Origin: Candidatus Schekmanbacteria bacterium
GTDB taxonomy: Bacteria > Schekmanbacteria > GWA2-38-11 > J061
Length of the DNA: 64,000 bases
Direction: 5' to 3'
Assembly (NCBI GenBank): GCA_016219965.1
Contig: JACRJM010000010.1
Location: 1 to 64,000, forward strand
The position numbers were made by a program, and so were the translations under genes. A model generated the notes under the pieces. That model was not told where the DNA came from, searched no databases, and was given only the letters and a program-made list of their open reading frames with translations. The first letter of the stretch is position 1; every line of letters starts with the position of its first letter. This document shows, piece after piece, positions 1 through 64,000 of this stretch.

Positions 1-2945
1 AGAGAGGTAATACTGAGGTCAGGTTTAAAAGACTTAAAAATAGCCTTTATATTGTTGTTCTCATTTGTCTCTGCAATTCCATTTAATCCATCTGCTTTGG
101 CAATTATATAGTAGCTGCCCGGAGTTGTTCCTTCCGGAAGAGTTATAATTGTTGACCCTGTGTTAACCTGACCGACTTTGATCAAAGGAACAGCTCTATT
201 CCCGATAAGGGTATCCCCTGCATCAAGCTTCGAGTTCACTGAAAGATAGAAGCTTGTCGTTGAAGCATCTGCGTCACCGGACCCATTGTTCTTTGTCGTG
301 TCATTAATAGTTATACCGGAACATGCGAGAGTGGCTGAAAGAGAGGAAACAATAAGGTCAGTTGGAGAACAGGCATCGCCAATACCATCATTATTTACAT
401 CTGCCTGATCTGGATTAGAAATATCCGGGCAGTTATCAATCTGACAGGTGTTCTTCGAAAATCCGGGATCACCATATCCATCACCATCTGTATCCATACA
501 TGTATCGCAAGCATCGCCAATCCCGTCATTGTCAGTGTCCTGTTGAACCGGATTATAGACATCACGACAATTATCTGTCGGGCAGGTATTTGCAGGGTAT
601 CCGGGATTCCCAAATCCATCACCGTCTGTATCGATGCAGGTGTCGCAAGTATCACCTATTCCGTCATGGTCAGTGTCTGCCTGATCAGGATTATAGATAT
701 TAGGACAATTATCAATAAAATCATAAATCCCATCATTATCACTATCAATAGCATCCAAACTATTGCTCAGCTTTGAAATAAAAACATCAAGCATTCCGTT
801 ATAAGATGTATCATAAACCTCGTCTATCACCGGGTAATCTGGCGAATCAGTATAGCCGGCAATATATACATTTCCCGTTAATGGCTCTATGGCAAAGGAA
901 GTAGCTTCATCGTATCCGCTCCCCCCAAGAAATGTTGAATAAGACAGAGTAGCGAGGTCATTCGTAAACTTCGAAAAAAAAGCATCATAAGCACCATCTA
1001 TAGACATATCATAAGCATCTGTGCTTGCAGGATAATCCGACGAACCTGTGTATCCTGTAATATATACATTCCCTGATGGGTCTGTCTTAATTGAATTGAC
1101 ACGTTCGTCGGAGCTGCCGCCTACAAAAGTTGAGGCGATAAGAGATGTTAAATTATTATTAAACTTAGACACAAACACATCATTGTTTCCATTAAAAGAG
1201 CTATCATAAGCTTCTGCGGTTATCGGATAGTCAGATAACTTTGTATTGCCAGTTACAAAAACATTCCCGGCAGAATCAACTGTTATGGAACTGCCGTAAT
1301 TATTATATCCATCAATATATGCAATAAATATTGAAGGCCCAAGGTGGCCAAGCGAAGCATCCAGCATTGAAACGAAAACATTACTACCATATGCTGTATC
1401 ACCACTTGGAGTAATGTAATAATCGCCATAAGTTGCAGGATAATCGCGATTATAAGGTGATGGCATATTATGATAAGGAAACGAACTCGTCCTTCCTGTT
1501 ATAAAAACACTTCCTGATGGATCTATTGCTATATCACTGCAAGTTTCTCCACCACTTCCACCTACGAATGTTGAATGGAGCAGTGAGCTTAGATCATTAT
1601 TCAACATTGAGACAAAAACTTCATCGATAGAATGAGGAATTCCCGCTTCATAATAGGGGGAAGTAGTATATCCTCCTGTTCTTACTGGAAAACCTAACGA
1701 CAGTGTCTCTCCAGCTATATAAATATTCCCCGATTGATCTATGGCTATTGCATTGCCATAATCAAAACTATTTCCGCCAAGGTAAGTCGATGCAAGAAGA
1801 TTACTCAAACTATTATCAAGCTTTGAAACAAAAACATCACTAGAAGAACCTTCAAATATAGATGTGTTAAATGCTGTGTCAAATGCTCCTGATGTTACAG
1901 GATAATCAGTGGAGTATGTATAGCCTGCAATAAAAATATTCCCAGATGAATCTATGGCCAAGTCTTTAACTTCATCAATAGAAGACCCTCCTATATAGGT
2001 CGAGGATAAAAGAGTACTTAAATTATTATCAAACTTTGAAACAAACACATCACCAGTGTTGTTATAATAAGAGGAATGATAAGAGCCTAAAGTAGCCGGA
2101 AATTCATAATAGCCCGATGAATATGTTACACCTGCAATAAAAAGGTCTCCTGAATTGCCTAATGCTACAGCATGACAATAATCATTGCCATCACCTCCAA
2201 TAAACGTCGACGACAGCAATGGGTCTATAATCAGCGGATAGTTCCTGTTGTAAGAAGCAACCTGAAAACCATAGGAGAGAGACGAGCCAATCAAGTATTC
2301 AGCCTTTACCTCAACCCTCTGTCCATCAATCTCCTGATAAGCATATGGTTTGGTAAATTTCACTGTGCCAAGTTCTGTCTCTACTTCAAGTTCTCCGTTT
2401 TCATTTACAGAAATATCTTCTGCGCCGTCGAACTTGAGTTTTATGTCTTCAACATCTCCGCATTCATTTACATAGAAAAGTTTTTCAACATTGCTACCAT
2501 AGGCTTTGAGTTTCAGTTCCACTCCTTCATAGACTTCGCCAAGATTTACGCTGTCCCATGTGGAGATGTTTGACTTCCAGTTATCTTTACTGCCGGTAAA
2601 ATAATTTACCTTTGTTGCTGATTTGCTTTCACCTTTTATAGTTGATGGTATTGCACCAATAAGAGTTTCACAAATGCGGGTAGAGGCTTCTCCCTTTACC
2701 AAACCATAAAATAGTTCTCCCTTCTCCGTAACAAACACATTGCCGGCAAATGTATTAGCATAAAATTTTACATTTTTATCCTGAAGCTGTCCCCGGTTCT
2801 CTATGAATGGCATCTGAAGCTTTGCTGCCTTTGACATTATGCGGTTGCTGTCAGCAACAGATGTATTGCTTGAATGAATAACAGCAGGGATTAATAATAG
2901 AGAAATAAAAATTGAAACAAATGCAATACGTTTTACATGCCGCAT
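1..2945 (-). CDS. Secreted SBBP beta-propeller / thrombospondin type 3 / CARDB protein (partial, C-terminus off window)
   Basis: Open over 981 codons from ATG 2945 to the window edge, so the protein is longer than 981 residues. The start has a strong Shine-Dalgarno (AGGGAGG, 8 bases upstream) and a signal peptide (residues 1-25). Residues about 40-220 form the N-terminal domain usual in SBBP proteins (motif FIENRGQL at about 47). Residues about 235-720 carry repeated units of the type STFLGGSGYDE...YIAGYTDSPDYP, the SBBP (seven-bladed beta-propeller) signature. Residues about 731-858 are Ca-binding thrombospondin type 3 repeats (DTDNDGIGDACD, DNCPDISNPDQ). Residues about 859-972 look like a CARDB domain, and a second one seems to begin at the edge (PDLSITS). 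The product should be extracellular or surface-bound, in adhesion or matrix. Family calls are by motif; no substrate can be inferred. Confidence 0.88.
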   Translation of the reverse strand, partial: MRHVKRIAFVSIFISLLLIPAVIHSSNTSVADSNRIMSKAAKLQMPFIENRGQLQDKNVKFYANTFAGNVFVTEKGELFYGLVKGEASTRICETLIGAIPSTIKGESKSATKVNYFTGSKDNWKSNISTWDSVNLGEVYEGVELKLKAYGSNVEKLFYVNECGDVEDIKLKFDGAEDISVNENGELEVETELGTVKFTKPYAYQEIDGQRVEVKAEYLIGSSLSYGFQVASYNRNYPLIIDPLLSSTFIGGDGNDYCHAVALGNSGDLFIAGVTYSSGYYEFPATLGSYHSSYYNNTGDVFVSKFDNNLSTLLSSTYIGGSSIDEVKDLAIDSSGNIFIAGYTYSTDYPVTSGAFDTAFNTSIFEGSSSDVFVSKLDNSLSNLLASTYLGGNSFDYGNAIAIDQSGNIYIAGETLSLGFPVRTGGYTTSPYYEAGIPHSIDEVFVSMLNNDLSSLLHSTFVGGSGGETCSDIAIDPSGSVFITGRTSSFPYHNMPSPYNRDYPATYGDYYITPSGDTAYGSNVFVSMLDASLGHLGPSIFIAYIDGYNNYGSSITVDSAGNVFVTGNTKLSDYPITAEAYDSSFNGNNDVFVSKFNNNLTSLIASTFVGGSSDERVNSIKTDPSGNVYITGYTGSSDYPASTDAYDMSIDGAYDAFFSKFTNDLATLSYSTFLGGSGYDEATSFAIEPLTGNVYIAGYTDSPDYPVIDEVYDTSYNGMLDVFISKLSNSLDAIDSDNDGIYDFIDNCPNIYNPDQADTDHDGIGDTCDTCIDTDGDGFGNPGYPANTCPTDNCRDVYNPVQQDTDNDGIGDACDTCMDTDGDGYGDPGFSKNTCQIDNCPDISNPDQADVNNDGIGDACSPTDLIVSSLSATLACSGITINDTTKNNGSGDADASTTSFYLSVNSKLDAGDTLIGNRAVPLIKVGQVNTGSTIITLPEGTTPGSYYIIAKADGLNGIAETNENNNIKAIFKSFKPDLSITS

Positions 2946-3027
2946 TTAATACCTCCCTATTTAAGAACCATTTAAGTAATGTTATAGCTATAGACACATA
3001 AAAATACTTAAAACACACATAAGAATA

Positions 3028-3050
3028 TAAGCAAGTGTTATGCCAGTCAA
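3028..3050 (-). promoter_or_regulatory. Candidate promoter (sigma54-like, overlapping a sigma70-like one) for the SBBP gene
   Basis: In the 285-base gap 2946-3230, the minus strand reads CTGGCATAACACTTGCT (3046-3030). GG and GC have the exact -24/-12 spacing of sigma54 promoters (TGGCAY-N5-TTGCW). The same stretch can be read as sigma70: TTGACT (3050-3045), 17-base spacer, then TATTCT. It lies about 85 bases upstream of the ATG. The sequence does not decide between the two. The rest of the gap is AT-rich with no gene I can support. Confidence 0.4.
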
Positions 3051-3230
3051 AAAAATAATTTATATATCATTGTTTTATTGTATTATTTTAAAATGCAGAA
3101 AACTCAGGGAAATTTTAAAAAGCAAGAAATGTGTCATGAATAGCAGACACTTTTATATTACAAGTTATAATATATTGATTATTAAGGTTAAAAAGTGTCT
3201 AATAATCCGACAGGGATATATCACACTTAT

Positions 3231-5969
3231 TTATTGGGATATTTTAAGCTTTAAGGCAGGATCTCCAAGGATAACCATGTCTTTAAAATAGTCTTCCGAC
3301 ACACCTTGGTTCGTATAGGCATTTATCAGTGAATTAGTCACAGATTCGCCAAGACTTGTGCTGCTATTTTCGCTGTTAAAAATTGTTGAAAAGAGCTCCT
3401 TTCCGATCTCCTCATATTCATTTGTATATCCAAGACCGGTAGGTCCCCAGAATGCCACTGCTCCGGAATTTTCAGCCTTCAAAAAGACCTCCCCAAGGCT
3501 CTTTTCATCAGCAGCAGATGCATAGTAACCGGTCAGGCAATTAAGATTTGCGATGAAAGGATATTTCCCCTGGTTTGAAAGAAGGGAAATGTCACTAACA
3601 GTAAAAAGCTCTTCTACCGCCCATTCAGTTACAGAGCCATGTCCGGCATAAACAGCAACAAGAGCACCGCTGTCTATTGCTGCTACAAATTCGTCTTTGG
3701 CATCAGAAGCATTCGCGAAACTAGTGAGATAAATCTTTTGCATTGAATAGGTGACAGGGACTTCCGATTCAAGTGCATCGCACAAAGCCTCGAAATCTCC
3801 GCCATCATCAGGATCATCTGCCACAAGGGCAATATTATTAAGCCATGCCTCATCTAACGACAAATCCGCATACTCTATAGTCTTGCTTACGACAGATTCA
3901 GCTTCCCCGGCAGAACTTGCAGATATCCTTCCAATATAAAGGTCAGGAATGCTGTCATCTCCGTCAACGCAGGCATACCATGAGTCGCTCGGCGTAGGAC
4001 CAAAAGATGAAGTGTCAACTAATTTTGTAGGGATGAAATCTTTGGTATTTGTTTTAAGATAGTTTTTGTAGTCGAAATTTGCATCGCCAATGAGAAGCAC
4101 ATAAGAAGGTTTAGGTGCCTGCCAGCTATTGTAAGCATATTCTATAAAATCCCTGATTGCCTGCGGATCATAAAAACCATAACCGAACTCATTATAAACA
4201 TCATTAATCTTAGCAACTTTTACTCTCATCCCTTCTGATGCATGAAACTGGGAAAGTGTGTTTGCCTGTTCTGTAAAATCATCGTGAGTAATAATTATAT
4301 AGTCAGCCCCGTTTGATGTGTCTTTAAGACCGGATTTTTCAGTTATAAGTTCCATACTGTCAGGAGATTTGAAAGTACTTGAAGCTGCTGCCAGATATTG
4401 AGTAGCACCGGAGGTAACATCATAGAAAGTGATATATTTGCCCTTTGATTTGAATTTCAAAGATTTCACATTGAAGGGATCTGTTATATCGAAAACCTGA
4501 ATAGTATTGGCGCTCCCTTTTATACCGCTTACTTTGTAGGTGTGAGTGCCATCATCATTTTCTGAAAAGAAAAGGATGCCGTCTGCCGCCTTGAAAGCTG
4601 AAGGGTATGAAACGGAAAAATTATTAAGGACCATATAATCATTAGCGCTAGATGTGCTTTGTATAGACAGGGAATTCGCCCCTTTCTGCAGTATGCTGCG
4701 AGTTGTTGTTATCACTCTTAACTCTTCAGCAGTTCCATCCCATGAAAACTCATCAACTTTTTTATCATTGATGGAAACATTTGTGTTGTGGTCAGGATTC
4801 GAAGTGTCATCCATCAACCCTTGGAGATTTATCTCGATTTTGACTGTATCCGACGCAGATGAGAGATTGCTTACATTAAAATCAAATGACTTTTTTTCTC
4901 CTGAATATATTCTTTTCCAGAACCAGTGATCTTTGTCAGGTTCTTCAGGCAGGGTCTGGATGAACTCCGTATTTTCTTCTTCCTCAATCTTTTCAGTAAA
5001 ATATTTTTTCGTTTTCCCGCCGCTTTTCAACCCCTTGTTCTTGTAACTTATTCTTTTACCGGCATCATCTCCTGCTGACAGCCAGTAAACGGATGTATCA
5101 GAATACTGAGAGACGTTCTTCTCACCGTAAAACTCTATGTAATCGCTTTTCCCGAATGATGAAGTTTTTTTTGTCTTAACAATTATTGGGACTTCTACCC
5201 CTTTGTAATATATTTTGAACGTAGCCGGATCAACACCGTTTAAAGTAAATCCGGACTTTTTCAGACTTTTTCCAGTCAATTTATAAATCCCATCTTTAGT
5301 AATCTTGATTTTCAACATTGGATAGGATGGGGATGATTCTTGCGTTGTTAATAAACTATTTCTTTTAGCGCTCTTAATCTCCGGCAAAACCGCGGCGAGT
5401 TTTAACAGGACAGAGACTTTTTTAAATGTCTCAACCTTGTGCAAAGCAGGATTGTACTGAAGAGGATAAACCATGATTACTGCAAATTTCTTTCCTCTTA
5501 TGGTAATAATGTTTTCTATTTCGCAAGCTGTGGAAGGAAAGTTTTTATCCTGAAAATAAGCTTCAGACGGTTTACAATATTCCTTATAGAGCTTCTGCAT
5601 ATTATCAAAAGGCAATCCAATATTTATGTAAGGTGCAGGCAGTATATCTGTCTGATAATATGTTTCCCCAGGTTCTGTTTCATATGATATTTCAGGTTGA
5701 ACATTGTCTGGGATAGGAACTAGTTTTCTTTTGAATGGTAGCTGAGGCCGGCCGGGTTCAGCAGTCAATCCTCCATCAGGTAATGAGAACGACTTATAAG
5801 TTTTGCCACTTTCATTAACTTCATGGGAAGTAAGCGAATCAAAATTAAACTCTAAAGTTGTTATTGATTGACTGTTGGCAGATGCAAAAATGTTTTTATT
5901 AAAGAAAAGTAATAATGGAAAGAGACAAAATAAAAAAGTTAGTTTAATGGTTTTTTTCACTTCAACCAT
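3231..5969 (-). CDS. Gingipain-type C25 family cysteine peptidase, secreted
   Basis: 912 residues. A signal peptide (about 1-30) is followed by a C25 propeptide-like region (from about 35; motif PGRPQLPFKRKLVPIP near 72) and beta-rich linkers. The Peptidase_C25 catalytic domain runs from about 556 (DYIIITHDDF) to 905. The dyad is visible as His of YAGHGS (about 777) and Cys of NLNCLTGYY (about 811). LLIGDANFDY and PSDSWYACVDGD are typical of the family. The protein stops at the end of the catalytic domain (GDPALKLKISQ), so the Ig-like and type IX sorting domains of true gingipains are absent. ATG 5969 has AAGGGAT upstream. The gene is 44 bases downstream of the YidC-like gene and probably closes the operon. 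It could mature the neighbouring secreted proteins, but that is inference. Confidence 0.88.
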   Translation of the reverse strand: MVEVKKTIKLTFLFCLFPLLLFFNKNIFASANSQSITTLEFNFDSLTSHEVNESGKTYKSFSLPDGGLTAEPGRPQLPFKRKLVPIPDNVQPEISYETEPGETYYQTDILPAPYINIGLPFDNMQKLYKEYCKPSEAYFQDKNFPSTACEIENIITIRGKKFAVIMVYPLQYNPALHKVETFKKVSVLLKLAAVLPEIKSAKRNSLLTTQESSPSYPMLKIKITKDGIYKLTGKSLKKSGFTLNGVDPATFKIYYKGVEVPIIVKTKKTSSFGKSDYIEFYGEKNVSQYSDTSVYWLSAGDDAGKRISYKNKGLKSGGKTKKYFTEKIEEEENTEFIQTLPEEPDKDHWFWKRIYSGEKKSFDFNVSNLSSASDTVKIEINLQGLMDDTSNPDHNTNVSINDKKVDEFSWDGTAEELRVITTTRSILQKGANSLSIQSTSSANDYMVLNNFSVSYPSAFKAADGILFFSENDDGTHTYKVSGIKGSANTIQVFDITDPFNVKSLKFKSKGKYITFYDVTSGATQYLAAASSTFKSPDSMELITEKSGLKDTSNGADYIIITHDDFTEQANTLSQFHASEGMRVKVAKINDVYNEFGYGFYDPQAIRDFIEYAYNSWQAPKPSYVLLIGDANFDYKNYLKTNTKDFIPTKLVDTSSFGPTPSDSWYACVDGDDSIPDLYIGRISASSAGEAESVVSKTIEYADLSLDEAWLNNIALVADDPDDGGDFEALCDALESEVPVTYSMQKIYLTSFANASDAKDEFVAAIDSGALVAVYAGHGSVTEWAVEELFTVSDISLLSNQGKYPFIANLNCLTGYYASAADEKSLGEVFLKAENSGAVAFWGPTGLGYTNEYEEIGKELFSTIFNSENSSTSLGESVTNSLINAYTNQGVSEDYFKDMVILGDPALKLKISQ

Positions 5970-6013
5970 TTATCCCTTCAATTTTTATATTTATTGCTCT
6001 TTATAAAACAATC

Positions 6014-6838
6014 TCAGATCTGTACCTTAAAAACCCCTTTAAGGGCAAAAGCAGAGACTATGGATAATACGAAAAACAGAACCATCCAGTGGATATTCCG
6101 GCCAAATATTTTGATTTGCATTTCAGGATAAACAACTTTTATTTCCTTAACAGGAGTTGATGAGGGGATTGGCGATTCCCCCGGAGTAATAAGAAGCTGG
6201 CTTAAAGATGCCTGAGTTATCTCAGAAGATAACCGTGCAAGCCTTGGTTCAGCAACAAGTTTTTTTGTGAAAGTCTCGTTCCCAACAAGAAACTTAAGAT
6301 CATAATCTCCCGGAGTATCAACTCTAACTCTCCAGTCTATTTCCCCTTCTTTCTCAATCCTCAAAGGCGGAGCGTCCATTGTAACGCCTGCAGGAAGTTT
6401 GAGCTCAATGTTAGCGGTCACAGGATTAATATTATCTGCCAGTTTTAAGCAGATTAACGCCTTTTCTCCTGCTTTAAATGGACGCATAGAATACCGGTTA
6501 TCCAGCTGGACCATAATGAGGATAACCGGGATTATCATAACAGCCATTGGCTTAAGAGAATGCTTCATGTAAAGCAAATTGTATTTTAAAATCTGCTTTT
6601 GAGAGCGAAGATTTTGCTGAAGGTCATCTTTGAACAACCTTATTTCGAGGAGATATCCTTTAATTTTCTCTTTTGTTTCCTTAATGCCCTGCTGATCAGA
6701 TGTGTAGCTAAAAATAATCAGCATAACTACGCCTGTCACCAGTGACACTACTGAAATCCCCCATAGAAGATTCATGTTCACAAATGGAGCAAAGGTAAGA
6801 TCAAATAAAGAATTAATTAGATTTATCAAAAAAATCAT
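6014..6838 (-). CDS. Membrane protein with YidC/EMC3-like N-terminal half and an extracytoplasmic beta domain
   Basis: 274 residues. Three membrane segments are visible: about 24-45, 96-113 and 250-270. Between the first two is a charged helical stretch (about 50-92, DQQGIKETKEKIKGYLLEIR), the TM / cytosolic helical hairpin / TM arrangement of the EMC3/DUF106/YidC superfamily. Residues about 115-240 look like a beta-sandwich domain outside the membrane (KAGEKALICLKLA, ELKLPAGVTM, DTPGDYDLKFLVG). ATG 6838 has AGGGG 6 bases upstream. The gene lies 12 bases after the small RHH gene and 44 bases before the C25 peptidase, within the AlkP operon. An insertase or assembly role for the AlkP enzymes is inferred from architecture and context only; the superfamily call is tentative. 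Confidence 0.5.
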   Translation of the reverse strand: MIFLINLINSLFDLTFAPFVNMNLLWGISVVSLVTGVVMLIIFSYTSDQQGIKETKEKIKGYLLEIRLFKDDLQQNLRSQKQILKYNLLYMKHSLKPMAVMIIPVILIMVQLDNRYSMRPFKAGEKALICLKLADNINPVTANIELKLPAGVTMDAPPLRIEKEGEIDWRVRVDTPGDYDLKFLVGNETFTKKLVAEPRLARLSSEITQASLSQLLITPGESPIPSSTPVKEIKVVYPEMQIKIFGRNIHWMVLFFVLSIVSAFALKGVFKVQI

Positions 6839-6850
6839 TATTACCCCTAA

Positions 6851-7045
6851 TCAGGAAATATAACCCAATCCTTGTAGTTTTTTCTTTATTTCTTCCTCTG
6901 AATCTGAATCTTCAAGAGCCGCCAATTCTTTTTCAATTGCATGTGTGATGAATTCCTCAACAGATGAATAGCCGGCAATATCAGAATACTTCTTAACTTT
7001 CTTCAGCAATTCGCTGTCGAGCTTTATTTTTGATCCGCCAAACAT
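6851..7045 (-). CDS. Small ribbon-helix-helix protein with C-terminal LGY tail
   Basis: 64 residues. The N-terminal two thirds fit a ribbon-helix-helix fold: a beta strand (SKIKLDSELL), helix A (KKVKKYSDIAG) and helix B after the turn (SSVEEFITHAIEKELA). RHH proteins of this form are usually DNA-binding dimers. An acidic linker (about 45-52) leads to the tail EEEIKKKLQGLGYIS, which recurs at the end of the APS kinase and of the other RHH protein in this operon. Strong Shine-Dalgarno (AAGGAGAAGAAC) before the ATG. It lies between AlkP enzyme 1 and the YidC-like gene. It could be an autoregulator or an adaptor that presents the tail; neither is shown. Confidence 0.75.
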   Translation of the reverse strand: MFGGSKIKLDSELLKKVKKYSDIAGYSSVEEFITHAIEKELAALEDSDSEEEIKKKLQGLGYIS

Positions 7046-7091
7046 GTTCTTCTCCTTAAAAAGTATTTTTCAAAAACCTTTCAAAAACTTT

Positions 7092-9062
7092 TCAAAAAAT
7101 CGAGGAACCGACCATGTCACTTTCTTTGTCCACTCCGAACTCCGCAAGTATTGTTGGAGCCATGTCGTAAAGCGCCGGGTTTTCAGTTTTAATTTTTCTG
7201 TTTGTAAGCAAAATACCAGGAACTACATCATATGCCATACAGTGATCGCCGCTCCATGGATCTTTGTTATCAGCTACGAGTTCCTTGGGAAATTTTCCAA
7301 GGCTGGATTCCCATGATATCCTGTATCCGCGGTCAAAACCTACTATGATGTCAGGAGCCTGTTCCACATATTTACCGGAATATATATCCTCACGCTTATA
7401 TGCCTTTCTTATGACCTTCTTTCCCGTCTTTGGGTCAACAATGTTCTCAAGCTTCTCTACCAGCTCATTAACAAGTTTTTCCCTTTCTTCACCCTGACTG
7501 ACTATTCCTTCAGGTTCTCTTCCGGAAATGTTTATATAAAGGCCGTTGAGCCCTAAGCCATAGGCTTTGGTTCTCTGCCAGTCGACATTTGCAAAAAGCT
7601 CTCCTTCCTCCTGTTTTGACGGATCAATGAGAGAAATATATCCATTATCAAGAAGCCATGTATTAAGATTGAATGACCAGTTGAAAGGCGCAAAGCCATG
7701 ATCGGACATAACGTAAATTGATGTCTTGTCATCAACTTTTTTTATTGCCTCGCCCAGCACAATGTCCATCCTCTGATAAAGTTTTTCAATCACGTCGCCA
7801 TACTTATCAAAACCCTCTTCCTTGAATGCCGGTGACGAGCTGTCGTGGTTTCTCCAGAACATGTGAGACTGCTGGTCCGTACTGGAAAAATAAAAGAAAA
7901 GAAGTCCCTTGTCGAACTGTGAAAGCATATATCTGTATCCGTCAAGTTCTCCCTGAAAAGCCATCGTTGCCTGGGTTAAGAAATCTCCATCGGTAAAGAT
8001 ACCGGCAGTCAGCGCCTTGGTGTCTTCAGGCATTCCCTGTGTGTAAAAATAACCTATATTTTCGTAAATCTCCTTTGAAAAACCTGACGGAGTCGAGATT
8101 GGAAGTGCAGGGTCTTCAGGGTTAAGATTTATAGGAGTAACGTAAAGCTTAAAATCAGGATGTGTTTCTTTTAAATAGAATCTGCAGATTCCTGACACAT
8201 TTTGTAAATACGGAATAAGTTTGAATTCAACCCTCGTCCATTCGCTCCATTCCCCTTCTTTTAAAAAAATCTCTTTATCAGGCAGAACGATTTTACCTAC
8301 AGAATTCTGAGGATCTATCAATACAGAAAAATTTACAGATGCATCAGGAGCATCTTTCTTAAAAGTATTTTTAGGACCAACAAGACTTGCATCGACCCTG
8401 CCGTCTGCTACATTCACTTCATAGAAACGTCCTCCGGAAAGCTCATCGTTTTTCATCTCCGGGCGGACATTGGAATAGTATGAATAAGTTCCATAGGTGC
8501 CAAGTATATCAGGAGTCCCCATACCTGAAAGTGTCCTTGCCTCACATTCTACAGGAGGGAAATTAGCAGGTATCATATATACTGTGCATGGTATTCCCTT
8601 ATCCTCTAATATTTCCCAGAATGATTTACCATGACGCAAAAGTTCAACCTTTCCGGCTGACAAAGGAATCACCCAGTTTCCTATAGATATTTTTTTCTTA
8701 GGCTCTTCTGCCTTTGATGTAGAAAGGTAAGGCATTAAGGTTTGGGGATCTCTGTGAATAAAATCAAAAATCCCGTGTCCTCCCGGGTTCATACCTGTTA
8801 TGAAGTTAGACCACGCTACAGGGCTTTGGGGCGGCATGCTTGTTTGAAGCGGCTTGAACGTACCTTCTTCAGCAAGCTTTTTGAAAGTAGGCATTTTGCC
8901 TTCATCTATCAATTTTTGCAGGATCACCGGATCCATCCCGTCAAATCCTATTATAAGAACCTTTTTGTCCACTGACGTAGTTTCCCCCTTCTTACACCCC
9001 GGGACAAACTGAAGAGAGAGGACTATTAGTACCGTAAATATGACTGTAACTTTTCTCAGCAT
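7092..9062 (-). CDS. AlkP-superfamily phosphodiesterase/phosphatase 1, predicted lipoprotein
   Basis: 656 residues. A lipoprotein signal ends at VPGC (Cys about 22), so the enzyme is probably anchored to a membrane outside the cytoplasm. The family's metal and nucleophile motifs are all present: IGFDGMD (first Asp), SPVAWSNFITG (Ser at the nucleophile position), STDQQSH (Asp/His pair), MSDHGF, and the C-terminal GDHCMAYDVVPG. It belongs to the type I phosphodiesterase / nucleotide pyrophosphatase branch (PF01663-like) that overlaps sulfatases. The beta-rich insert at about 220-300 is close to that of AlkP 2, so the two are recent paralogues. The gene starts 15 bases after the end of AlkP 2. 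The substrate is unknown; neighbouring PAPS synthesis suggests sulfate or phospho-esters, by inference. Confidence 0.82.
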   Translation of the reverse strand: MLRKVTVIFTVLIVLSLQFVPGCKKGETTSVDKKVLIIGFDGMDPVILQKLIDEGKMPTFKKLAEEGTFKPLQTSMPPQSPVAWSNFITGMNPGGHGIFDFIHRDPQTLMPYLSTSKAEEPKKKISIGNWVIPLSAGKVELLRHGKSFWEILEDKGIPCTVYMIPANFPPVECEARTLSGMGTPDILGTYGTYSYYSNVRPEMKNDELSGGRFYEVNVADGRVDASLVGPKNTFKKDAPDASVNFSVLIDPQNSVGKIVLPDKEIFLKEGEWSEWTRVEFKLIPYLQNVSGICRFYLKETHPDFKLYVTPINLNPEDPALPISTPSGFSKEIYENIGYFYTQGMPEDTKALTAGIFTDGDFLTQATMAFQGELDGYRYMLSQFDKGLLFFYFSSTDQQSHMFWRNHDSSSPAFKEEGFDKYGDVIEKLYQRMDIVLGEAIKKVDDKTSIYVMSDHGFAPFNWSFNLNTWLLDNGYISLIDPSKQEEGELFANVDWQRTKAYGLGLNGLYINISGREPEGIVSQGEEREKLVNELVEKLENIVDPKTGKKVIRKAYKREDIYSGKYVEQAPDIIVGFDRGYRISWESSLGKFPKELVADNKDPWSGDHCMAYDVVPGILLTNRKIKTENPALYDMAPTILAEFGVDKESDMVGSSIF

Positions 9063-9077
9063 GATATCTTTCTTTTA

Positions 9078-11204
9078 TCAAACATTGTTAATGAAGGATT
9101 TCCCCTGCATGTAAGAGGGCACATCAATTCCAAAAAGCTTAAGAACTGTAGGTCCGACATCCATTATAGACGGACTTTCACCATCAATCTTTCTGCTGCA
9201 GAATAAAACTCCCGGTACTAAACGGGGATCCATACAATGATCGCCGCTCCAGCTCTTTGTATTGTCTTCAATCACTTTATCAGTAGACTTGCCGACTGCT
9301 GCTTCCCATGAAGAGCGGTAGCCAACATTAAAACCTGCAAGAAGGTCAGGACCGTTCACTCCATAGGGCCCTTTATAGAGCTCGTCGCTGTCATAAACCT
9401 TGCTGATTGCCGTTTCACCAGAATCAGGGTCATTGAGCCGGGAAAGTTTTTCTTTCAGTTCATCTTTTAATTTTTTGCATTCCTCACCAGGGGTTACAAT
9501 CCCTTTTGCTTCACGTCCTTTGACATTTAAATAAATACCGCCTAACCCGAATGCGTATGCTTTCGTTTTATCCCAATCAACATTTTCAAACCATTCTTTC
9601 CCTGGCTTGTCATCTTTATAAAACATATAACCGTTCTGTAAAAACCATGAATTAAGATTCACACCACGTCTGAATGATTTAAATCCATGGTCAGACATTA
9701 CAATCATTACACCTTTATCGCCTACCTTCTCTCTTGTTCGCCCTACGAGATCATCCATCTTAACATAGAGCTCTTCAATCGCACCCTTATGTTTTACCGT
9801 ATCTTTATCTTTGTTAGCCGGATGCTTTTCATCTATATATCTGTAGAACATATGCTGTATCCTGTCAGTTGTGTCAAAGACACAAGCTGTCAAACCTTTT
9901 TTTGTTTTTTCCAGGGCATTAAAGAACATCGACTCCCTCTCGTCGTGATGCTTGTAAGCCTGGTTAAGAAATGCTTCCTCGTCTATTATCCTTTCATTAA
10001 GCGCCCATGTATCTTCAGCAAGACCAAGAGTGGCATATTTACCCTGAAGTTTTGACAGATACACTGAATAATAAACAGGATGAGAAATAGGCATCGCCGG
10101 ATTGTCAGGATCAATGTTTATTGGAGTTATATACAACTCAAAATGAGGAGAAATATTCTTAAGATAAAACCTGCATATACCTTGGACTTTTATACCTATA
10201 CCTGCATTAAATACAAGCGTAATCCAGTTGGAATACTCCTGCCTTCCAAGTTTAATCTTAATATCCGCTAATGTTATAATGGCTGTGTTAGATGCCTCAT
10301 CCACTTTCACTGAAAAAGGGATTGTCATCTCTTCATTACTTTTTAAAAGTGAGTTTGCAGGTCCCTTTATAAAACTGTTGATTACATCTCCTTCCCTTTT
10401 GACAAGAACGCGCACTCCACCGGTATGCTCTCCAACAGAATTTTTATCAGTCGTATAATATGTAAATGAGCCCTGCGTTCCTTTAAGATCAGGAACACAC
10501 ATACCTGAAAGGAGAACACCGTTAAATTTTTCAGGAGGGAAAGTAATTGGCACCCTCAGGACTGAGCTGAATATGTGATTCTCTCCAAGTATATTCCAGA
10601 ACGGTTTGCTCTTTCGAAGAAGTCTTATTTCAGGTTTCCCGAGAGGAATTGAATACTTCCCTATTTTCAATGTCCGTGTTGCATTCCCGATATGTGCTGA
10701 TGAAAGGTCGGGAAGATAGCTCTTCAGATCACGTTTTAAAAAATCAAATATATTATGCCGGGAAGGATCAACACCTGTTATAAATGAAGACCAGGCAACA
10801 GGGGACATTGCAGGAGCAGTTGTTTTAAGGGGAATGAAAGTCCCTTCACTTTTGAGTTTTGCCAAATTGGGAAGTTTACCCTCATTCATGAACTTGGTTG
10901 TAAGACCCGGGTCAAGTCCATCAAGCCCTAAAATGACAACCTGCTCAATATCGGTTTTAACGCCTGACCTTCGTTTAATGAAAGTCTTTATAATGAACTT
11001 TATTGGCCAGGCTATTATAGAAAATATGGCAAGCAGGAAAGTAACAAAGAGAACAAAAAAACTTGAGATGAAGGCAAACCCTGCTCCCGGACCTATGTAG
11101 GCTTCAGCAGGACAGGTAAAAAAAAGAGAAAGTACGGTAAAAAAATAGAATAATTTTTCCCCCGCTATAATTTTGTAATTTTTCTTTTTAACTGTTATCA
11201 GCAT
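9078..11204 (-). CDS. AlkP-superfamily phosphodiesterase/phosphatase 2, membrane-anchored
   Basis: 708 residues. Two hydrophobic segments precede the enzyme domain, about 16-34 and 43-75, separated by AYIGPGAGFAF. A basic stretch (IKTFIKRRSG) then leads to the catalytic domain. Motifs: ILGLDGLDP, SPVAWSSFITG, DTTDRIQH, MSDHGFK, and SGDHCMDPRLVPG. The overall plan matches AlkP 1 (same insert, same last 60 residues), but the anchor is a membrane hairpin in place of a lipid. The topology of the catalytic domain is not certain from sequence: the basic residues after the second segment favour the cytoplasmic side by the positive-inside rule, whereas AlkP 1 is outside. It lies 11 bases after AlkP 3 and 15 bases before AlkP 1. 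Confidence 0.82.
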   Translation of the reverse strand: MLITVKKKNYKIIAGEKLFYFFTVLSLFFTCPAEAYIGPGAGFAFISSFFVLFVTFLLAIFSIIAWPIKFIIKTFIKRRSGVKTDIEQVVILGLDGLDPGLTTKFMNEGKLPNLAKLKSEGTFIPLKTTAPAMSPVAWSSFITGVDPSRHNIFDFLKRDLKSYLPDLSSAHIGNATRTLKIGKYSIPLGKPEIRLLRKSKPFWNILGENHIFSSVLRVPITFPPEKFNGVLLSGMCVPDLKGTQGSFTYYTTDKNSVGEHTGGVRVLVKREGDVINSFIKGPANSLLKSNEEMTIPFSVKVDEASNTAIITLADIKIKLGRQEYSNWITLVFNAGIGIKVQGICRFYLKNISPHFELYITPINIDPDNPAMPISHPVYYSVYLSKLQGKYATLGLAEDTWALNERIIDEEAFLNQAYKHHDERESMFFNALEKTKKGLTACVFDTTDRIQHMFYRYIDEKHPANKDKDTVKHKGAIEELYVKMDDLVGRTREKVGDKGVMIVMSDHGFKSFRRGVNLNSWFLQNGYMFYKDDKPGKEWFENVDWDKTKAYAFGLGGIYLNVKGREAKGIVTPGEECKKLKDELKEKLSRLNDPDSGETAISKVYDSDELYKGPYGVNGPDLLAGFNVGYRSSWEAAVGKSTDKVIEDNTKSWSGDHCMDPRLVPGVLFCSRKIDGESPSIMDVGPTVLKLFGIDVPSYMQGKSFINNV

Positions 11205-11215
11205 TATTTCGGGTG

Positions 11216-12529
11216 TTAACTCTTGAAATTATCAATGATAATCTGGGCGATATCTGTAATATTAAGATTATCTTTTTTTCTGCCAAAGGACCAGAAAAAG
11301 GCATCATCCCATGTATGCATTCCCTGCAACACAGTTTTATCGAAAATAACATCCTTTTTTACCGACCCCTTAAGATCAAAACCAGGATAAGAAAGAGCAA
11401 CCATATCTGCTGCCCGGTCAAGATAAGGACCGCTATAGATTTCATCTTTTCTGAACACGTTTTGAATAACCTTCTTCCCTTCGAATTCAACTTTCTCAAG
11501 CTTTTCTTTTATCTCACGCATGATACCTTCACCCTCAGCGCGCTCTACACATCCTTTGGGATACTTACCTTTGTAGTTTATATAAATCCTGCCCGGATCA
11601 AGTACAAACGCCTTTGCAGAATCTGATATATCAGCTACTGAGTCAGGTGAATCTTTCATATAGCTCAAATAACCTTCCTTTGCAAGCCAGCAATTAAGAT
11701 TAATCTCTTTTTCAATTCCGGTAAACCCATGGTCAGAAAGAAGCAGAAATTCATTCCCTTCTTCGCCGTCACCGGCAATATCAAGAAACTTTTTATATGT
11801 ACTTTCAACAAAAGAATCCACTTTGTTGTAATAGTCCAGAAAAGCCTGATGATATTTGTGGCTGTTGTCGCCAAGTGCATCCCAAAGATAATGATGCAGC
11901 CTGTCTGTACCTGTTACAACAACTTCAAAGTAATCCCAATCTTCATTGTCCCATAACAAATCAAGGGCTTTGCTTCTTCCGGCAAGAGTCGCATAAAGTT
12001 CCTTGATAAGGAAATCTTTATCCTCTCTCGCTTTCATCGTATCAATATCGATTTTATAACCCAGTTCCTGCAACTGCGGGACAAGTGTTGCCGGATAAAC
12101 TGCTTTTTTAATATCAATTGCAACGAAGCCAGAAATTAAAACACCATTGATTGGTCTTGCAGGATAAGTTGACGGCTGGTTTATTACAACACTCCTCTTC
12201 CCTATTTCTTTCAAATTATCCCAAATAGCAGGAGCCTTTAAATCATTATAAGATGGGAAAGTAAGAGAATAAGTCTGGGGCTTCAGGTCCATGAACCCGA
12301 AAATACCGTGTGTCCCCGGATTTGTTCCCGTCATAAAGCTTGACCAGCTTACGGCAGATATCTCAGGCAAGGTAACTTTCATGCTTCTCAGATTGCCATC
12401 TCTTTTGAGTTTTTCCATGAATGGCATGACCCCGTTCCGGGTCAGCGCTTCAAGGAGAGTAAAAGGGACGCCGTCAAGCCCTACAACACAACATCTTTTT
12501 TTCTTTTTTTTCTTAAAGAAGAATGCCAT
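11216..12529 (-). CDS. AlkP-superfamily phosphodiesterase/phosphatase 3, soluble
   Basis: 437 residues with no signal or membrane segment; it begins with a lysine run (FFKKKKKKR) directly before the first strand. Motifs: VVGLDGVP, SAVSWSSFMTG (Ser nucleophile position), GTDRLHH, LSDHGFTG and MHTWDDAFF (C-terminal His). It lacks the long beta insert of AlkP 1 and 2, so it is the compact form of the family, about 430-460 residues, like AlkP 4. The protein ends in DIAQIIIDNFKS, where many homologues elsewhere carry an L..LGY tail. It is the fifth gene of the operon, between the APS kinase (31 bases) and AlkP 2 (11 bases). A cytoplasmic location is inferred from the missing signal. Confidence 0.8.
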   Translation of the reverse strand: MAFFFKKKKKKRCCVVGLDGVPFTLLEALTRNGVMPFMEKLKRDGNLRSMKVTLPEISAVSWSSFMTGTNPGTHGIFGFMDLKPQTYSLTFPSYNDLKAPAIWDNLKEIGKRSVVINQPSTYPARPINGVLISGFVAIDIKKAVYPATLVPQLQELGYKIDIDTMKAREDKDFLIKELYATLAGRSKALDLLWDNEDWDYFEVVVTGTDRLHHYLWDALGDNSHKYHQAFLDYYNKVDSFVESTYKKFLDIAGDGEEGNEFLLLSDHGFTGIEKEINLNCWLAKEGYLSYMKDSPDSVADISDSAKAFVLDPGRIYINYKGKYPKGCVERAEGEGIMREIKEKLEKVEFEGKKVIQNVFRKDEIYSGPYLDRAADMVALSYPGFDLKGSVKKDVIFDKTVLQGMHTWDDAFFWSFGRKKDNLNITDIAQIIIDNFKS

Positions 12530-12560
12530 TTTATTTTAAGGTCTCAATTATTGTTAGCTA

Positions 12561-13163
12561 TTATATATAACCGAGATCCTTAAGTCTTGCTTTTATTTCA
12601 TCCTCTTCATCGCCGGAATATTCATTCGCATCTTCCACACGCGGTATGTAATTGAGAATCTCCAGGGTCTTTATAATCTTCGCAACACTCTGTTCTTCTG
12701 TCTCCTTACCTGTATCCACTACTACTTCAGCATTATCAGGCTCTTCATAAGGATCATCAACTCCTGTAAAATTCTTTATCTCGCCCTTAAGAGCTTTTGC
12801 ATATAATCCTTTAACATCCCTCTGTGTAAGAGCATCAATCGAGCACTTACAAAAAACCTCTACGTAGTTTTTAATTAACTTCCTGTTCTCATCTCTGACC
12901 GACTTATATGGAGATATTGCCGCTGCAATTGCAACAACGTCATTGCGTGTAAGAAGATTGCAGACAAACCCAATCCTCCTGATATTTATATCGCGGTCTT
13001 CCTTTGAAAAACCCAATCCTTTACTGAGGTTGGTTCTCACGATATCAGCATCCAATACCTCAACCTTAAGTCCTCTTTCGAGAAGTATCTCCTCAACTTC
13101 CCTTGCAAGAGTTGTTTTCCCTGAACCTGAAAGACCAGTGAACCAAATTGTAAATCCTTTCAT
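12561..13163 (-). CDS. cysC: Adenylylsulfate (APS) kinase with C-terminal LGY tail
   Basis: 200 residues. It phosphorylates APS to PAPS, the sulfate donor for sulfotransferases and the assimilatory route. The P-loop is GLSGSGKTT (about 11-19); DADIVRTNLSKGLGF, EDRDINIRRIGFV and AAAISPYKSVRDENR are APS-kinase signatures. The core ends near residue 175. The last 25 residues are an acidic linker and DEIKARLKDLGYI, an extension not normal for CysC and shared with the two RHH proteins of the operon. Strong AGGAGG before ATG 13163. The gene lies between two AlkP genes, and ATP sulfurylase is two genes upstream, so the operon makes PAPS from sulfate in two steps. Confidence 0.92.
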   Translation of the reverse strand: MKGFTIWFTGLSGSGKTTLAREVEEILLERGLKVEVLDADIVRTNLSKGLGFSKEDRDINIRRIGFVCNLLTRNDVVAIAAAISPYKSVRDENRKLIKNYVEVFCKCSIDALTQRDVKGLYAKALKGEIKNFTGVDDPYEEPDNAEVVVDTGKETEEQSVAKIIKTLEILNYIPRVEDANEYSGDEEDEIKARLKDLGYI

Positions 13164-13186
13164 TAGAATCCTCCTATCCTTCTTTT

Positions 13187-14566
13187 TTATATAATTGGTT
13201 TTCCCACCATTTCCTGCGGAATATCAAGTCCAAAATATTTCAGGATTGATGGGGCGATGTCATATATGGAATAATTATTACCTTTGTTATCCCATTTCTT
13301 CCCCGGAATTTTCCAGATGAAAATTCCATCCTCAGCATGATTTGCATCATCAGGTCCTGTATCATTTTCATAAATATGGATGGTCCCCGTACCTACTGAG
13401 CCTGCAGACCTCCAGTCCAGATTGCCGGGATAAAGGATAAGGTCCGGCGGAACATTATTGCACTCTTTGTAGACATCCTCTGGTTTGAAAACTTTGTTGT
13501 TAATTAGCTTGCCGTTTTCATCTTTCATTGCTTCAAGCTTTCGTATTATCTCGTTCCTGAAATCCTCATATTGCTCTTGCGGGATTACTCCCTCAGGCTC
13601 ACGCCCTTTAACATTAAAAAATATTCTGGAATAATATCCGCCTTCTCCCCACACCTTTGTTTTACTCCAATCTATCATATTCATTTTAAGCGACATCACC
13701 TTTGAAGGCTTTTCCTTTAAAGTCAGATAACCTTCCTGCTGGAACCATTCATTTATACATATGGCACCCATCATTGTCTTAGCGCCATGATCTGATACAA
13801 CCATAACCGATGTATCAGGAGAAATTACTTTAAGCGTTTCTCCTATCTCCCTGTCAATATCTTTGTAATAGTCCTTGATTGAATTTTCAAATGGGTTTCC
13901 CGGTTCGTATAGTCTGTGCGCCTCATCAAAGTAACGCCAGAAGCCATGATGAATCCGGTCAATCCCCATCTCTACCATCATCGCAAAGTCATAGTTTCCC
14001 TTTGTCAGGAAATGCCTGAAGGCCTTGAAACGTCTTCTGCTCATGACATAAATAGATTCAAGGAGCTTTTGTTTATCATCAGTCCTGAAGTCATCGACAT
14101 CAATTATATAGTCTCCGTCAGCAGCTTTGTCGAGTTCTGCTTTTATTTCGTCAGGATAGGTGTACTGTACATCCTTGTTGGGAGTCAAAAAACAAGCTAC
14201 AAGAACGCCATTGAGCGGCTTTGGAGGATAGGTCTGTGGCACTCCAAAAACAAGTGAGCTCATACGGTTCCGGGAAAGGTGGTTCCATACGGTTTTAGCC
14301 TTAACATAATTCGCATTGGCAAAATAAAGATCATCGTAACCATAGCTCTTCCTGTTTCTGAAACCATAAAACCCAAGCATACCGGGATCCTGAGATGTCA
14401 TCATTGCAGTCCAGGCAGGAACTGTAATGGGCGGGACAGTGGAGCGAAGCTTTCCATGTATTCCACTCTCAACCAGAGATTTTAAGTTTGGAAGCTCATC
14501 AAGCCAGCTATCAAAAACTAGCTGCGGCGTAGCACAATCAAGACCAATTACAAGAAGTTTTGTCAT
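13187..14566 (-). CDS. AlkP-superfamily phosphodiesterase/phosphatase 4, soluble
   Basis: 459 residues, no signal peptide. Motifs: VIGLDCATPQ (the usual DG is DC here), ITVPAWTAMMTS (Thr at the nucleophile position, where the other three have Ser), GIDRIHHGFWR, VSDHGAKTM, and NHAEDGIFIW with the C-terminal metal His. The compact length matches AlkP 3, but the sequences are well diverged, so the four AlkP genes are not a simple tandem duplication. It lies between sat (17 bases) and cysC (23 bases), and this position suggests close work with sulfate activation. Candidate activities are sulfatase, phosphodiesterase or PAP/nucleotide hydrolysis; sequence alone does not choose. Confidence 0.8.
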   Translation of the reverse strand: MTKLLVIGLDCATPQLVFDSWLDELPNLKSLVESGIHGKLRSTVPPITVPAWTAMMTSQDPGMLGFYGFRNRKSYGYDDLYFANANYVKAKTVWNHLSRNRMSSLVFGVPQTYPPKPLNGVLVACFLTPNKDVQYTYPDEIKAELDKAADGDYIIDVDDFRTDDKQKLLESIYVMSRRRFKAFRHFLTKGNYDFAMMVEMGIDRIHHGFWRYFDEAHRLYEPGNPFENSIKDYYKDIDREIGETLKVISPDTSVMVVSDHGAKTMMGAICINEWFQQEGYLTLKEKPSKVMSLKMNMIDWSKTKVWGEGGYYSRIFFNVKGREPEGVIPQEQYEDFRNEIIRKLEAMKDENGKLINNKVFKPEDVYKECNNVPPDLILYPGNLDWRSAGSVGTGTIHIYENDTGPDDANHAEDGIFIWKIPGKKWDNKGNNYSIYDIAPSILKYFGLDIPQEMVGKPII

Positions 14567-14583
14567 ACTCCTATGTCTCCAGT

Positions 14584-15735
14584 TTAAGAATTTTTCATGC
14601 TGTTAATGAGCACATCTGCAACTTCGGGACGGGTAAACTCTTTCGGTGGTCTTTGTCCCTCTTTCAGCATCTCACGCACTTTTGTACCGCTAAGAAAAAC
14701 ATGGTTCTCTTTTGAATGGGGGCATGTTTTTGTGGATGCCATATTGCCGCAGGTATTGCAGTAAAAGGCGTGGTCAAAAAACATCGGAGTTATCCCTATT
14801 TCCTTTGGGTCAAATTCCCGGAAAATATAATGGGCATCATATGTACCGTAATAGCTTCCCACACCGGCATGGTCTCTACCAACTATGAAGTGCGTACACC
14901 CGTAATTTTTTCTCGCAATTGCATGGAAAATAGCTTCCGTAGGTCCCGCATATCTCATCGCGGCAGGAAATATAGATATGGCAACCCTTGATGTTGGATA
15001 ATAATTTTCCATAAGAACTTTATAACAATCCCATCGTACATCACCGGGAATATCATCACCCTTGGTATCACCCATAAGCGGATGGATTAAAAGTGCATCA
15101 ACAACCTCCAGCGCACATTTTTGAAGGTATTCATGAGCACGATGAATCGGGTTCCTTGTTTGGAAAGCAACAACACTGTTCCACCCCTTCTCTTTAAAAA
15201 GTGCCCGAGTCTGTGCAGGATCAAGCCTAAAGTCATGAAAACTGTTGTGCCGGGGTTTTCTTATAATCTTTATCTTCCCGCCAAGATATGTCTCACCTAT
15301 GGATTTCAGATACTGAACACCCGGATGAGCCTCATCTGTAGTCCTTAAGATAGCAGTCGCCTCTTCTTCCTTATTGAATTTATATTTATCCTCAATTTCG
15401 ATAACGCCAAGAAGATCATTCCGCTCATCATAGATTGCAGCTTCAGAACCTATTTTATAATCGCCTTCACTTCCATTTTTTGCTGTCAGTACTATTGGAA
15501 CAGTCCAGGGAAGGCCATTAGCAAGCCTTTTATTTTTAAGAATGCTCTTATAATCTTTCTCACCCATAAAACCTTCAAGCGGGCTAAGTGCACCTGTAGA
15601 AATCATTTCAAGGTCACTTGCTTCCCTGCTGTTTATGGTGATTTTTTTTAAGCCCTTTGCTTTTCCCTCAAGAGTCTCAGATTCTGCTCCAGTTACAAAC
15701 CTGTTTATAAGCTTACCGCCATGTGGTTCTATCAT
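14584..15735 (-). CDS. sat: Sulfate adenylyltransferase (ATP sulfurylase)
   Basis: 383 residues, the usual length of the monofunctional prokaryotic Sat. It forms APS and pyrophosphate from ATP and sulfate. The active-site motifs are present: QTRNPIHRAHE (HxxH with the flanking QTRNP) and GRDHAGVG. A four-Cys/His zinc site is visible near the C-terminus (CNTCGNMASTKTCPH), as in the Sat of many anaerobes. ATG 15735 has AGGAG 8 bases upstream. It is the second gene of the operon, directly after the small RHH gene. With cysC it gives a PAPS supply. The window has no aprAB, dsr or PAPS reductase genes, so a role in sulfation or signalling is more likely here than dissimilation, by inference. Confidence 0.95.
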   Translation of the reverse strand: MIEPHGGKLINRFVTGAESETLEGKAKGLKKITINSREASDLEMISTGALSPLEGFMGEKDYKSILKNKRLANGLPWTVPIVLTAKNGSEGDYKIGSEAAIYDERNDLLGVIEIEDKYKFNKEEEATAILRTTDEAHPGVQYLKSIGETYLGGKIKIIRKPRHNSFHDFRLDPAQTRALFKEKGWNSVVAFQTRNPIHRAHEYLQKCALEVVDALLIHPLMGDTKGDDIPGDVRWDCYKVLMENYYPTSRVAISIFPAAMRYAGPTEAIFHAIARKNYGCTHFIVGRDHAGVGSYYGTYDAHYIFREFDPKEIGITPMFFDHAFYCNTCGNMASTKTCPHSKENHVFLSGTKVREMLKEGQRPPKEFTRPEVADVLINSMKNS

Positions 15736-15764
15736 ACTTAAATCTCCTAAAGTTAATAGAGTTG

Positions 15765-15980
15765 TTACAAGTATCCCAAGTTTTTCAGTTTTCGTTTAAT
15801 TTCTTTAAGCTCTTCCGCAGAAAATTCATGATTTTCCTTAACCGCTTCTTTTTCCCCTACAAGGTCACGAAGAACGTAAACTATGAAATCTGTCGGCGAG
15901 TTAAAACCTGATTCAGATATAAGATGCTGAATTTTAGTATAAAGTACCCGCGGTATCTTTATAGTGACTTTGCTGTCCAT
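15765..15980 (-). CDS. Small ribbon-helix-helix protein with C-terminal LGY tail, first gene of the operon
   Basis: 71 residues from ATG 15980. The frame is open upstream to a TTG at 16055, but that TTG is part of the promoter -35 box, so the ATG is chosen (AGGAG lies 13 bases upstream). The fold fits RHH: strand SKVTIKIPRVL, helix YTKIQHLISESG, turn FNSP, helix TDFIVYVLRDLVG. An acidic linker (ENHEFSAEE) leads to LKEIKRKLKNLGYL, the tail shared with the APS kinase and the 64-residue RHH protein. As the promoter-proximal gene it could be an autorepressor. No operator palindrome could be identified with certainty. Confidence 0.72.
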   Translation of the reverse strand: MDSKVTIKIPRVLYTKIQHLISESGFNSPTDFIVYVLRDLVGEKEAVKENHEFSAEELKEIKRKLKNLGYL

Positions 15981-16026
15981 ATTATTAGTTGCACTCCTAT
16001 GAGGCTCTTCAAAGAGTCTTATTTTA

Positions 16027-16055
16027 GTAATATCGGAGGGTCTTACTTTTGTCAA
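16027..16055 (-). promoter_or_regulatory. Sigma70 promoter of the AlkP/PAPS operon
   Basis: Minus strand: TTGACA (16055-16050), exactly 17 bases, then TATTAC (16032-16027). The -35 box is perfect and the -10 box matches 4 of 6. Transcription would start near 16020, leaving a leader of about 40 bases before ATG 15980. No other promoter of this quality is visible inside the operon, and all gaps between its ten genes are 46 bases or less. Confidence 0.7.
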
Positions 16056-16090
16056 TAGACTTTTTTCTTTTTAAATTAAATAAATTCTAC

Positions 16091-16127
16091 AAAAAAATTG
16101 AGAGGGGGTTTAACGGCACCCCCTCTC
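16091..16127 (-). terminator. Rho-independent terminator of the hsp20 gene
   Basis: A perfect 10-bp stem, GAGAGGGGGT / ACCCCCTCTC (16100-16109 and 16118-16127), has an 8-base loop. On the minus strand it is followed, after two bases, by seven U (16097-16091). It begins 27 bases after the hsp20 stop and ends just upstream of the AlkP operon promoter, so it insulates the two units. Confidence 0.85.
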
Positions 16128-16153
16128 GCTTTTGTTACTTTTAATTTAATTTT

Positions 16154-16612
16154 TTAATCAACGCATTTTACTTCAATTAGCTTTGTTTTTGAAGTTTCAA
16201 GTTTAGGAATTGTAATCTTAAGCAACCCACTCTTTAAACTCGCTGAAATACCTTCCATATTCGCTCCCTCATGAACATGGAGCCACCTTTCAAAATATCC
16301 ATCACCTATCTCTCTTAAGTGATACTTTGCAATCTTTTCAGAAGATTCCTCAAATCTCCGCTCTCCGGAAACTTTGATATGTCCCTCTTCAAAAGATACT
16401 TTTAGATCTGATTCCTTAACTCCTGGTAACTCTACAAAATATTCCCATTGTTCATCTGTCTCATAAACATTTATCCTCATCTCTTCTCTTTCAGTCCAGC
16501 CCCTGTAAAAATCCTCTCCAAAAAACATATCCTTAAAAAGGGGGGTATCTTCAGACAATAATTTCCCACTGGATCTTTCAGATGCTATCGGATGGTAATG
16601 TAGAATTGTCAT
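16154..16612 (-). CDS. Small heat-shock protein, Hsp20 / alpha-crystallin family
   Basis: 152 residues. ATP-independent holdase chaperone of the cytoplasm. The alpha-crystallin domain covers about 45-140: MRINVYETDEQWEYFVELPGV, then VKESDLKVSFEEGHIKVSGER, and the A-x-x-x-n-G-L-l hallmark as SASLKSGLLKITIPK near the C-terminus. A short N-terminal arm (1-44) is usual. There is no C-terminal I-x-I motif in the strict form. It is a single-gene unit with its own promoter and strong terminator. The upstream palindrome at 16642-16658 may regulate it. Confidence 0.93.
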   Translation of the reverse strand: MTILHYHPIASERSSGKLLSEDTPLFKDMFFGEDFYRGWTEREEMRINVYETDEQWEYFVELPGVKESDLKVSFEEGHIKVSGERRFEESSEKIAKYHLREIGDGYFERWLHVHEGANMEGISASLKSGLLKITIPKLETSKTKLIEVKCVD

Positions 16613-16641
16613 GACTAGCCTCCTTGCAAATTTTTAACTAC

Positions 16642-16658
16642 TTGAGATTGATTCTCAA
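16642..16658. promoter_or_regulatory. Palindromic operator candidate upstream of hsp20 (Fur-box-like)
   Basis: TTGAGATTGATTCTCAA is a perfect TTGAGA-N5-TCTCAA palindrome between the hsp20 -10 region and its start codon. Its core agrees with the 7-1-7 Fur consensus TGATAATNATTATCA at 11 of 14 positions. It is not a CIRCE element. It suggests control by a Fur/PerR-type repressor, which could link Hsp20 to metal or oxidative stress. The match is by eye. Confidence 0.4.
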
Positions 16659-16664
16659 TATCAA

Positions 16665-16691
16665 TTTATAAATGTTAAGAAGAATTGTCAA
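16665..16691 (-). promoter_or_regulatory. Sigma70 promoter of hsp20
   Basis: Minus strand TTGACA (16691-16686), 15-base spacer, TATAAA (16670-16665); reading TAAATT two bases downstream gives a 17-base spacer. It lies about 55 bases upstream of ATG 16612. Confidence 0.55.
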
Positions 16692-16752
16692 GACATTCCT
16701 TTTTTTGATATGTGGAAATATAGAAAAATAACTGATTGGAGATGAAACGGAT

Positions 16753-18789
16753 CTATTTAAGAAGCTTTTTTACTTTTTCTACAACATTTTCAACTGTCAG
16801 GCCATATTTCGAATAGAGCAACTTATAAGGTGCACTTGCCCCGAAAGTTTCAATTCCAATTATTTCACCTTCATCGCCAACCCATTCACGCCAGCCGAAA
16901 GTCGACGCTGCTTCAATGCTTATTCTGGCTTTTACAGAAGGAGGTAAAACTTTATCACGATAACTCTTGGGCTGTGCTGAAAAGAGATGAGTGCTTGGCA
17001 TACTCACAACACGCGCATCTATTCCATCAGCTTCCAGTTTCTGCTGAGCCTCAAGTGCAATATGAACTTCCGAACCCGATGCAATTAGTATTGCATGAGG
17101 ACAACTATTTTTTTCTTTTGATAATATATAACCTCCCTTGGAAAGGTCTTTAGCTGAAGCAATCCTTCCCCCCTGCAATATAACCGGCAAATTTTGTCTT
17201 GTAAGAACAAGCATAACGGGCCCATTTTTATACTGTAAGGCAAATTTCCATGCCTCAACTGTTTCATTTGCATCAGCAGGACGTATAAGAACTATCCCCG
17301 GCATCGCACGGAATGAAGCAATATGCTCAATTGGCTGATGAGTAGGCCCATCTTCTCCTAATCCTATACTGTCATGCGTCATTACATATATGACAGGAAT
17401 TTTCATTAATGATGCTAATCTGATAGCTGGCCTTGCATAATCTGAGAAAATAAAAAAAGTAGACGCATAAGGCCTTACTCCCCCGTGAAGTGCAATCCCT
17501 GTAGAGCATGCACACATTGCATGCTCGCGAATTCCCCAGTGAATGTTTCTCGATGCATAAGAGGTATTCGCAAAATCACCTTTCCCTTCCATAACAGATT
17601 TATTAGATGGACCAAGATCTGCAGAGCCACCGATAAGCCAAGGAATTCTTGATGAAACAGACTGAATCACTTTTCCTGAAGCGCTTCGAGTAGCTATCAT
17701 AGCTCCTTTGGAAGAAAAGTCAGGCAAGCTTTCATCCCATCCCTCAGGTAATTCACCTTTAAGAGCGATTTCAAACATCCTTGCATAATCAGGATATTTT
17801 TTTCTATATTCATCAAATTGTTTATTCCACTGTTTCTCATTTTTTTCTCCGCGAACAACTGCTTTCCTCGAATGCTTAAGGACCTTCTCTAATACAAGAA
17901 AGTGCTCATTTTCAGGCCAACCATAATTCTTTTTTGCAAGTCTGATTTCTTCAGCACCTAAAGGTTCTCCGTGTGCTTCACATTTATTCTGCTTATTTGG
18001 CGCTCCGTAACCAATATCAGAGCGCACTATTATGAGAGAAGGTTTTCCCTTCTCCTTTTGTGCAGCGTGAATTGCATTCTCAAGGGCGTGTAGATCATTT
18101 ATATCTTTAACCCGCTGTACATGCCAATGGTATCCGCGGAACCGATTTTCTATATCATCTGAATATGCAAGAGATGTATTGCCTTCTATTGTTATCCGAT
18201 TATCATCATAAAAATAGATCAACTTACCAAGCCCAAGATGCCCTGCCAAAGATGCCGCTTCATGAGATATGCCTTCCTGCATATCTCCATCACTGCATAT
18301 CGCATATGTGTAATGATCAACTATATTCAACCCTTTTCTGTTATAGACTGCCGCCATATGCGCTTCTGCCATAGCCATACCAACACCGCTCGCAAAACCC
18401 TGCCCAAGAGGGCCTGTAGTCATTTCTATCCCCGGGGTAACACGATATTCCGGATGCCCGGGAGTTTTACTATCCCATTGTCTGAAATTAATAATATCTT
18501 CAATAGAAATATCGTATCCGGCAAGAAACAGTGATGAATAGAGGAGCATTGAAGCATGCCCGCAGGAAAGGATAAAACGATCCCTGTTGAACCAGTTAGT
18601 GTTTTTAGGATTATGACGCATGACTTTCGTCCATAACAGATAGGAAAGCGGCGCAAGAGCCATCGGTGTGCCCGGATGGCCACTGGAAGCCTTCTCCACG
18701 GCATCCATGGAAAGAGTGCGTATTGTATTGATACAGAGGTCGTCTATATTCATATTCTTTAATGCCATATTACGTTCGCCCAAGATCAT
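16753..18789 (-). CDS. tkt: Transketolase
   Basis: 678 residues, full length for bacterial transketolase. It moves two-carbon ketol units between sugar phosphates in the non-oxidative pentose phosphate pathway, using thiamine diphosphate. Visible signatures: [14 protein letters not shown] near residue 36, the ThDP motif beginning [13 protein letters not shown] (about 162) and closing near DDNRITIEG, and the pyrimidine-domain motif [19 protein letters not shown] 18789 has AGGAAGGAG upstream; an internal Met eight codons on is a weaker alternative. It stands alone, 139 bases upstream of hsp20 (on the same strand) and 156 downstream of galT. Confidence 0.96.
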
Positions 18790-18945
18790 TATCTCCTTCC
18801 TGATACCAATCAGATACAGGCTAAATAAAACAATCCTTCAAAAAAAATGCACAGAAATAAAAGGAAAAAACGAGGTTATGAATAACTTTATAATTTAAAA
18901 ATCAAGAGTTTTTTTCAATACTCCTCTTTTAGAACACCCATCTGA

Positions 18946-19947
18946 TTATTTCGAAAAATTAACCTTACGAAGGAATTCCGCGCATTTTTCAGGCATTGCG
19001 GAATTGATATACATCCCGGAACCTATTTCAAAACCTGCTGCTTTTGTAAGCCTGGGAACTATCTTAATATACCAGTGGAAATAATCGCTGGTCCTTCTGT
19101 CCACTGGAGAAGATTTTATCATATAGTTGTAATCCGGATCATCAAGTCCATGATACAGGCGTTTCAACGTATCCTGAAAAATCGTTGCAAGAGCACTTAT
19201 TTCATCATCTGTTATCTGATCAAATGATGATGAATGACGAAGCGGCATGATCCATGTTTCAAATGGAGAACTCGAAGCAAAAGGCTCAAAAACTACAAAT
19301 CTTTCGTTTTTAGCAATTATTCTGTCGCCACACTTCATCTCTTCATCTATCATATAGCAGAATACACATTCTCCCGTCGATTCGTAATATCTTAAAGCCT
19401 CATCAATCCTGTACTTTATATGAAGAGGAATGATCGGTGTAGCCACCACTTGAGAATGAGGATGTTCAAGAGATGTACCGGCGCTCTCACCATGATTTCT
19501 GAACATTATTATCATCTGAGTTCTCGGCGGGTTCGAAATTATTTTTTTATACCTGTCACGGTAAACAGCAAGGAGTGAGTTCATATCCTGAGGCTCAAGA
19601 AGCGCAGGAGACAGATTATGTTTCGGAGTCTCGATGATTACCTCATGATCGCCTATACCGGTCATGGAATGAAATGGAATGCCTTCTATCCTTTTGAATT
19701 CTCCATCAGGCACCAATGCTGCGAACTTGTTTGGAATCACTCTTACCTGCCAACCCTTCCCATTCTGGACCTGATAAAGACTTGGTGGAGTTTTAGTTTC
19801 ATTGCCCGGGCAAAAAGGACAATCTTCACGAAAAGAAAGTCTTTCTTTTTTTTCTTTTTTCGCTACAAAATCTTCAGGACGTTTTGCACGTTCTGTAGCG
19901 ACTATTACCCAATCTTTCGTAGCTACATTCTGGCGAAATTCCGGCAT
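18946..19947 (-). CDS. galT: Galactose-1-phosphate uridylyltransferase family (GalT)
   Basis: 333 residues. It transfers UMP between UDP-glucose and galactose-1-phosphate in the Leloir pathway; homologues also act as ADP-dependent phosphorylases. The HIT-superfamily active site is visible as EHPHSQVVATP with the uridylylated His. CPFCPGNE (about 41-48) and CVFCYMIDEE carry zinc-ligand cysteines. DYFHWYIKIVPR is a C-terminal family motif. ATG 19947 has GGAGGGG upstream. No galK or galE is nearby. A weak hairpin after the stop (AAGAG/CTCTT, 18908-18925 region) may terminate it. Confidence 0.92.
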   Translation of the reverse strand: MPEFRQNVATKDWVIVATERAKRPEDFVAKKEKKERLSFREDCPFCPGNETKTPPSLYQVQNGKGWQVRVIPNKFAALVPDGEFKRIEGIPFHSMTGIGDHEVIIETPKHNLSPALLEPQDMNSLLAVYRDRYKKIISNPPRTQMIIMFRNHGESAGTSLEHPHSQVVATPIIPLHIKYRIDEALRYYESTGECVFCYMIDEEMKCGDRIIAKNERFVVFEPFASSSPFETWIMPLRHSSSFDQITDDEISALATIFQDTLKRLYHGLDDPDYNYMIKSSPVDRRTSDYFHWYIKIVPRLTKAAGFEIGSGMYINSAMPEKCAEFLRKVNFSK

Positions 19948-20100
19948 TTTTTCCCCTCCATGAATTTGATATCAACAACTAATATATTCCTTCTCAACAA
20001 GATCATAATTTAAATCTAAATATTAAAGCTTTTACTTTAAAGATAATATATAAAGTTATAGAATAAATGTATTAGAGAAACAAAACAAGGAGTTTATATT

Positions 20101-20967
20101 ATGAAAAAAAAATATTTAATACCGTTAATACTTGTCCTGATCTCTATTCAATCATGCAGCAATTTTACAGAGCTTAAGACGGGAACAACTACGTTAAATG
20201 AAAAATCAGTTGAAAGAATAAGCACTGTGCCAGCATCCGATTCATTTTCTTTCGTTGTTTTTGGAGACAATAGGGAAGGATTTGAAATTTACGAAAAAAT
20301 AGTTGCATTTACAAATGAGTTAAACCCATTCTTTACAATTAACACCGGAGACCTTGTTCCTGACGGGAGTTATTCATCATATTTGCGCTTTCTATCGATG
20401 TCTGAAAAGCTGAACATGCCCTATTTCGTCTGTGCCGGAAACCATGATATAAGAAATAACGGCAGAAAATACTATAGAAACATCTTTGGTCCCTCAGACT
20501 TTTTCTTCGATTATGCAAACTGCCGTTTTATAATTATCGATAACAGCACCAGCTATCTAACAGACAGCCAGCTCTCATGGCTTGAGCAAAGACTCCTAAC
20601 CAGCAAACACAAATTTATTTTTATGCATTACCCTCCTGAGATTGGCAACTGGCACCACACCATGACTTATAACAATAAGAAATTTATAAAAATGATGGAA
20701 AAACATGATGTAGATTATGTCTTTTGCGGACATATTCATTGCTATGACAAATATGTAAAGAACGGCGTCACTTATGTCATTACAGGAGGTGCTGGAGCAG
20801 CATTCGGTCTTGAGAGGGATGTTTCCGGTGAATATATAAACCATCTAATGGTCGTTGAAGTAAACGGTGACGTAATACAGGATACCATGATAAAAGTTGA
20901 ACCCGGAGCTTATAGCTCTCCTGCAAATGAAAAATTCAGGCGCTTCAAAAAACTAAGAAGATGGTAA
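20101..20967 (+). CDS. Calcineurin-like metallophosphoesterase, predicted lipoprotein
   Basis: 288 residues. The signal ends in a lipobox-like ISIQSC (Cys 19). The five metallophosphoesterase motifs are in order: VFGDNR (about 56-61), NTGDLVPDG, AGNHDIRN, MHYPPE and GHIHCYD. The enzyme would hydrolyse phospho-esters outside the cytoplasm; the substrate is unknown. AAGGAG lies 9 bases before the ATG. It is transcribed alone on the plus strand, divergent from galT, and converges on the nitrogenase-like operon with 16 bases between stops. Confidence 0.88.
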   Translation: MKKKYLIPLILVLISIQSCSNFTELKTGTTTLNEKSVERISTVPASDSFSFVVFGDNREGFEIYEKIVAFTNELNPFFTINTGDLVPDGSYSSYLRFLSMSEKLNMPYFVCAGNHDIRNNGRKYYRNIFGPSDFFFDYANCRFIIIDNSTSYLTDSQLSWLEQRLLTSKHKFIFMHYPPEIGNWHHTMTYNNKKFIKMMEKHDVDYVFCGHIHCYDKYVKNGVTYVITGGAGAAFGLERDVSGEYINHLMVVEVNGDVIQDTMIKVEPGAYSSPANEKFRRFKKLRRW

Positions 20968-20983
20968 TAACAAAATAAGATTT

Positions 20984-22312
20984 TTATCGCACGTTCATAA
21001 CTTCCCTGAATATCTCGTCAAGAATCACAAGGCCACCGTTAAAACCGGTCAAAGGCAAGGGATATAACTGAATCCGGTGTAAGTTTGTCGGAGTAAGCCC
21101 TAACAGAGGAACACCCTTTTTTCTCGCAATCTGAATATCTTCCCCTCTACCGATAAACAACGTAGGCTCTGTTTCATCCAGAAGTTTTTCAATGTCATTA
21201 TTATCAGGGTCGATGGCTATGACCGGATTCACTGAAAACCTGTCACAAAGCTCACCGATTTTCTCCAGCGTTCTGTCATTACAAGTCGAAACTGCAATTA
21301 CCTCCGGCGTCATCCCGAGTTCACCGGTAAGATAGGAAAAAATACCCAGCGCATAAAATGAATCTGCCAGTATGAAATATCTTTGTTTCAATATGACGTC
21401 ATTAAGTGCACTTATGTAGTTTGCTACACTTCCTAAAACTGAATTTGTCTCAGCAACAATTGCTGAATTAATTATTTCGGTGCTGACATTCAAAGCCTTG
21501 CCTACCCTCTCGAGCCATTTTGAAGAAGAGACAGTTCCTACCGGATAACCTTCATCACAAATAACCGTCTCCATGCCAAACCTCTCCGATATTACAGCCG
21601 CTGCTTCAATGCCTACACTTTCGCTTACAACCACATTGAGCGATGCCGAAGGCAGCCGCCTGATATCAGCAAGGGTCATGCCTTCTCCGACAAGAACGGA
21701 ATTTACTGTTGCTCCAATACTCTGAATCAGCCTTGTCATCTCATTAATATTCCCTCTCCAAAAAAGATCATGGACAGGAATAATCCCTATGAGATTAACC
21801 GACTTATCCACACGCGGCATTTCATCAATAACAAGCTGTTCGGCAATTGATTTTAAGGCCATGTTATAGCCGTCAACTGTATTCCCTTTGTATCCCCCAG
21901 CATTAACGGTCAACACTGGTTTCCCTGTTTTTTCAAATGCCCGGGACGAGATTTCCGAGATATTGTCACCTATAGTCTCTGCTGAGCACCCGGTTATTAC
22001 CATCTCGAAATCAATATCAAAATTGTCAGCAAATCTGAGAAGAGAATCATAGAGACTGCCTCCGCCCCCAAATATGACATCCTTTTCCGTAAGAAGCGTT
22101 GAGGCGAAATTCACAGGCTTTGAAAACCGGCCGCTTGCTCCAAGCTGGGTAATGTTAAGGGAAAAATTACACCCCGGCGAACAGTGGGTGATAATACCGC
22201 ATCCTTTCATCACGGCACCGGCAAGAAAGGCGCCGCAAAAAGAACATGAGTATCCGTAAGGAAGTTCACTTAATGCCTGTCGATTCGTCCTTCTGTCAAT
22301 TATGCGTCGCAT
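20984..22312 (-). CDS. Nitrogenase component 1-like protein (NifD/K, NifE/N, BchN/B superfamily)
   Basis: 442 residues. The N-terminus has cysteines spaced as in component 1 proteins that bind a P-cluster-like FeS centre: SCSFCGAFLAG, MKGCGIITHCSPGCNF (about 23-50), and MVITGCSAETIGDNI (about 130). The rest shows three Rossmann-like segments of the superfamily. I see no obvious equivalents of the FeMo-cofactor Cys and His ligands of NifD, so it is probably not a true nitrogenase. Only one component 1 gene is present, so a homodimer (as in CfbD) is the simplest model. It overlaps the upstream NifH-like gene by 17 bases, which suggests translational coupling. The reaction is unknown; groups IV-VI of nitrogenase-like enzymes are the comparison set. 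Confidence 0.75.
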   Translation of the reverse strand: MRRIIDRRTNRQALSELPYGYSCSFCGAFLAGAVMKGCGIITHCSPGCNFSLNITQLGASGRFSKPVNFASTLLTEKDVIFGGGGSLYDSLLRFADNFDIDFEMVITGCSAETIGDNISEISSRAFEKTGKPVLTVNAGGYKGNTVDGYNMALKSIAEQLVIDEMPRVDKSVNLIGIIPVHDLFWRGNINEMTRLIQSIGATVNSVLVGEGMTLADIRRLPSASLNVVVSESVGIEAAAVISERFGMETVICDEGYPVGTVSSSKWLERVGKALNVSTEIINSAIVAETNSVLGSVANYISALNDVILKQRYFILADSFYALGIFSYLTGELGMTPEVIAVSTCNDRTLEKIGELCDRFSVNPVIAIDPDNNDIEKLLDETEPTLFIGRGEDIQIARKKGVPLLGLTPTNLHRIQLYPLPLTGFNGGLVILDEIFREVMNVR

Positions 22313-23159
22313 ATCCCTGTGACGGCATATATTTTTTTATAACGTTCTTTATTTCGCTTAGTGAAACAGGATTGGGAGAAAATGTTTCATCAGGATCAGA
22401 GCTAAGAATTTTTGCTGCAAGGTCCCTGTAAATTTTTGCCTGACTGTCTTCAGGATAAGCCTCAATAACCGTTTTCCCTTCACGCTCTGCATTTTGGACA
22501 GTATGGGAGCGAGGTATATGAATTATAACCGGGAGTCCCATTATTCCGGCTATTTCTTCGACTATCTCCTCTTCATGGGGTACTCCGCGCATATTGCTTA
22601 TAATACCGGATATTGTGCATGAACCATAGGACTCAGCTATTGAGATTATACTCATACACACATTGTTCATTTGAAGGATGGAAAGTATCTCTCCGGAAGT
22701 GACAAGGTAAACCTGTTTTGCAAAACCATCTTTAACAGGCTGGGCGAATCCTCCGCAGACAACATCGCCTAAAACATCGAACAAGGCAAAGGTAATTCCA
22801 TAATTCTCAAACACTCTGTATTGTTCGATAAACCCCAGTGCCTGCGCCACACCACGTCCGGCGCATCCTGACCCGGGCTTTGGACCTCCGCTTTCAATAC
22901 AATAAATTCCGTTGTATCCGCTATGGATTACTTTTGAGAATATCTCTTCTGACATTCCCTCATCCAAACATTCGAGTATCGTTTTTTTCAAGCCGCCGCA
23001 GAGAAGCGCCACTGAATCCCTCTTGGGATCACAGCCTATCTGCATCACTTTTTCATCCATATGAGACAGGGCTGCGCTTAGATTGGAGGCTATGGTTGAC
23101 TTCCCTATACCCCCCTTGCCGTATATTGCCACAGTTCTTATATCTGGTTTCTGCTTCAC
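22296..23159 (-). CDS. NifH-like reductase 2 (BchL/CfbC/NifH superfamily)
   Basis: 287 residues from GTG 23159, overlapping the upstream nifH-like gene by 4 bases (GTGA). P-loop GKGGIGKST (about 15-23), then IGCDPKRDSV, the switch motif of NifH. Both 4Fe-4S ligands that bridge the NifH homodimer are present: GSGCAGRG and VVCGGFAQP. DVLGDVVCGGF matches the family pattern. The N-terminal and C-terminal parts match NifH-like reductase 1 well, so the two are tandem paralogues. As an ATP-driven electron donor it should serve the adjacent component 1-like protein. Whether it forms homodimers or a heterodimer with its paralogue is open. Confidence 0.85.
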   Translation of the reverse strand: MKQKPDIRTVAIYGKGGIGKSTIASNLSAALSHMDEKVMQIGCDPKRDSVALLCGGLKKTILECLDEGMSEEIFSKVIHSGYNGIYCIESGGPKPGSGCAGRGVAQALGFIEQYRVFENYGITFALFDVLGDVVCGGFAQPVKDGFAKQVYLVTSGEILSILQMNNVCMSIISIAESYGSCTISGIISNMRGVPHEEEIVEEIAGIMGLPVIIHIPRSHTVQNAEREGKTVIEAYPEDSQAKIYRDLAAKILSSDPDETFSPNPVSLSEIKNVIKKYMPSQGYATHN

Positions 23160-24022
23160 GCTGACGCTCTCAGTCTTTTTCTAAATGGCGATTGATATTT
23201 TTTCAGCAGGTCTATCAGCTCTTCAAGCTGGACAGGACGGGGAATTACTCCTCTTTTATTTTTGAGGATAATAGAAGCAATTTCTCTGATTTTTTTTGCA
23301 ATATCGCTGTCTGCATATTTTTTTATAACGTTAACTCCCTCTACTTCGCATTCCTGTATTGTGTTATCTCTCGGGATAGAAGCAATGATTGGAACACCTG
23401 TCATCTTTGCGAAATCATTTATTATCTCCCATTCTCCTTTAACGCCTCGCATATTACCGATTATCCCTGATACCCTTGCACTTCCCCCGTCACTAGCGGC
23501 ATCTGCTATGGCAATGCATATATTGTTCGCAGAGTAAAGGGACATAAGCTCTCCGCTTGTGACAATATAGATATCATTTGCAAAACCTTTCCTCATGGGC
23601 ATTGCAAAGCCGCCGCAGACTATGTCTCCGATAACATCGTAAAATGCGACCGTTGCTCCGATCTCTTCAAGCACCCTGTATTTTGATATAAGTTCTAGCG
23701 CTACGGTTACACCCTTGCCTGCGCATCCTTTTGCCGGCTCAGGACCGCCGGTCTCTGCGAAGTAAACTCCATCAGGGGATAACCTGATACACTCCATAAG
23801 TGAATCTCTGTTGCTCCCCTTACTCCTCACATTTTCAAGTATGCCCGGAGTTATCATCTCTCCGCCGTTAAGCATTGATGTTGAATCGGTCTTGGGGGAA
23901 CATCCGATCTGGAAAACTTTTTCACCAAGCATAGTCATGGCAATAGAGAGATTACAGCAGATAGTGGATTTACCTATCCCTCCCTTACCATATATTGCAA
24001 TCTGTTTTATCGAAGATAACAA
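23156..24022 (-). CDS. NifH-like reductase 1 (BchL/CfbC/NifH superfamily)
   Basis: 288 residues from TTG 24022, supported by GGGGAGG 5-7 bases upstream and by the start of the fold three codons later. P-loop GKGGIGKST; cluster ligands in AKGCAGKGV and IVCGGFAMP. The motif that reads GCDPK in NifH and in its paralogue reads GCSPKTDST here: the conserved Asp is Ser. First gene of the three-gene nitrogenase-like operon. A gap of 96 bases separates it from the secreted-protein gene upstream, enough for a promoter, but I see no convincing one. Confidence 0.85.
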   Translation of the reverse strand: MLSSIKQIAIYGKGGIGKSTICCNLSIAMTMLGEKVFQIGCSPKTDSTSMLNGGEMITPGILENVRSKGSNRDSLMECIRLSPDGVYFAETGGPEPAKGCAGKGVTVALELISKYRVLEEIGATVAFYDVIGDIVCGGFAMPMRKGFANDIYIVTSGELMSLYSANNICIAIADAASDGGSARVSGIIGNMRGVKGEWEIINDFAKMTGVPIIASIPRDNTIQECEVEGVNVIKKYADSDIAKKIREIASIILKNKRGVIPRPVQLEELIDLLKKYQSPFRKRLRASA

Positions 24023-24118
24023 AACTTCCTCCCCTTCTCCGTGTCCGGCGTATTTCTTACAATACGTTTTCTACTTAGGCAAGAGGGAAGATGTTGTGAG
24101 AATGATAACGGCTGGGAT

Positions 24119-24664
24119 TTATTGGCTCTGAAGCCCTGTGAAGTTTAATTTTGCTTTAAAATCTATGGTCCCGACTTTTATTGTCACGCCAAATTTCTCA
24201 TAACTTATTTCACACTGGGCTTTGATATCCTCAGAGCCATCCAATGTACCCTCAGGTGATACATTTATTGCAACCGCCTTCTTGTCCACATCTATGTTCA
24301 GATCAAAGTTTTTAATATATTTGCTATATTCACCTTCAACATAATCTTTGACCATATCTTCTATGTCATCGCCGTCTAGATTGATGGTTATTTTGTCTTT
24401 TTTGATGTTGTACTTCCATTTCCCGTTAAAGAGGAATTGAGTAATATTGATTTTTATCTTTTTTTTCCCAAAGACAACTTTCTCTCCGCTGAAACTATCG
24501 GTGTCAGTCAGATACTTGCCTTTATATCCTGTCTTGATTTCATAGGTGCCGTCAATAAGCCATGTCCCTGAAGGAGCTGCGGCAAATGCAGAAGAGAGGC
24601 TGCAAAATAAATATCCTGCGGCAAGAAACAACAACAAACAGTTCCATTTAAGAGTTTTCAGCAT
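24119..24664 (-). CDS. Secreted protein of unknown function
   Basis: 181 residues with a signal peptide (LLLFLAAGYLFCSLSSAFAA, cleavage near residue 28). The mature part is beta-rich and begins GTWLIDGTYEIKTGYKGKYL, like small lipocalin or DUF-type beta-barrels that report a computed quantity; no motif names a function. It lies 21 bases after the UPF0182 gene and may be its partner. I do not recognise the family. Confidence 0.6.
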   Translation of the reverse strand: MLKTLKWNCLLLFLAAGYLFCSLSSAFAAAPSGTWLIDGTYEIKTGYKGKYLTDTDSFSGEKVVFGKKKIKINITQFLFNGKWKYNIKKDKITINLDGDDIEDMVKDYVEGEYSKYIKNFDLNIDVDKKAVAINVSPEGTLDGSEDIKAQCEISYEKFGVTIKVGTIDFKAKLNFTGLQSQ

Positions 24665-24685
24665 AATTTTGTTTCCTTATAAAGG

Positions 24686-27391
24686 CTATTTATTTGTCCC
24701 TTTAAGCTCCCGCAAGATATTTCCAAGTTCGTTAATATCTGCTCCATATCCGCTCCAGTCGCCGCTTTTTAATTTATCCAATGAACGGAGATAAAGTTCG
24801 TTGGCTTTTTCAATCAGTCCCTTGGTACCAGGCCCGAGCCTTGAAGAAATTTGCGCCACGGTTTCACCTTGTTCTCCCATACTTTTAACCTCACCAAAAA
24901 TTTTCATCATTGCGAGTTCAAGGGTATTTTCCATAGCTATCCTGTTTTCAAAAGAAACGAGGACACGTTTAAGCTCAGGCAGGCTTCCTCCCTGCGTTGA
25001 TGAAAGATATAAAGGCTGGACATAGAGTATTGACTTCTCTATTGGAACAACGAGTAAGCTTCCCCTTATTACTGCTGAGCCCCCCTGGTTCCAAAGGGTC
25101 AGCTGCTTTGATATTTCAGGGTCCTGGTCTATACGTGATTCAACCTGCTGGGGCCCGTAAACAAGTTTCTGCTTTGGAAAATCATATACTATGAGTTTTC
25201 CATAATTAGGAGCATCGCACCTCGCAGCAAGCCATGCTATCATATTATTCTTCCGGCTCGGAGTAAAAGGTATCATGAGGATATATTCTTCCTTCCCCTT
25301 CTCCTCGGAAGCAAGCTTCATTATGGTATAGTAGGGCTTCATAACAGATTCCACCTGCGCGGTCGAAGTCCCCGGGATCTTCCATAAATCTTCCTTGTTA
25401 TAAAACACCTGCGGATCGGTCATATGGAATACAGCATATTTTGCAGCCTGAATTGAAAAAAGGTCCTGCGGATATCTTATGTGCGCCTTAAGGTCATCAG
25501 GCATGGCTGTAAGGGGCTTGAATACACCGGGGAATATCTTTGAATACATCCTGATAAGCGGGTCCTTATCATCGCTGATATAAAAGTCTACGGTGCCGTT
25601 GTAAGCGTCAACAACGGTTTTCACAGAATTTCTGATGTAATTGCTTCTCCCTGAAAAAGGCTCAGAATAAGGATAATTAGAGGTAACAGTATATCCGTCA
25701 ATTATCCAGAAAAGTTTGCCGTCCTTTGAGATCACAAGATATGGGTCTGAATCATATGCTATGAACGGAGTAAGGTGACGGACTCTTTCCTCTATCCCCC
25801 GGTACATCATAATCCGGCTGTCAGACGAGATATCTCCGGAAAGCATAATTTTCAGCTCTTTGAACTTCAGGGCAAAGAGGATCTTCTGCCAGAAGTTTTT
25901 TACTTTTATTCCACCTGTCCCTGCATAATTCGTATATACGTTGCTGTCTCCGGAAGGGTAGTCGAATTCCTTGCTTGCGGTGTTCACGAAGCAGTAATCA
26001 TTAGCTATCTCTCCGAAATATATCTCAGGTCTTTTAACCTCAATCTTGTCCAGCGATTTTGGAGGAATGTCCTTAATGAAAAATTCAGGCAGCCCCTCTT
26101 TTGTGACCTGATTGACAGGGCCGAGACAGAGTCCGTAGCCATGCGTGTAAGTAAGATGTTCGTTGATCCATATCTTGCTCGGAAGGTTCGCGTAGGAAAG
26201 TTCGCGGGGCGAGAGTGCAATCTGTCTGTATTCGCCGTTTATCATGTAACGATCATTATCAATGGCTACGAAATCGTAATAAGTCCTTATCTCCTGAAGC
26301 TGTGCAAATGTCGCAAGAAGAGGCGCTTCATCCCAGAGCCTAATATTTTTTATTGTAATGCTGTTATTATCTATTTCAGCGCTTGTGAGATTTTCAGATG
26401 CGGGGAAAGGCTTTTCATCAACCTTGTCAATCCCATATGCAGCATTCGTAAATTTGATTGCAAGAGCTATGTATTCCCTTTCCTTTTCAATCTCATTAGG
26501 AGCGACCTGGAATTTCTGGACTGCCTCAGGGTAAATTTTTTCTCCTAATATAAAAACAACGAGGAGCAGAGCAGCACTCCCTGCAAGGACTTTGTATAGA
26601 GGGAAAAAGATATTGATTATGAAAACTCCCGCGACAGCAAGCGAAAGAGCTGCCATTATATTTATTACGGGGAGCGATGCATGCACATCAGTGTACCCTG
26701 CACCGAAAATTATCGCTCGTTTCGAGAAAAGAAGATTGTAAACATCAATCCTGAATTTCAGTGCAAGAGTTACAAAAAATAATGCTCCAAGAATAAGGAA
26801 GTGTCTCTTTGCCGCCGTAGAAAGCCTGGCCCCCTTATCAAAGACAACAATGTTCCTGTTAATAAGATAAAGCCCTGCAGAGATGATAATCGAAAACACT
26901 ACGCATATTGACAGGAACTGGTAAACAACCTCTATAAAAGGAAGCTCAAAGATATAAAACCCTATATCCCTGCTGTAAAGAGGATCAGACACTCCGAATG
27001 GAATGGAGTTTTTGTATTTTAAATAATCCTCCCAGTGTGAAGCACCCCATCCGCCAATCAGGTAAGCAATACAGGCTGTGACAATCAGGCTTATCTTCGT
27101 TGCTCCTTCCCTGTATCTTTCAATCTCAGGAAACTCAATTATATTACCGGATACCTTAGGTATCTGAAGAGATGCTTTCGATCGTGTAAAGAGTATACTT
27201 ACCGAAACGAGCAGCATGAAGAGAAGACCGGTAGAAAATCCTACAGCAAGCTTTGCAAAGAGGGAGGTCGTAAAAATAGTGCCATATCCAAGTTGTCCGA
27301 ACCAGAGGTAATCTATAAGAAGATCAACGCCGCTGAAAAAAACAGGGATAACTATCCCTATAAGCACAAACAAAATAAAGAGAGAACGCAT
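24686..27391 (-). CDS. UPF0182 family integral membrane protein
   Basis: 901 residues. The first third contains about seven membrane segments (LFILFVLIGIVIPVFF, then FSTGLLFMLLVSVSILF and others). The large C-terminal part lies outside the membrane, with motifs typical of UPF0182/COG1615: YDFVAIDNDRYMINGEYRQ, WINEHLTYTHGYGL, PEIYFGEIANDYCFVNT and FPGVFKPLTAMP. The function of the family is not established. ATG 27391 has AAGGAG 9 bases upstream. It follows the thiolase gene by 51 bases. Confidence 0.9.
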   Translation of the reverse strand: MRSLFILFVLIGIVIPVFFSGVDLLIDYLWFGQLGYGTIFTTSLFAKLAVGFSTGLLFMLLVSVSILFTRSKASLQIPKVSGNIIEFPEIERYREGATKISLIVTACIAYLIGGWGASHWEDYLKYKNSIPFGVSDPLYSRDIGFYIFELPFIEVVYQFLSICVVFSIIISAGLYLINRNIVVFDKGARLSTAAKRHFLILGALFFVTLALKFRIDVYNLLFSKRAIIFGAGYTDVHASLPVINIMAALSLAVAGVFIINIFFPLYKVLAGSAALLLVVFILGEKIYPEAVQKFQVAPNEIEKEREYIALAIKFTNAAYGIDKVDEKPFPASENLTSAEIDNNSITIKNIRLWDEAPLLATFAQLQEIRTYYDFVAIDNDRYMINGEYRQIALSPRELSYANLPSKIWINEHLTYTHGYGLCLGPVNQVTKEGLPEFFIKDIPPKSLDKIEVKRPEIYFGEIANDYCFVNTASKEFDYPSGDSNVYTNYAGTGGIKVKNFWQKILFALKFKELKIMLSGDISSDSRIMMYRGIEERVRHLTPFIAYDSDPYLVISKDGKLFWIIDGYTVTSNYPYSEPFSGRSNYIRNSVKTVVDAYNGTVDFYISDDKDPLIRMYSKIFPGVFKPLTAMPDDLKAHIRYPQDLFSIQAAKYAVFHMTDPQVFYNKEDLWKIPGTSTAQVESVMKPYYTIMKLASEEKGKEEYILMIPFTPSRKNNMIAWLAARCDAPNYGKLIVYDFPKQKLVYGPQQVESRIDQDPEISKQLTLWNQGGSAVIRGSLLVVPIEKSILYVQPLYLSSTQGGSLPELKRVLVSFENRIAMENTLELAMMKIFGEVKSMGEQGETVAQISSRLGPGTKGLIEKANELYLRSLDKLKSGDWSGYGADINELGNILRELKGTNK

Positions 27392-27442
27392 GATATAAAC
27401 TCCTTTCAGTGGCAGTTAAAAAAATGCTTAAAAAATTATTCC

Positions 27443-28624
27443 TTACAGGGCTTCAACAATCATGCTGATCCCCATTCCACCTCCGATGCAGAGTCCGGCA
27501 AGCCCCAAAGACACACCTCTTTTCCTCATTTCATATATGAGGGTCACAAGTATCCTCGCTCCGCTTGCTCCGATAGGGTGTCCTATGGCTATGGCGCCTC
27601 CGTTGACATTGACTTTTGAACTATCCGGCTTGAGCTCTCTTAATACTGCAATAGACTGGGCTGCAAACGCTTCATTTAGCTCAATAAGGCCCATATCTTT
27701 TATGGTAAGCTTTGCCCTTTGAAGAGCTTTAGTGCTTGAATAGAAAGGTCCCATCCCCATAAAGGCAGGGTCAACTCCCGCTGTTGCATAGGATCTTATT
27801 CTTACAAGCGGGGTTATGCCAAGCTCCTTTGCTTTTTCTTCAGCCATCACAACAAGGGCAGCAGCGCCATCGTTGATACCCGATGAATTGCCGGCAGTGA
27901 TTGTCCCGTCTTTCTTAAATGCAGGGCGAAGCTTCTTCAGCATATCAACAGTGCATCCCATCCTCGGGAATTCATCCTGCTCAAAAACAACAGGGTCGCC
28001 TTTTCTCTGAGGAATAAAAACAGGTGTAATCTCATCTTTGAATTTTCCCTCTTTGATCGCTTTTTCAGCTTTATTCTGGCTTAAACAGGAAAACTCATCC
28101 TGCTCATCTTTTGAAATTCCATACTTCTCGGCAATATTCTCAGTGAGAACCCCCATGTGGACATTGTTGAATGCACATGTGAGCCCGTCTTTTATCATTG
28201 TATCCACAACTGCCGCATCGCCCATCCTTGAACCCCATCTCTGCCCGGGAACAGCATAAGGAGCTATACTCATACTCTCGGTTCCACCTGCAATTATTAT
28301 ATCAGCATCACCAAGAGCTATCTCCTGTGCCGCCATCATTACAGCACGAAGGCCTGAACCGCACATCTTGTTTATTGTCATTCCCGGAACTTCGTTTGGA
28401 ATACCCGCCTTTATGCCGACCTGCCGTCCTACGCTCTGTCCTGCACTTGCCGTGAGCACACAACCCATTATCACCTCATTAATCTGCTCAGGAGAAACCT
28501 TTCCTCTTTTTATTGCCTCCCTCGCAGCTATTGAGCCTAAGTCCGCCGCAGGAATATCCTTCAGTGCACCACCGAAATTTCCAACCGCTGTTCTGCACCC
28601 GCCGGTTATCACAACATTTCTCAT
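27443..28624 (-). CDS. Acetyl-CoA acetyltransferase (thiolase II)
   Basis: 393 residues, standard thiolase length. It condenses two acetyl-CoA to acetoacetyl-CoA or runs the reverse. The acylated Cys is in [12 protein letters not shown] (about 88), the general-base His in [11 protein letters not shown] (about 348), and the second Cys in [11 protein letters not shown] (about 378). GGTESMS is also typical. GAGGAG lies upstream of the ATG. No HMG-CoA or PHB genes adjoin, so the pathway (fatty-acid oxidation or butyrate-type metabolism) cannot be told. Confidence 0.95.
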
Positions 28625-28728
28625 TTTATTTTCTCCTCATTATTCTGAAAGCTTATATTATTCTGAAATCTTATATCATTAATTCCCACGCTATACACCT
28701 ATAAAATCGTTAACACCAACAGAGTGCT

Positions 28729-29112
28729 TTGTCAACGAGATGGGGAAATTGGCACAAAAAAGCGCTTGGACCTTTAGCAAATTTTTCAAAAATTAACACA
28801 ATTGAAACTAAAAATTTCGCAATAAAGATAACTAAAAAAGGCTATGATAGTTGTTTTATAACAATGTTACCCGTTGGAGCTGTATTAATATCTTCACATA
28901 CACCAATAGTGCATCTCGCAATTACAGAAAAAGAACTATGTACCAATCAAGGGTTTAAGAGTTTAGTTCCTAACAATTCATTACATTCATTTTACCTTTA
29001 TCAAATCTTCAAAAAACAGATATCCTCACCCCTCTTCCTCTCCAGCATGAACTTGCAAAGCTTGTTGAGCAGATTGAAGCAGATAAAGAGCAGCAAGCAG
29101 AAAGAAACTCGA
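28729..29112 (+). pseudogene. Type I restriction specificity subunit (hsdS) relic, truncated and frameshifted
   Basis: From about 28830 one frame encodes ITKKGYDSC...LPVGAVLISS, then HTPIVHLAITEKELCTNQGF and KSLVPNNS. This matches the HsdS target-recognition-domain pattern (LPkGtvLlSSraPIGyvAI...cTNQGFksi). The next conserved element, PLPLQHELAKLVEQIEADKE (about 29031-29091), is in a different frame, so a frameshift lies near 29010-29030. No start codon context, N-terminal half or second recognition domain exists, and no hsdM or hsdR is nearby. It is the dead end of a lost restriction system within the AT-rich gap 28625-29262. Confidence 0.65.
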
Positions 29113-29262
29113 TAAACTTTTCAACAGCCTCATGCAAAGAGCATTTACATGGGATCTTGTATCGTAAAAATAAATATATTTTGGTTGACAGCTATATTTT
29201 CCCCCTTCTAATATAAAATTAGCCTTATTGGAAGTTAAAATTTTTTAACAAGGGATAAGCTT

Positions 29263-29700
29263 TTGGGTAAACGATTATTCAAAAATAAATTTAAAGCTAA
29301 GAAAATCGTATCAAGAAAAAACTTAGAAGTTCAACAATTATTTAATGATAAAGGAAAACCAGCAATTTTATTAATAGGACATCAAAATTCAACAGTCAAA
29401 CGCCTTAAATTTAATGGCAACTTATCTGTAAAAGATATTGGAGTTGGATTTGATAAGTCTAAAGAGGAAGATTGGGAATGGCAGATATTAGTTAATCCAA
29501 AAAATTTAAAAGATTATCAACCTATTGAAGAGTATAAAGATCAGATCATAATGCAAACAATGCAGAGCTCAGGTATTTGCCTTCCTGATTCCACAAATGT
29601 AATGCAACTTGAGCCAAATCAGAATTTCGAAATTAATAGTAGAATCATATCCGGGATAGAGCCTTTAATAGACATAGAAAATAAAAAGAAAAAAAATTAA
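29263..29700 (+). CDS. Orphan small protein of unknown function in accessory patch
   Basis: 145 residues from TTG 29263 (AAGGGA about 12 bases upstream). Lys-rich at both ends, no signal or membrane segment. The centre reads as a small alpha/beta protein (AILLIGHQNSTVKRLKF, then WEWQILVNPKNL). I recognise no family. Its AT-rich composition and plus orientation set it apart from the flanking chromosomal genes, and it sits between the hsdS relic and the 309-residue gene, so horizontal origin is likely. It could be a partner of the next gene, 207 bases downstream. Confidence 0.5.
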   Translation: MGKRLFKNKFKAKKIVSRKNLEVQQLFNDKGKPAILLIGHQNSTVKRLKFNGNLSVKDIGVGFDKSKEEDWEWQILVNPKNLKDYQPIEEYKDQIIMQTMQSSGICLPDSTNVMQLEPNQNFEINSRIISGIEPLIDIENKKKKN

Positions 29701-29907
29701 ACAAAGATGCTAAATGTTAAATACTGCAATGGAGTAGAAACAAAGTAGGCATCCTTCTTTTAATTAACTGATAGTAGCAGAGACAATCCGTAACTTGGCT
29801 TCGTTGAGATGGATTAATGTAAAATCTAGCAAAGATCTGCCCGTCAGCGAAGAAGTATTTGCCTAATAATACTTACACTTATTTAAATTAAATTCAGGGT
29901 CTAGTAC

Positions 29908-30837
29908 ATGGATAATTCTGAATACGATAAAACCAAAGAAAATATGAGACAGGCACTTGATGAAACATATACACAAGTGGATCGCTCTGAAAAAAAAGTT
30001 TTTGAATTTCGAAGTGACGCTAATGACATGCTTGAAGTGTTGAATCAAAAAAAAGAGTTAATTAATAGAATGCGTTTAGTTGTTAATAACTTACCAAATT
30101 CTAACGCTTTCTCAATGACTCGTGACATTTCGGATGCTATTGAGTCAGGTTCAAGGCTGATTACAGGATTGAGAGATCATTCAAATAACCAATATAAAAG
30201 CATAGAAAATATCGCTGAAAGGATCGATCTATTTTCTGGAACTTTAGTCGTAGGTAATTCATCAGCAAGATCAGCAGATTCCACAGTCTGTTATATTGGT
30301 AAAGTCATCAGCGATGTGTGTCCTGCTATGAATAACATTCTGACAACTTATATTCAACCTACTGCATCTGAAAACAGAAATAACATTGAAGAGTGGCTCA
30401 AAAAAATAGAGCCTCTGCTCGAGCAAAAATTCAAAGAGGCGTTTCAAAATATGATAGACAAAAAATTCATGAGTGCTGCACATGCTATGAGAGAGACTTT
30501 AAGCCATCTTGAGATGTGCCTTGCTCCAGATGAAAAAGTCAATAAAATGTCATGGTATATACCTGAAACATCAACAAACAAACCAACTCAAAAACAAAGA
30601 ATTAAATATGCCGTTATAGGAGACAACTCTCATGATAATTTCAATGAATTTGACCTCGATGCGATAGAAAGATTGATGGATGAGGGTAGGGATATATACA
30701 ACAAACTAAGCGGAGAAGGACATCGTAGAGAAGGAACATGGGAAGAAGAAAAAGTAAATAACTACCTTTCCATTGGTGAAAACGTCATTAGAGCTATAAT
30801 GGAATTGAGAGAGAGATTCTACGTAGAACACGAATAA
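29908..30837 (+). CDS. Helical protein with a pPIWI-associated-nuclease-like C-terminal domain (tentative)
   Basis: 309 residues, almost all alpha-helical. The N-terminal 110 residues look coiled-coil (KTKENMRQALDETYTQVDRS). From about 185 the pattern AAHAMRETLSHLEMCLAPDE, a following W, TQKQRIKYAVIG, then EGRDIYNKLSGEGHRREGTW and a last helix resembles the helical domain I associate with predicted pPIWI-associating nucleases and related HEPN-like proteins. That assignment is from memory and uncertain. No nuclease motif is clear. Short AGGG before ATG 29908. AT-rich and next to an hsdS relic, so a defence role is possible. Confidence 0.55.
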   Translation: MDNSEYDKTKENMRQALDETYTQVDRSEKKVFEFRSDANDMLEVLNQKKELINRMRLVVNNLPNSNAFSMTRDISDAIESGSRLITGLRDHSNNQYKSIENIAERIDLFSGTLVVGNSSARSADSTVCYIGKVISDVCPAMNNILTTYIQPTASENRNNIEEWLKKIEPLLEQKFKEAFQNMIDKKFMSAAHAMRETLSHLEMCLAPDEKVNKMSWYIPETSTNKPTQKQRIKYAVIGDNSHDNFNEFDLDAIERLMDEGRDIYNKLSGEGHRREGTWEEEKVNNYLSIGENVIRAIMELRERFYVEHE

Positions 30838-30983
30838 GTTATTTAAAACATCAATACAAACCATTTGTTATTATTCTATTATTATTCAGTAAATATCTAA
30901 ATCTATTTCTCATAAGTTGTATATTGCTATCGTTGACAACCACGGCGCTCTCCAATAGATTGTTAACAGAGGAAATAAAAAAA

Positions 30984-31802
30984 ATGATACGCGAATCACC
31001 TATAGCAGGTTCATGGTATCCGGGAGAGGGGAAAGCCCTTGCCAGACAGATAGACGGATTCCTGCAAAAGGCAAAATGCGAAGATAAAGAGACTCCCTTT
31101 ATTTTAATATCACCTCATGCCGGTTATTTTTATTCCGGGCAGGTCGCAGCATTTGCATATAAACAGGTTGAGGGAAAGTCTTTTGACAAGGTTGTCATCA
31201 TCGCACCGTCACACTATCATCCCATAAGAGGAGCAGCTCTGTTTGGAAGCGGAGCATTCAGGACTCCATTGGGGTTAGTTGACATAGATGAAGATATATG
31301 CCGGAAACTTATTGAAGGGGACAACATTTTTAAAGACGAGCCACGGGCTCACAGCGAAGAACATTCTCTTGAGATACAGATTCCATTTCTGCAAAGGGCA
31401 ATCGGAAATTTTAAGATGGTACCAATCCTTTCAATCGAAAGAGACATGAAAAACTGTACACGCATTGCATCAGCAATAAAAGAGATTGCCGACGAAAAAA
31501 CGCTTATAGTGGCAAGTTCAGACCTTTCTCACTTTTACAACCAGAAGCAGGCATTAAAACTCGACTCTAAGGTCATTGAGGCTGTGAAGGAACTGGACAC
31601 CGAAGGATTCTATCAGAACGTTAACAGCGGAGAATGCGAAGCCTGCGGGAGCACACCAATATTAATCGCACTTTTAATAGCTGGAATGTTTCCAAATCCC
31701 AAAAGCAAAATTTACTGCCATGCCACTTCAGGGGACATATCAGGTGACTTTGACCGGGTTGTGGGATATCTCGCAGCAGGATTGTACAGAGGAAAAAATT
31801 AA
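30984..31802 (+). CDS. amrB: AmmeMemoRadiSam system protein B (MEMO1 family)
   Basis: 272 residues from ATG 30984, which has AGAGGAAA upstream and starts the family's first motif (MIRESPIAGSWYPG). The frame is open 60 bases further upstream to a TTG, without support. Conserved MEMO residues: SPHAGYFYSGQVAAFAY, APSHYHPIRG, HSEEHSLEIQIPFLQ, ASSDLSHF and ECEACGSTPI. Bacterial members occur with AMMECR1 and a radical SAM protein; recent work on the eukaryotic protein points to iron-copper redox chemistry. Here only AMMECR1 follows (24 bases). Confidence 0.92.
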   Translation: MIRESPIAGSWYPGEGKALARQIDGFLQKAKCEDKETPFILISPHAGYFYSGQVAAFAYKQVEGKSFDKVVIIAPSHYHPIRGAALFGSGAFRTPLGLVDIDEDICRKLIEGDNIFKDEPRAHSEEHSLEIQIPFLQRAIGNFKMVPILSIERDMKNCTRIASAIKEIADEKTLIVASSDLSHFYNQKQALKLDSKVIEAVKELDTEGFYQNVNSGECEACGSTPILIALLIAGMFPNPKSKIYCHATSGDISGDFDRVVGYLAAGLYRGKN

Positions 31803-31826
31803 AACATAAGGCACCATGAATATGCC

Positions 31827-32408
31827 ATGAATATAAAAGAGAAGAACATAGATTCTAACCTTACAATTAATGAAAGAAGATTCCTCATTGAAACTGCACG
31901 GGATGCAATAAGGCATGCAGTCCTCGGCAAAAAATATATAGTTCCCACGTCTGCTTCCGCGACATTGAAAGAAAAAAGAGGAGTTTTTGTGTCACTTCAC
32001 TGCGACGGAAGTTTAAGAGGGTGCATTGGACGCATTGAAACTTTTGAACCGCTTTATGTCTCAGTTGCAGAACTAGCAGTGTCAGCCGCTACAGAGGACC
32101 CGAGATTCCCGGCTGTTGCTCCGAGGGAACTCGAATCAGTAGAGATAGAGATTTCTGTGCTAAGCCCGCTTGAATTGATTGATGACATAACCCGCATCGA
32201 GGTTGGAAAACACGGGCTTTTCTTAAGAAAACAGATTTTTTCAGGGCTTCTCCTTCCGCAGGTTGCGACAAAATACGGATGGGACAGAATAGCCTTTCTT
32301 GAGGAAACATGCACAAAAGCAGGGCTTGGCAGGAATGAGTGGAAAAAAGACTCCAATATCTATATTTTCAGCGCAGAGGTTTTTTCTGAAAAAGATCTGG
32401 CAGGATAA
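31827..32408 (+). CDS. amrA: AmmeMemoRadiSam system protein A (AMMECR1 domain)
   Basis: 193 residues. The AMMECR1 core motif LRGCIGRIE is at about 64-72, preceded by RGVFVSLHCDGSL and followed by SAATEDPRFPAV and VEIEISVLSPLE; LLPQVATKYGWDRIAFLEET is the late motif. The function is not established; the strictly conserved Cys suggests catalysis or metal binding. It directly follows the MEMO1 gene, and its stop codon abuts that of aroK on the other strand. The usual radical SAM partner is not in this window. Confidence 0.92.
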   Translation: MNIKEKNIDSNLTINERRFLIETARDAIRHAVLGKKYIVPTSASATLKEKRGVFVSLHCDGSLRGCIGRIETFEPLYVSVAELAVSAATEDPRFPAVAPRELESVEIEISVLSPLELIDDITRIEVGKHGLFLRKQIFSGLLLPQVATKYGWDRIAFLEETCTKAGLGRNEWKKDSNIYIFSAEVFSEKDLAG

Positions 32409-32915
32409 TCAGGTTAACTTTTTTATTACCTCTTCAGCGACTTCGTCTGTAGTAAGCCCTGTGGTATCAACGAATACATCTGCCTCAGCATAAAATTTCT
32501 CACGGGCGCTCAGGAGTTCCTCTATTTTTTTAACCGGATCATCAACCTGCAAAAGAGGGCGGTGTGTCTCAGCCTTAACCCTTCTGTAAATCTCTGAGGG
32601 CGTTGCCGTAAGGCATACTATTTTGCCGCATTTCCTTAGGTTCTCTATATTGTTTTTCCGGAGCACTGCACCTCCACCCGTAATGATGACTGCTTTTTCC
32701 ATTCCCGCAATTTCCCGAATGACTTCCTCTTCAATGTCCCGGAAATGTTTTTCACCATCACGGGTGAATATGTCTGTAATGCTCTTCCCTGTTTTTTTCT
32801 CTATAAGAGCGTCAATATCGATTAATTCGAAACCCAGCCGTTTGGAGAGCACGGAACCCACAGTTGATTTCCCTGTGCCCATAAAGCCTACAAGAACGAC
32901 AGATTTTTTATACAT
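32409..32915 (-). CDS. aroK: Shikimate kinase
   Basis: 168 residues. Phosphorylates shikimate with ATP in aromatic amino acid and chorismate synthesis. P-loop GFMGTGKST (about 10-18), DIDALIEKKTGKSI (shikimate-binding Asp), FRDIEEEVI, GGGAVL and the lid Arg in ETHRPLL. It starts one base after the aroE stop, so the two are cotranscribed and probably coupled. Confidence 0.95.
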   Translation of the reverse strand: MYKKSVVLVGFMGTGKSTVGSVLSKRLGFELIDIDALIEKKTGKSITDIFTRDGEKHFRDIEEEVIREIAGMEKAVIITGGGAVLRKNNIENLRKCGKIVCLTATPSEIYRRVKAETHRPLLQVDDPVKKIEELLSAREKFYAEADVFVDTTGLTTDEVAEEVIKKLT

Positions 32916-32916
32916 A

Positions 32917-33789
32917 CTACTCTTTGTCCGAAGCGGAAATTTTGGCTATCAACGCATCTCTCATTACATTTTCAGGAGGGACAATGCCTGTCCATATCTC
33001 AAAACTTTTCATCCCCTGATAAAGAAGCATCATTAAACCATTTGAGACCATGCATCCGCACTTTTCGGCTTTAATCATGAACTTTGTTTTCACAGGATTA
33101 TAGATGAGATCAAAAACCATCTGTCCTTCACGCAGGAAAGAAGGGTCCACAGGAAGCGGGTCACTTTCCTTTAGCCCGATGGGAGTTGCGTTAATGACAA
33201 AGTCAGAATGTTTGACAATCTTTCCAAAGGCATCATCATTTATATCTACTACGTGTATCTTTGTATCAGGAAGATATTTTATTATTTCTTCGCTCAGTTT
33301 CTCTGCTTTTTTATGAACAATATCTGCGACAACAATATTTGAAGCTTCTTCAATGGCACATCTCGCCACAACTGCCCTTGCCCCTCCTCCCGCGCCGATG
33401 ACTACAACTGATTTTCCCTTCAACTCAGTAGAAAAAGCACGCCTCACAGCATTGCCAAATCCATAGGCATCAGTATTATGTCCGATGCATTTCCCGTTGA
33501 CTATATGCACAGTATTTACCGCCCCGATAAGTATGGCTTCTTTTGCAAGTCCGTGCAGGTAAGGGATTATTGTCTCCTTGTGGGGAACAGTTACGTTCAA
33601 TCCTTCGAACCCAAGCGCAACCATTGCACCAAGAGAGGTGGATAGTTTCTCCGGCTCAATATCAAATGCAAGATAGACATAATTCATATCCAGTTTTTTA
33701 AAAGCTGCATTATGCATCACAGGCGAGAATGTATGTTCCACAGGGTGCCCGATAAGCCCTATCTTTTTTGTGTTTCCATCAATATTCAA
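32917..33789 (-). CDS. aroE: Shikimate dehydrogenase
   Basis: 290 residues from TTG 33789. Reduces 3-dehydroshikimate with NADPH. The shikimate site is IGHPVEHTFSPVMHNAAF (about 13-30) with the catalytic Lys in NVTVPHKE; NTDAYGF and the dinucleotide motif GAGGGARAVV follow, and NATPIGL is near residue 200. No Met start is in frame nearby; GTTATAGGTG gives a weak Shine-Dalgarno. Sixth gene of the seven-gene minus-strand run 37612-32409. Confidence 0.95.
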   Translation of the reverse strand: MNIDGNTKKIGLIGHPVEHTFSPVMHNAAFKKLDMNYVYLAFDIEPEKLSTSLGAMVALGFEGLNVTVPHKETIIPYLHGLAKEAILIGAVNTVHIVNGKCIGHNTDAYGFGNAVRRAFSTELKGKSVVVIGAGGGARAVVARCAIEEASNIVVADIVHKKAEKLSEEIIKYLPDTKIHVVDINDDAFGKIVKHSDFVINATPIGLKESDPLPVDPSFLREGQMVFDLIYNPVKTKFMIKAEKCGCMVSNGLMMLLYQGMKSFEIWTGIVPPENVMRDALIAKISASDKE

Positions 33790-33803
33790 ACTACACCTAT
33801 AAC

Positions 33804-34136
33804 CTAAAAGTTTATATTATCCGGAGAAACCTCTTTTACCACACTCACATTAATTGATTCAGGAATAACAAATGGCAACCATTTTTCAATAAATTTTTTA
33901 AACTCCGGTGTTTCCCTGTCCTTTGCATATTTTTCAATGCTCTCTACTATAATCTCACCTATAAAGTCTGCCTGTTTTGTTCCCTCTATGGTCTGTGCCA
34001 CCCTGAATAAGCGGAATCCCGAAACAGACGGGAATGACATGACTACAGCATATTTTTCTTTTTTAAAATATTCCTCATACTCTCCAGCAGTCTTTCCGGG
34101 CTTTAACTTGTAAGATACGATTATTTTATCCATCAT
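33804..34136 (-). CDS. Dimeric alpha/beta-barrel protein (EthD / REDY-like)
   Basis: 110 residues. The form KIIVSYKLKPGKTAGEYEEY, then AVVMSFPSVSGFRLFRVAQT, and a later strand/helix (ADFIGEIIVESIEKYAKD) is that of EthD/HapK-type dimeric ferredoxin-like barrels, which bind small or aromatic molecules. GGAGGCGG precedes two adjacent Met codons. It lies 14 bases upstream of aroE and 32 downstream of the small membrane protein. A role is not known; binding of a hydrophobic metabolite made by the cluster is inference. Confidence 0.55.
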   Translation of the reverse strand: MMDKIIVSYKLKPGKTAGEYEEYFKKEKYAVVMSFPSVSGFRLFRVAQTIEGTKQADFIGEIIVESIEKYAKDRETPEFKKFIEKWLPFVIPESINVSVVKEVSPDNINF

Positions 34137-34168
34137 CCGCCTCCGTCGTTTATCTATCTACTATATAA

Positions 34169-34678
34169 CTAAAGAACGTACCCTCTCGTCCTCACTTCTT
34201 TCAATCGCACAAAATAAATATGCAAACCTGTACCTATCATAAGCGCTGATATAAAAACAGGGAGAATTACAGGCGCCACCCATGGAAAAGGGACAAGGAA
34301 GAGAACGTCTATATCAAACAGATTTGACGGCCAGCCATTGATGACCCAGAGAAAAACATAATAGAATATATCCCATGTCGCAAAGGATATGCAAAAAGCC
34401 GCAAAGCGCTCAAGCAGGCTGTTTCCGGCAAGTATGCTGAGAGTGACAAGCATTAGGATCGTAAACATCTCCCTTACCTGCTCGATCCGATAGACATTGT
34501 ATTTTTCCATAAACCGTACAAACTCATCAACAGTGCCGAAAGTCGTCTCATCAAAGGGAGGAAGTATCCTCCTCAGATAAACCACGATCATTGCCTCCAC
34601 ATTGCCAAAGCCTATCCCGAAAAGGAAAAGCATTGCCACTTTTGCAACCGGCCCGTTAGGTCTTTCCTTTGCCATCAT
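34169..34678 (-). CDS. Small integral membrane protein, unknown function
   Basis: 169 residues with four likely membrane segments: about 12-30 (VAKVAMLFLFGIGFGNVEA), 68-85 (FTILMLVTLSILAG), 92-112 (FCISFATWDIFYYVFLWVI) and 130-155 (WVAPVILPVFISALMIGTGL). It has no signature I recognise. GGAGAAAG precedes the start. It is between the UMF1-type transporter (38 bases) and the barrel protein (32 bases), so it is probably part of the same function. Confidence 0.6.
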   Translation of the reverse strand: MMAKERPNGPVAKVAMLFLFGIGFGNVEAMIVVYLRRILPPFDETTFGTVDEFVRFMEKYNVYRIEQVREMFTILMLVTLSILAGNSLLERFAAFCISFATWDIFYYVFLWVINGWPSNLFDIDVLFLVPFPWVAPVILPVFISALMIGTGLHIYFVRLKEVRTRGYVL

Positions 34679-34716
34679 ATCTTTCTCCTAATTTTTTTAA
34701 ACCGGAAAAAGTATCG

Positions 34717-35982
34717 TTATTGGACTGAATCAGCCTCAGGTTCTTTGACGGTTAACATTATAGCCATCCCTGATACAAAAAGAACCAGCATTGAAAGTAT
34801 AGCCTTTCTCTGGTCTCCAGTAAATGATGATATGAAACCGAACATCAATGGGCCAAGAATTGAAGAAAATTTGGCATAAAGGGAATAGAAACCGAAAAAC
34901 TCCGCACTCCTCCCCGGAGGCACGGAAAGCCCCATAAAAGTCCTGCTTGCAGACTGGCATGCACCCATGACAACACCGCACATAATGCCTATGGCAAAAA
35001 ATGTCTGATGGCTCGTGACAAAGTAGGTGCAGGTAACAAGTATGCACCACACCAAAACACAAAAGATGATTACCTTCTTTGCTCCGAGCCTGTCAGTCAG
35101 CAATCCAAGCGTGAAAGCACCGAGCATGGCGCTTAACTGAATGGCAAGGAAAAAAACTATAAGTTCCTTCATTGTAAAGCCAAGCGTGTGCGATGCATAT
35201 ATGGAGCTGAAAAATATCACTGTTGCTATGCCATCGTTATAAAGAAAAAAAGCTATCAGGAACCGCGCAAGATTTGAATATTTCTTTATGTCCCTTATTG
35301 TGCCAAACACGCGCGCGAGCGGAGAAGTAACAGATCCCGTTATTTTTTCACCTGCTTTTTCTTTCCTGTCATCAAGTTTTAAAAAGAAAATAACAGGAAC
35401 CATGAATATGAGATAAAACACCCCTGTCAGAATGAATACAAACCTTAGATTCCACAAATTGTTTTCTTCCATACCTCCTTTGAGAAAAGGATAGAACATA
35501 AGAAGGAAAATAAGTGCGCCTCCGTAGCCTGCTGCCCAACCAGCGCCTGAAACACTCCCCATGTTCTCCTTAGTTGAGACATCAGGGAGAAGTGAATTAT
35601 AGAAAGTGTAGCTTAAATTAAAAGCTATGTTGGCTAAGATAAAAAGAATACTGCCAAGCAGTATCTCGCCTCTGCCGGGTATGGCAAGGGTGATGGTGAG
35701 AAGCGCAGCCGCACCCCCTGTTACTGCAAGAAACGCTTTCCGTCTTCCGCTTAAATCAGCAGCAGCACCAAGCAAAGGCGATGCAATCGCCACCACAATC
35801 ATCGAAACGCCGGTACTTACCCCCCATACAAGATCTGAAAAATCAGAGCCTCCGGCAATTATCTCTTTAAAATAAACAGCATAAAGAAGGGTGACAATGA
35901 CAAGAGAAAAAATAGTACCCGAGATATCGTAAGCAATCCATGAAAGGAGGTTTGTCTTCTGCTGCCTTGATCCGGAAATCAC
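34717..35982 (-). CDS. MFS transporter, UMF1 / Atg22-like family
   Basis: 421 residues from GTG 35982, with about 12 membrane segments. The start NLLSWIAYDISGTIFSLVIV matches the W-x-x-YD-x-A/S opening of UMF1 transporters. ASPLLGAAADLSGRRKAFLA is the MFS loop 2-3 motif. ACQSASRTFMGLSVPPGRSA and EFFGFYSLYAKFSSILGPLM are typical of the late UMF1 region. The substrate is unknown; yeast Atg22 exports amino acids. It starts 9 bases after the flavoprotein gene. Confidence 0.85.
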   Translation of the reverse strand: MISGSRQQKTNLLSWIAYDISGTIFSLVIVTLLYAVYFKEIIAGGSDFSDLVWGVSTGVSMIVVAIASPLLGAAADLSGRRKAFLAVTGGAAALLTITLAIPGRGEILLGSILFILANIAFNLSYTFYNSLLPDVSTKENMGSVSGAGWAAGYGGALIFLLMFYPFLKGGMEENNLWNLRFVFILTGVFYLIFMVPVIFFLKLDDRKEKAGEKITGSVTSPLARVFGTIRDIKKYSNLARFLIAFFLYNDGIATVIFFSSIYASHTLGFTMKELIVFFLAIQLSAMLGAFTLGLLTDRLGAKKVIIFCVLVWCILVTCTYFVTSHQTFFAIGIMCGVVMGACQSASRTFMGLSVPPGRSAEFFGFYSLYAKFSSILGPLMFGFISSFTGDQRKAILSMLVLFVSGMAIMLTVKEPEADSVQ

Positions 35983-35991
35983 CGGGATTTT

Positions 35992-37293
35992 TCAGGTATG
36001 GAGCAGAGAGTCTGCCGCCGCCCCTTTGAATCTATCTATACCGGCAGCTATTTCAGGGCGTTCCTGCTTTATCCGGTTATAATGCTGGGCAAAGCCATTG
36101 AACATAACATCAGCACAGGTGCAGTGATTTATATAGCCCGGCACAGTGAAATCGTGCTCCAGAGAAAAAAGATAATCGAGCTGTTCATCGGTGAATGTAT
36201 GTATTGCATATGTCCTTGCAGTGGCCTCGATAACACCCGGATGATTGAACTCAAAACAGCGCTGCCAGAACTCGTTGTATCTTTCGAGGTTTGGCTCATT
36301 CCCGGCTAGGCATGACGCCGCAAGTTTTGATGCATAATGCCCGCACATGAGCGCACCCTGGTTTTCCACTTCCTGGAAACTTGCCGCATCACCAAGTATC
36401 ACGATGTTCCCGTCAGCAGGATGCTGCAAAGGAGAATAAAAACTCATTGCACAGCCGATCTCTTCAAGTATCTTCGCATCTCCAAACCAGTCTTTGACAG
36501 GTCCTTCCTTTATGAAGGCATTCAACCGTTCCTTCGGATTTATATCCATTCCGGTAGGGACACCGAAAGTAACTTCCCAGACCTTATTATCCCTTCCGAA
36601 TTTTTCCATCCTTTTAGGCACCATGTAGAATTGACCGGCAGGGGTATATCTTTTACCAATGAATGCAGCAAAAGCATCTTCGTAAGGAAAATTAACACCT
36701 TCCATAAGATAGGAAAGAGCAAGCCCCTTGGTAAAAAGTTTTCTTTCTTTATTAAGCCCCATCCTGTTTACTACATTGGAGGTCACACCATCGGCGACAA
36801 AGGCAAACTTTGCCGTCAGATCCTTTTCACCGGACTTATCTTTTACTTTAACCCTTACTCCACCTTTTATTTCCTCAGCGATTATCGCAACCGTGGAGTG
36901 CCTTATGTCAGCCCCTTTAGAGCTTACTTCTTTCAAGATGCCTTTAAGGAGAGTTTCCTTATCGATTACTTTTGCAGCAAGACCGTTTCCGGCAAATATC
37001 CTGAAAGGATGGCCTTCGGGGGAAAATCTGATGCTTCCTGGAAGGTCAACATACTCGCCGGTATAATCAACGCTGAAAGCAGTATTTTTAAATTCTATTT
37101 TTTTATCTTCCGTTGTTATGAACTCGTCATGATAGCCTGGTTCAAGAAGGAGCATTGAACAGCATGGTTTTACATAGTGGGCCGCATTTTTCTTTTTCTC
37201 GATCAGTATTACTCTCAAACCTTCGTCAAGCGCGGTCCTCGCTGCCATAAGTCCGGCAGGACCTCCTCCTATTATTATTATATCGCTGTCCAT
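35992..37293 (-). CDS. Geranylgeranyl-reductase-family FAD flavoprotein, paralogue 1
   Basis: 433 residues. The FAD-binding GGGPAGL lies at about 8-14 of a Rossmann start, the family FADs-binding Asp is in ILGDAASFQEVENQG (about 300-315), and AKFAFVADGVTSNV is the central motif. The CC pair in KPCCSMLLLEPGYH is also present in paralogue 2 at 57712-59016, as are FQEVENQGALMCG and FWQRCFEFN. These shared stretches define a distinct subfamily. It probably reduces or oxidises an isoprenoid or other lipid. It follows the acidic zinc-ribbon gene by 16 bases and leads into a transporter. Confidence 0.85.
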   Translation of the reverse strand: MDSDIIIIGGGPAGLMAARTALDEGLRVILIEKKKNAAHYVKPCCSMLLLEPGYHDEFITTEDKKIEFKNTAFSVDYTGEYVDLPGSIRFSPEGHPFRIFAGNGLAAKVIDKETLLKGILKEVSSKGADIRHSTVAIIAEEIKGGVRVKVKDKSGEKDLTAKFAFVADGVTSNVVNRMGLNKERKLFTKGLALSYLMEGVNFPYEDAFAAFIGKRYTPAGQFYMVPKRMEKFGRDNKVWEVTFGVPTGMDINPKERLNAFIKEGPVKDWFGDAKILEEIGCAMSFYSPLQHPADGNIVILGDAASFQEVENQGALMCGHYASKLAASCLAGNEPNLERYNEFWQRCFEFNHPGVIEATARTYAIHTFTDEQLDYLFSLEHDFTVPGYINHCTCADVMFNGFAQHYNRIKQERPEIAAGIDRFKGAAADSLLHT

Positions 37294-37309
37294 ATCCGTT
37301 CCCGGTTAA

Positions 37310-37612
37310 TCACATATTCTCATCTTCATCTTCAAATTCTTCTATATCCTCGTCTGCGTAGTCCTCGTCATCATCGGAATAGATATCATCCATGTCGTCG
37401 TCGAATTCTTCTGCATCGTCAAAACCTTCAATTTCCTCTTCAAACTCCTCTTCCTCTTCTGCTTCCTCATCTACGTCCTCTTCATCTTCCGCAACTTCCT
37501 CGTCAGCTTCAATCTCTTCAATATCCTCGCTGTTGCAGAACGGACAGGCAAGTGCGTCTTCGTTATCCTCAAGGTAAAACTCTTTGGAACAGTCAAGGCA
37601 GTAAAAGTTCAT
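37310..37612 (-). CDS. Zinc-ribbon protein with long acidic tail
   Basis: 100 residues. The N-terminus has two CxxC pairs (CLDCSKEF at 5-12 and CPFCNSED at 23-30) that would bind one metal ion, as in rubredoxin-like zinc ribbons. From about residue 30 to the end the sequence is nearly all Glu and Asp, with no basic residue, and is likely disordered. GGGAGGAT precedes ATG 37612. First gene of the run that continues into the flavoprotein, transporter and aro genes. Homologues with acidic tails are known as small regulatory or nucleic-acid-mimicking proteins, but nothing specific can be claimed. Confidence 0.7.
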   Translation of the reverse strand: MNFYCLDCSKEFYLEDNEDALACPFCNSEDIEEIEADEEVAEDEEDVDEEAEEEEEFEEEIEGFDDAEEFDDDMDDIYSDDDEDYADEDIEEFEDEDENM

Positions 37613-37693
37613 AGTTATTTATCCTCCCGATTTATTAAATTTGATTTTTTATTTAAAATTTTAAAAACAATCAGCAACTCATTCCTGCAATAG

Positions 37694-37722
37694 ATATCAC
37701 AAATAACTTTTATTTTTGTCAA
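37694..37722 (-). promoter_or_regulatory. Sigma70 promoter for the zinc-ribbon / flavoprotein / aro operon
   Basis: Minus strand: TTGACA (37722-37717), 17-base spacer, TGATAT (37699-37694), the -10 box being poor (3 of 6) but preceded by TG. It lies about 80 bases upstream of ATG 37612, just after the lpdA stop. Confidence 0.45.
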
Positions 37723-37734
37723 TAGCATTTTGCC

Positions 37735-39144
37735 CTATTTTTTAATCTGAGGAGGAAAATGGATTGCCTTTCCCGACACAGCAAGGGCCGCCTCCTTAAC
37801 TGCTTCCGAAAGCGTGGGATGGGCATGAATAGTCTCTCCAAGCCCGCCGGCAGTAACACCGCCCTTCATTGCGATGACAGCTTCTGCTATGAGTTCAGTT
37901 GCCTCAGCTCCTGCGATCAGGACACCGAGAATCTTTTCTCCGGCTGCGTCTGCTATTACCTTTACAAAACCGTCACGCTCTCCCATTGTCGCTGCTTTGC
38001 CTGATGCAGAGAATGGGAATTTCCCTATCTTCACCGGTATATTCCTTGCTGCTGCTTCGGTTTCAGTAAGCCCTGCACCGGCAATTTCAGGAATCGTGTA
38101 AACGCACCGCGGCACATGGTCGTATCTCATTTCCTCATTGCCGCCGCCTGCATTGTCAACTGCAACAATAGCCTCTTCCATGGCAACATGGGCAAGCATG
38201 ATGCCTCCGATGGCATCTCCTGCCGCATATATACCCGGCACAGATGTCTCCATTTTCCCATTCACTTTTATGGCGCCCTTCTGTGCCTCGATGCCAAGCG
38301 TCTCTATCCCGAGGTCCGATGTGTTTGGAACCCGTCCAACTCCCATAAGAACAAGGTTTGATTCTATCTTTTTATCCACGCCATCCTGTGCAGTAAAAAT
38401 CGTTACACATCCGCCGTCTGATTTTTCAATTGATTTGACTCGTGCACCTGTATTTATTTTTATTCCATTTCTTTTAAGCGCAGTTTCAAGCACTGCTGAC
38501 GCATCAGCATCCTCCTGAGCAACAATGCGGGGAAGCATTTCTATTATCTCAACATCAGTGCCTATGCCATTAAAGATATAGGCCATCTCGACGCCTATCA
38601 CGCCGCCGCCGATTATCACCATTTTTTCCGGACGCTCTTCAAGCTCAAATGCATAATCGCTGTCGATCACGCATTCCATATCGCTTCCCGGAATTTTAAG
38701 TGCAGCAGGTTTTGAACCTGATGCGATTATAATCTTATCTGCCGTCACCTGCTGTTTCCCTTCAGGCGTTGTGACAGAAAGGGTGGTTTTATTTTCAAAC
38801 CTTGCAACGCCCTTGATCACATCAACACCATTCGCCTTTAAAAGAGCCTTGACTCCGGAAACGAGTGTTTTTACAACTGTGTCTTTTCTTCCCATCAGCT
38901 TTTTGAAATCCACTGTCGGCTGGGAGAATTCTATCCCATACATAGAGGCTTTCTTTGCAAGAGAAATTATCTCCGCTGCCTTGATCAGAGTCTTTGAAGG
39001 AATGCAGCCTCTGTTTAGACAGGTGCCGCCTACTTCATCTCCCTCTATCAATGCAATCTTTTTCCCGCTCTGTGCCCCTCTTATGGCAGCCACATATCCT
39101 CCAGGCCCGCCGCCTATAATCGCAATCTCATAATTTCCAGACAT
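37735..39144 (-). CDS. lpdA: Dihydrolipoyl dehydrogenase
   Basis: 469 residues from ATG 39144, which has GGAG 6 bases upstream and begins the fold (MSGNYEIAIIGGGPGGYVAA). A GTG 45 bases upstream is in frame but unsupported. E3 subunit of 2-oxoacid dehydrogenase or glycine cleavage complexes: it reoxidises dihydrolipoamide with NAD. The redox disulfide is in GGTCLNRGCIPSK; the NAD motif is GGGVIGVEMAYIF; the C-terminal catalytic pair is in HAHPTLSE. No other complex subunit is in the window. Confidence 0.94.
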   Translation of the reverse strand: MSGNYEIAIIGGGPGGYVAAIRGAQSGKKIALIEGDEVGGTCLNRGCIPSKTLIKAAEIISLAKKASMYGIEFSQPTVDFKKLMGRKDTVVKTLVSGVKALLKANGVDVIKGVARFENKTTLSVTTPEGKQQVTADKIIIASGSKPAALKIPGSDMECVIDSDYAFELEERPEKMVIIGGGVIGVEMAYIFNGIGTDVEIIEMLPRIVAQEDADASAVLETALKRNGIKINTGARVKSIEKSDGGCVTIFTAQDGVDKKIESNLVLMGVGRVPNTSDLGIETLGIEAQKGAIKVNGKMETSVPGIYAAGDAIGGIMLAHVAMEEAIVAVDNAGGGNEEMRYDHVPRCVYTIPEIAGAGLTETEAAARNIPVKIGKFPFSASGKAATMGERDGFVKVIADAAGEKILGVLIAGAEATELIAEAVIAMKGGVTAGGLGETIHAHPTLSEAVKEAALAVSGKAIHFPPQIKK

Positions 39145-39248
39145 ATTATTCTCCGTAACGTCAATATCCGCTGCATCGCAGGTTTCCACCCGCTCATCTT
39201 ACTCGCACTCACACTCGCAAAAAAGACCTAATATTTTCCATATTAATT

Positions 39249-39312
39249 TGTCAACAGGAAAAGTTATAAAAACTCATTACTCCTTGACTCCGTGTCTTTT
39301 AGTTCTTAACAT
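39249..39312. promoter_or_regulatory. Divergent promoter region between lpdA and ispH
   Basis: For ispH on the plus strand: TTGACT (39284-39289), 17-base spacer, TAACAT (39307-39312), giving a start about 15 bases before the ATG. For lpdA on the minus strand: a perfect TTGACA (39254-39249) with no good -10 box. The plus-strand one is the better supported. Confidence 0.5.
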
Positions 39313-39333
39313 CAGAAAAAAGATGGAGAAAAA

Positions 39334-40230
39334 ATGGCATTGATTATCAAACGCGCAAAGTTTCTCGGGTTCTGCGAAGGTGTGAAAAGAGCAATAGACC
39401 TCACCGAACAGGCGCTTTCCAACCAATCACTCAAAAAGCAGAAAAGCAATATCACTGTTGTTGGAGAACTGATCCATAACAAGCAGGTAGTGTCGGAGCT
39501 CCAGAACCGCGGGCTTCAAATAGTGAGTTCAGTGGAAGAGGTAAAACCCGGGTCAACTCTCATCGTAAGATCCCACGGTATGCCGAAAGCCCACATAGAC
39601 AAGGCAAAGAAGAAAGGGATAGAAATAATCGATGCCACCTGTGTAAAAGTGAAGAGGCTTCATAACATCACAAGGATATTGGTTGAGCAGGGATATGACG
39701 TAGTCCTTGTAGGAGATCATAATCACGCAGAGGTGGAAGCTATCGTTGAAAGCGTACAGGACAACATAACTGTAGTTTCAACCCCGGAAGAGCTTAAAGA
39801 CAAAAAATTCTCAAAAAAGATAGGCGTCATAGCACAGACAACTCAGAGCGAGCAGAACTTCATCGATGTCGTCACAAACCTCTTAAAAATCTCGCGGGAG
39901 ATGAAGATATACAATACAATCTGCAATGCCAGCATACTGAGACAGAATGCCGCGGCATCGCTTAGCCGGGAAGTGGATTTAATGGTAGTGATTGGAGGAA
40001 AACACAGCGCCAACACAAATAGGCTTGCGGAGATTTGCAGGAAGAATGTCGAGACTATCCATATAGAAACCGGAGATGAGATATTGCCGGAGAATATCAA
40101 AGGTAAAAAATCAATAGGTATCACCGCAGGCGCATCAACGCCGAGCTGGATTGTTGATAAGGTTGAAGAAAAAATAAGGAAGCTTTCCGGAAGTCATAAC
40201 CCCTCTAAAAAAGTGAAAAACACATTATGA
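39334..40230 (+). CDS. ispH: 4-hydroxy-3-methylbut-2-enyl diphosphate reductase
   Basis: 298 residues. Last step of the MEP isoprenoid pathway, making IPP and DMAPP with a 4Fe-4S cluster. The three cluster cysteines are visible in GFCEGVKRA (about 13), DATCVKV (about 106) and TICNAS (about 202). RSHGMPKAHID, the catalytic Glu of TTQSEQNF, and GGKHSANTNRL are family motifs. It has a promoter of its own and shares four bases with yggT downstream (ATGA). Confidence 0.96.
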   Translation: MALIIKRAKFLGFCEGVKRAIDLTEQALSNQSLKKQKSNITVVGELIHNKQVVSELQNRGLQIVSSVEEVKPGSTLIVRSHGMPKAHIDKAKKKGIEIIDATCVKVKRLHNITRILVEQGYDVVLVGDHNHAEVEAIVESVQDNITVVSTPEELKDKKFSKKIGVIAQTTQSEQNFIDVVTNLLKISREMKIYNTICNASILRQNAAASLSREVDLMVVIGGKHSANTNRLAEICRKNVETIHIETGDEILPENIKGKKSIGITAGASTPSWIVDKVEEKIRKLSGSHNPSKKVKNTL

Positions 40231-40466
40231 AATTTCTAATTTTCCTTCTTGAACTCTACAGTTATCTCATCCTCGCTGAGGTGGTTCTTTCATGGATAGG
40301 GCCGCAGGCTTCCAACCAATTTACAGATTTTATCCAGAAGGCTACTGAACCGGTCCTCGGCACACTAAGGAAAGTCATCCCTCCCATTGGAAATATTGAC
40401 CTTTCACCTTTTGTGGCTTTCATATTAATCCGGTTCTTAATGAGGGTGCTGTCAGATATCGGGTAG
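40227..40466 (+). CDS. YggT family membrane protein
   Basis: 79 residues with two membrane segments, about 2-22 (FLIFLLELYSYLILAEVVLS) and 55-75. ATEPVLGTLRKVIPPIGNID is the YggT-family core, and SPFVAFILIRFL follows. The start overlaps the ispH stop by 4 bases, so the two are coupled. Function unproven; homologues have been linked to osmotic tolerance and to cell division gene clusters. Confidence 0.85.
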   Translation: MKFLIFLLELYSYLILAEVVLSWIGPQASNQFTDFIQKATEPVLGTLRKVIPPIGNIDLSPFVAFILIRFLMRVLSDIG

Positions 40467-40468
40467 GA

Positions 40469-40520
40469 GTAGAGTCTGTAAAAATATTTGTAGAATCTGT
40501 GAAAATATTTGTAGGGTCTG
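40469..40520. repeat. 21-bp tandem repeat, two and a half copies
   Basis: GTAGAGTCTGTAAAAATATT (40469-40488) plus one T, then GTAGAATCTGTGAAAATATT (40490-40509) plus one T, then GTAGGGTCTG as a partial third copy, which runs into the hairpin at 40516. Confidence 0.8.
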
Positions 40521-40537
40521 CTCCCCGAGCAGACTTT
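40516..40537 (+). terminator. Hairpin, probable terminator of ispH-yggT
   Basis: Perfect 8-bp stem GTCTGCTC / GAGCAGAC (40516-40523 and 40527-40534), CCC loop, then TTT. The U tract is short, so its strength is uncertain. It lies 50 bases after the yggT stop. Confidence 0.5.
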
Positions 40538-40584
40538 CCATATATGATGATTATGGCTATTGCACTCGCTGATAGCAGCTTCAG

Positions 40585-41313
40585 CTATTTCTGTTTCTCA
40601 AACCATCCTATCAGATTCACAAGAGAGCATACTGCCAGGTCATAAATCCCTTTGCCGAAAGCTTCATTTGCGCCGGCAGGGTCTCCCATGACACCTGATG
40701 GAAAATATTTCTGCGCATCAGATATTATTAAAGGATCAGGAAATTGCGGGTCAGATTTACCAGGAATCTTGTTTTTCTTAACAAGCCCGCCTTCAAGGTA
40801 AAGCATGCAGGCGGTCTCGATGAACCCGGCATGTTTGTCTCCGCGCGGCACTTTTGAAAGCACAGTATTACTTTTGTCTGCAAGGACAAGGTCTGCAATT
40901 GACGCGACAACTACTTTCATTTTTGAGTTTCTTGCAAATTCTTTTGCCGCCACACGCATGGCTGCCATATGGTCTGAGCCTGCATGACCGGATATAAGCA
41001 TTGTCTTTTTAACATTGTTCCGTTCAAGCTCTGAAAGAATCTCTCCGGCAAAGCTCTTAAGGAGGTCAAATGAGATTGTAAGTGTGCCCGGAAAATTTCT
41101 CGTTGAACTGCAAAGCCCATAGGCAATCGATGGAGCCACAAGGAATTTTTTTTCGCTCAACGCACCTTCGATTATCTGCTCTATCTGAATCGTATCTGTG
41201 CCGAGAGGGAGATGCGCCCCATGCTCTTCGGTAGCGCCAAATGGGACAAGAACCATTCTTCCCTTCCTGACCTCGGACTCGAAATCTTTCATCGTTATAC
41301 GGTCTATGTACAT
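40585..41313 (-). CDS. Creatininase family metal-dependent amidohydrolase
   Basis: 242 residues. Family metal ligands are visible: Glu of GATEEHGAHLPLGTD (with the following His and Asp; about 26-40), GHAGSDH (about 111-117) and the Glu of HAGFIETACML. The family hydrolyses cyclic amides (creatinine, FAPy in archaeal riboflavin synthesis) and includes the mycofactocin peptidase MftE. No mycofactocin genes are nearby, so the substrate is unknown. AGGGGCG precedes the ATG. Single gene, facing the ispH-yggT terminator. Confidence 0.88.
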   Translation of the reverse strand: MYIDRITMKDFESEVRKGRMVLVPFGATEEHGAHLPLGTDTIQIEQIIEGALSEKKFLVAPSIAYGLCSSTRNFPGTLTISFDLLKSFAGEILSELERNNVKKTMLISGHAGSDHMAAMRVAAKEFARNSKMKVVVASIADLVLADKSNTVLSKVPRGDKHAGFIETACMLYLEGGLVKKNKIPGKSDPQFPDPLIISDAQKYFPSGVMGDPAGANEAFGKGIYDLAVCSLVNLIGWFEKQK

Positions 41314-41384
41314 TTCACGCCCCTGATATAATTTTATTATCTTTTAATATCAGCTAACTATAAATTTCAAGAAATTAGTTTTGA

Positions 41385-41452
41385 AACCGGCTTGGCAGAT
41401 TCCGCGGCAGGCACCTGCTGTTCAGTGCCAGAGCGGGACTGACAAGCCGGTT
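41385..41452. repeat. Structured 68-bp dispersed repeat, copy A
   Basis: Bounded by a perfect 10-bp inverted repeat, AACCGGCTTG (41385-41394) / CAAGCCGGTT (41443-41452). Inside are a second stem (TTCCGC / GCGGGA) and a small hairpin (GCAGG / CCTGC). The 48 bases between the terminal arms differ from copy B (59085-59150) at only about seven positions. It lies between the divergent creatininase and thioesterase genes. It could be a MITE/REP-like element or a structured RNA. Confidence 0.75.
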
Positions 41453-41568
41453 GTTTATATTTTCCGGTTTTTTATATTTCAATGATAGCTTTGTTTTGAT
41501 AATTGACTTTGAAGGATTAAGATATAAAGTCATTCCTGACTTATCCAAAAAGCATGAAAGGAATTCTT

Positions 41569-42048
41569 ATGACTAAAATAACATCCAAATCTCCTGAAGA
41601 CTCCTATACTCAGATGGTCGAAGTGGTGCTCCCCAATGATACCAATCTTCTCGGCAATGTACTCGGAGGAAGGGTGATGCACTGGATAGATATTGCAGGT
41701 GCCATCACTGCACGAAGGCACAGCGGGAGAAGCGTTGTCACTGCCTCGATGGATGTGCTCACCTTCGAGCATCCTATAAAGCTCGGCGCAATTGCAATTC
41801 TGGAGGCAGCAGTAATTTACGTAGGCCGCACTTCAATGGATGTTGAGGTAAAAGTTTTCTCAGAAGACCATATAAAGGGGGAGCGCAAAAAAACCAGCAA
41901 TGCCTATCTCACATTCGTGGCGCTTGATGAGAAAGGCAAACCTGTCTCTGTTCCCAAGCTTTCACTTAAAACAGAGGAGCAGAAGAAAAAGTTCCGCGAA
42001 GCAGAGGAACGCCGCAACATCAGAAAAAAACTCAGAAACCATACTTAG
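41569..42048 (+). CDS. Acyl-CoA thioesterase, hot-dog fold (YciA-like)
   Basis: 159 residues from ATG 41569, chosen because AAAGGA lies 6 bases upstream; an ATG 15 bases earlier overlaps that site. The hot-dog motif GNVLGGRVMHWIDIAGAITA (about 30) has the family's N-x-x-GG; VTASMDVLTFEHPIKLG and TSNAYLTFVALDEKGKP are also typical. It hydrolyses acyl-CoA to free acid and CoA in the cytoplasm. Its last 25 residues are charged. Single gene, followed by a possible hairpin terminator. Confidence 0.9.
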   Translation: MTKITSKSPEDSYTQMVEVVLPNDTNLLGNVLGGRVMHWIDIAGAITARRHSGRSVVTASMDVLTFEHPIKLGAIAILEAAVIYVGRTSMDVEVKVFSEDHIKGERKKTSNAYLTFVALDEKGKPVSVPKLSLKTEEQKKKFREAEERRNIRKKLRNHT

Positions 42049-42056
42049 CAAATATC

Positions 42057-42120
42057 CAGAATAAATGTGAAGTACGTTTACATGACAAACTGGTTATTCT
42101 GATCGATTACACTTTTTTTT
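42057..42120 (+). terminator. Possible terminator between convergent thioesterase and hydrolase genes
   Basis: Arms CAGAATAA (42057-42064) and TTATTCTG (42094-42101) enclose an inner imperfect hairpin (ATGT..ACAT). A run of eight T follows 11 bases later (42113-42120). Weak, because the T run is displaced from the stem. Confidence 0.35.
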
Positions 42121-42135
42121 GAATTTGCCTGATAC

Positions 42136-43062
42136 TCACCCCACAAATTCCTTTATTACCTTTGCGAGTTCTTCAGGTTTTTCATCCGGCACCATGTGGC
42201 CTGCATTCTTTATAACAATGACTGGAAGGGAGTTTTTAATCTCACTGCGGAGACGCTCGGCATCTGAAAGAGGCATTCCGGGATCGAATTCTCCCCAGAC
42301 AATAAGCGTTGGCGCAGTGATATGCTCGCTTATTCCGGTATATTGCTGCGGCTCTACATCAGTCATCATCTTTGACATCACCTCAACTGCATCAGGGGTT
42401 TTTCCTGCTATAAGATATTCATCTACAAGCTCATCCGTCACAAGCTCCTTGTTATAAAACATCCCCATGTGGAGCTTTTTTACAAATGACTTGTTATAAA
42501 ACTGCATGGCTGAAAGTTTGTTCAATGGGTAGAAAAGATATTTTAAGAACGATGGAGCTCCTCCGCTGTAAAAACCTGCATCATTGAGAACTACCTTTTC
42601 AATTCTCTCCGGCGCCTCGACTGCTGCGTAGCCCACTACAACACCTCCCATTGAATGTCCCACAAGGGTTGCAGAATATATGTTCAGGGCATCCATGAAA
42701 TCTATAACGAAACTACCCTGTGATTTAAGGTCATAGTTGCCGGAAGGGGACTTGTCTGAAAGACCAAACCCGGGAAGGTCAAAGGCATATACTGTGTATT
42801 TATCGGAAAGCAAGGGTATGACATGCCGCCATGAATATATAGAGCATCCAAAACCATGGACAAGTATTATGGTTTTTTCACCTTCTCCCTGCTTTACATA
42901 ACGTATTTCTTTCCCCTTGATATTTACGAACTTGTCTCCCTGTTTCGCAAGGCTCTTTGCAGGGACAGAATCCTGAGGTAAAGATGCAACTATTACAAGA
43001 CCAATATAGAGAACTATGAGAATTCCAATAACCCATGAAATTATTCTTTTGCCTCTTGTCAT
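42136..43062 (-). CDS. Alpha/beta hydrolase, membrane-anchored
   Basis: 308 residues. An N-terminal membrane anchor (about 7-27, IISWVIGILIVLYIGLVIVA) precedes the hydrolase domain. The triad is visible: nucleophile Ser in GHSMGGVV (about 141), Asp in GEFDPGMP, His in NAGHMVPDE. ILVHGFGCSIYSWR forms the oxyanion region. Substrate unknown; such enzymes are esterases or lipases. GAAAGGGG precedes the ATG. It closes the operon that begins with the LsrF-like gene (15 bases after the CPBP gene). Confidence 0.85.
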   Translation of the reverse strand: MTRGKRIISWVIGILIVLYIGLVIVASLPQDSVPAKSLAKQGDKFVNIKGKEIRYVKQGEGEKTIILVHGFGCSIYSWRHVIPLLSDKYTVYAFDLPGFGLSDKSPSGNYDLKSQGSFVIDFMDALNIYSATLVGHSMGGVVVGYAAVEAPERIEKVVLNDAGFYSGGAPSFLKYLFYPLNKLSAMQFYNKSFVKKLHMGMFYNKELVTDELVDEYLIAGKTPDAVEVMSKMMTDVEPQQYTGISEHITAPTLIVWGEFDPGMPLSDAERLRSEIKNSLPVIVIKNAGHMVPDEKPEELAKVIKEFVG

Positions 43063-43077
43063 AAACCCCTTTCACAA

Positions 43078-43692
43078 TTATTTAAAAAGCAGGCCGTATT
43101 TTAAAACACCGAAGAAGTGCATAACCCATGGGACATAAAAGCTGTCAGATTTTTTATAAGAGACTGAAAAAAGTATTCCAAGAAAAGTGAAAAGGAAAAC
43201 AAATCCTACCTTTGTAATTACGGAAAGCTGCCAGACAGGATATTCAGTAAGATAAATTATCCCATGAAAAAGCGATGAGAGAATCATCGAGGTATATTGC
43301 CATTTAAAATAAGGCTGGAGGAATCTGTACAGATAGGTCCTGAAAAAAAACTCCATCGCAAAGGTATGAAAGAGCGCGAGCACAAGCATAACCGGAATTC
43401 TGGGATCAAATCCTCCGCGGTTTCCAAATCCCATGAAAAACCCGACTGCAACAGCAATAACAAACCACCGGGGGTTGAACTGCCAGCCCGCCATGCGAAA
43501 AATGTTTATTCCTGAAAAAGCAGGAAGAACTATTGCAAGGGCAATAAGAAGGCTGTGCTTTCCATAGAGCCAGACTGATGATGGGTCATGGTCGCTTTCT
43601 GCCTTGCCAAGCCCAAGAGAAATATTCAGATAAAAGCAAATGGAAAAAAGTATTATGCAGGCCGTAAGAGCAATCAGGATTTCTTTTTTCAT
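43078..43692 (-). CDS. CPBP-like intramembrane protease family protein (degenerate motifs)
   Basis: 204 residues with about six membrane segments. MEFFFRTYLYRFL resembles CPBP motif 1 (EExxxR), but one of the two Glu is missing. LSSLFHGIIYL resembles motif 2 (FxxxH). It may therefore be an inactive or divergent member. GAGAAGGAG precedes the ATG. It is between the metalloprotease (12 bases) and the hydrolase (15 bases). Confidence 0.6.
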   Translation of the reverse strand: MKKEILIALTACIILFSICFYLNISLGLGKAESDHDPSSVWLYGKHSLLIALAIVLPAFSGINIFRMAGWQFNPRWFVIAVAVGFFMGFGNRGGFDPRIPVMLVLALFHTFAMEFFFRTYLYRFLQPYFKWQYTSMILSSLFHGIIYLTEYPVWQLSVITKVGFVFLFTFLGILFSVSYKKSDSFYVPWVMHFFGVLKYGLLFK

Positions 43693-43704
43693 AAAACTCC
43701 TTCT

Positions 43705-45057
43705 CTATTGTTCAGAGTTTCTGAAGTTTGCCACAGTATTCCTTGTATTGTTTATAGTTCTGGCATTATCTGCTGATTGTTTGCTTTTGCTTCCTTTCCC
43801 GATTGCATAGCCTTTGTATTTAACTTTCGGCGTTGAAAAATACGTTATTGTGGGGCGGTCATAGCTCATTATTGTACCGAAGATTCCTTTCCCCTTTGAA
43901 TTCTTTTTGTCATATCCATATGAATAGCTAAATGCACCTTTGTTTATTATATTTCCTTTCTTGTCTTTTTTAAGGTGACTCCTATCATGGGCACACCCCA
44001 TATTATGTCCAAGCTCATGGGCTAAAGTAGTTTTATGGCAATACCTGCCTGAAGAGCCTTGAGGGATGTCAGAGATGTCCTTAACTTCAACAACAGAAAA
44101 TGCGTACTCTTCAAAAAGAGGCGATACAGGACTCATCTGATAACCGAGACCGCAGTAATCAGTATCTTTATAAACTCTTAACAGAGTGACTAAATCTGCA
44201 TTGTACTCGTCCCTTAATGCCGCAATATTGGTATCTGTCAGGATAAATGGAAGAGCATTGTCTATATTAATATCTTCATCTGCACCAGAATCAGAATATA
44301 GCTCTGAATGAGCAATGCTTATGCTCGTATTGATTCCGCTGTTATGATAAGCTTCGTTAGCAAGATCGACAAAGTGCTGAATCTTTCCATCAGTCTCATC
44401 CCCATATTTATCGCTAAATTCCTGCGTATAAAGTATAAGAACGTCTATGACCGAGCCGTCATCCTGCACCCGGCCAGACGAATGCCTATTGTTTTTTTTC
44501 TTTCCTTTGAGGAGAGGTGAAACTGCACCATCATCAATTGGAGCAAGCCTTGTCTCATCATTTTTAACTATCAGGTAATCGTTTTTATCGTGAGAGCTTT
44601 TGTCTGCGGAAATAGAGTAGGAGTCCCCATCTATATCTATGTGCCCGTACATGACTCCATCGGCAACAGTCATTACAACAGTGCTCAGGTCTTTCTCCTC
44701 AACAGTACCGAACCATGAATAACTGTGCTCTCCCCTGATCTCACTCCGGTTTTTTGCAATAACTATTTTTCTGTAAGGCTTTTCGCTGCCGGCTGTAATC
44801 TTTTCCGGCAAGAGGGCTTCAACCCTTTCATCACCTGACTGCGGGCTTATCAATGATAAATCCACAGATACCCTTAGCCTTTCATCATTACCATCAGAAG
44901 TTTGAAGTTTCCTCTCTGAACCTGTGACATCATCATTTACCGGACAAAACAATAGAGGAAGGTCTTCAGCAAAAACCATGAACGAACGACCCGGGAAACA
45001 GAATGAAGAAAACAGGAGCAGAATAAGGATAATTTTTTTGGAAACTTTTTGTATCAT
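43705..45057 (-). CDS. Secreted zinc metalloprotease, reprolysin-like (M12B type)
   Basis: 450 residues with a signal peptide (about 9-30). A pro-region (about 30-200) includes SWFGTVEEKDLSTVVMTVADG, the fold common to bacterial M12B propeptides. The catalytic domain has VIDVLILYTQEFSDKYGD and the extended zinc site HELGHNMGCAHDRSH (about 347-361, HExxHxxGxxHD). The Met-turn is probably GTIMSYDRP. TYFSTPKVKYKGYAIG is the usual C-terminal element. It would be exported and cleave extracellular proteins. Third gene of the LsrF-like operon. Confidence 0.88.
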   Translation of the reverse strand: MIQKVSKKIILILLLFSSFCFPGRSFMVFAEDLPLLFCPVNDDVTGSERKLQTSDGNDERLRVSVDLSLISPQSGDERVEALLPEKITAGSEKPYRKIVIAKNRSEIRGEHSYSWFGTVEEKDLSTVVMTVADGVMYGHIDIDGDSYSISADKSSHDKNDYLIVKNDETRLAPIDDGAVSPLLKGKKKNNRHSSGRVQDDGSVIDVLILYTQEFSDKYGDETDGKIQHFVDLANEAYHNSGINTSISIAHSELYSDSGADEDINIDNALPFILTDTNIAALRDEYNADLVTLLRVYKDTDYCGLGYQMSPVSPLFEEYAFSVVEVKDISDIPQGSSGRYCHKTTLAHELGHNMGCAHDRSHLKKDKKGNIINKGAFSYSYGYDKKNSKGKGIFGTIMSYDRPTITYFSTPKVKYKGYAIGKGSKSKQSADNARTINNTRNTVANFRNSEQ

Positions 45058-45073
45058 CTCTTAAATGAGCTCA

Positions 45074-46099
45074 TCATCTTTGCGGCTCAATTATGACCTT
45101 AATTGAATCTTTGGCTTCATATACAAGCTTAAAGCCAAGACCTGCCTCGCTAAGGGGGAGCCTGTGGGTGATCATATCCGAGACATCTACCCTCTTTGAA
45201 CGTATAAGTTCTATTGCAGGAATCGTGTCAGCGGGAGGAGATGCATAGGCTGTAGTTATAGTCACGTTGTCACGCCACATATTCCAGAGGTCTATTGGGA
45301 ATTTTTTTCCGGGCTCCGGAAGTGCAAAGAGAAGGATCGTGCCTCCGCGGTCAATGCATTGAAGCGCCTGCTCAATTGCCGAATCTGCCCCTGCACATAA
45401 TATGACCCTGTCTGCAAGCCTTCCGCCGTTCAGGCTTTTTATCTTTCCCGAAACATCATCACTTGCACGTATAACCTCGTCAGCGCCAAACCTTTTAGCA
45501 GCAGAAAGTCTGTATTCACTTATATCAGTGGCAAATATTTTCGCGGCTCCCACTGCACGGGCAAGCTTGATATGAAGAAGACCAGATATTCCGCTTCCTA
45601 TGACAAGGACAGTCTGGGCAGGCCTCACATCTGCAACTTTTTGGCCGCGCATAACACATCCCAATGGTTCGGAAAATGTCCCGTCTTCATAGGACACCTC
45701 GTCAGGAAGCAGAAAAACACCGCGGTCAACATTTATCTTTGGAACGCGCACATACTCTGCAAAACCGCCGGGGTCGAAGTTGGTGCTCCGCAGAGTGTCG
45801 CAAACGGAATACTCGCCGTTAAGACAGTAATAACAGGTGTTGCATGGGACATGGTGGGCAACGGTGACCCTGTCACCTTTTTTGAACTTCTCCACCCCTT
45901 CGCCCGTCTCGACGATATCGCCTGTAATCTCGTGCCCAAGAACAAGAGGGGCTTTCTTTATGCGGTACCATTCCATCACATCGCTTCCGCAGACACCGCT
46001 TGCGATTATCTTTACCAGTATCTCTCCTGCGCCAATCTTCGGCACAGGCATCTCTTCAAGTCTTACGTCCCGGTTGTTATAGTATTTGGCTACGCGCAT
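45074..46099 (-). CDS. Zinc-dependent alcohol/polyol dehydrogenase (MDR family)
   Basis: 341 residues. Catalytic zinc: VCGSD and GHEITGDIV with a later Glu. Structural zinc: CNTCYYCLNGEYSVC (four Cys). Cofactor motif: VIGSGISGLLHIKLA; ATDISEYRL suggests NAD. It is close in form to threonine/sorbitol dehydrogenases. It begins 3 bases after the LsrF-like gene, so the two enzymes most likely act in one pathway. Confidence 0.9.
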   Translation of the reverse strand: MRVAKYYNNRDVRLEEMPVPKIGAGEILVKIIASGVCGSDVMEWYRIKKAPLVLGHEITGDIVETGEGVEKFKKGDRVTVAHHVPCNTCYYCLNGEYSVCDTLRSTNFDPGGFAEYVRVPKINVDRGVFLLPDEVSYEDGTFSEPLGCVMRGQKVADVRPAQTVLVIGSGISGLLHIKLARAVGAAKIFATDISEYRLSAAKRFGADEVIRASDDVSGKIKSLNGGRLADRVILCAGADSAIEQALQCIDRGGTILLFALPEPGKKFPIDLWNMWRDNVTITTAYASPPADTIPAIELIRSKRVDVSDMITHRLPLSEAGLGFKLVYEAKDSIKVIIEPQR

Positions 46100-46102
46100 A
46101 TT

Positions 46103-46894
46103 TTACTTGCTGTTCTTCAGTTCGTTAAAAAGTTCATCCGCCTCTTTTGCCGTCGCCTTTTCATGTATGATGGCGCGAAGAGCTCTTATCATTGGAATAG
46201 GATTAGGGTTCTGCCATATATTGCGCCCGAGGTTAATGCCGATGGCGCCCTTCAGCATCCCGTCATGGACAAACTCAAAAACCTGGCGGTCTGTATCAAC
46301 TTTAGGTCCTCCTGCCATGACAACAGGGACAGGACAACCGTTTACAACTTTATCAAAATCCTCACACCAATATGTCTTTACAACCTTTGCGCCAAGCTCT
46401 GCAGCAATCCTGCATGCCAGGCCAAGATAGCGGTAATCTCTTTTTTCAAGCTCTTTTCCCACAGCCGTGACTGCCATTACAGGAAGACCATACTCCTCAG
46501 CTTCATTTACAAGATTTGCAAGGTTAAGAAGAGTCTGCCGTTCGTAAGAGCTTCCGACAAACACAGAAACACCAAGAGCGGAAACATTAAGACGCAAAGC
46601 CTCCTTCATGGAAGTAGTGACTGCCTCGTTTGCAAGGTCTGCTCCGACCATGCTCGTCCCCCCAGACACCCTCAGTATTATGGGTATGCTCTTGTCTGCC
46701 GGGATGCATGCACGAAGCACCCCTCTTGTGCAAAAAAGGGCATCGCTGTATCTAAGCAGAGGTTTCACGGTCTCCCATGGTTTTTCGAGTTTCGAAGTCG
46801 GCCCCTGAAAATAGCCGTGGTCAATAGGCATGAACATGCAATGTCCGTCGGGCTTGATAAGCTGAGCTAAGCGGTTTTTCATTCCCCAATCCAT
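46103..46894 (-). CDS. LsrF-like class I aldolase / thiolase
   Basis: 263 residues. Strong similarity to LsrF, the thiolase that ends autoinducer-2 catabolism: DWGMKNRLAQL, PIDHGYFQGPTSKLE, LFCTRGVLRACIP, LRVSGGTSMVG and the Schiff-base Lys of GAKVVKTYWCEDF; GCPVPVVMAGGPK is also present. No other lsr genes are here, so the substrate may be another 2-oxo sugar phosphate, as for related DhnA-type aldolases. ATG 46894 has GGGAGG 9 bases upstream. First gene of a five-gene operon. Confidence 0.85.
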   Translation of the reverse strand: MDWGMKNRLAQLIKPDGHCMFMPIDHGYFQGPTSKLEKPWETVKPLLRYSDALFCTRGVLRACIPADKSIPIILRVSGGTSMVGADLANEAVTTSMKEALRLNVSALGVSVFVGSSYERQTLLNLANLVNEAEEYGLPVMAVTAVGKELEKRDYRYLGLACRIAAELGAKVVKTYWCEDFDKVVNGCPVPVVMAGGPKVDTDRQVFEFVHDGMLKGAIGINLGRNIWQNPNPIPMIRALRAIIHEKATAKEADELFNELKNSK

Positions 46895-47042
46895 CTTATG
46901 GAACCTCCCAAATAAAATCGTGAGTTTTTATTTTAAAGAATTTATTGCCAACTAATCAATGAAATGCAATATGACAACTTCACTGTTATTGCAAATAAAA
47001 TTTTTTTGAAATGCACTAATTCTAAATAAGGGGAATAGAGAC

Positions 47043-47417
47043 ATGGGAAGAGGTGAAATGACGATTTACGGAGGCGCCATAATTCTAGCCCTGCTCGCAT
47101 ATACTTATGCGGTCTGGGGTGAGCAGATAACAGGAAAGCTGAAAGGTATTTTCATTGTCTCCTTTCTTACCGGATTCACCCTTGATGTATTGGGAACATC
47201 AGGGATGTTCTTAAACAGCAGAAATGCACCTGCGATACATGGTGTGCTTGGCATTGCAGCGCTTCTTGGAATGGGGATTCATGCTGGCTGGGCTCTGCTC
47301 GTCTGGAAAAAAGGGGATGAGAAATCAGCCCACCGTTTTCACAGATACAGCAGATATGTTTATATCCTCTGGCTTTGCGCTTTCTTTTCCGGCCCTCTGC
47401 TCATGAAGTTTTCTTAA
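47043..47417 (+). CDS. Small membrane protein, HsmA/TIGR03987-like
   Basis: 124 residues with four membrane segments (about 8-24, 34-52, 64-87, 103-121). The pattern LAYTYAVWGEQITGKLK, GFTLDVLGTSGMF and HGVLGIAALLGMGIHAGWAL fits the conserved HsmA/TIGR03987 membrane family as I remember it. Function unknown. AAGGGGAATAG precedes the ATG. Its stop overlaps the end of the convergent GT39 gene by 17 bases. Confidence 0.6.
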   Translation: MGRGEMTIYGGAIILALLAYTYAVWGEQITGKLKGIFIVSFLTGFTLDVLGTSGMFLNSRNAPAIHGVLGIAALLGMGIHAGWALLVWKKGDEKSAHRFHRYSRYVYILWLCAFFSGPLLMKFS

Positions 47418-49032
47418 TAAGCAGAAAAAGCGTGTTTCTGTCAACACGGCCGATCGGCTTTATCCCAATACCGACAGGTAATTTTCTGTAAACATCTTCC
47501 AGTTTATCATCATTCACAATATAGGTTATATTCTTGTCAGATAAGAGATGATGCTTCACCTCTTCCCATTTCATATCTTCAGGGAATGTCCTGTTAAGGT
47601 AAAAGGCAATGCTCCTTTCATGCTCTGAAAGATCAAAAGCCCTGAAATGTTCCATGTCAGAGACGTTTTTCCTTATTATATTTGCAATGCCCCGATAGTT
47701 CTGGTTCTTCTCCCCTCTTTCAAGCTCAAAATTAGAAAAGGCATAAAACATAATAACCGTAGAGACAACTACTGCGACAAAAAGCTTCTGTAATTCATTC
47801 CGCAATGAAAACACTATCACTCCCGCTGCCGCAATGACGGCAGGAATGACTGCAATTATAAAACTGGCATTTGCAGTTCCAGCAGCCCATACCCAACCGG
47901 CCATCGCAAGGACCATGCATAAAAGCACGACTACCGTTAACAGTCTGCCAAATATTCCCGCTCCCCTTGAAGCTGTTTTTTTGAGAAATTCTTTTTCAAG
48001 CAGCAGGGCTGTTAAAATGGCATAAGCAGGAATTACCGGAAGGAGATATACGCTTCTCTTGCTCGCCGAGAAGCTCAAAAGTGCAAGCGGAGCAAAGGCA
48101 AAAATTCTTACAAAAAGAATCTCTCTTCTTTTTTCTAACAGCGAAGTTTTCCGGTTCAGGAAAATATCGAATATCAATAAAGGAAGTAATATTGACCAGG
48201 GAAAGAGGACTTCAAATATCTTAGAGAAATAAAAAAAGAAACCCTGCCTGTGCCCCAATGAAGCCTCGGCAAACCTCCCCCAGTGATTGTCTATAAAAAA
48301 TACCTTGAAATATTTTGTTCCCCCTGCCTGCCAGAGAAGATAAAACCATGGAGAAGTTATGATAAGAAATATAATGACTCCGAGCCAGATTTTAATATCA
48401 ATGATTCCGCTTTTGAGGTTTTTTTCAAAGAGAAAAAAAAGGAAAATCACTACACCCGGTATCACGACACCTATAAATCCCTTGCTCAGGAAAGCGAATC
48501 CCGCCATAGCGTACATCAACGAGATATTGAGTGTTTTCTGTCTGCCGTATATGTAGCCGGCAGCAAAATAATAAACCGTTCCAATGACAAAAAAAGCAAG
48601 GGATATATCAATCATGCAGTTATGAGACATCTTCTGAAATTCATGGGTAGTGCAGCTGATAAGCGCGGCCGCAAGCCCTGTCTTTCTGCCAAACATCATT
48701 GCGGAAAGTGCATACACAAAAAGAATCGTACCCAAACCAAAGAAGGCTGACGGCAATCTTGAAAGAAAGGCATCTGCCCTGCCGGCAGCATTATAGAGAG
48801 CAACTACAGTCCAATAATAAAGAGGGGGCTTTTCAAGAAATGCCTCGCCGTTTAGCTTGGGAACTGCAAAATCACCACTCACCCACATTTCTCTTGCTAT
48901 CTCAGCCTCCCGCGGCTCATCAGGCAAAAGAAGCTCATATCCGCTAAGCCCTGAAAAAAGCGACGGGATTACAACAAGAAGGAGGATGAACAGATATGTA
49001 TACTTCCGGTTATGAGAAAAATCAGAATCCAT
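47401..49032 (-). CDS. GT39-type glycosyltransferase (ArnT/PMT-like), polytopic
   Basis: 543 residues from ATG 49032; a TTG 18 bases upstream is an equal candidate, and neither has a clear Shine-Dalgarno. About 11-12 membrane segments. The first periplasmic loop has LLLPDEPREAEIAREMW, the DE motif of lipid-linked sugar transferases of the GT39/GT83 type, then FLEKPPLYYW. It transfers sugars from polyprenyl phosphate to lipid or protein at the outer face of the inner membrane. The acceptor is unknown. It is a single gene, divergent from the AOR gene. Confidence 0.88.
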   Translation of the reverse strand: MDSDFSHNRKYTYLFILLLVVIPSLFSGLSGYELLLPDEPREAEIAREMWVSGDFAVPKLNGEAFLEKPPLYYWTVVALYNAAGRADAFLSRLPSAFFGLGTILFVYALSAMMFGRKTGLAAALISCTTHEFQKMSHNCMIDISLAFFVIGTVYYFAAGYIYGRQKTLNISLMYAMAGFAFLSKGFIGVVIPGVVIFLFFLFEKNLKSGIIDIKIWLGVIIFLIITSPWFYLLWQAGGTKYFKVFFIDNHWGRFAEASLGHRQGFFFYFSKIFEVLFPWSILLPLLIFDIFLNRKTSLLEKRREILFVRIFAFAPLALLSFSASKRSVYLLPVIPAYAILTALLLEKEFLKKTASRGAGIFGRLLTVVVLLCMVLAMAGWVWAAGTANASFIIAVIPAVIAAAGVIVFSLRNELQKLFVAVVVSTVIMFYAFSNFELERGEKNQNYRGIANIIRKNVSDMEHFRAFDLSEHERSIAFYLNRTFPEDMKWEEVKHHLLSDKNITYIVNDDKLEDVYRKLPVGIGIKPIGRVDRNTLFLLIKKTS

Positions 49033-49112
49033 GCCGCAGACTTTCAGCAAGACTTAAAGTGTTTTTAAAATGCTCATCCATTTAATGTTATTTTGTAATG
49101 TTATTTTTTAAA

Positions 49113-49141
49113 TTGACCTTTGTTAAAGCCATGACTATGAT
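49113..49141 (+). promoter_or_regulatory. Sigma70 promoter of the AOR gene
   Basis: TTGACC (49113-49118), exactly 17 bases, TATGAT (49136-49141): 5 of 6 in both boxes. About 49 bases before the TTG start of the AOR gene. Confidence 0.7.
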
Positions 49142-49189
49142 TTAAATAATTGCTTCATTAAATAACTTTTTAAAGAAAAAGCAAACAGA

Positions 49190-51100
49190 TTGAAAGCTGA
49201 TATTGTAAACATCCTAAGGATAAATCTTTCAGACGGCAAAGTGTCGGGCTCATCGCGTGACTCTTCTTTCAGGAAACAATTCATAGGCGGAAGAGGAATA
49301 AACTCAAAGCTTCTCTTTGATGAGACAGGCCCTGACGTAAAACCTCTCTCAGAAGAAAACAAACTCATATTCGGGACAGGCGCCCTTTCCGGAACCAAGT
49401 CGCCTGCTTCCGCGCGCTTTACCGTAAGCGCAAAATCGCCTCTCACAGGAATCTTAGGCGATGCCAATGCCGGCGGCAACTTCGGCCCTGAGCTTAGAAA
49501 ATCAGGATGTGATCATCTAATAATCGAAGGAAAATCAGACCATCCGGTTTACATATTCATAAATAACGGAAAAGTTGAAATAAGGGATGCTTCAAAACTC
49601 TGGGGGAAGAACACCCGCGAAACAGAAACGCTTATAAGAAAAGAGCTTGGAGATGACAGGGTAAGAATTGCCTGCATCGGACAGGCAGGAGAAAACCTCG
49701 TAAGGTTCGGTTCGGTGATGCATGAGGAAAGGGCAGCCGCAAGAACAGGGATGGGAGCGGTAATGGGCTCAAAGAAATTAAAAGCCGTAGCTGTCCGCGG
49801 GACAAATGAAGTGGAGATAGCTGACGCAAAAAAATTTAATCTTCTTAAACGCGATCTCCACAAAAAAGCTTCAGAGACAAAGCTTGCCAAGACCATAGGC
49901 AAATACGGCGGAACAATGGGAACACCTATAACCGACAGGATTGGTATAATCGCCCTCAAGAATTTCAACCAAACTTCAGGCTTCGAAAATGTCCAGAATT
50001 TCGATCCGGAAAAGATAGTAGAAAAATTCTATACCGGCAATAAATCCTGCTATGCATGCCCCATTCACTGCGGACACAAGTTTGAAATAAAAGAGGGACC
50101 ATACAAAGGGGAGTGGGGAAACAAAATCGAAGAGGGAGTGGTGACTCCCTTCGGACCAACTTGCTATAACTCGGACATCGCTTCCATATTCAAAATCAAC
50201 AACATGGTCAATCAGTACGGCATGGATTCCCTTGAAGCAGGCGGGCTCATCGCTGTCGCCATCGACTTGTTCCAGAATGGCGTAATCACTGAAAAAGACA
50301 CTGACGGGCTCATTCTTGACTGGGGGAAACCGGAAATTCTGATGAAGCTAATAGACAAGATTGCTTTCAGGCAGGATATAGGTGACATACTTGCTGAGGG
50401 CGCTCTCCCTGCGGCAAAAAAAATCGGACATGGCGCGGAAAAATATATCAGCCACAGCAAGGGAATGACTTTTGGAGGCATAGACCTGCGTATAATGAAA
50501 GGTCTTGCCCTTTGTCTTGCCACAGCAACAAGGGGGTGCGACCACCTAAGAGGCGGAGTGCCTACTGAAACAGTAGGAGGATTGGGAAGATACACACCGG
50601 AAATGGCGCTAAAGATGTTCGGGACAACGGAAGTCCTTGACCATAAATCCTATGTCAAGGCGGTCGTGGCAATACGTATGCAGCATATAGCCGCCATTAC
50701 CGATTCACTTGAGATCTGCCGCTTTGCAAGCGAATCAAACGGCGGAGGACTGACTATTGATGACCAGACAGAGCTTTTCAATGTAATCACAGGATTCAAT
50801 CTCTCTCTTGATGAGATACTTGAGGCAGGGGAACGGATATTCAACATTGAAAGGCTTTACATAAATAGAGAAGGGATAAGGCGCACTGACGACAGACTAA
50901 TAGGAAAATGGGTGGATGGCCCTGTGCCCTCAGGCCCGTTTAAAGGAGAGATAATCGACGAGCAAAAATGGGAAGGGATGCTCGATGATTATTATACGAG
51001 AAGAAACTGGGATGTAAAAACAGGTATCCCTACCCGAAGTAAACTAGAATCTCTTGGTCTTACCTCAGAAGCAGAGTGGTTAAACCGGATAGGCAAATAA
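49190..51100 (+). CDS. Aldehyde:ferredoxin oxidoreductase (tungstopterin family)
   Basis: 636 residues from TTG 49190. Oxidises aldehydes to acids (or the reverse) with ferredoxin, using a bis-pterin tungsten site. The 4Fe-4S ligands are in CYACPIHCGHKF (CxxCxxxC, about 286-293) with the distant fourth Cys in TDSLEICRFAS (about 510). N-terminal motifs GGRGINSKLL, SGTKSPASARFTVSAKSPLT and GNFGPELRKSGCD are standard. EEGVVTPFGPTCYNSD and ATATRGCDHLRGG are pterin-site motifs. It overlaps the next gene by 25 bases. Confidence 0.95.
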   Translation: MKADIVNILRINLSDGKVSGSSRDSSFRKQFIGGRGINSKLLFDETGPDVKPLSEENKLIFGTGALSGTKSPASARFTVSAKSPLTGILGDANAGGNFGPELRKSGCDHLIIEGKSDHPVYIFINNGKVEIRDASKLWGKNTRETETLIRKELGDDRVRIACIGQAGENLVRFGSVMHEERAAARTGMGAVMGSKKLKAVAVRGTNEVEIADAKKFNLLKRDLHKKASETKLAKTIGKYGGTMGTPITDRIGIIALKNFNQTSGFENVQNFDPEKIVEKFYTGNKSCYACPIHCGHKFEIKEGPYKGEWGNKIEEGVVTPFGPTCYNSDIASIFKINNMVNQYGMDSLEAGGLIAVAIDLFQNGVITEKDTDGLILDWGKPEILMKLIDKIAFRQDIGDILAEGALPAAKKIGHGAEKYISHSKGMTFGGIDLRIMKGLALCLATATRGCDHLRGGVPTETVGGLGRYTPEMALKMFGTTEVLDHKSYVKAVVAIRMQHIAAITDSLEICRFASESNGGGLTIDDQTELFNVITGFNLSLDEILEAGERIFNIERLYINREGIRRTDDRLIGKWVDGPVPSGPFKGEIIDEQKWEGMLDDYYTRRNWDVKTGIPTRSKLESLGLTSEAEWLNRIGK

Positions 51101-52857
51101 AAGCGCAGGGGACAAAAAGCCTTACCGGATTTCTCATCCCCGCAGGCATATTAATCTTATCATTAATTTTAAGACTGACCGGTATTTCCTACGGACTTCC
51201 CCAAAGGCTTCATCCAGATGAATGGAGCCAGATACAGCCTGCCCTCTCAATGTTCAGCGGAGATTATAATCCGCATATATTTTACTATCCATCATTTACG
51301 GTCTATTTTTATTTTCTCTCGTTCAAGCTCGCATCATTCATAATGCCGGCAGTTTTTAAGTTCAGCGCATCAGATTCCTCTTTCTGGATGCTTGGCAGAA
51401 TTATCTCCGCTATCTTTGGAAGTGCAAATGTCATTGCGCTTTATTTGCTGGCGCAAAAAATTTACGACCGTAAAACAGCCATTGTGTCGGCTTTGATTCT
51501 CGCGATTTACCCGCTCCATGTCCAGTCATCGCATTATGCAATCGTTGATATACCGCTTATGCTCTGGATAACTGCGGCTCTTTTTTTTATGTGCAAGGCA
51601 TTTGACGAAGAAAATAGCCGCGCTCTTCTCCTTGCAGGCATATTCTGCGGACTTGCCTCATCAACAAAATACACGGCTCTTCCGCTCATGCTAATACTTA
51701 TAGTTTCATACTTTGTTCTCGAGGCAGGCAAAGAGAAAAAAGAATTTACAGAGAGAAATGCAGTCAGGACACTTTCAGTATTATGCATCATTGCAGGTGT
51801 TTTCCTTCTCCTCTTCTCTTTGCCGCTGGTCAAACCGTATCTTCAAGGGTTTTTTGAAAGCGTCCTCAGCAGTGACAGAAAAATCGAAGAAGGAGATCTG
51901 GGATTTTTTATTTTCGGGAAGTTAAGGTCAGGTGTAATGGTTTCAGGGCTTATACTCCTTTCCGTCCCCCTGCTGCTCATGTTTCTGCCATCTCTCCGTA
52001 AATATCTAAGCGTCAATCCTTTCAGCAGTGAACTGATCTATCCGCTGCTGCTATCTATAGTTATATTTTTCATAGTGTCGCCTTATATACTTTTTGATTT
52101 TACAGCTTTCCTGCAGGACATCAAATTTTCTACAAAGGTAACGACTCTCGGCTATTATGAAAATAAAATCTGGTCTGAAGGCAGAGGAAGTTCTCCATTA
52201 GCAGCTTTTTTAAGGATGCTGGGGAGCAGCGGAAAGCTTCTTTCTTTTATGTCATTAGCAGGAATCTTTTTATCTTTGAAAAAACGAGCACTCCCGATTT
52301 TTCTGTGGGCAGGTATTTATCTCCTGATGATAAGCTCATGGACACTCACCATGCCGCGCTTCATCCTCCCTCTTGTTCCTTGCTTTATATTGTTCGCTGC
52401 TTGTGCAATCACAAGGGGAGGAGAATTTGTCTCAAGTGTATCAGGGAAGAGGATAAAGGAGTGGGTAACTGTTTCTGCACTCATTATAATTTTATGTTTC
52501 AAGCCTGTCCAGATGACAATTGGAATTGAAAAGCAGTTTCTCGAAAAATCAACATTAACCGAGGCATTTCTATGGGCAGAAAAGAATATTCCGGAAAAGA
52601 GCAGGCTAATAGTCATCGGCGATGCACCGGATATGAGTTTGTCAGATAAGAAGTTTAATATTGCCATTACAACAAATTCTGAAGCTGATTATCTCATAGC
52701 AGGTTTCTATAAACTCAACAAAGAGGATATTCTCAAACAAGCTAATCTTCCAATTAACCTGCTGCCAATAAAATCATTTTCGGCAAAGGAAGATGAGGTC
52801 TCCGGACCTGAGATTTACATCTATCAGCTTGGGTCGAAAGTTACATCAAGCAGGTAA
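51076..52857 (+). CDS. GT39-like polytopic glycosyltransferase
   Basis: 593 residues from GTG 51076. About 11 membrane segments. ISYGLPQRLHPDEWSQIQPA carries the acidic DE of the first loop, with YPSFTVYFYFLSF and HYAIVDIPLMLWITAALFF after it, as in GT39-family transferases of bacteria. The gene starts inside the AOR coding sequence (25 bases), which suggests coupled translation, although no metabolic link between the two is obvious. Acceptor unknown. Confidence 0.85.
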   Translation: MVKPDRQIKAQGTKSLTGFLIPAGILILSLILRLTGISYGLPQRLHPDEWSQIQPALSMFSGDYNPHIFYYPSFTVYFYFLSFKLASFIMPAVFKFSASDSSFWMLGRIISAIFGSANVIALYLLAQKIYDRKTAIVSALILAIYPLHVQSSHYAIVDIPLMLWITAALFFMCKAFDEENSRALLLAGIFCGLASSTKYTALPLMLILIVSYFVLEAGKEKKEFTERNAVRTLSVLCIIAGVFLLLFSLPLVKPYLQGFFESVLSSDRKIEEGDLGFFIFGKLRSGVMVSGLILLSVPLLLMFLPSLRKYLSVNPFSSELIYPLLLSIVIFFIVSPYILFDFTAFLQDIKFSTKVTTLGYYENKIWSEGRGSSPLAAFLRMLGSSGKLLSFMSLAGIFLSLKKRALPIFLWAGIYLLMISSWTLTMPRFILPLVPCFILFAACAITRGGEFVSSVSGKRIKEWVTVSALIIILCFKPVQMTIGIEKQFLEKSTLTEAFLWAEKNIPEKSRLIVIGDAPDMSLSDKKFNIAITTNSEADYLIAGFYKLNKEDILKQANLPINLLPIKSFSAKEDEVSGPEIYIYQLGSKVTSSR

Positions 52858-52910
52858 TAAGACTATATACAGAAAAGTCCGCATTTTCATATTATCTTCC
52901 TTAACAAATA

Positions 52911-53447
52911 TTAATATATATCGCGGTAAGTCGAATCATCAAATAACCTGTCAAGAAGGTTCCCTTTTGTTTTTGATCTATCTCTTGCTGTTTCATACAA
53001 CCTTCTAAAATTTCCGCTTGCCCCCGAATTAATTTGTGACTTTCTCCACATCGATTCCAATTGCACTTCAAAAAGTTTATTTGCTTTTTCCATAGTCGCA
53101 AACACATAAGGCTCATTGCCTGCACCCCGTCTTAAAAGCTCTGTCTTTAAAATCAGATATTCATCCTTAGATTGTTTATACTTAGGAGTATCTATATCAA
53201 CACCTCTCGGATAACTTCCTCCTCTTGCAGCGCCTCCATAAGGATTTTCTATTTTAACGACAACATACCCCCCTGAATCCAATGCATTAACTACAACCGC
53301 ATTATCAATGCGGTTAAGAAAATAATCTCTATATTGATCATTAGTCATTTTCTGCAGCTCTTCAGGTGCAAGAAGCTTCTGCGCAGCACAGCTTAACAAA
53401 CTGATGCATACCAGAGTAAGCACAAGACTCCAACATCTACTAACCAT
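52911..53447 (-). CDS. Predicted lipoprotein, unknown function
   Basis: 178 residues. Signal with lipobox ISLLSC (Cys about 20). The mature part is helical and charged, with repeated pairs of Arg/Lys near the end. No family recognised. ATG 53447 has AAGGAGGTAAT upstream, a strong site. It converges on the GT39-like gene. Confidence 0.6.
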   Translation of the reverse strand: MVSRCWSLVLTLVCISLLSCAAQKLLAPEELQKMTNDQYRDYFLNRIDNAVVVNALDSGGYVVVKIENPYGGAARGGSYPRGVDIDTPKYKQSKDEYLILKTELLRRGAGNEPYVFATMEKANKLFEVQLESMWRKSQINSGASGNFRRLYETARDRSKTKGNLLDRLFDDSTYRDIY

Positions 53448-53636
53448 GCATTACCTCCTTATTAAATTTAGAATATGCTGCTATCGTTTCAGGCAAGATA
53501 ATTTTAATAAAAATTATGCCAAAAGAGTTGTAATGGAGCAAGTAATTTAATTAAAATTTATTTTGCCGTTATTTCAGCATTCTAGGCGATTATCAGTTTA
53601 TTGTTCTATCGCAAATATGTACAATTAAGTGTGATG

Positions 53637-53659
53637 CCTCGGAATTTTCTGAGGTTTTT
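53637..53659 (+). terminator. Hairpin with T tract in the leader region of the 53757 gene
   Basis: CCTCGGA (53637-53643), loop ATTT, TCTGAGG (53648-53654), then five T. The stem has one G-T pair. No plus-strand gene lies just upstream, so it is either an attenuator in a leader or the end of a short RNA. A possible -10 box, TACAAT (53619-53624 region), lies just before it. The rest of the 309-base gap 53448-53756 is AT-rich and holds no gene I can support. Confidence 0.4.
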
Positions 53660-53756
53660 GTCGTAATTTATCCCTTGCTTGATTTGAGCAACATCATATA
53701 AATTAAGCTTAAATTATATTAATTGATCATTATGAAATATTAACAAGGAGACACTT

Positions 53757-54500
53757 ATGAGAAGAAAGATATTAAAACTAACTTCAGTTGTTGCCATTAT
53801 TTTTATTTTTACTTCATGTACAACAACTTCTAAATGGACATATCCTCCCGATCCAACACATCTAATCAAACTTTATGATACTCCAAAACTACCACTTAAA
53901 ATTGCTGTATTGCCTTTTAAAGACAACAGAAGAAATCATAATACAATGGCTACTCTTTACTTGGGGTATATTCCATTGTTCCCATTCGGTTATGTAGAAT
54001 ATGATAGACCTGACACACAGAGAGCGTTTGTTACTATTGGGTCTACTGGAGGACCTGCTTATATATTCAATCCTCCTGAAGATGTTGCTAAAGCAGTAAC
54101 AAGAAGCTTAAATGAGTCAGGAATTTTCAAAGAAGCTTATTTCTCTTACGGAGGAGATGAAACAGCAGATTTAATATTGTCAGGGGAGGTTGATTCAACC
54201 TTATACAACGGGAAAATCTTTACATATGGACTTTCATTTGTTGGCCCTTGCCTTTGGTCATTAGGCTTGCCATCAGGATCTTCTAATAATGAATTAGAAG
54301 TAAAACTCTCACTATTAACACGTGATAATAAAAAAATATGGGAATACAATGTAGAGGATAAAGCTTCTGTTCTTCACGGTCGTTACTATAATTGGGGTTT
54401 TGATAATGATGGATATGCTGAAATTTTGTTGATTGGAATGAATAAAGCAATTCAGGATTTAAATGAAAAAATTATAAGCAATAAATTATTACTAAAATAG
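53757..54500 (+). CDS. Predicted lipoprotein, CsgG/LPP20-like envelope protein
   Basis: 247 residues. Lipobox FTSC (Cys about 21) after a strong signal. The mature start LKIAVLPFKDNRRNHNTMA resembles envelope proteins that begin with a beta strand of the type IAVLPFxD. The later sequence (VAKAVTRSLNESGIFKEAYF, ADLILSGEVDSTLYNG) fits the same type of alpha/beta fold, in which a pseudo-symmetric lipoprotein forms part of a secretion or sensing complex. Exact role unknown. ACAAGGAG precedes the ATG. Confidence 0.6.
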   Translation: MRRKILKLTSVVAIIFIFTSCTTTSKWTYPPDPTHLIKLYDTPKLPLKIAVLPFKDNRRNHNTMATLYLGYIPLFPFGYVEYDRPDTQRAFVTIGSTGGPAYIFNPPEDVAKAVTRSLNESGIFKEAYFSYGGDETADLILSGEVDSTLYNGKIFTYGLSFVGPCLWSLGLPSGSSNNELEVKLSLLTRDNKKIWEYNVEDKASVLHGRYYNWGFDNDGYAEILLIGMNKAIQDLNEKIISNKLLLK

Positions 54501-54696
54501 GAACATCAGAATCATATATATAAAAATTTAAGGAGTTATAAAACCAAAGGCAGTTGCTTTTGCAATATTGAGTTTCTATATCCCCCTTGAAAATTTCAGG
54601 TGAGGAGGGCAGTCCTGAAGGTTAAAAATTTTTTCCTGTTTGAGCACAGGACGTGCGAGTTGAAAAAATTTACTGAAGGACAACCGAGCGAACCGC

Positions 54697-54753
54697 CCGG
54701 AAATTTTCCGGGGTGCCCTTTTCTTGGTTCGTTCTTTTGGGCACGCAAAAGAA
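54697..54753. repeat. Palindromic (REP-like) sequences
   Basis: Two strong inverted repeats in the gap 54501-54927: CCCGGAAA-T-TTTCCGGG (54697-54713) and TTCTTTTG-GGCACG-CAAAAGAA (54732-54753), the latter extended by GTTC/GAAC. The stretch 54580-54700 upstream is also rich in short inverted repeats (TTCAGG/CCTGAA). It has no coding potential I trust. It lies 14 bases beyond the stop codon of the ccmB 3' relic. Confidence 0.65.
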
Positions 54754-54766
54754 GGAACAATCCCGC

Positions 54767-54853
54767 TGTTATTTCGCCATCTTTGTATCAAAGGCAAGAT
54801 AGGTAATAGCTAATGACAATATATCAAAGCAGAAAAGATAAAGGAGGAAATCC
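54767..54853 (-). pseudogene. 3' fragment of a ccmB-like permease gene, left copy of a direct repeat
   Basis: 87 bases match 56138-56224 (the 3' end of the intact ccmB-like gene) without gaps at 75 of 87 positions. Translation gives 27 residues, DFLLYLFCFDILSLAITYLA then FDTKMAK and a stop in frame; the intact copy differs at only six residues, all conservative. Homology ends sharply at 54853. The right copy belongs to the intact gene, and the DUF4143 ATPase gene lies between the two copies. Confidence 0.8.
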
Positions 54854-54927
54854 GGCTCACCGAGCATTCTGGTACTAAATGCTATTATAGTTGCGTTTAG
54901 TAGAACTATACGCTATCATAACCGCAT

Positions 54928-56061
54928 ATGAAACAAAGAAAATTCTGGAAGGAAAAGATCGAAAAGGCATGGAATGAACGCTCTGTAATCTGGCTCTCAG
55001 GTGTAAGGCGTGCCGGCAAAACCTTTCTTTGCCAAAGCCTTCCTGACACAGAGTATTTCGACTGCGAACTTCCAAGTGTCAGAAGAATGATGAGTGATCC
55101 TGAGTCATTCCTTGACAGTTTTCGCAAAAAAAGGGTCATCATTGATGAAATACACAGGCTTGGTAACCCCTCAGAGCTTTTAAAGATTGCTGCAGATCAT
55201 TATAAAGATATTCGCTTGATTGCCACCGGGTCATCAACTCTCGGAGCATCGGCAAAATTCAGAGACACACTTGCCGGACGCAAGACAGAACTTTGGCTAA
55301 CTCCTATGACTATTTCTGATACAAATGATTTTGAAAATCCTGATATTACACACCGGTTTTTGCGCGGTGGGATGCCTCCGTTCTTTATGTCATCGCAAAT
55401 ACCTGAAAAGGATTTTCAGGAATGGATGGATGCCTACTGGGCAAAAGACATACAGGAGCTTTTCAGGCTTGAACGGCGCTATTCATTTCAAAAATTTGCA
55501 GAGCTTCTTATGATGCAAAGCGGCGGCATTTTTGAAGCAACCCGATTTACCCGTCTTTGTGAAGTAAGCCGTTCTACCATTTCAAATTATCTTAAGGCTC
55601 TGGAAGCAACTTATGTTGTCCACATTATCCGCCCATTCAATACAAGGAAAACATCCGAAATCATATCAGCACCGAAAGTCTATACTTTTGACACAGGCTT
55701 TATATGTTATTATAGAGGCTGGCATAATCTTAGACCCGATGATATGGGCTTCCTCTGGGAACATCTTGTGCTTAACGAACTGCATGCACACTTGCAGTCG
55801 CACAATATCAATTACTGGCGCGACAAAAAGGGACACGAGGTAGATTTTATTCTTGTTCGCAGAGGCAAACCTCCTCTTGCCATCGAATGTAAATGGTCAG
55901 CAGATGATTTCGATGCATCTAACCTTCAGTCTTTTTTCCGGCAATATCCTAAAGCAGAAGGACTTGTCGTGGCTAATGACGTCAAACGCTCTTTCAGCAA
56001 GAAGTATGGAAATGTTTCAGTAAAGTTCTTAAATCTGCAGGAACTTCTAACGCACATCTAA
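54928..56061 (+). CDS. AAA ATPase with DUF4143 domain (COG1373)
   Basis: 377 residues. The Walker A variant GVRRAGKT (about 25-32), Walker B VIIDEIHR and sensor ATGSST belong to the AAA-14 type. The C-terminal DUF4143 domain has a winged-helix part (RLCEVSRSTISNYLKALEAT) and FLWEHLVLNELHAH, WRDKKGHEVDFILV, AIECKWS, the pattern of a PD-(D/E)xK-like nuclease core. The physiological role of the family is unclear; these genes are frequently mobile. It has no clear Shine-Dalgarno (leader ends ACCGCAT-ATG). It is flanked by direct repeats of a ccmB 3' end, as if inserted into that gene. Confidence 0.88.
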   Translation: MKQRKFWKEKIEKAWNERSVIWLSGVRRAGKTFLCQSLPDTEYFDCELPSVRRMMSDPESFLDSFRKKRVIIDEIHRLGNPSELLKIAADHYKDIRLIATGSSTLGASAKFRDTLAGRKTELWLTPMTISDTNDFENPDITHRFLRGGMPPFFMSSQIPEKDFQEWMDAYWAKDIQELFRLERRYSFQKFAELLMMQSGGIFEATRFTRLCEVSRSTISNYLKALEATYVVHIIRPFNTRKTSEIISAPKVYTFDTGFICYYRGWHNLRPDDMGFLWEHLVLNELHAHLQSHNINYWRDKKGHEVDFILVRRGKPPLAIECKWSADDFDASNLQSFFRQYPKAEGLVVANDVKRSFSKKYGNVSVKFLNLQELLTHI

Positions 56062-56139
56062 CCTGTTCTAACCTGTAAAGATAAATACCTTTCGGCAATT
56101 CCCAAGCTTATTTTTTTAAACTGAACTTCTGCCCTATTG

Positions 56140-56805
56140 TTATTCCGCCATCTTGGTATCAAAGGCAAAATAGGCAATAGCGAAGGCGAGCAAATCAAAA
56201 CAGAAAAGATAAAGGAGGAAATCCAATATATCATATAAACTTGCACCCACTGATAATTCGAGCGATGTCCGAAGCCCTAAGAAAAGAGCGGGAAGAAATA
56301 AAGGAAGTGACATAACGTTTGTGAGCAGTTCGCGTCCCTGATTCCTAAGGGAGAGCAGGGCAATCAGCAGGCCGATGGCAATAAAACCAAAGGAAGTCAA
56401 AAGAATCGGGATCAGCATGATAAATGCGGATTTGCCCAGATTAAAAAAAATAATGTAAAGAGGAAGGGTCACAATCTCCACAGTAATGACAAGGGCGGAA
56501 TTATATATGAATTTTCCGAGAAAGATTGCCTTAGAAGATATGGGGCAAAGCCTAAGCGCCTCCCAGCAATCGCTTTCATCTTCTGATGTAAGAGACCTGT
56601 TGATGGACTGGAACAATATATCCACCAGTATCAGCCAGATCACAAGTGAACCGACAACAGGTTTGAATTCCGGATTCTTTATTACCACAAAACTTGAAAG
56701 AAATATCAAAATAACGGAAAGGAATATCAGGGATTTGAATAATGTCTTTTTCCCTGATTCGATCTGAAAATCCTTATATGCCAGCGCCCAAGCCTGCTTT
56801 ATCAT
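56140..56805 (-). CDS. CcmB-like ABC transporter permease
   Basis: 221 residues with six membrane segments. AWALAYKDFQIESGKKTLFK is the CcmB opening (KDL.lE.R); SEDESDCWEALRLCPIS and GREL/LPLFLPALFLGLRT match the heme-exporter permease. It overlaps the ATPase gene by 32 bases. No ccmC or other cytochrome c maturation genes follow, so the substrate could differ from heme. Its 3' end may have been supplied by the inserted cassette (see the relic at 54767-54853). Confidence 0.8.
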   Translation of the reverse strand: MIKQAWALAYKDFQIESGKKTLFKSLIFLSVILIFLSSFVVIKNPEFKPVVGSLVIWLILVDILFQSINRSLTSEDESDCWEALRLCPISSKAIFLGKFIYNSALVITVEIVTLPLYIIFFNLGKSAFIMLIPILLTSFGFIAIGLLIALLSLRNQGRELLTNVMSLPLFLPALFLGLRTSLELSVGASLYDILDFLLYLFCFDLLAFAIAYFAFDTKMAE

Positions 56806-57493
56806 CCTCGATTACTTTCAGGTAAAAATTTTTAAACTCCTCAGGGCTTTCACTCCACTGTCCGTCGAATATTATTGAACCATCATTGAAAATAAGGATT
56901 CTTCTCCCTTCGTGAACTCCTGTATCGAAATCATGAGTGGCAGTAATCATTGTCATGTCGCTGAATGAATTCAGATACTCATGAAGGATTTCTGAGGATT
57001 TCACATCAAGCCCTGAGTATGGCTCATCAAGGAGCAATATCTGCGGGCTGTTGATAAGGGACTTTATTATGAGAAGACGCTGTTTCATCCCCTTTGAAAG
57101 GTGCGAAACCGGCTGGTCTATTTTAGAGCTTAGATCAAATTTCTGTAACAGTTCGTTAATCCTTTTTTCTGATTCTTCTTTTTCAAGACCATACATCTTC
57201 CCATAAAATTCGAGGTTCTGCCTTATCGTAAGCGTTTCATAAAAATGGCCTGACTGGGGGGCAAGATTCAAATGCTTTAATATTTCAATTCGTTCGTTTT
57301 GCGGATGCCCTAAAATTCTAAATGAACCGGATGTGGGGCTGATAAGGCAGGCAAGTATCCTTAAGAATGTAGTCTTACCGGCACCGTTTGGACCAAAAAG
57401 ACTTACCTTTTCTCCTTTGCCGATGCTGACCGTTATGTTCTTTAATGAAAAGCCTGAGTCAAAATCTTTAGTCAGATTCTCTACAATCACCAT
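56774..57493 (-). CDS. ABC transporter ATPase (CcmA-like)
   Basis: 239 residues. Walker A GPNGAGKTT (about 34-42), signature LSKGMKQR, Walker B LLLDEPYSGLD and switch His in TATHDFD are intact. The Q-loop is APQSGHFYE. With the CcmB-like protein it forms a two-gene exporter. The ATG lies directly after the stop of a VapB relic. Confidence 0.85.
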   Translation of the reverse strand: MVIVENLTKDFDSGFSLKNITVSIGKGEKVSLFGPNGAGKTTFLRILACLISPTSGSFRILGHPQNERIEILKHLNLAPQSGHFYETLTIRQNLEFYGKMYGLEKEESEKRINELLQKFDLSSKIDQPVSHLSKGMKQRLLIIKSLINSPQILLLDEPYSGLDVKSSEILHEYLNSFSDMTMITATHDFDTGVHEGRRILIFNDGSIIFDGQWSESPEEFKNFYLKVIEDDKAGLGAGI

Positions 57494-57494
57494 T

Positions 57495-57614
57495 TCAAAG
57501 ACCTGCTGTTTTTCTGCGGGGTATCTTGTTCAGCTTCTTCTCTGTACCACCAAGCCTTGCAAGTCTTATGGCGCTTTCTTTAGCAATCAAAGCCTGTAAA
57601 CCAAGCTTTACCAA
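57495..57614 (-). pseudogene. VapB-type antitoxin relic (C-terminal fragment)
   Basis: A 39-codon frame reads LVKLGLQALIAKESAIRLAR then LGGTEKKLNKIPRRKTAGL and a stop. This is the C-terminal half of VapB antitoxins of the type ...GLRALIARESARRLAxLGG....IPRRR. The N-terminal DNA-binding part and the start are missing (a stop codon lies just upstream in frame), and no PIN-domain toxin follows; the ABC ATPase begins instead. Confidence 0.6.
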
Positions 57615-57711
57615 TTTTCAAGCTCCCTTAGTGATGTATGTTTAATGCGTAAGTATGTATTAATGATGTGTACTTATCAAATTTCCAAAAAAAAGACAAA
57701 AATCATTTTAC

Positions 57712-59016
57712 CTACCAGAAGAACTTCTCTATCTTCTGCTCCGGATTGATGAATTTCGAGAGCTTTTCCGCAATGTCGGGGCGCTTCTTTTTTATATAAT
57801 CAAAACGCTTCTCAAACTCGGCAAGCATCGTGTTGCCAACCTTGAAATGGTTTATCGTTCCGTCAAGGACTTCATTGTCAACCATTGAGAAAAGGAAATC
57901 CAGCTCTTCATCGCCGAAGTTCCTTAAACCAAAACCGCGGGCTGTTTCATATAACACTTTCGGATCATTGAATTCAAAAGACTTCTGCCAGAACTCTCTG
58001 TATTCATCGAATCCGCTCTTCCCTTCCATCTCTGCCCTTATAGCTTCAGAAGCTTTATAACCGCACATCATGGCCCCCTGATTTTCAACCTCCTGGAACG
58101 ATGGACCGTCCCCTGCAAGCACCACCCTGCCGCACACCGGATTTGAAAGAGGCTCATAGAGATGCCACATACAGCCAATAGTTGCCGAAAGACGGGCATG
58201 CTTAAACCATGGAGCCACAAATTCCTTTGAGAGAAAATTTTTCAACAAACCTTCTGCTGTTTCACCCTTCTTACTGTCAGGACCGATTGAAACTTCGTAC
58301 ACCAGCTTACCCTCTTCCAACAAGGGCTTTGGTGTCACAGTAATTGCGCCTGAAGCTCCATAAACCTTTCCCTTGAACTGCATAAAGGAATCTGAAAACG
58401 GTGAATCCACATCCTCGAACTCATAGCCTATAACCCGTGTCTGATAGAGATGTTTTCTTCCCAGGTTGAGACCAAGCGCTGCAATCATTGTGGAATTCAC
58501 TCCATCGGCAGCGACAGCATAGGATGCATTGAGGGAGTAGAGCTTACTGTTCCTGCGCACTATGACTTCTACACCGTCTTTCAAGTTCTCAATGTTTACG
58601 GCGGTCTCCCCTTCCCTCATCTCAACTCCGGCATTGAGCCCTTTGTGATAGAGGGTTTTAAGGAGCGCTTCCTTGTTTATAGTCCTTGCAAGAGGATATC
58701 CGCTTTTTTTACTTACAAGGAATTTGTATCCTGATGCAGAGAACTTCACGCTCCTGTTGAGGTCATTGAATTCACCTTCATATGGGATGCTGAAGTCGTT
58801 TTTCCGGAATATGATAGAACCTTTCTGCGTTGCAACTAACTCTCCATGGAATTCAGGCTCAAGGATTACCATGGCACAGCAGGGGCGCTTGTAACGGTAA
58901 GCAGTTTTCTTGGTCTCGATCAATATGACTTTTAATCCGCTCTCGGCAAGTTTCCACGCGGAAGTCAAACCCGCAGGTCCGCCGCCTATCACGACAACAT
59001 CGCATTTGTCAGACAT
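57712..59016 (-). CDS. Geranylgeranyl-reductase-family FAD flavoprotein, paralogue 2
   Basis: 434 residues. FAD motif GGGPAGL (about 9-15), central YAVAADGVNST, late LAGDGPSFQEVENQGAMMCG. RPCCAMVILEPEFHGE corresponds to the CC motif of paralogue 1 at 35992-37293. The two share length and motif order but are well diverged. The late Asp is followed by GPS instead of AAS. Likely acts on an isoprenoid or lipid double bond; the substrate is not known. Single gene, followed upstream by repeat copy B. Confidence 0.85.
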   Translation of the reverse strand: MSDKCDVVVIGGGPAGLTSAWKLAESGLKVILIETKKTAYRYKRPCCAMVILEPEFHGELVATQKGSIIFRKNDFSIPYEGEFNDLNRSVKFSASGYKFLVSKKSGYPLARTINKEALLKTLYHKGLNAGVEMREGETAVNIENLKDGVEVIVRRNSKLYSLNASYAVAADGVNSTMIAALGLNLGRKHLYQTRVIGYEFEDVDSPFSDSFMQFKGKVYGASGAITVTPKPLLEEGKLVYEVSIGPDSKKGETAEGLLKNFLSKEFVAPWFKHARLSATIGCMWHLYEPLSNPVCGRVVLAGDGPSFQEVENQGAMMCGYKASEAIRAEMEGKSGFDEYREFWQKSFEFNDPKVLYETARGFGLRNFGDEELDFLFSMVDNEVLDGTINHFKVGNTMLAEFEKRFDYIKKKRPDIAEKLSKFINPEQKIEKFFW

Positions 59017-59084
59017 AGTGTCTCTTTAGTAGTTTATAAAAAAAAATTCTTCTATACAGTAATTCTGAATTGCTACTTTACGCG

Positions 59085-59150
59085 ACTGGCTTGGTTGCTC
59101 CCGCGGCAGGCACCTGCTGTTTAGCGCCAGAGCGGGACTGACAAGCCAGT
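59085..59150. repeat. Structured 66-bp dispersed repeat, copy B
   Basis: Bounded by a 9-bp inverted repeat, ACTGGCTTG (59085-59093) / CAAGCCAGT (59142-59150). Copy A (41385-41452) has CCGGCTTG/CAAGCCGG at the same place, so a C-G pair in one is a T-A pair in the other: both arms changed together. The 48 internal bases match copy A except at about seven positions, and the second stem becomes fully paired here (TCCCGC/GCGGGA). Lies between hemW and the flavoprotein. Confidence 0.75.
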
Positions 59151-59196
59151 TATTTTGGCATTACAACAGATTTGGAAACAGTGTCAAGCTCTGCCT

Positions 59197-60414
59197 CTAA
59201 CCCGCCATGAACTCGGAAAAAACTTCGTTTGAAAGGAGCACACCTTCTATCGTAAGCAACATTCGTCCATCGTTCACTGCGAGAAGCCCTGCATCCTGAA
59301 GACATCCTATCTCTTTTCCCCATTTTGAAAGAAGCTCTACCCCATACTGTTTTTTAAAATTCTCAATATCAATTCCCTCTGTCATCCTTAATCCGAGCAT
59401 CACCGCTTCGCCGGCAAGTTTTTCACCCGTAACTTCCTCTCCGCCAGCTTCCGGGAACAAGCCTTTCTCACAGCGGTTCATATACTCATCAACATCTTCA
59501 ATGTTCCATCTTCTTTTCCGCGACATTAAAATTCCTGACAGGCTTTTTTTTACAGCACATGAGTGTGCAGAAGCGCCAAGCCCAAGATATTCTCCTCCAT
59601 TCCAGTAATTGAGGTTGTTTCTGCACTCATAATCCTGCCTTGCAAAGTTTGATATTTCATATTGATTCAAACCTGCTGATTTAAAAATGACCGCTGCTTC
59701 AAGATACATCTCTCTTTGTTCTTCGTCACCGGGAAGGGTGAGACTACCGTCATTTATCATCCCGGAAAGCTGGGTTCCTTCTTCAACTGTCATTCCGTAG
59801 CAGGAAATATGTTCCGGATGAAATTCAATCGCCTTTGAAAGGCTTTCATTCCATCTGCCGGAATTGCTCCCGGGAACTCCGAAGATAAGGTCAAGACTCA
59901 GGTTTTCAAATCCTGCGGCTCTCGCATCTTTGATAATTCTTCCTGCATCAGAAATGCTGTGCCTTCTTCCAAGGATCTGAAGCTCCTCTTCAACAAAGCT
60001 CTGGCACCCGATGCTGATTCTGTTGACACCCGCTTTTCTAAAACCGGAAAGTTCTTCGAGGCCTGCGGTTGCAGGGTTAGTCTCAATCGTTATTTCAGCG
60101 TCATCAGCAAGATAAGCATTTCTTCTGACAGCAGAGAGAATTTCCTCTATATCGGACGGAGTCATGATTGAAGGTGTCCCACCGCCGAAATAGACAGCAT
60201 CTATTTTTCTCTCCGTTAAAAAGCCATTATCCTTATAAAGATTTAACTCCTTTTTCACAGCCTCAGCATATTTTTTGGTAAGTTTCCTGCTTTCCTCAGC
60301 AATTTTCCACAGTAGACCATTTTTACGGATAGACAATGGCACTGAATAAAAGTCGCAGTAAATACATTTGGACAGGCAAAAAGGGACATGTATATATATA
60401 TCTAGGTTTCTCAT
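59197..60414 (-). CDS. hemW: HemW-like radical SAM protein
   Basis: 405 residues. The radical SAM cluster motif CLSKCIYCDF (CxxxCxxC, about 12-21) is followed by YFGGGTPS, ETNPAT and GVNRISIGCQS, and by the C-terminal HemW domain (YEISNFAR, NLNYWNGGEYLGLGASAHS). HemW inserts or carries heme; members were formerly called oxygen-independent coproporphyrinogen oxidase. ATG 60414 follows no strong Shine-Dalgarno. Divergent from the PHP gene. Confidence 0.92.
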   Translation of the reverse strand: MRNLDIYIHVPFCLSKCIYCDFYSVPLSIRKNGLLWKIAEESRKLTKKYAEAVKKELNLYKDNGFLTERKIDAVYFGGGTPSIMTPSDIEEILSAVRRNAYLADDAEITIETNPATAGLEELSGFRKAGVNRISIGCQSFVEEELQILGRRHSISDAGRIIKDARAAGFENLSLDLIFGVPGSNSGRWNESLSKAIEFHPEHISCYGMTVEEGTQLSGMINDGSLTLPGDEEQREMYLEAAVIFKSAGLNQYEISNFARQDYECRNNLNYWNGGEYLGLGASAHSCAVKKSLSGILMSRKRRWNIEDVDEYMNRCEKGLFPEAGGEEVTGEKLAGEAVMLGLRMTEGIDIENFKKQYGVELLSKWGKEIGCLQDAGLLAVNDGRMLLTIEGVLLSNEVFSEFMAG

Positions 60415-60460
60415 AGAGTTTATGATTTACTTTAAAGAGATAATAATCTATATTTTTTTT

Positions 60461-61351
60461 ATGCTCAAGTTTGATTTACATATGCACAGCACTTTCTCCG
60501 ATGGCGAAAAAACGCCGGAGGAACTTGTACGCATGGCTGTTGATAATGGGATAACAACTCTTGCCATCACAGACCATGACATTGTAGAAGGCATATGCAT
60601 TGCCGCCGCAGAAGCCAAAAAACACTTAATAGAGATCATCCCGGGAGTTGAGGTCAATTGTGTTCACAATACTATGAGAATGGAAATCCTCGGATATTTC
60701 ATTGACCCGGCCAACAGGAAGCTGAACGAACGCTTAGCCCAGATGAGAGAGTACAGGGAAAAACGGGCAGACCAGATGATAGAGAAACTTAAAGGAATTA
60801 ATTTCGACATATCACGGGACAGGGTGGCAGAGATATCGGGAACCGGTACAATAGGAAGGCCGCACATTGCAAGAGCCCTTTTGGAAAAAGGATATGTATC
60901 ATCAATCGGCGAAGCCTTCAGGAAATACTTGAGCGACAACGGACCCTGTTACGTTAGCAGGATGAAAATCGAGGCAGCAGATGCTATCGCTCTTATACGG
61001 AATGCAGGAGGAATACCTGTCCACTCCCACCCCGGGTTTTATAAAACAAACGATTTGAGACAACATATGATAGAACTTAAAAAGCTTGGGCTCATGGGTG
61101 TTGAGGTTTTTTATCCCTATCCTTTCCAGGTCCCGCTTTTTAGAAACAATGGCGAAAAAGTATCAGGAGCAGATTATGAAAGATATCTCCTCTCAATTGC
61201 GAGAGAGCTTGAATTCGTAGTTACAGGCGGAACGGATTATCATGGCGGAGGAAACTACAGCTTGACAATAACAAGGATAAGCGCTGATTACGAATATATT
61301 GAAAAGCTAAAAGAAACACACCAGCAGGTGTCAGCTTCTCCTACCATCTAA
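60461..61351 (+). CDS. PHP-domain phosphoesterase (RNase AM / TrpH-like)
   Basis: 297 residues from ATG 60461, where the fold begins (LKFDLHMHSTFSDGEKT). The frame is open upstream to 60368, but that stretch is a hydrophobic leader with no support and overlaps hemW. PHP metal motifs: HMHS, AITDHD, PGVEVNC, GRPHIA, VHSHPG, GGTDYHG. The family removes 3'-phosphates from nucleotides or trims RNA 5' ends. It ends 11 bases inside the convergent fabH. Confidence 0.9.
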   Translation: MLKFDLHMHSTFSDGEKTPEELVRMAVDNGITTLAITDHDIVEGICIAAAEAKKHLIEIIPGVEVNCVHNTMRMEILGYFIDPANRKLNERLAQMREYREKRADQMIEKLKGINFDISRDRVAEISGTGTIGRPHIARALLEKGYVSSIGEAFRKYLSDNGPCYVSRMKIEAADAIALIRNAGGIPVHSHPGFYKTNDLRQHMIELKKLGLMGVEVFYPYPFQVPLFRNNGEKVSGADYERYLLSIARELEFVVTGGTDYHGGGNYSLTITRISADYEYIEKLKETHQQVSASPTI

Positions 61352-62327
61352 GAAGTATTGAGCCCCAGTTAAGTCCGCCCCCGAAAGCAGTCATCAGAAC
61401 ATGACAACCGGTTTTTATCCGGCCGTCTGAAATTGCTTCATCAAGGGCAAGGGGCACAGATGCAGCAGAAGTGTTCCCATGTTTATGTACGGTCAGGATT
61501 ATTTTTTCCTCGGGTATACGGAGCCTTTCAGCCAAAGCATCTATTATCCTTTTGTTTGCCTGATGGGGAACGACTATATCAATATCATCTGCAGTAAGCT
61601 TGTTCTGTTTAAGCACCTCGAGGCAGCTCTGCTCCATTGACCTTACAGCGATTTTGAATGTTTCCCGCCCCTGCATATGCACATAATGAAGTCTTTTATC
61701 TATCATCTCTTTTGTTATGGGATTACGTGTGCCGCCGCCCGGCATCTGTATAAGATGGGCATAATTCCCGTCTGAATGGATATTTGTAGAAAGTATCCCT
61801 CTGTTCCCCTTTTCAGGGATTACGACTGCTGCACCGGCTCCATCGCCGAATATGACGCAGGTATTCCTGTCAGTATAGTCAATTATCTTGCTCATTACTT
61901 CAGCACCTATTACAAGGGCGTTCTTATATTTCCCGCTCTTTATAAATGCGTCAGCAATGGTAAGGCCAAAGATAAACCCCGAACAAACTGCGGAGATATC
62001 AAAAGCCGCAGCCTTTGTAGCTCCAATATTCTTCTGCACAAAACATGCAGTGGGAGGAAAAAACATGTCAGGCGTTATGGTGGCAACTATTATGACCTCA
62101 ATATCTTCTGCTTTAACACCCGCAGATTTTAAGGCTTTTTTTGCAGCTATAGTCGCAATATCTGATGTTGCGACATTCGGCTCTGCTACATGCCTTTCTT
62201 TTATGCCTGTCCTTTCCATGATCCATTCATTACTGGTATCCACGATTTTTTCAAAGTACTTGTTGTCCAGGACGCGTTCAGGCAGGTATGAACCTGTACC
62301 TATTATTCTTGTCAGTATTTCAGCCAT
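61341..62327 (-). CDS. fabH: 3-oxoacyl-ACP synthase III (FabH)
   Basis: 328 residues. Condenses acetyl-CoA with malonyl-ACP to begin fatty acid synthesis. Triad: Cys in DISAVCSGF (about 114), His in VPHQANKRII (about 252), Asn in HGNTSAASV (about 282). GDGAGAAVV and AFGGGLNWGS are standard. It has a good promoter at 62363-62391 and no fab partners in the window. Confidence 0.95.
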   Translation of the reverse strand: MAEILTRIIGTGSYLPERVLDNKYFEKIVDTSNEWIMERTGIKERHVAEPNVATSDIATIAAKKALKSAGVKAEDIEVIIVATITPDMFFPPTACFVQKNIGATKAAAFDISAVCSGFIFGLTIADAFIKSGKYKNALVIGAEVMSKIIDYTDRNTCVIFGDGAGAAVVIPEKGNRGILSTNIHSDGNYAHLIQMPGGGTRNPITKEMIDKRLHYVHMQGRETFKIAVRSMEQSCLEVLKQNKLTADDIDIVVPHQANKRIIDALAERLRIPEEKIILTVHKHGNTSAASVPLALDEAISDGRIKTGCHVLMTAFGGGLNWGSILLRW

Positions 62328-62362
62328 GTATTTAAGATAATCTCCTGTATAAATGTTTGCTT

Positions 62363-62391
62363 TTGATATTAAAAATAAGATGCTATGTCAA
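62363..62391 (-). promoter_or_regulatory. Sigma70 promoter of fabH
   Basis: Minus strand: TTGACA (62391-62386), 17 bases, TATCAA (62368-62363), 36 bases before ATG 62327, with AGGAGA in the leader. Confidence 0.6.
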
Positions 62392-62510
62392 GCACGAGGT
62401 TATAACGTGTGATATTATAAAGTCTGTTTGACCAAAGTTGCAATTCTGTTGAAGGTCATTTATTTTTTTGATATTTTATGAATTGTTAAATTTTAACCTG
62501 AGATAAAAGA

Positions 62511-63686
62511 TTGCATCATAAAGTAACATCGGGACTTGATGTCTTCCTTGAAAAGCACAGAATAGGAAGAACAAAAATAAAGATAGGGCTTCTTGTAAAT
62601 CCTGCATCGGTCACGCATGACCTTTCTCCAGCGCTTGAAAAAATCATAAAATGCAAAAACATAGAGATTAAAGCCCTTTATGGCCCGCAGCATGGGATAT
62701 ATTCTCATACGCAGGACAACATGATAACATGGCGCGGGTTCACGCATGAGAAACTGGGGATACCTGTTTACAGCCTCTACGGTGAAACCCGGGTTCCTGA
62801 TGAAGAAATGCTGAAAGACATAGACGAACTCGTAGTTGACCTTCAGGACGTGGGGACCCGTGTTTACACATTCTCTTCCACACTGTTTAACTGTATGGAA
62901 GCATGCTCAAAGTTCGGGAAGAAACTCATCATCCTTGACAGACCTAACCCTGTTAACGGCAATTCAGTTGAAGGGGATTGCCTTCAACCTCAATATAAAT
63001 CATTCGTTGGAATGCTGGAAATCCCGATGAGGCACGGCCTTACGATGGGAGAGCTTGCTGTCATGTATAGGTATGAACGGAAGATTGACTGCGGTCTCGA
63101 AATATACAGGATGAAAGGATGGAAAAGGGAGATGTGGTTTGATGATACTGACCTTCCCTGGGTGATACCGTCGCCTAATATGACGACATTTGACACGGCA
63201 GTTGTCTATCCCGGAACTGTCTATCTTGAAGGAACTAACCTCTCAGAAGGGAGAGGGACAACAAGACCATTCGAGATAATAGGAGCACCATTCATAAATC
63301 CTGATAATTTCAAAAAGGAGCTTGATAGCTATAAACTTCCCGGTGTCTACTTCCGGAGTCTCTGTTTCCAGCCATCATTCCAGAAGTGGAAAGATGAAGT
63401 CTGCGGAGGGATACAGATACATGTTACCGACAGAAATAAATTTTTACCTGTACTTACCGGGACAGCGCTCATGAGAGCTGCAACAAAACTTTATCCGGAA
63501 AAATTCGAATGGAAGAAACCTCCCTATGAATATGAATATAAAAAACTTCCTATTGATGTTATTGCGGGAAACAGTATTTTCAGGAAGCAAATTGAAGAGA
63601 CTCATGATATAAAAAATATTGCAGAAAGCTGGAAAGATGACATTAAGGGCTTTAAGAAAAAAAGAAAAGAGTATCTGCTTTACTGA
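62511..63686 (+). CDS. DUF1343 family protein, NamZ-like exo-muramidase
   Basis: 391 residues from TTG 62511 (no in-frame Met near). Motifs: GLLVNPASVTHDL, ALYGPQHGIYSHTQDNM, PVYSLYGETRVPDEEMLKDI, LVVDLQDVGTRVYTF, DRPNPVNG, EGDCL, and PSPNMTTFDTAVVYPGTVYL. This family includes NamZ, which releases N-acetylmuramic acid from peptidoglycan fragments. No signal peptide is seen, so a cytoplasmic recycling role is likelier than wall turnover. The next gene (class II aldolase) follows by 38 bases. Confidence 0.9.
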   Translation: MHHKVTSGLDVFLEKHRIGRTKIKIGLLVNPASVTHDLSPALEKIIKCKNIEIKALYGPQHGIYSHTQDNMITWRGFTHEKLGIPVYSLYGETRVPDEEMLKDIDELVVDLQDVGTRVYTFSSTLFNCMEACSKFGKKLIILDRPNPVNGNSVEGDCLQPQYKSFVGMLEIPMRHGLTMGELAVMYRYERKIDCGLEIYRMKGWKREMWFDDTDLPWVIPSPNMTTFDTAVVYPGTVYLEGTNLSEGRGTTRPFEIIGAPFINPDNFKKELDSYKLPGVYFRSLCFQPSFQKWKDEVCGGIQIHVTDRNKFLPVLTGTALMRAATKLYPEKFEWKKPPYEYEYKKLPIDVIAGNSIFRKQIEETHDIKNIAESWKDDIKGFKKKRKEYLLY

Positions 63687-63724
63687 CAGAGCCGGTATTA
63701 TGACAATAGGGAGAAATGGAAAAT

Positions 63725-64000
63725 ATGGATCGTGAAATAAAAAAATTAAGGGAAGAGCTTGCCCTGATCTCGGTAAAATCCTATGAGCGGGGATTGACCT
63801 CAGGCGCAGGAGGTAACATCAGTGTGCGGATAAAAGACAAGGAACTCGTCGTTATTACTGCGTCGGGGATAAGCTTCAGGGATGTTACACCTCAAAATCT
63901 CATTGTAGTGGATTTTGACTGCCGTGTTGTTGAAGGGGATTTAAAACCATCAAAGGAAACCAAATGGCATTGCGGCATATATAAATACAGACCTGAGATA
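63725..64000 (+). CDS. Class II aldolase/adducin family protein (partial, C-terminus off window)
   Basis: 92 codons are present. The start is ATG 63725 (AGGGAG 11 bases upstream); ATG 63716 in the same frame is possible. SYERGLTSGAGGNISVRI is the phosphate-binding motif of L-fuculose-phosphate aldolase-like proteins, and VITASGISFRDVTPQNLIVVD follows; KPSKETKWHCGIYKYRPEI leads into the zinc HxH region beyond the edge. Linked to the NamZ-like gene, it may act in the same sugar salvage, by inference. Confidence 0.85.
   Translation, partial: MDREIKKLREELALISVKSYERGLTSGAGGNISVRIKDKELVVITASGISFRDVTPQNLIVVDFDCRVVEGDLKPSKETKWHCGIYKYRPEI

Follow-up and report, generated by a model that had tools for sequence, protein, structure and literature searches.

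A putative two-gene NifH-type reductase for a NifB-dependent relative of methylthio-alkane reductase in Candidatus Schekmanbacteria

A genome of Candidatus Schekmanbacteria probably encodes a NifB-dependent enzyme, related to methylthio-alkane reductase (MAR), that would be driven by a heterodimer of two NifH-like proteins, H1 and H2, with an asymmetry built into the pair. The genes for H1, H2, and a beta subunit of component 1 lie in the window, i.e., the whole 64,000-nucleotide stretch of DNA analyzed here; together with an alpha subunit and NifB, whose genes lie at two sites elsewhere in the genome, they would form one nitrogenase-like enzyme. The observations on which this reading draws are the gene set and its conservation, the ligand residues, two H1-H2 fusions, a substitution in H1, and the phylogeny; from the sequences, we predict that the enzyme is active.

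Gene set of the window and the genome

The five genes are as follows:

23156..24022, minus strand: H1, NifH-like reductase subunit, 288 amino acids (Pfam Fer4_NifH 274 bits; NCBIfam nifH 291 bits, below the cut-off of 394)
22296..23159, minus strand: H2, NifH-like reductase subunit, 287 amino acids (Pfam Fer4_NifH 270 bits; NCBIfam nifH 300 bits, below the same cut-off)
20984..22312, minus strand: beta subunit of component 1 (NifK/MarK-like), 442 amino acids (Pfam Oxidored_nitro 234 bits; best PDB match MarK 9d9u_C, 133 bits; tree; ligand columns)
G000:C4:589307-590734 (L008:9308-10735), outside the window and unlinked: alpha subunit (NifD/MarD-like), 475 amino acids (PDB matches to NifD and MarD alpha chains of 137 and 117 bits; tree)
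G000:C3 (L087:9053-10273), outside the window: nifB, 406 amino acids (407.7 bits against a curated cut-off of 343.65)

The initial annotation of the window had described three overlapping genes of a nitrogenase-like operon, and its coordinates and overlaps are correct: these are three minus-strand open reading frames, of which H1 and H2 share 4 bases (GTGA) and H2 and beta share 17. H1 begins with TTG, preceded by a GGGGAGG ribosome site, and H2 with GTG; the two proteins are 46% identical. Given Pfam scores of 270–274 bits for the reductases and 234 bits for beta, these are not chance matches. A promoter scan yielded no more sites than shuffled sequence did. Positions 24119–24664, immediately upstream of H1 and on its strand, encode a probably secreted protein of 181 amino acids that has no Pfam match and no relatives in the loci examined. 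Elsewhere in the window (11216–15735), genes that on reading of their sequences resemble sulfate adenylyltransferase and APS kinase stand among two phosphodiesterase/sulfatase-like genes, and may perhaps form a PAPS-dependent sulfation cluster.

The genome (3.58 Mb, 98% complete) contains exactly two full NifH genes and two component 1 genes. The window's component 1 protein had been taken as a single one with no D/K or E/N partner, a premise said to fall if a second component 1 gene of the same set were present in the genome; such a gene exists at C4:589307-590734, where it stands alone among housekeeping genes, and the premise is refuted. The component 1 tree assigns the unlinked protein to the D side, with MarD as its neighbor (98/98), and the window protein to the K side, with MarK as its neighbor (98/95); the window gene encodes the beta subunit and the unlinked gene the alpha subunit. 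This accounts for a correct observation of the initial annotation, that the window protein has no clear cofactor ligands, because it is a beta subunit and the cofactor cysteine (C267) sits on alpha. NifEN is absent, as the two component 1 genes are the only ones in the genome; with nifB present, this is therefore a NifB-type enzyme set that lacks the scaffold of nitrogen fixation.

On the nifB contig, two adjoining proteins of 189 amino acids (L087:5694-6854), 25% identical to each other and with no Pfam or NCBIfam match, are encoded with a carbon-nitrogen hydrolase, close to nifB, on one side and an acyl-CoA dehydrogenase-like gene on the other. Carbon-nitrogen hydrolases occur both near this nifB and near the related cluster of PL23a_bin.76 described below, but are only 28% identical, and so we made no use of the idea of a nitrilase-like reaction or C-N substrate.

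Ligand and switch residues

Alignment of 10 H1 proteins with 40 other NifH proteins revealed one consistent difference at a catalytic position. The P-loop, the switch aspartates, and the cluster cysteines (Cys100 and Cys136 in H1; Cys99 and Cys135 in H2) are intact in both window proteins, with the sole exception of switch I Asp39 (Azotobacter numbering), which in H1 is replaced by Ser42 (codon 23897–23899), giving GCSPK instead of GCDPK; H2 retains it as Asp44. The earlier statement that both reductases keep the P-loop and the two cluster cysteines thus stands, but it overlooked this loss. Serine occupies the position in 10/10 H1 sequences and in 0/40 of the others, all 40 of which have aspartate, while Lys10, Lys15, Ser16, Asp43, Asp125, Asp129, Cys97, and Cys132 are unchanged in H1 and other NifH alike. 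H1 also has alanine instead of glycine three residues before its first cluster cysteine. When Asp39 of the Azotobacter Fe protein was exchanged for Asn, the protein reportedly bound the MoFe protein abnormally tightly in a 1997 study. Crystals of this Asp39Asn variant have been obtained (1xd8). Residues 39–69 make up the switch I region, which relays the nucleotide state to the contact with component 1 (PMC7963043).

The substitution marks a small set of genomes. A scan of the contigs of approximately 85,000 species genomes (genome_contigs) with the motif Q[ILM]GCSPKxDST, imposing no condition on neighboring genes, gave eight records, and in every record with enough DNA a second NifH lies directly downstream of H1 or is fused to it. 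In a protein search of 386 related genomes, which located 53 NifH places, a looser motif matched 4/4 H1 and 0/49 others. Pattern scans of the phyla of G034 and G089 covered one and two genomes, respectively. Two other positions vary in a comparable way: nearly every single reductase has small, unvarying residues at 160 and 161, and these are changed to glutamine and a larger residue in one member of each pair, namely H2 in what we call type a and H1 in type b (defined below). Such changes in only one partner may point to complementary subunits.

The catalytic subunits carry the ligands of two clusters. Three P-cluster-type cysteines are found in alpha (Cys59, Cys84, and Cys153) and three in beta (Cys23, Cys48, and Cys109), the latter being the N-terminal cluster cysteines noted in the initial annotation; alpha additionally has the cofactor-type Cys267 and a tryptophan at the position of MarD Trp195. 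The cysteines of both subunits match those described as cluster ligands in MarD and MarK (PMC12552129). A second cofactor ligand, equivalent to NifD His442 or MarD His429, was not found in alpha: the His442 position is asparagine in the PDB alignment with NifD, and the MarD Arg428-His429 position reads Asn-Arg in the alpha subunits of the window genome and of its relative G001, compared to Arg-His in the MAR protein of G332.

Conservation, fusions, and phylogeny

The initial annotation proposed that conserved neighbors be sought in other genomes, and they are present: H1 and H2 occur with beta, alpha, or nifB in G001, which belongs to another genus of the same family, and in bins of Candidatus Tectomicrobia, PL23a (PL23a_bin.76), KSB1, and Nitrospinae. 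G001 repeats the arrangement of the window genome, with H1-H2-beta together and alpha alone elsewhere; it also has the first part of a nifB gene, cut off by the end of a contig and neighbored, as in the window genome, by the endonuclease IV gene. Identities between the two genomes are 55% for H1, 57% for H2, 53% for alpha, and 49% for beta; with all four proteins at 49–57%, they evolve alike. The order is nifB-H1-H2-alpha-beta in the Tectomicrobia bin and nifB-alpha-beta-H1-H2 in PL23a_bin.76, in each case as a single operon, and again nifB-alpha-beta-H1-H2 in the KSB1 bin, where H1 and H2 are fused. The complete type a set, i.e., an H1 bearing GCSPK that adjoins or is fused to an H2 bearing GCDPKRDS, together with alpha, beta, and NifB, was found in the window genome, G001, Tectomicrobia, PL23a, and KSB1. 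Two features of these genomes count against our preferred reading: in the window genome, alpha lies apart from the H1-H2-beta genes, and the beta subunits of Tectomicrobia and KSB1 keep only 1/3 of the P-cluster cysteines.

The KSB1 fusion is split between two contigs: H1 stands at the end of one, and another opens with the H1 tail, a 107-amino-acid linker, and H2 in one open reading frame; the join is backed by a 19-base overlap, and the fusion is evident from the second contig alone. In the Nitrospinae bin, H1 and H2 form a single polypeptide of 584 amino acids, followed by nifB. The only alpha and beta proteins of that bin were rejected as partners of its fused reductase, as they fall in another clade of the tree, together with NifH-alpha fusions. 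Single open reading frames joining NifH-like and component 1-like domains were seen at L076:4961-7135 (G197; 724 amino acids), L130:1153-3372 (PL23a_bin.76; 739 amino acids), and L075:7206-9845 (G259; 879 amino acids), two of which group with the Nitrospinae alpha in the component 1 tree. In an AlphaFold model of a fused H1-H2 reductase, the halves fold well (pLDDT 82) and match Fe protein structures; their relative placement is not fixed (pTM 0.54), and we therefore did not use the model as evidence for pairing.

A second kind of pair, type b, occurs in four deltaproteobacterial bins (L094, L098, L091, and L095), with H1 (GCSPKNDST), H2 (GCDPKHDST), alpha, and beta. NifB is present in type a (window genome, G001, Tectomicrobia, Nitrospinae, KSB1, and PL23a), whereas the same search found none in type b; the type b alpha has no conserved cofactor cysteine and the type b beta ends in a PCP_red tail of the BchB type. 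MarR-type regulators lie upstream of the L094 locus. An aldehyde:ferredoxin oxidoreductase-like gene in the window (49166–51097) is 34% identical to one beside the PL23a cluster, and another such gene lies beside a type b cluster (L134); it may be merely a common gene of anaerobes.

Reductase trees, computed with the Asp39 site masked, placed H1 beside H2 as its sister clade in type a (100/99 for the two combined) and likewise in type b (100/100 for the two combined). A single origin of all H1 was rejected by the AU test (p = 0.00057), with gene conversion as a caveat, and so was a single clade of all H2 (p = 7.8e-5); serine at the Asp39 position needs two changes on the tree. Since H1 and H2 are sisters within each type and the joint clades are rejected, the pair appears to have arisen twice, with the upstream copy losing Asp39 both times. 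Alternatively, the impression of two independent duplications could be a product of gene conversion between tandem copies. The alpha and beta subunits associated with paired reductases do not form one clade apart from MAR, as the PL23a alpha groups with MAR.

Relation to known enzymes and alternative explanations

The initial annotation also asked whether the proteins fall outside known clades, and curated cut-offs confirm this for the nitrogenase, CfbC/CfbD, and DPOR families. Nitrogenase was rejected with nifH scores of 291–300 against 394, nifD of 152 against 654 for alpha, and nifK of 78 against 427 for beta; the system shares with Mo-nitrogenase (NifHDK, NifEN, NifB) the fold, the P-cluster cysteines, the cofactor cysteine (Cys275), and NifB, but has two reductases, asparagine at the His442 position, and no NifEN. 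CfbCD likewise consists of a NifH-type reductase and a component 1 protein, but CfbD is a homodimer with neither a NifK partner nor a cofactor, whereas the present system has alpha, beta, and NifB; scores were 280–291 against 402 for CfbC and 30 against 268 for CfbD. DPOR (BchLNB) and COR (BchXYZ) also use a NifH-type reductase, and the BchB-type PCP_red tail recurs in the separate type b systems; they differ from the window system in its NifB and cofactor cysteine, and were rejected at 179–191 against 345 for BchL and 114 against 490 for BchB, with the BchL and BchX cut-offs missed. The isethionate reductase IsrBHDK (NflHDK-type) resembles it in combining a group IV-type H, D, and K set with a radical SAM partner, but has one reductase rather than two, and the similarity of its radical SAM protein to NifB is given as only 13.8% (PMC11423573), compared to the true NifB found here; our trees took in no Isr sequence.

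MAR (MarBHDK; PDB 9FMG and 9D9U; PMC12552129) is the closest solved enzyme, and the window alpha and beta are sisters of MarD and MarK. The two systems have in common three P-cluster cysteines in each catalytic subunit, the cofactor cysteine (MarD Cys270, alpha Cys267), the Trp195 position, a NifB-type radical SAM protein, and an ATP-dependent NifH-type reductase. MAR, however, uses a MarH homodimer, whereas here two distinct reductases, one without Asp39, form a clade separate from MarH; alpha and nifB are unlinked, and there is no gene context of sulfur assimilation. Arg428-His429, in loop I of MarD, is a possible hallmark of MAR (PMC12552129). As neither this motif, replaced by Asn-Arg, nor a single MarH reductase was found, we did not class the system as MAR and kept MAR as its nearest relative. 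The kinship of its catalytic subunits and the agreement of their ligands would suit an ordinary MAR with an incidental MarH duplicate, yet the same differences, the lack of methionine or sulfur-starvation genes beside alpha or the H1-H2-beta operon, and the retention of the duplicate in six genomes of different lineages make this very improbable. The version first proposed, in which two reductases would serve a homodimeric component 1 resembling CfbD, fits the absence of a second component 1 gene from the window, but is hardly credible given the alpha genes of the window genome and G001 and the genomes in which alpha and beta stand side by side with H1-H2.

Two further alternatives concern the roles of the reductases. 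H1 and H2 might be separate homodimers that take turns on one catalytic component, each suited to a different electron donor, condition, or stage of the reaction; both resemble complete NifH, with all catalytic residues kept except Asp39 of H1. We consider this unlikely, as H1-H2 fusions exist in two lineages, H2 is always directly downstream of H1, and positions 39, 160, and 161 are changed in one copy of each pair, never both, in two unrelated lineages. Still less probable is that H2 alone is the working reductase and H1 a NifH-like maturation factor for building the P-type cluster or loading the cofactor. NifH plays such roles in nitrogenase (PMC9571451), and several of the genomes carry nifB in linkage with H1-H2; against this, type b has the same asymmetry with no nifB or conserved cofactor cysteine, and the fusions bind H1 to the reductase at a 1:1 ratio. 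The hypothesis of a heterodimeric reductase, put forward in the initial annotation, is well supported by the fusions, the fixed order of H1 then H2, and the recurrent change of Asp39 to serine.

The heterodimer model would work as follows. H1 and H2 would together form an Fe protein in which two cysteines from each hold a single shared [4Fe-4S] cluster, and whose two ATP sites are unequal owing to the loss of the switch I Asp39 from H1. We infer that this pair docks on alpha-beta in a single fixed orientation, and that electrons would pass to a P-type cluster held by six cysteines of alpha and beta and on to a NifB-derived cofactor, presumably of the [Fe8S9C] type, held by alpha Cys267. With catalytic subunits that are sisters of MAR, the reaction may be one not yet described; the most economical guess, offered with low confidence, is reduction of a C-S bond or another small molecule as in MAR.

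To our knowledge, all characterized nitrogenase-type reductases are homodimers with two identical ATP sites. A literature search, with most subscription papers outside its coverage, returned no paper on a two-subunit or two-gene heterodimeric reductase of this kind. It is quite possible, if a shade doubtful, that the nitrogenase superfamily gave rise to obligate heterodimeric Fe proteins on two or more occasions, in every case through loss of Asp39 in one protomer, which fixed the two ATP sites as well as how the pair is oriented on component 1, and that the pair of the window lineage powers an enzyme with a NifB cofactor and a substrate not yet described. Asymmetric nucleotide binding in a nitrogenase-type reductase is seen in a solved structure (4WZA). 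A natural pair that splits the two ATP sites onto two genes would make it testable, by altering one site at a time, whether such reductases use their sites equally or in turn; on the catalytic side, the system would represent a further NifB-dependent enzyme outside N2 fixation.
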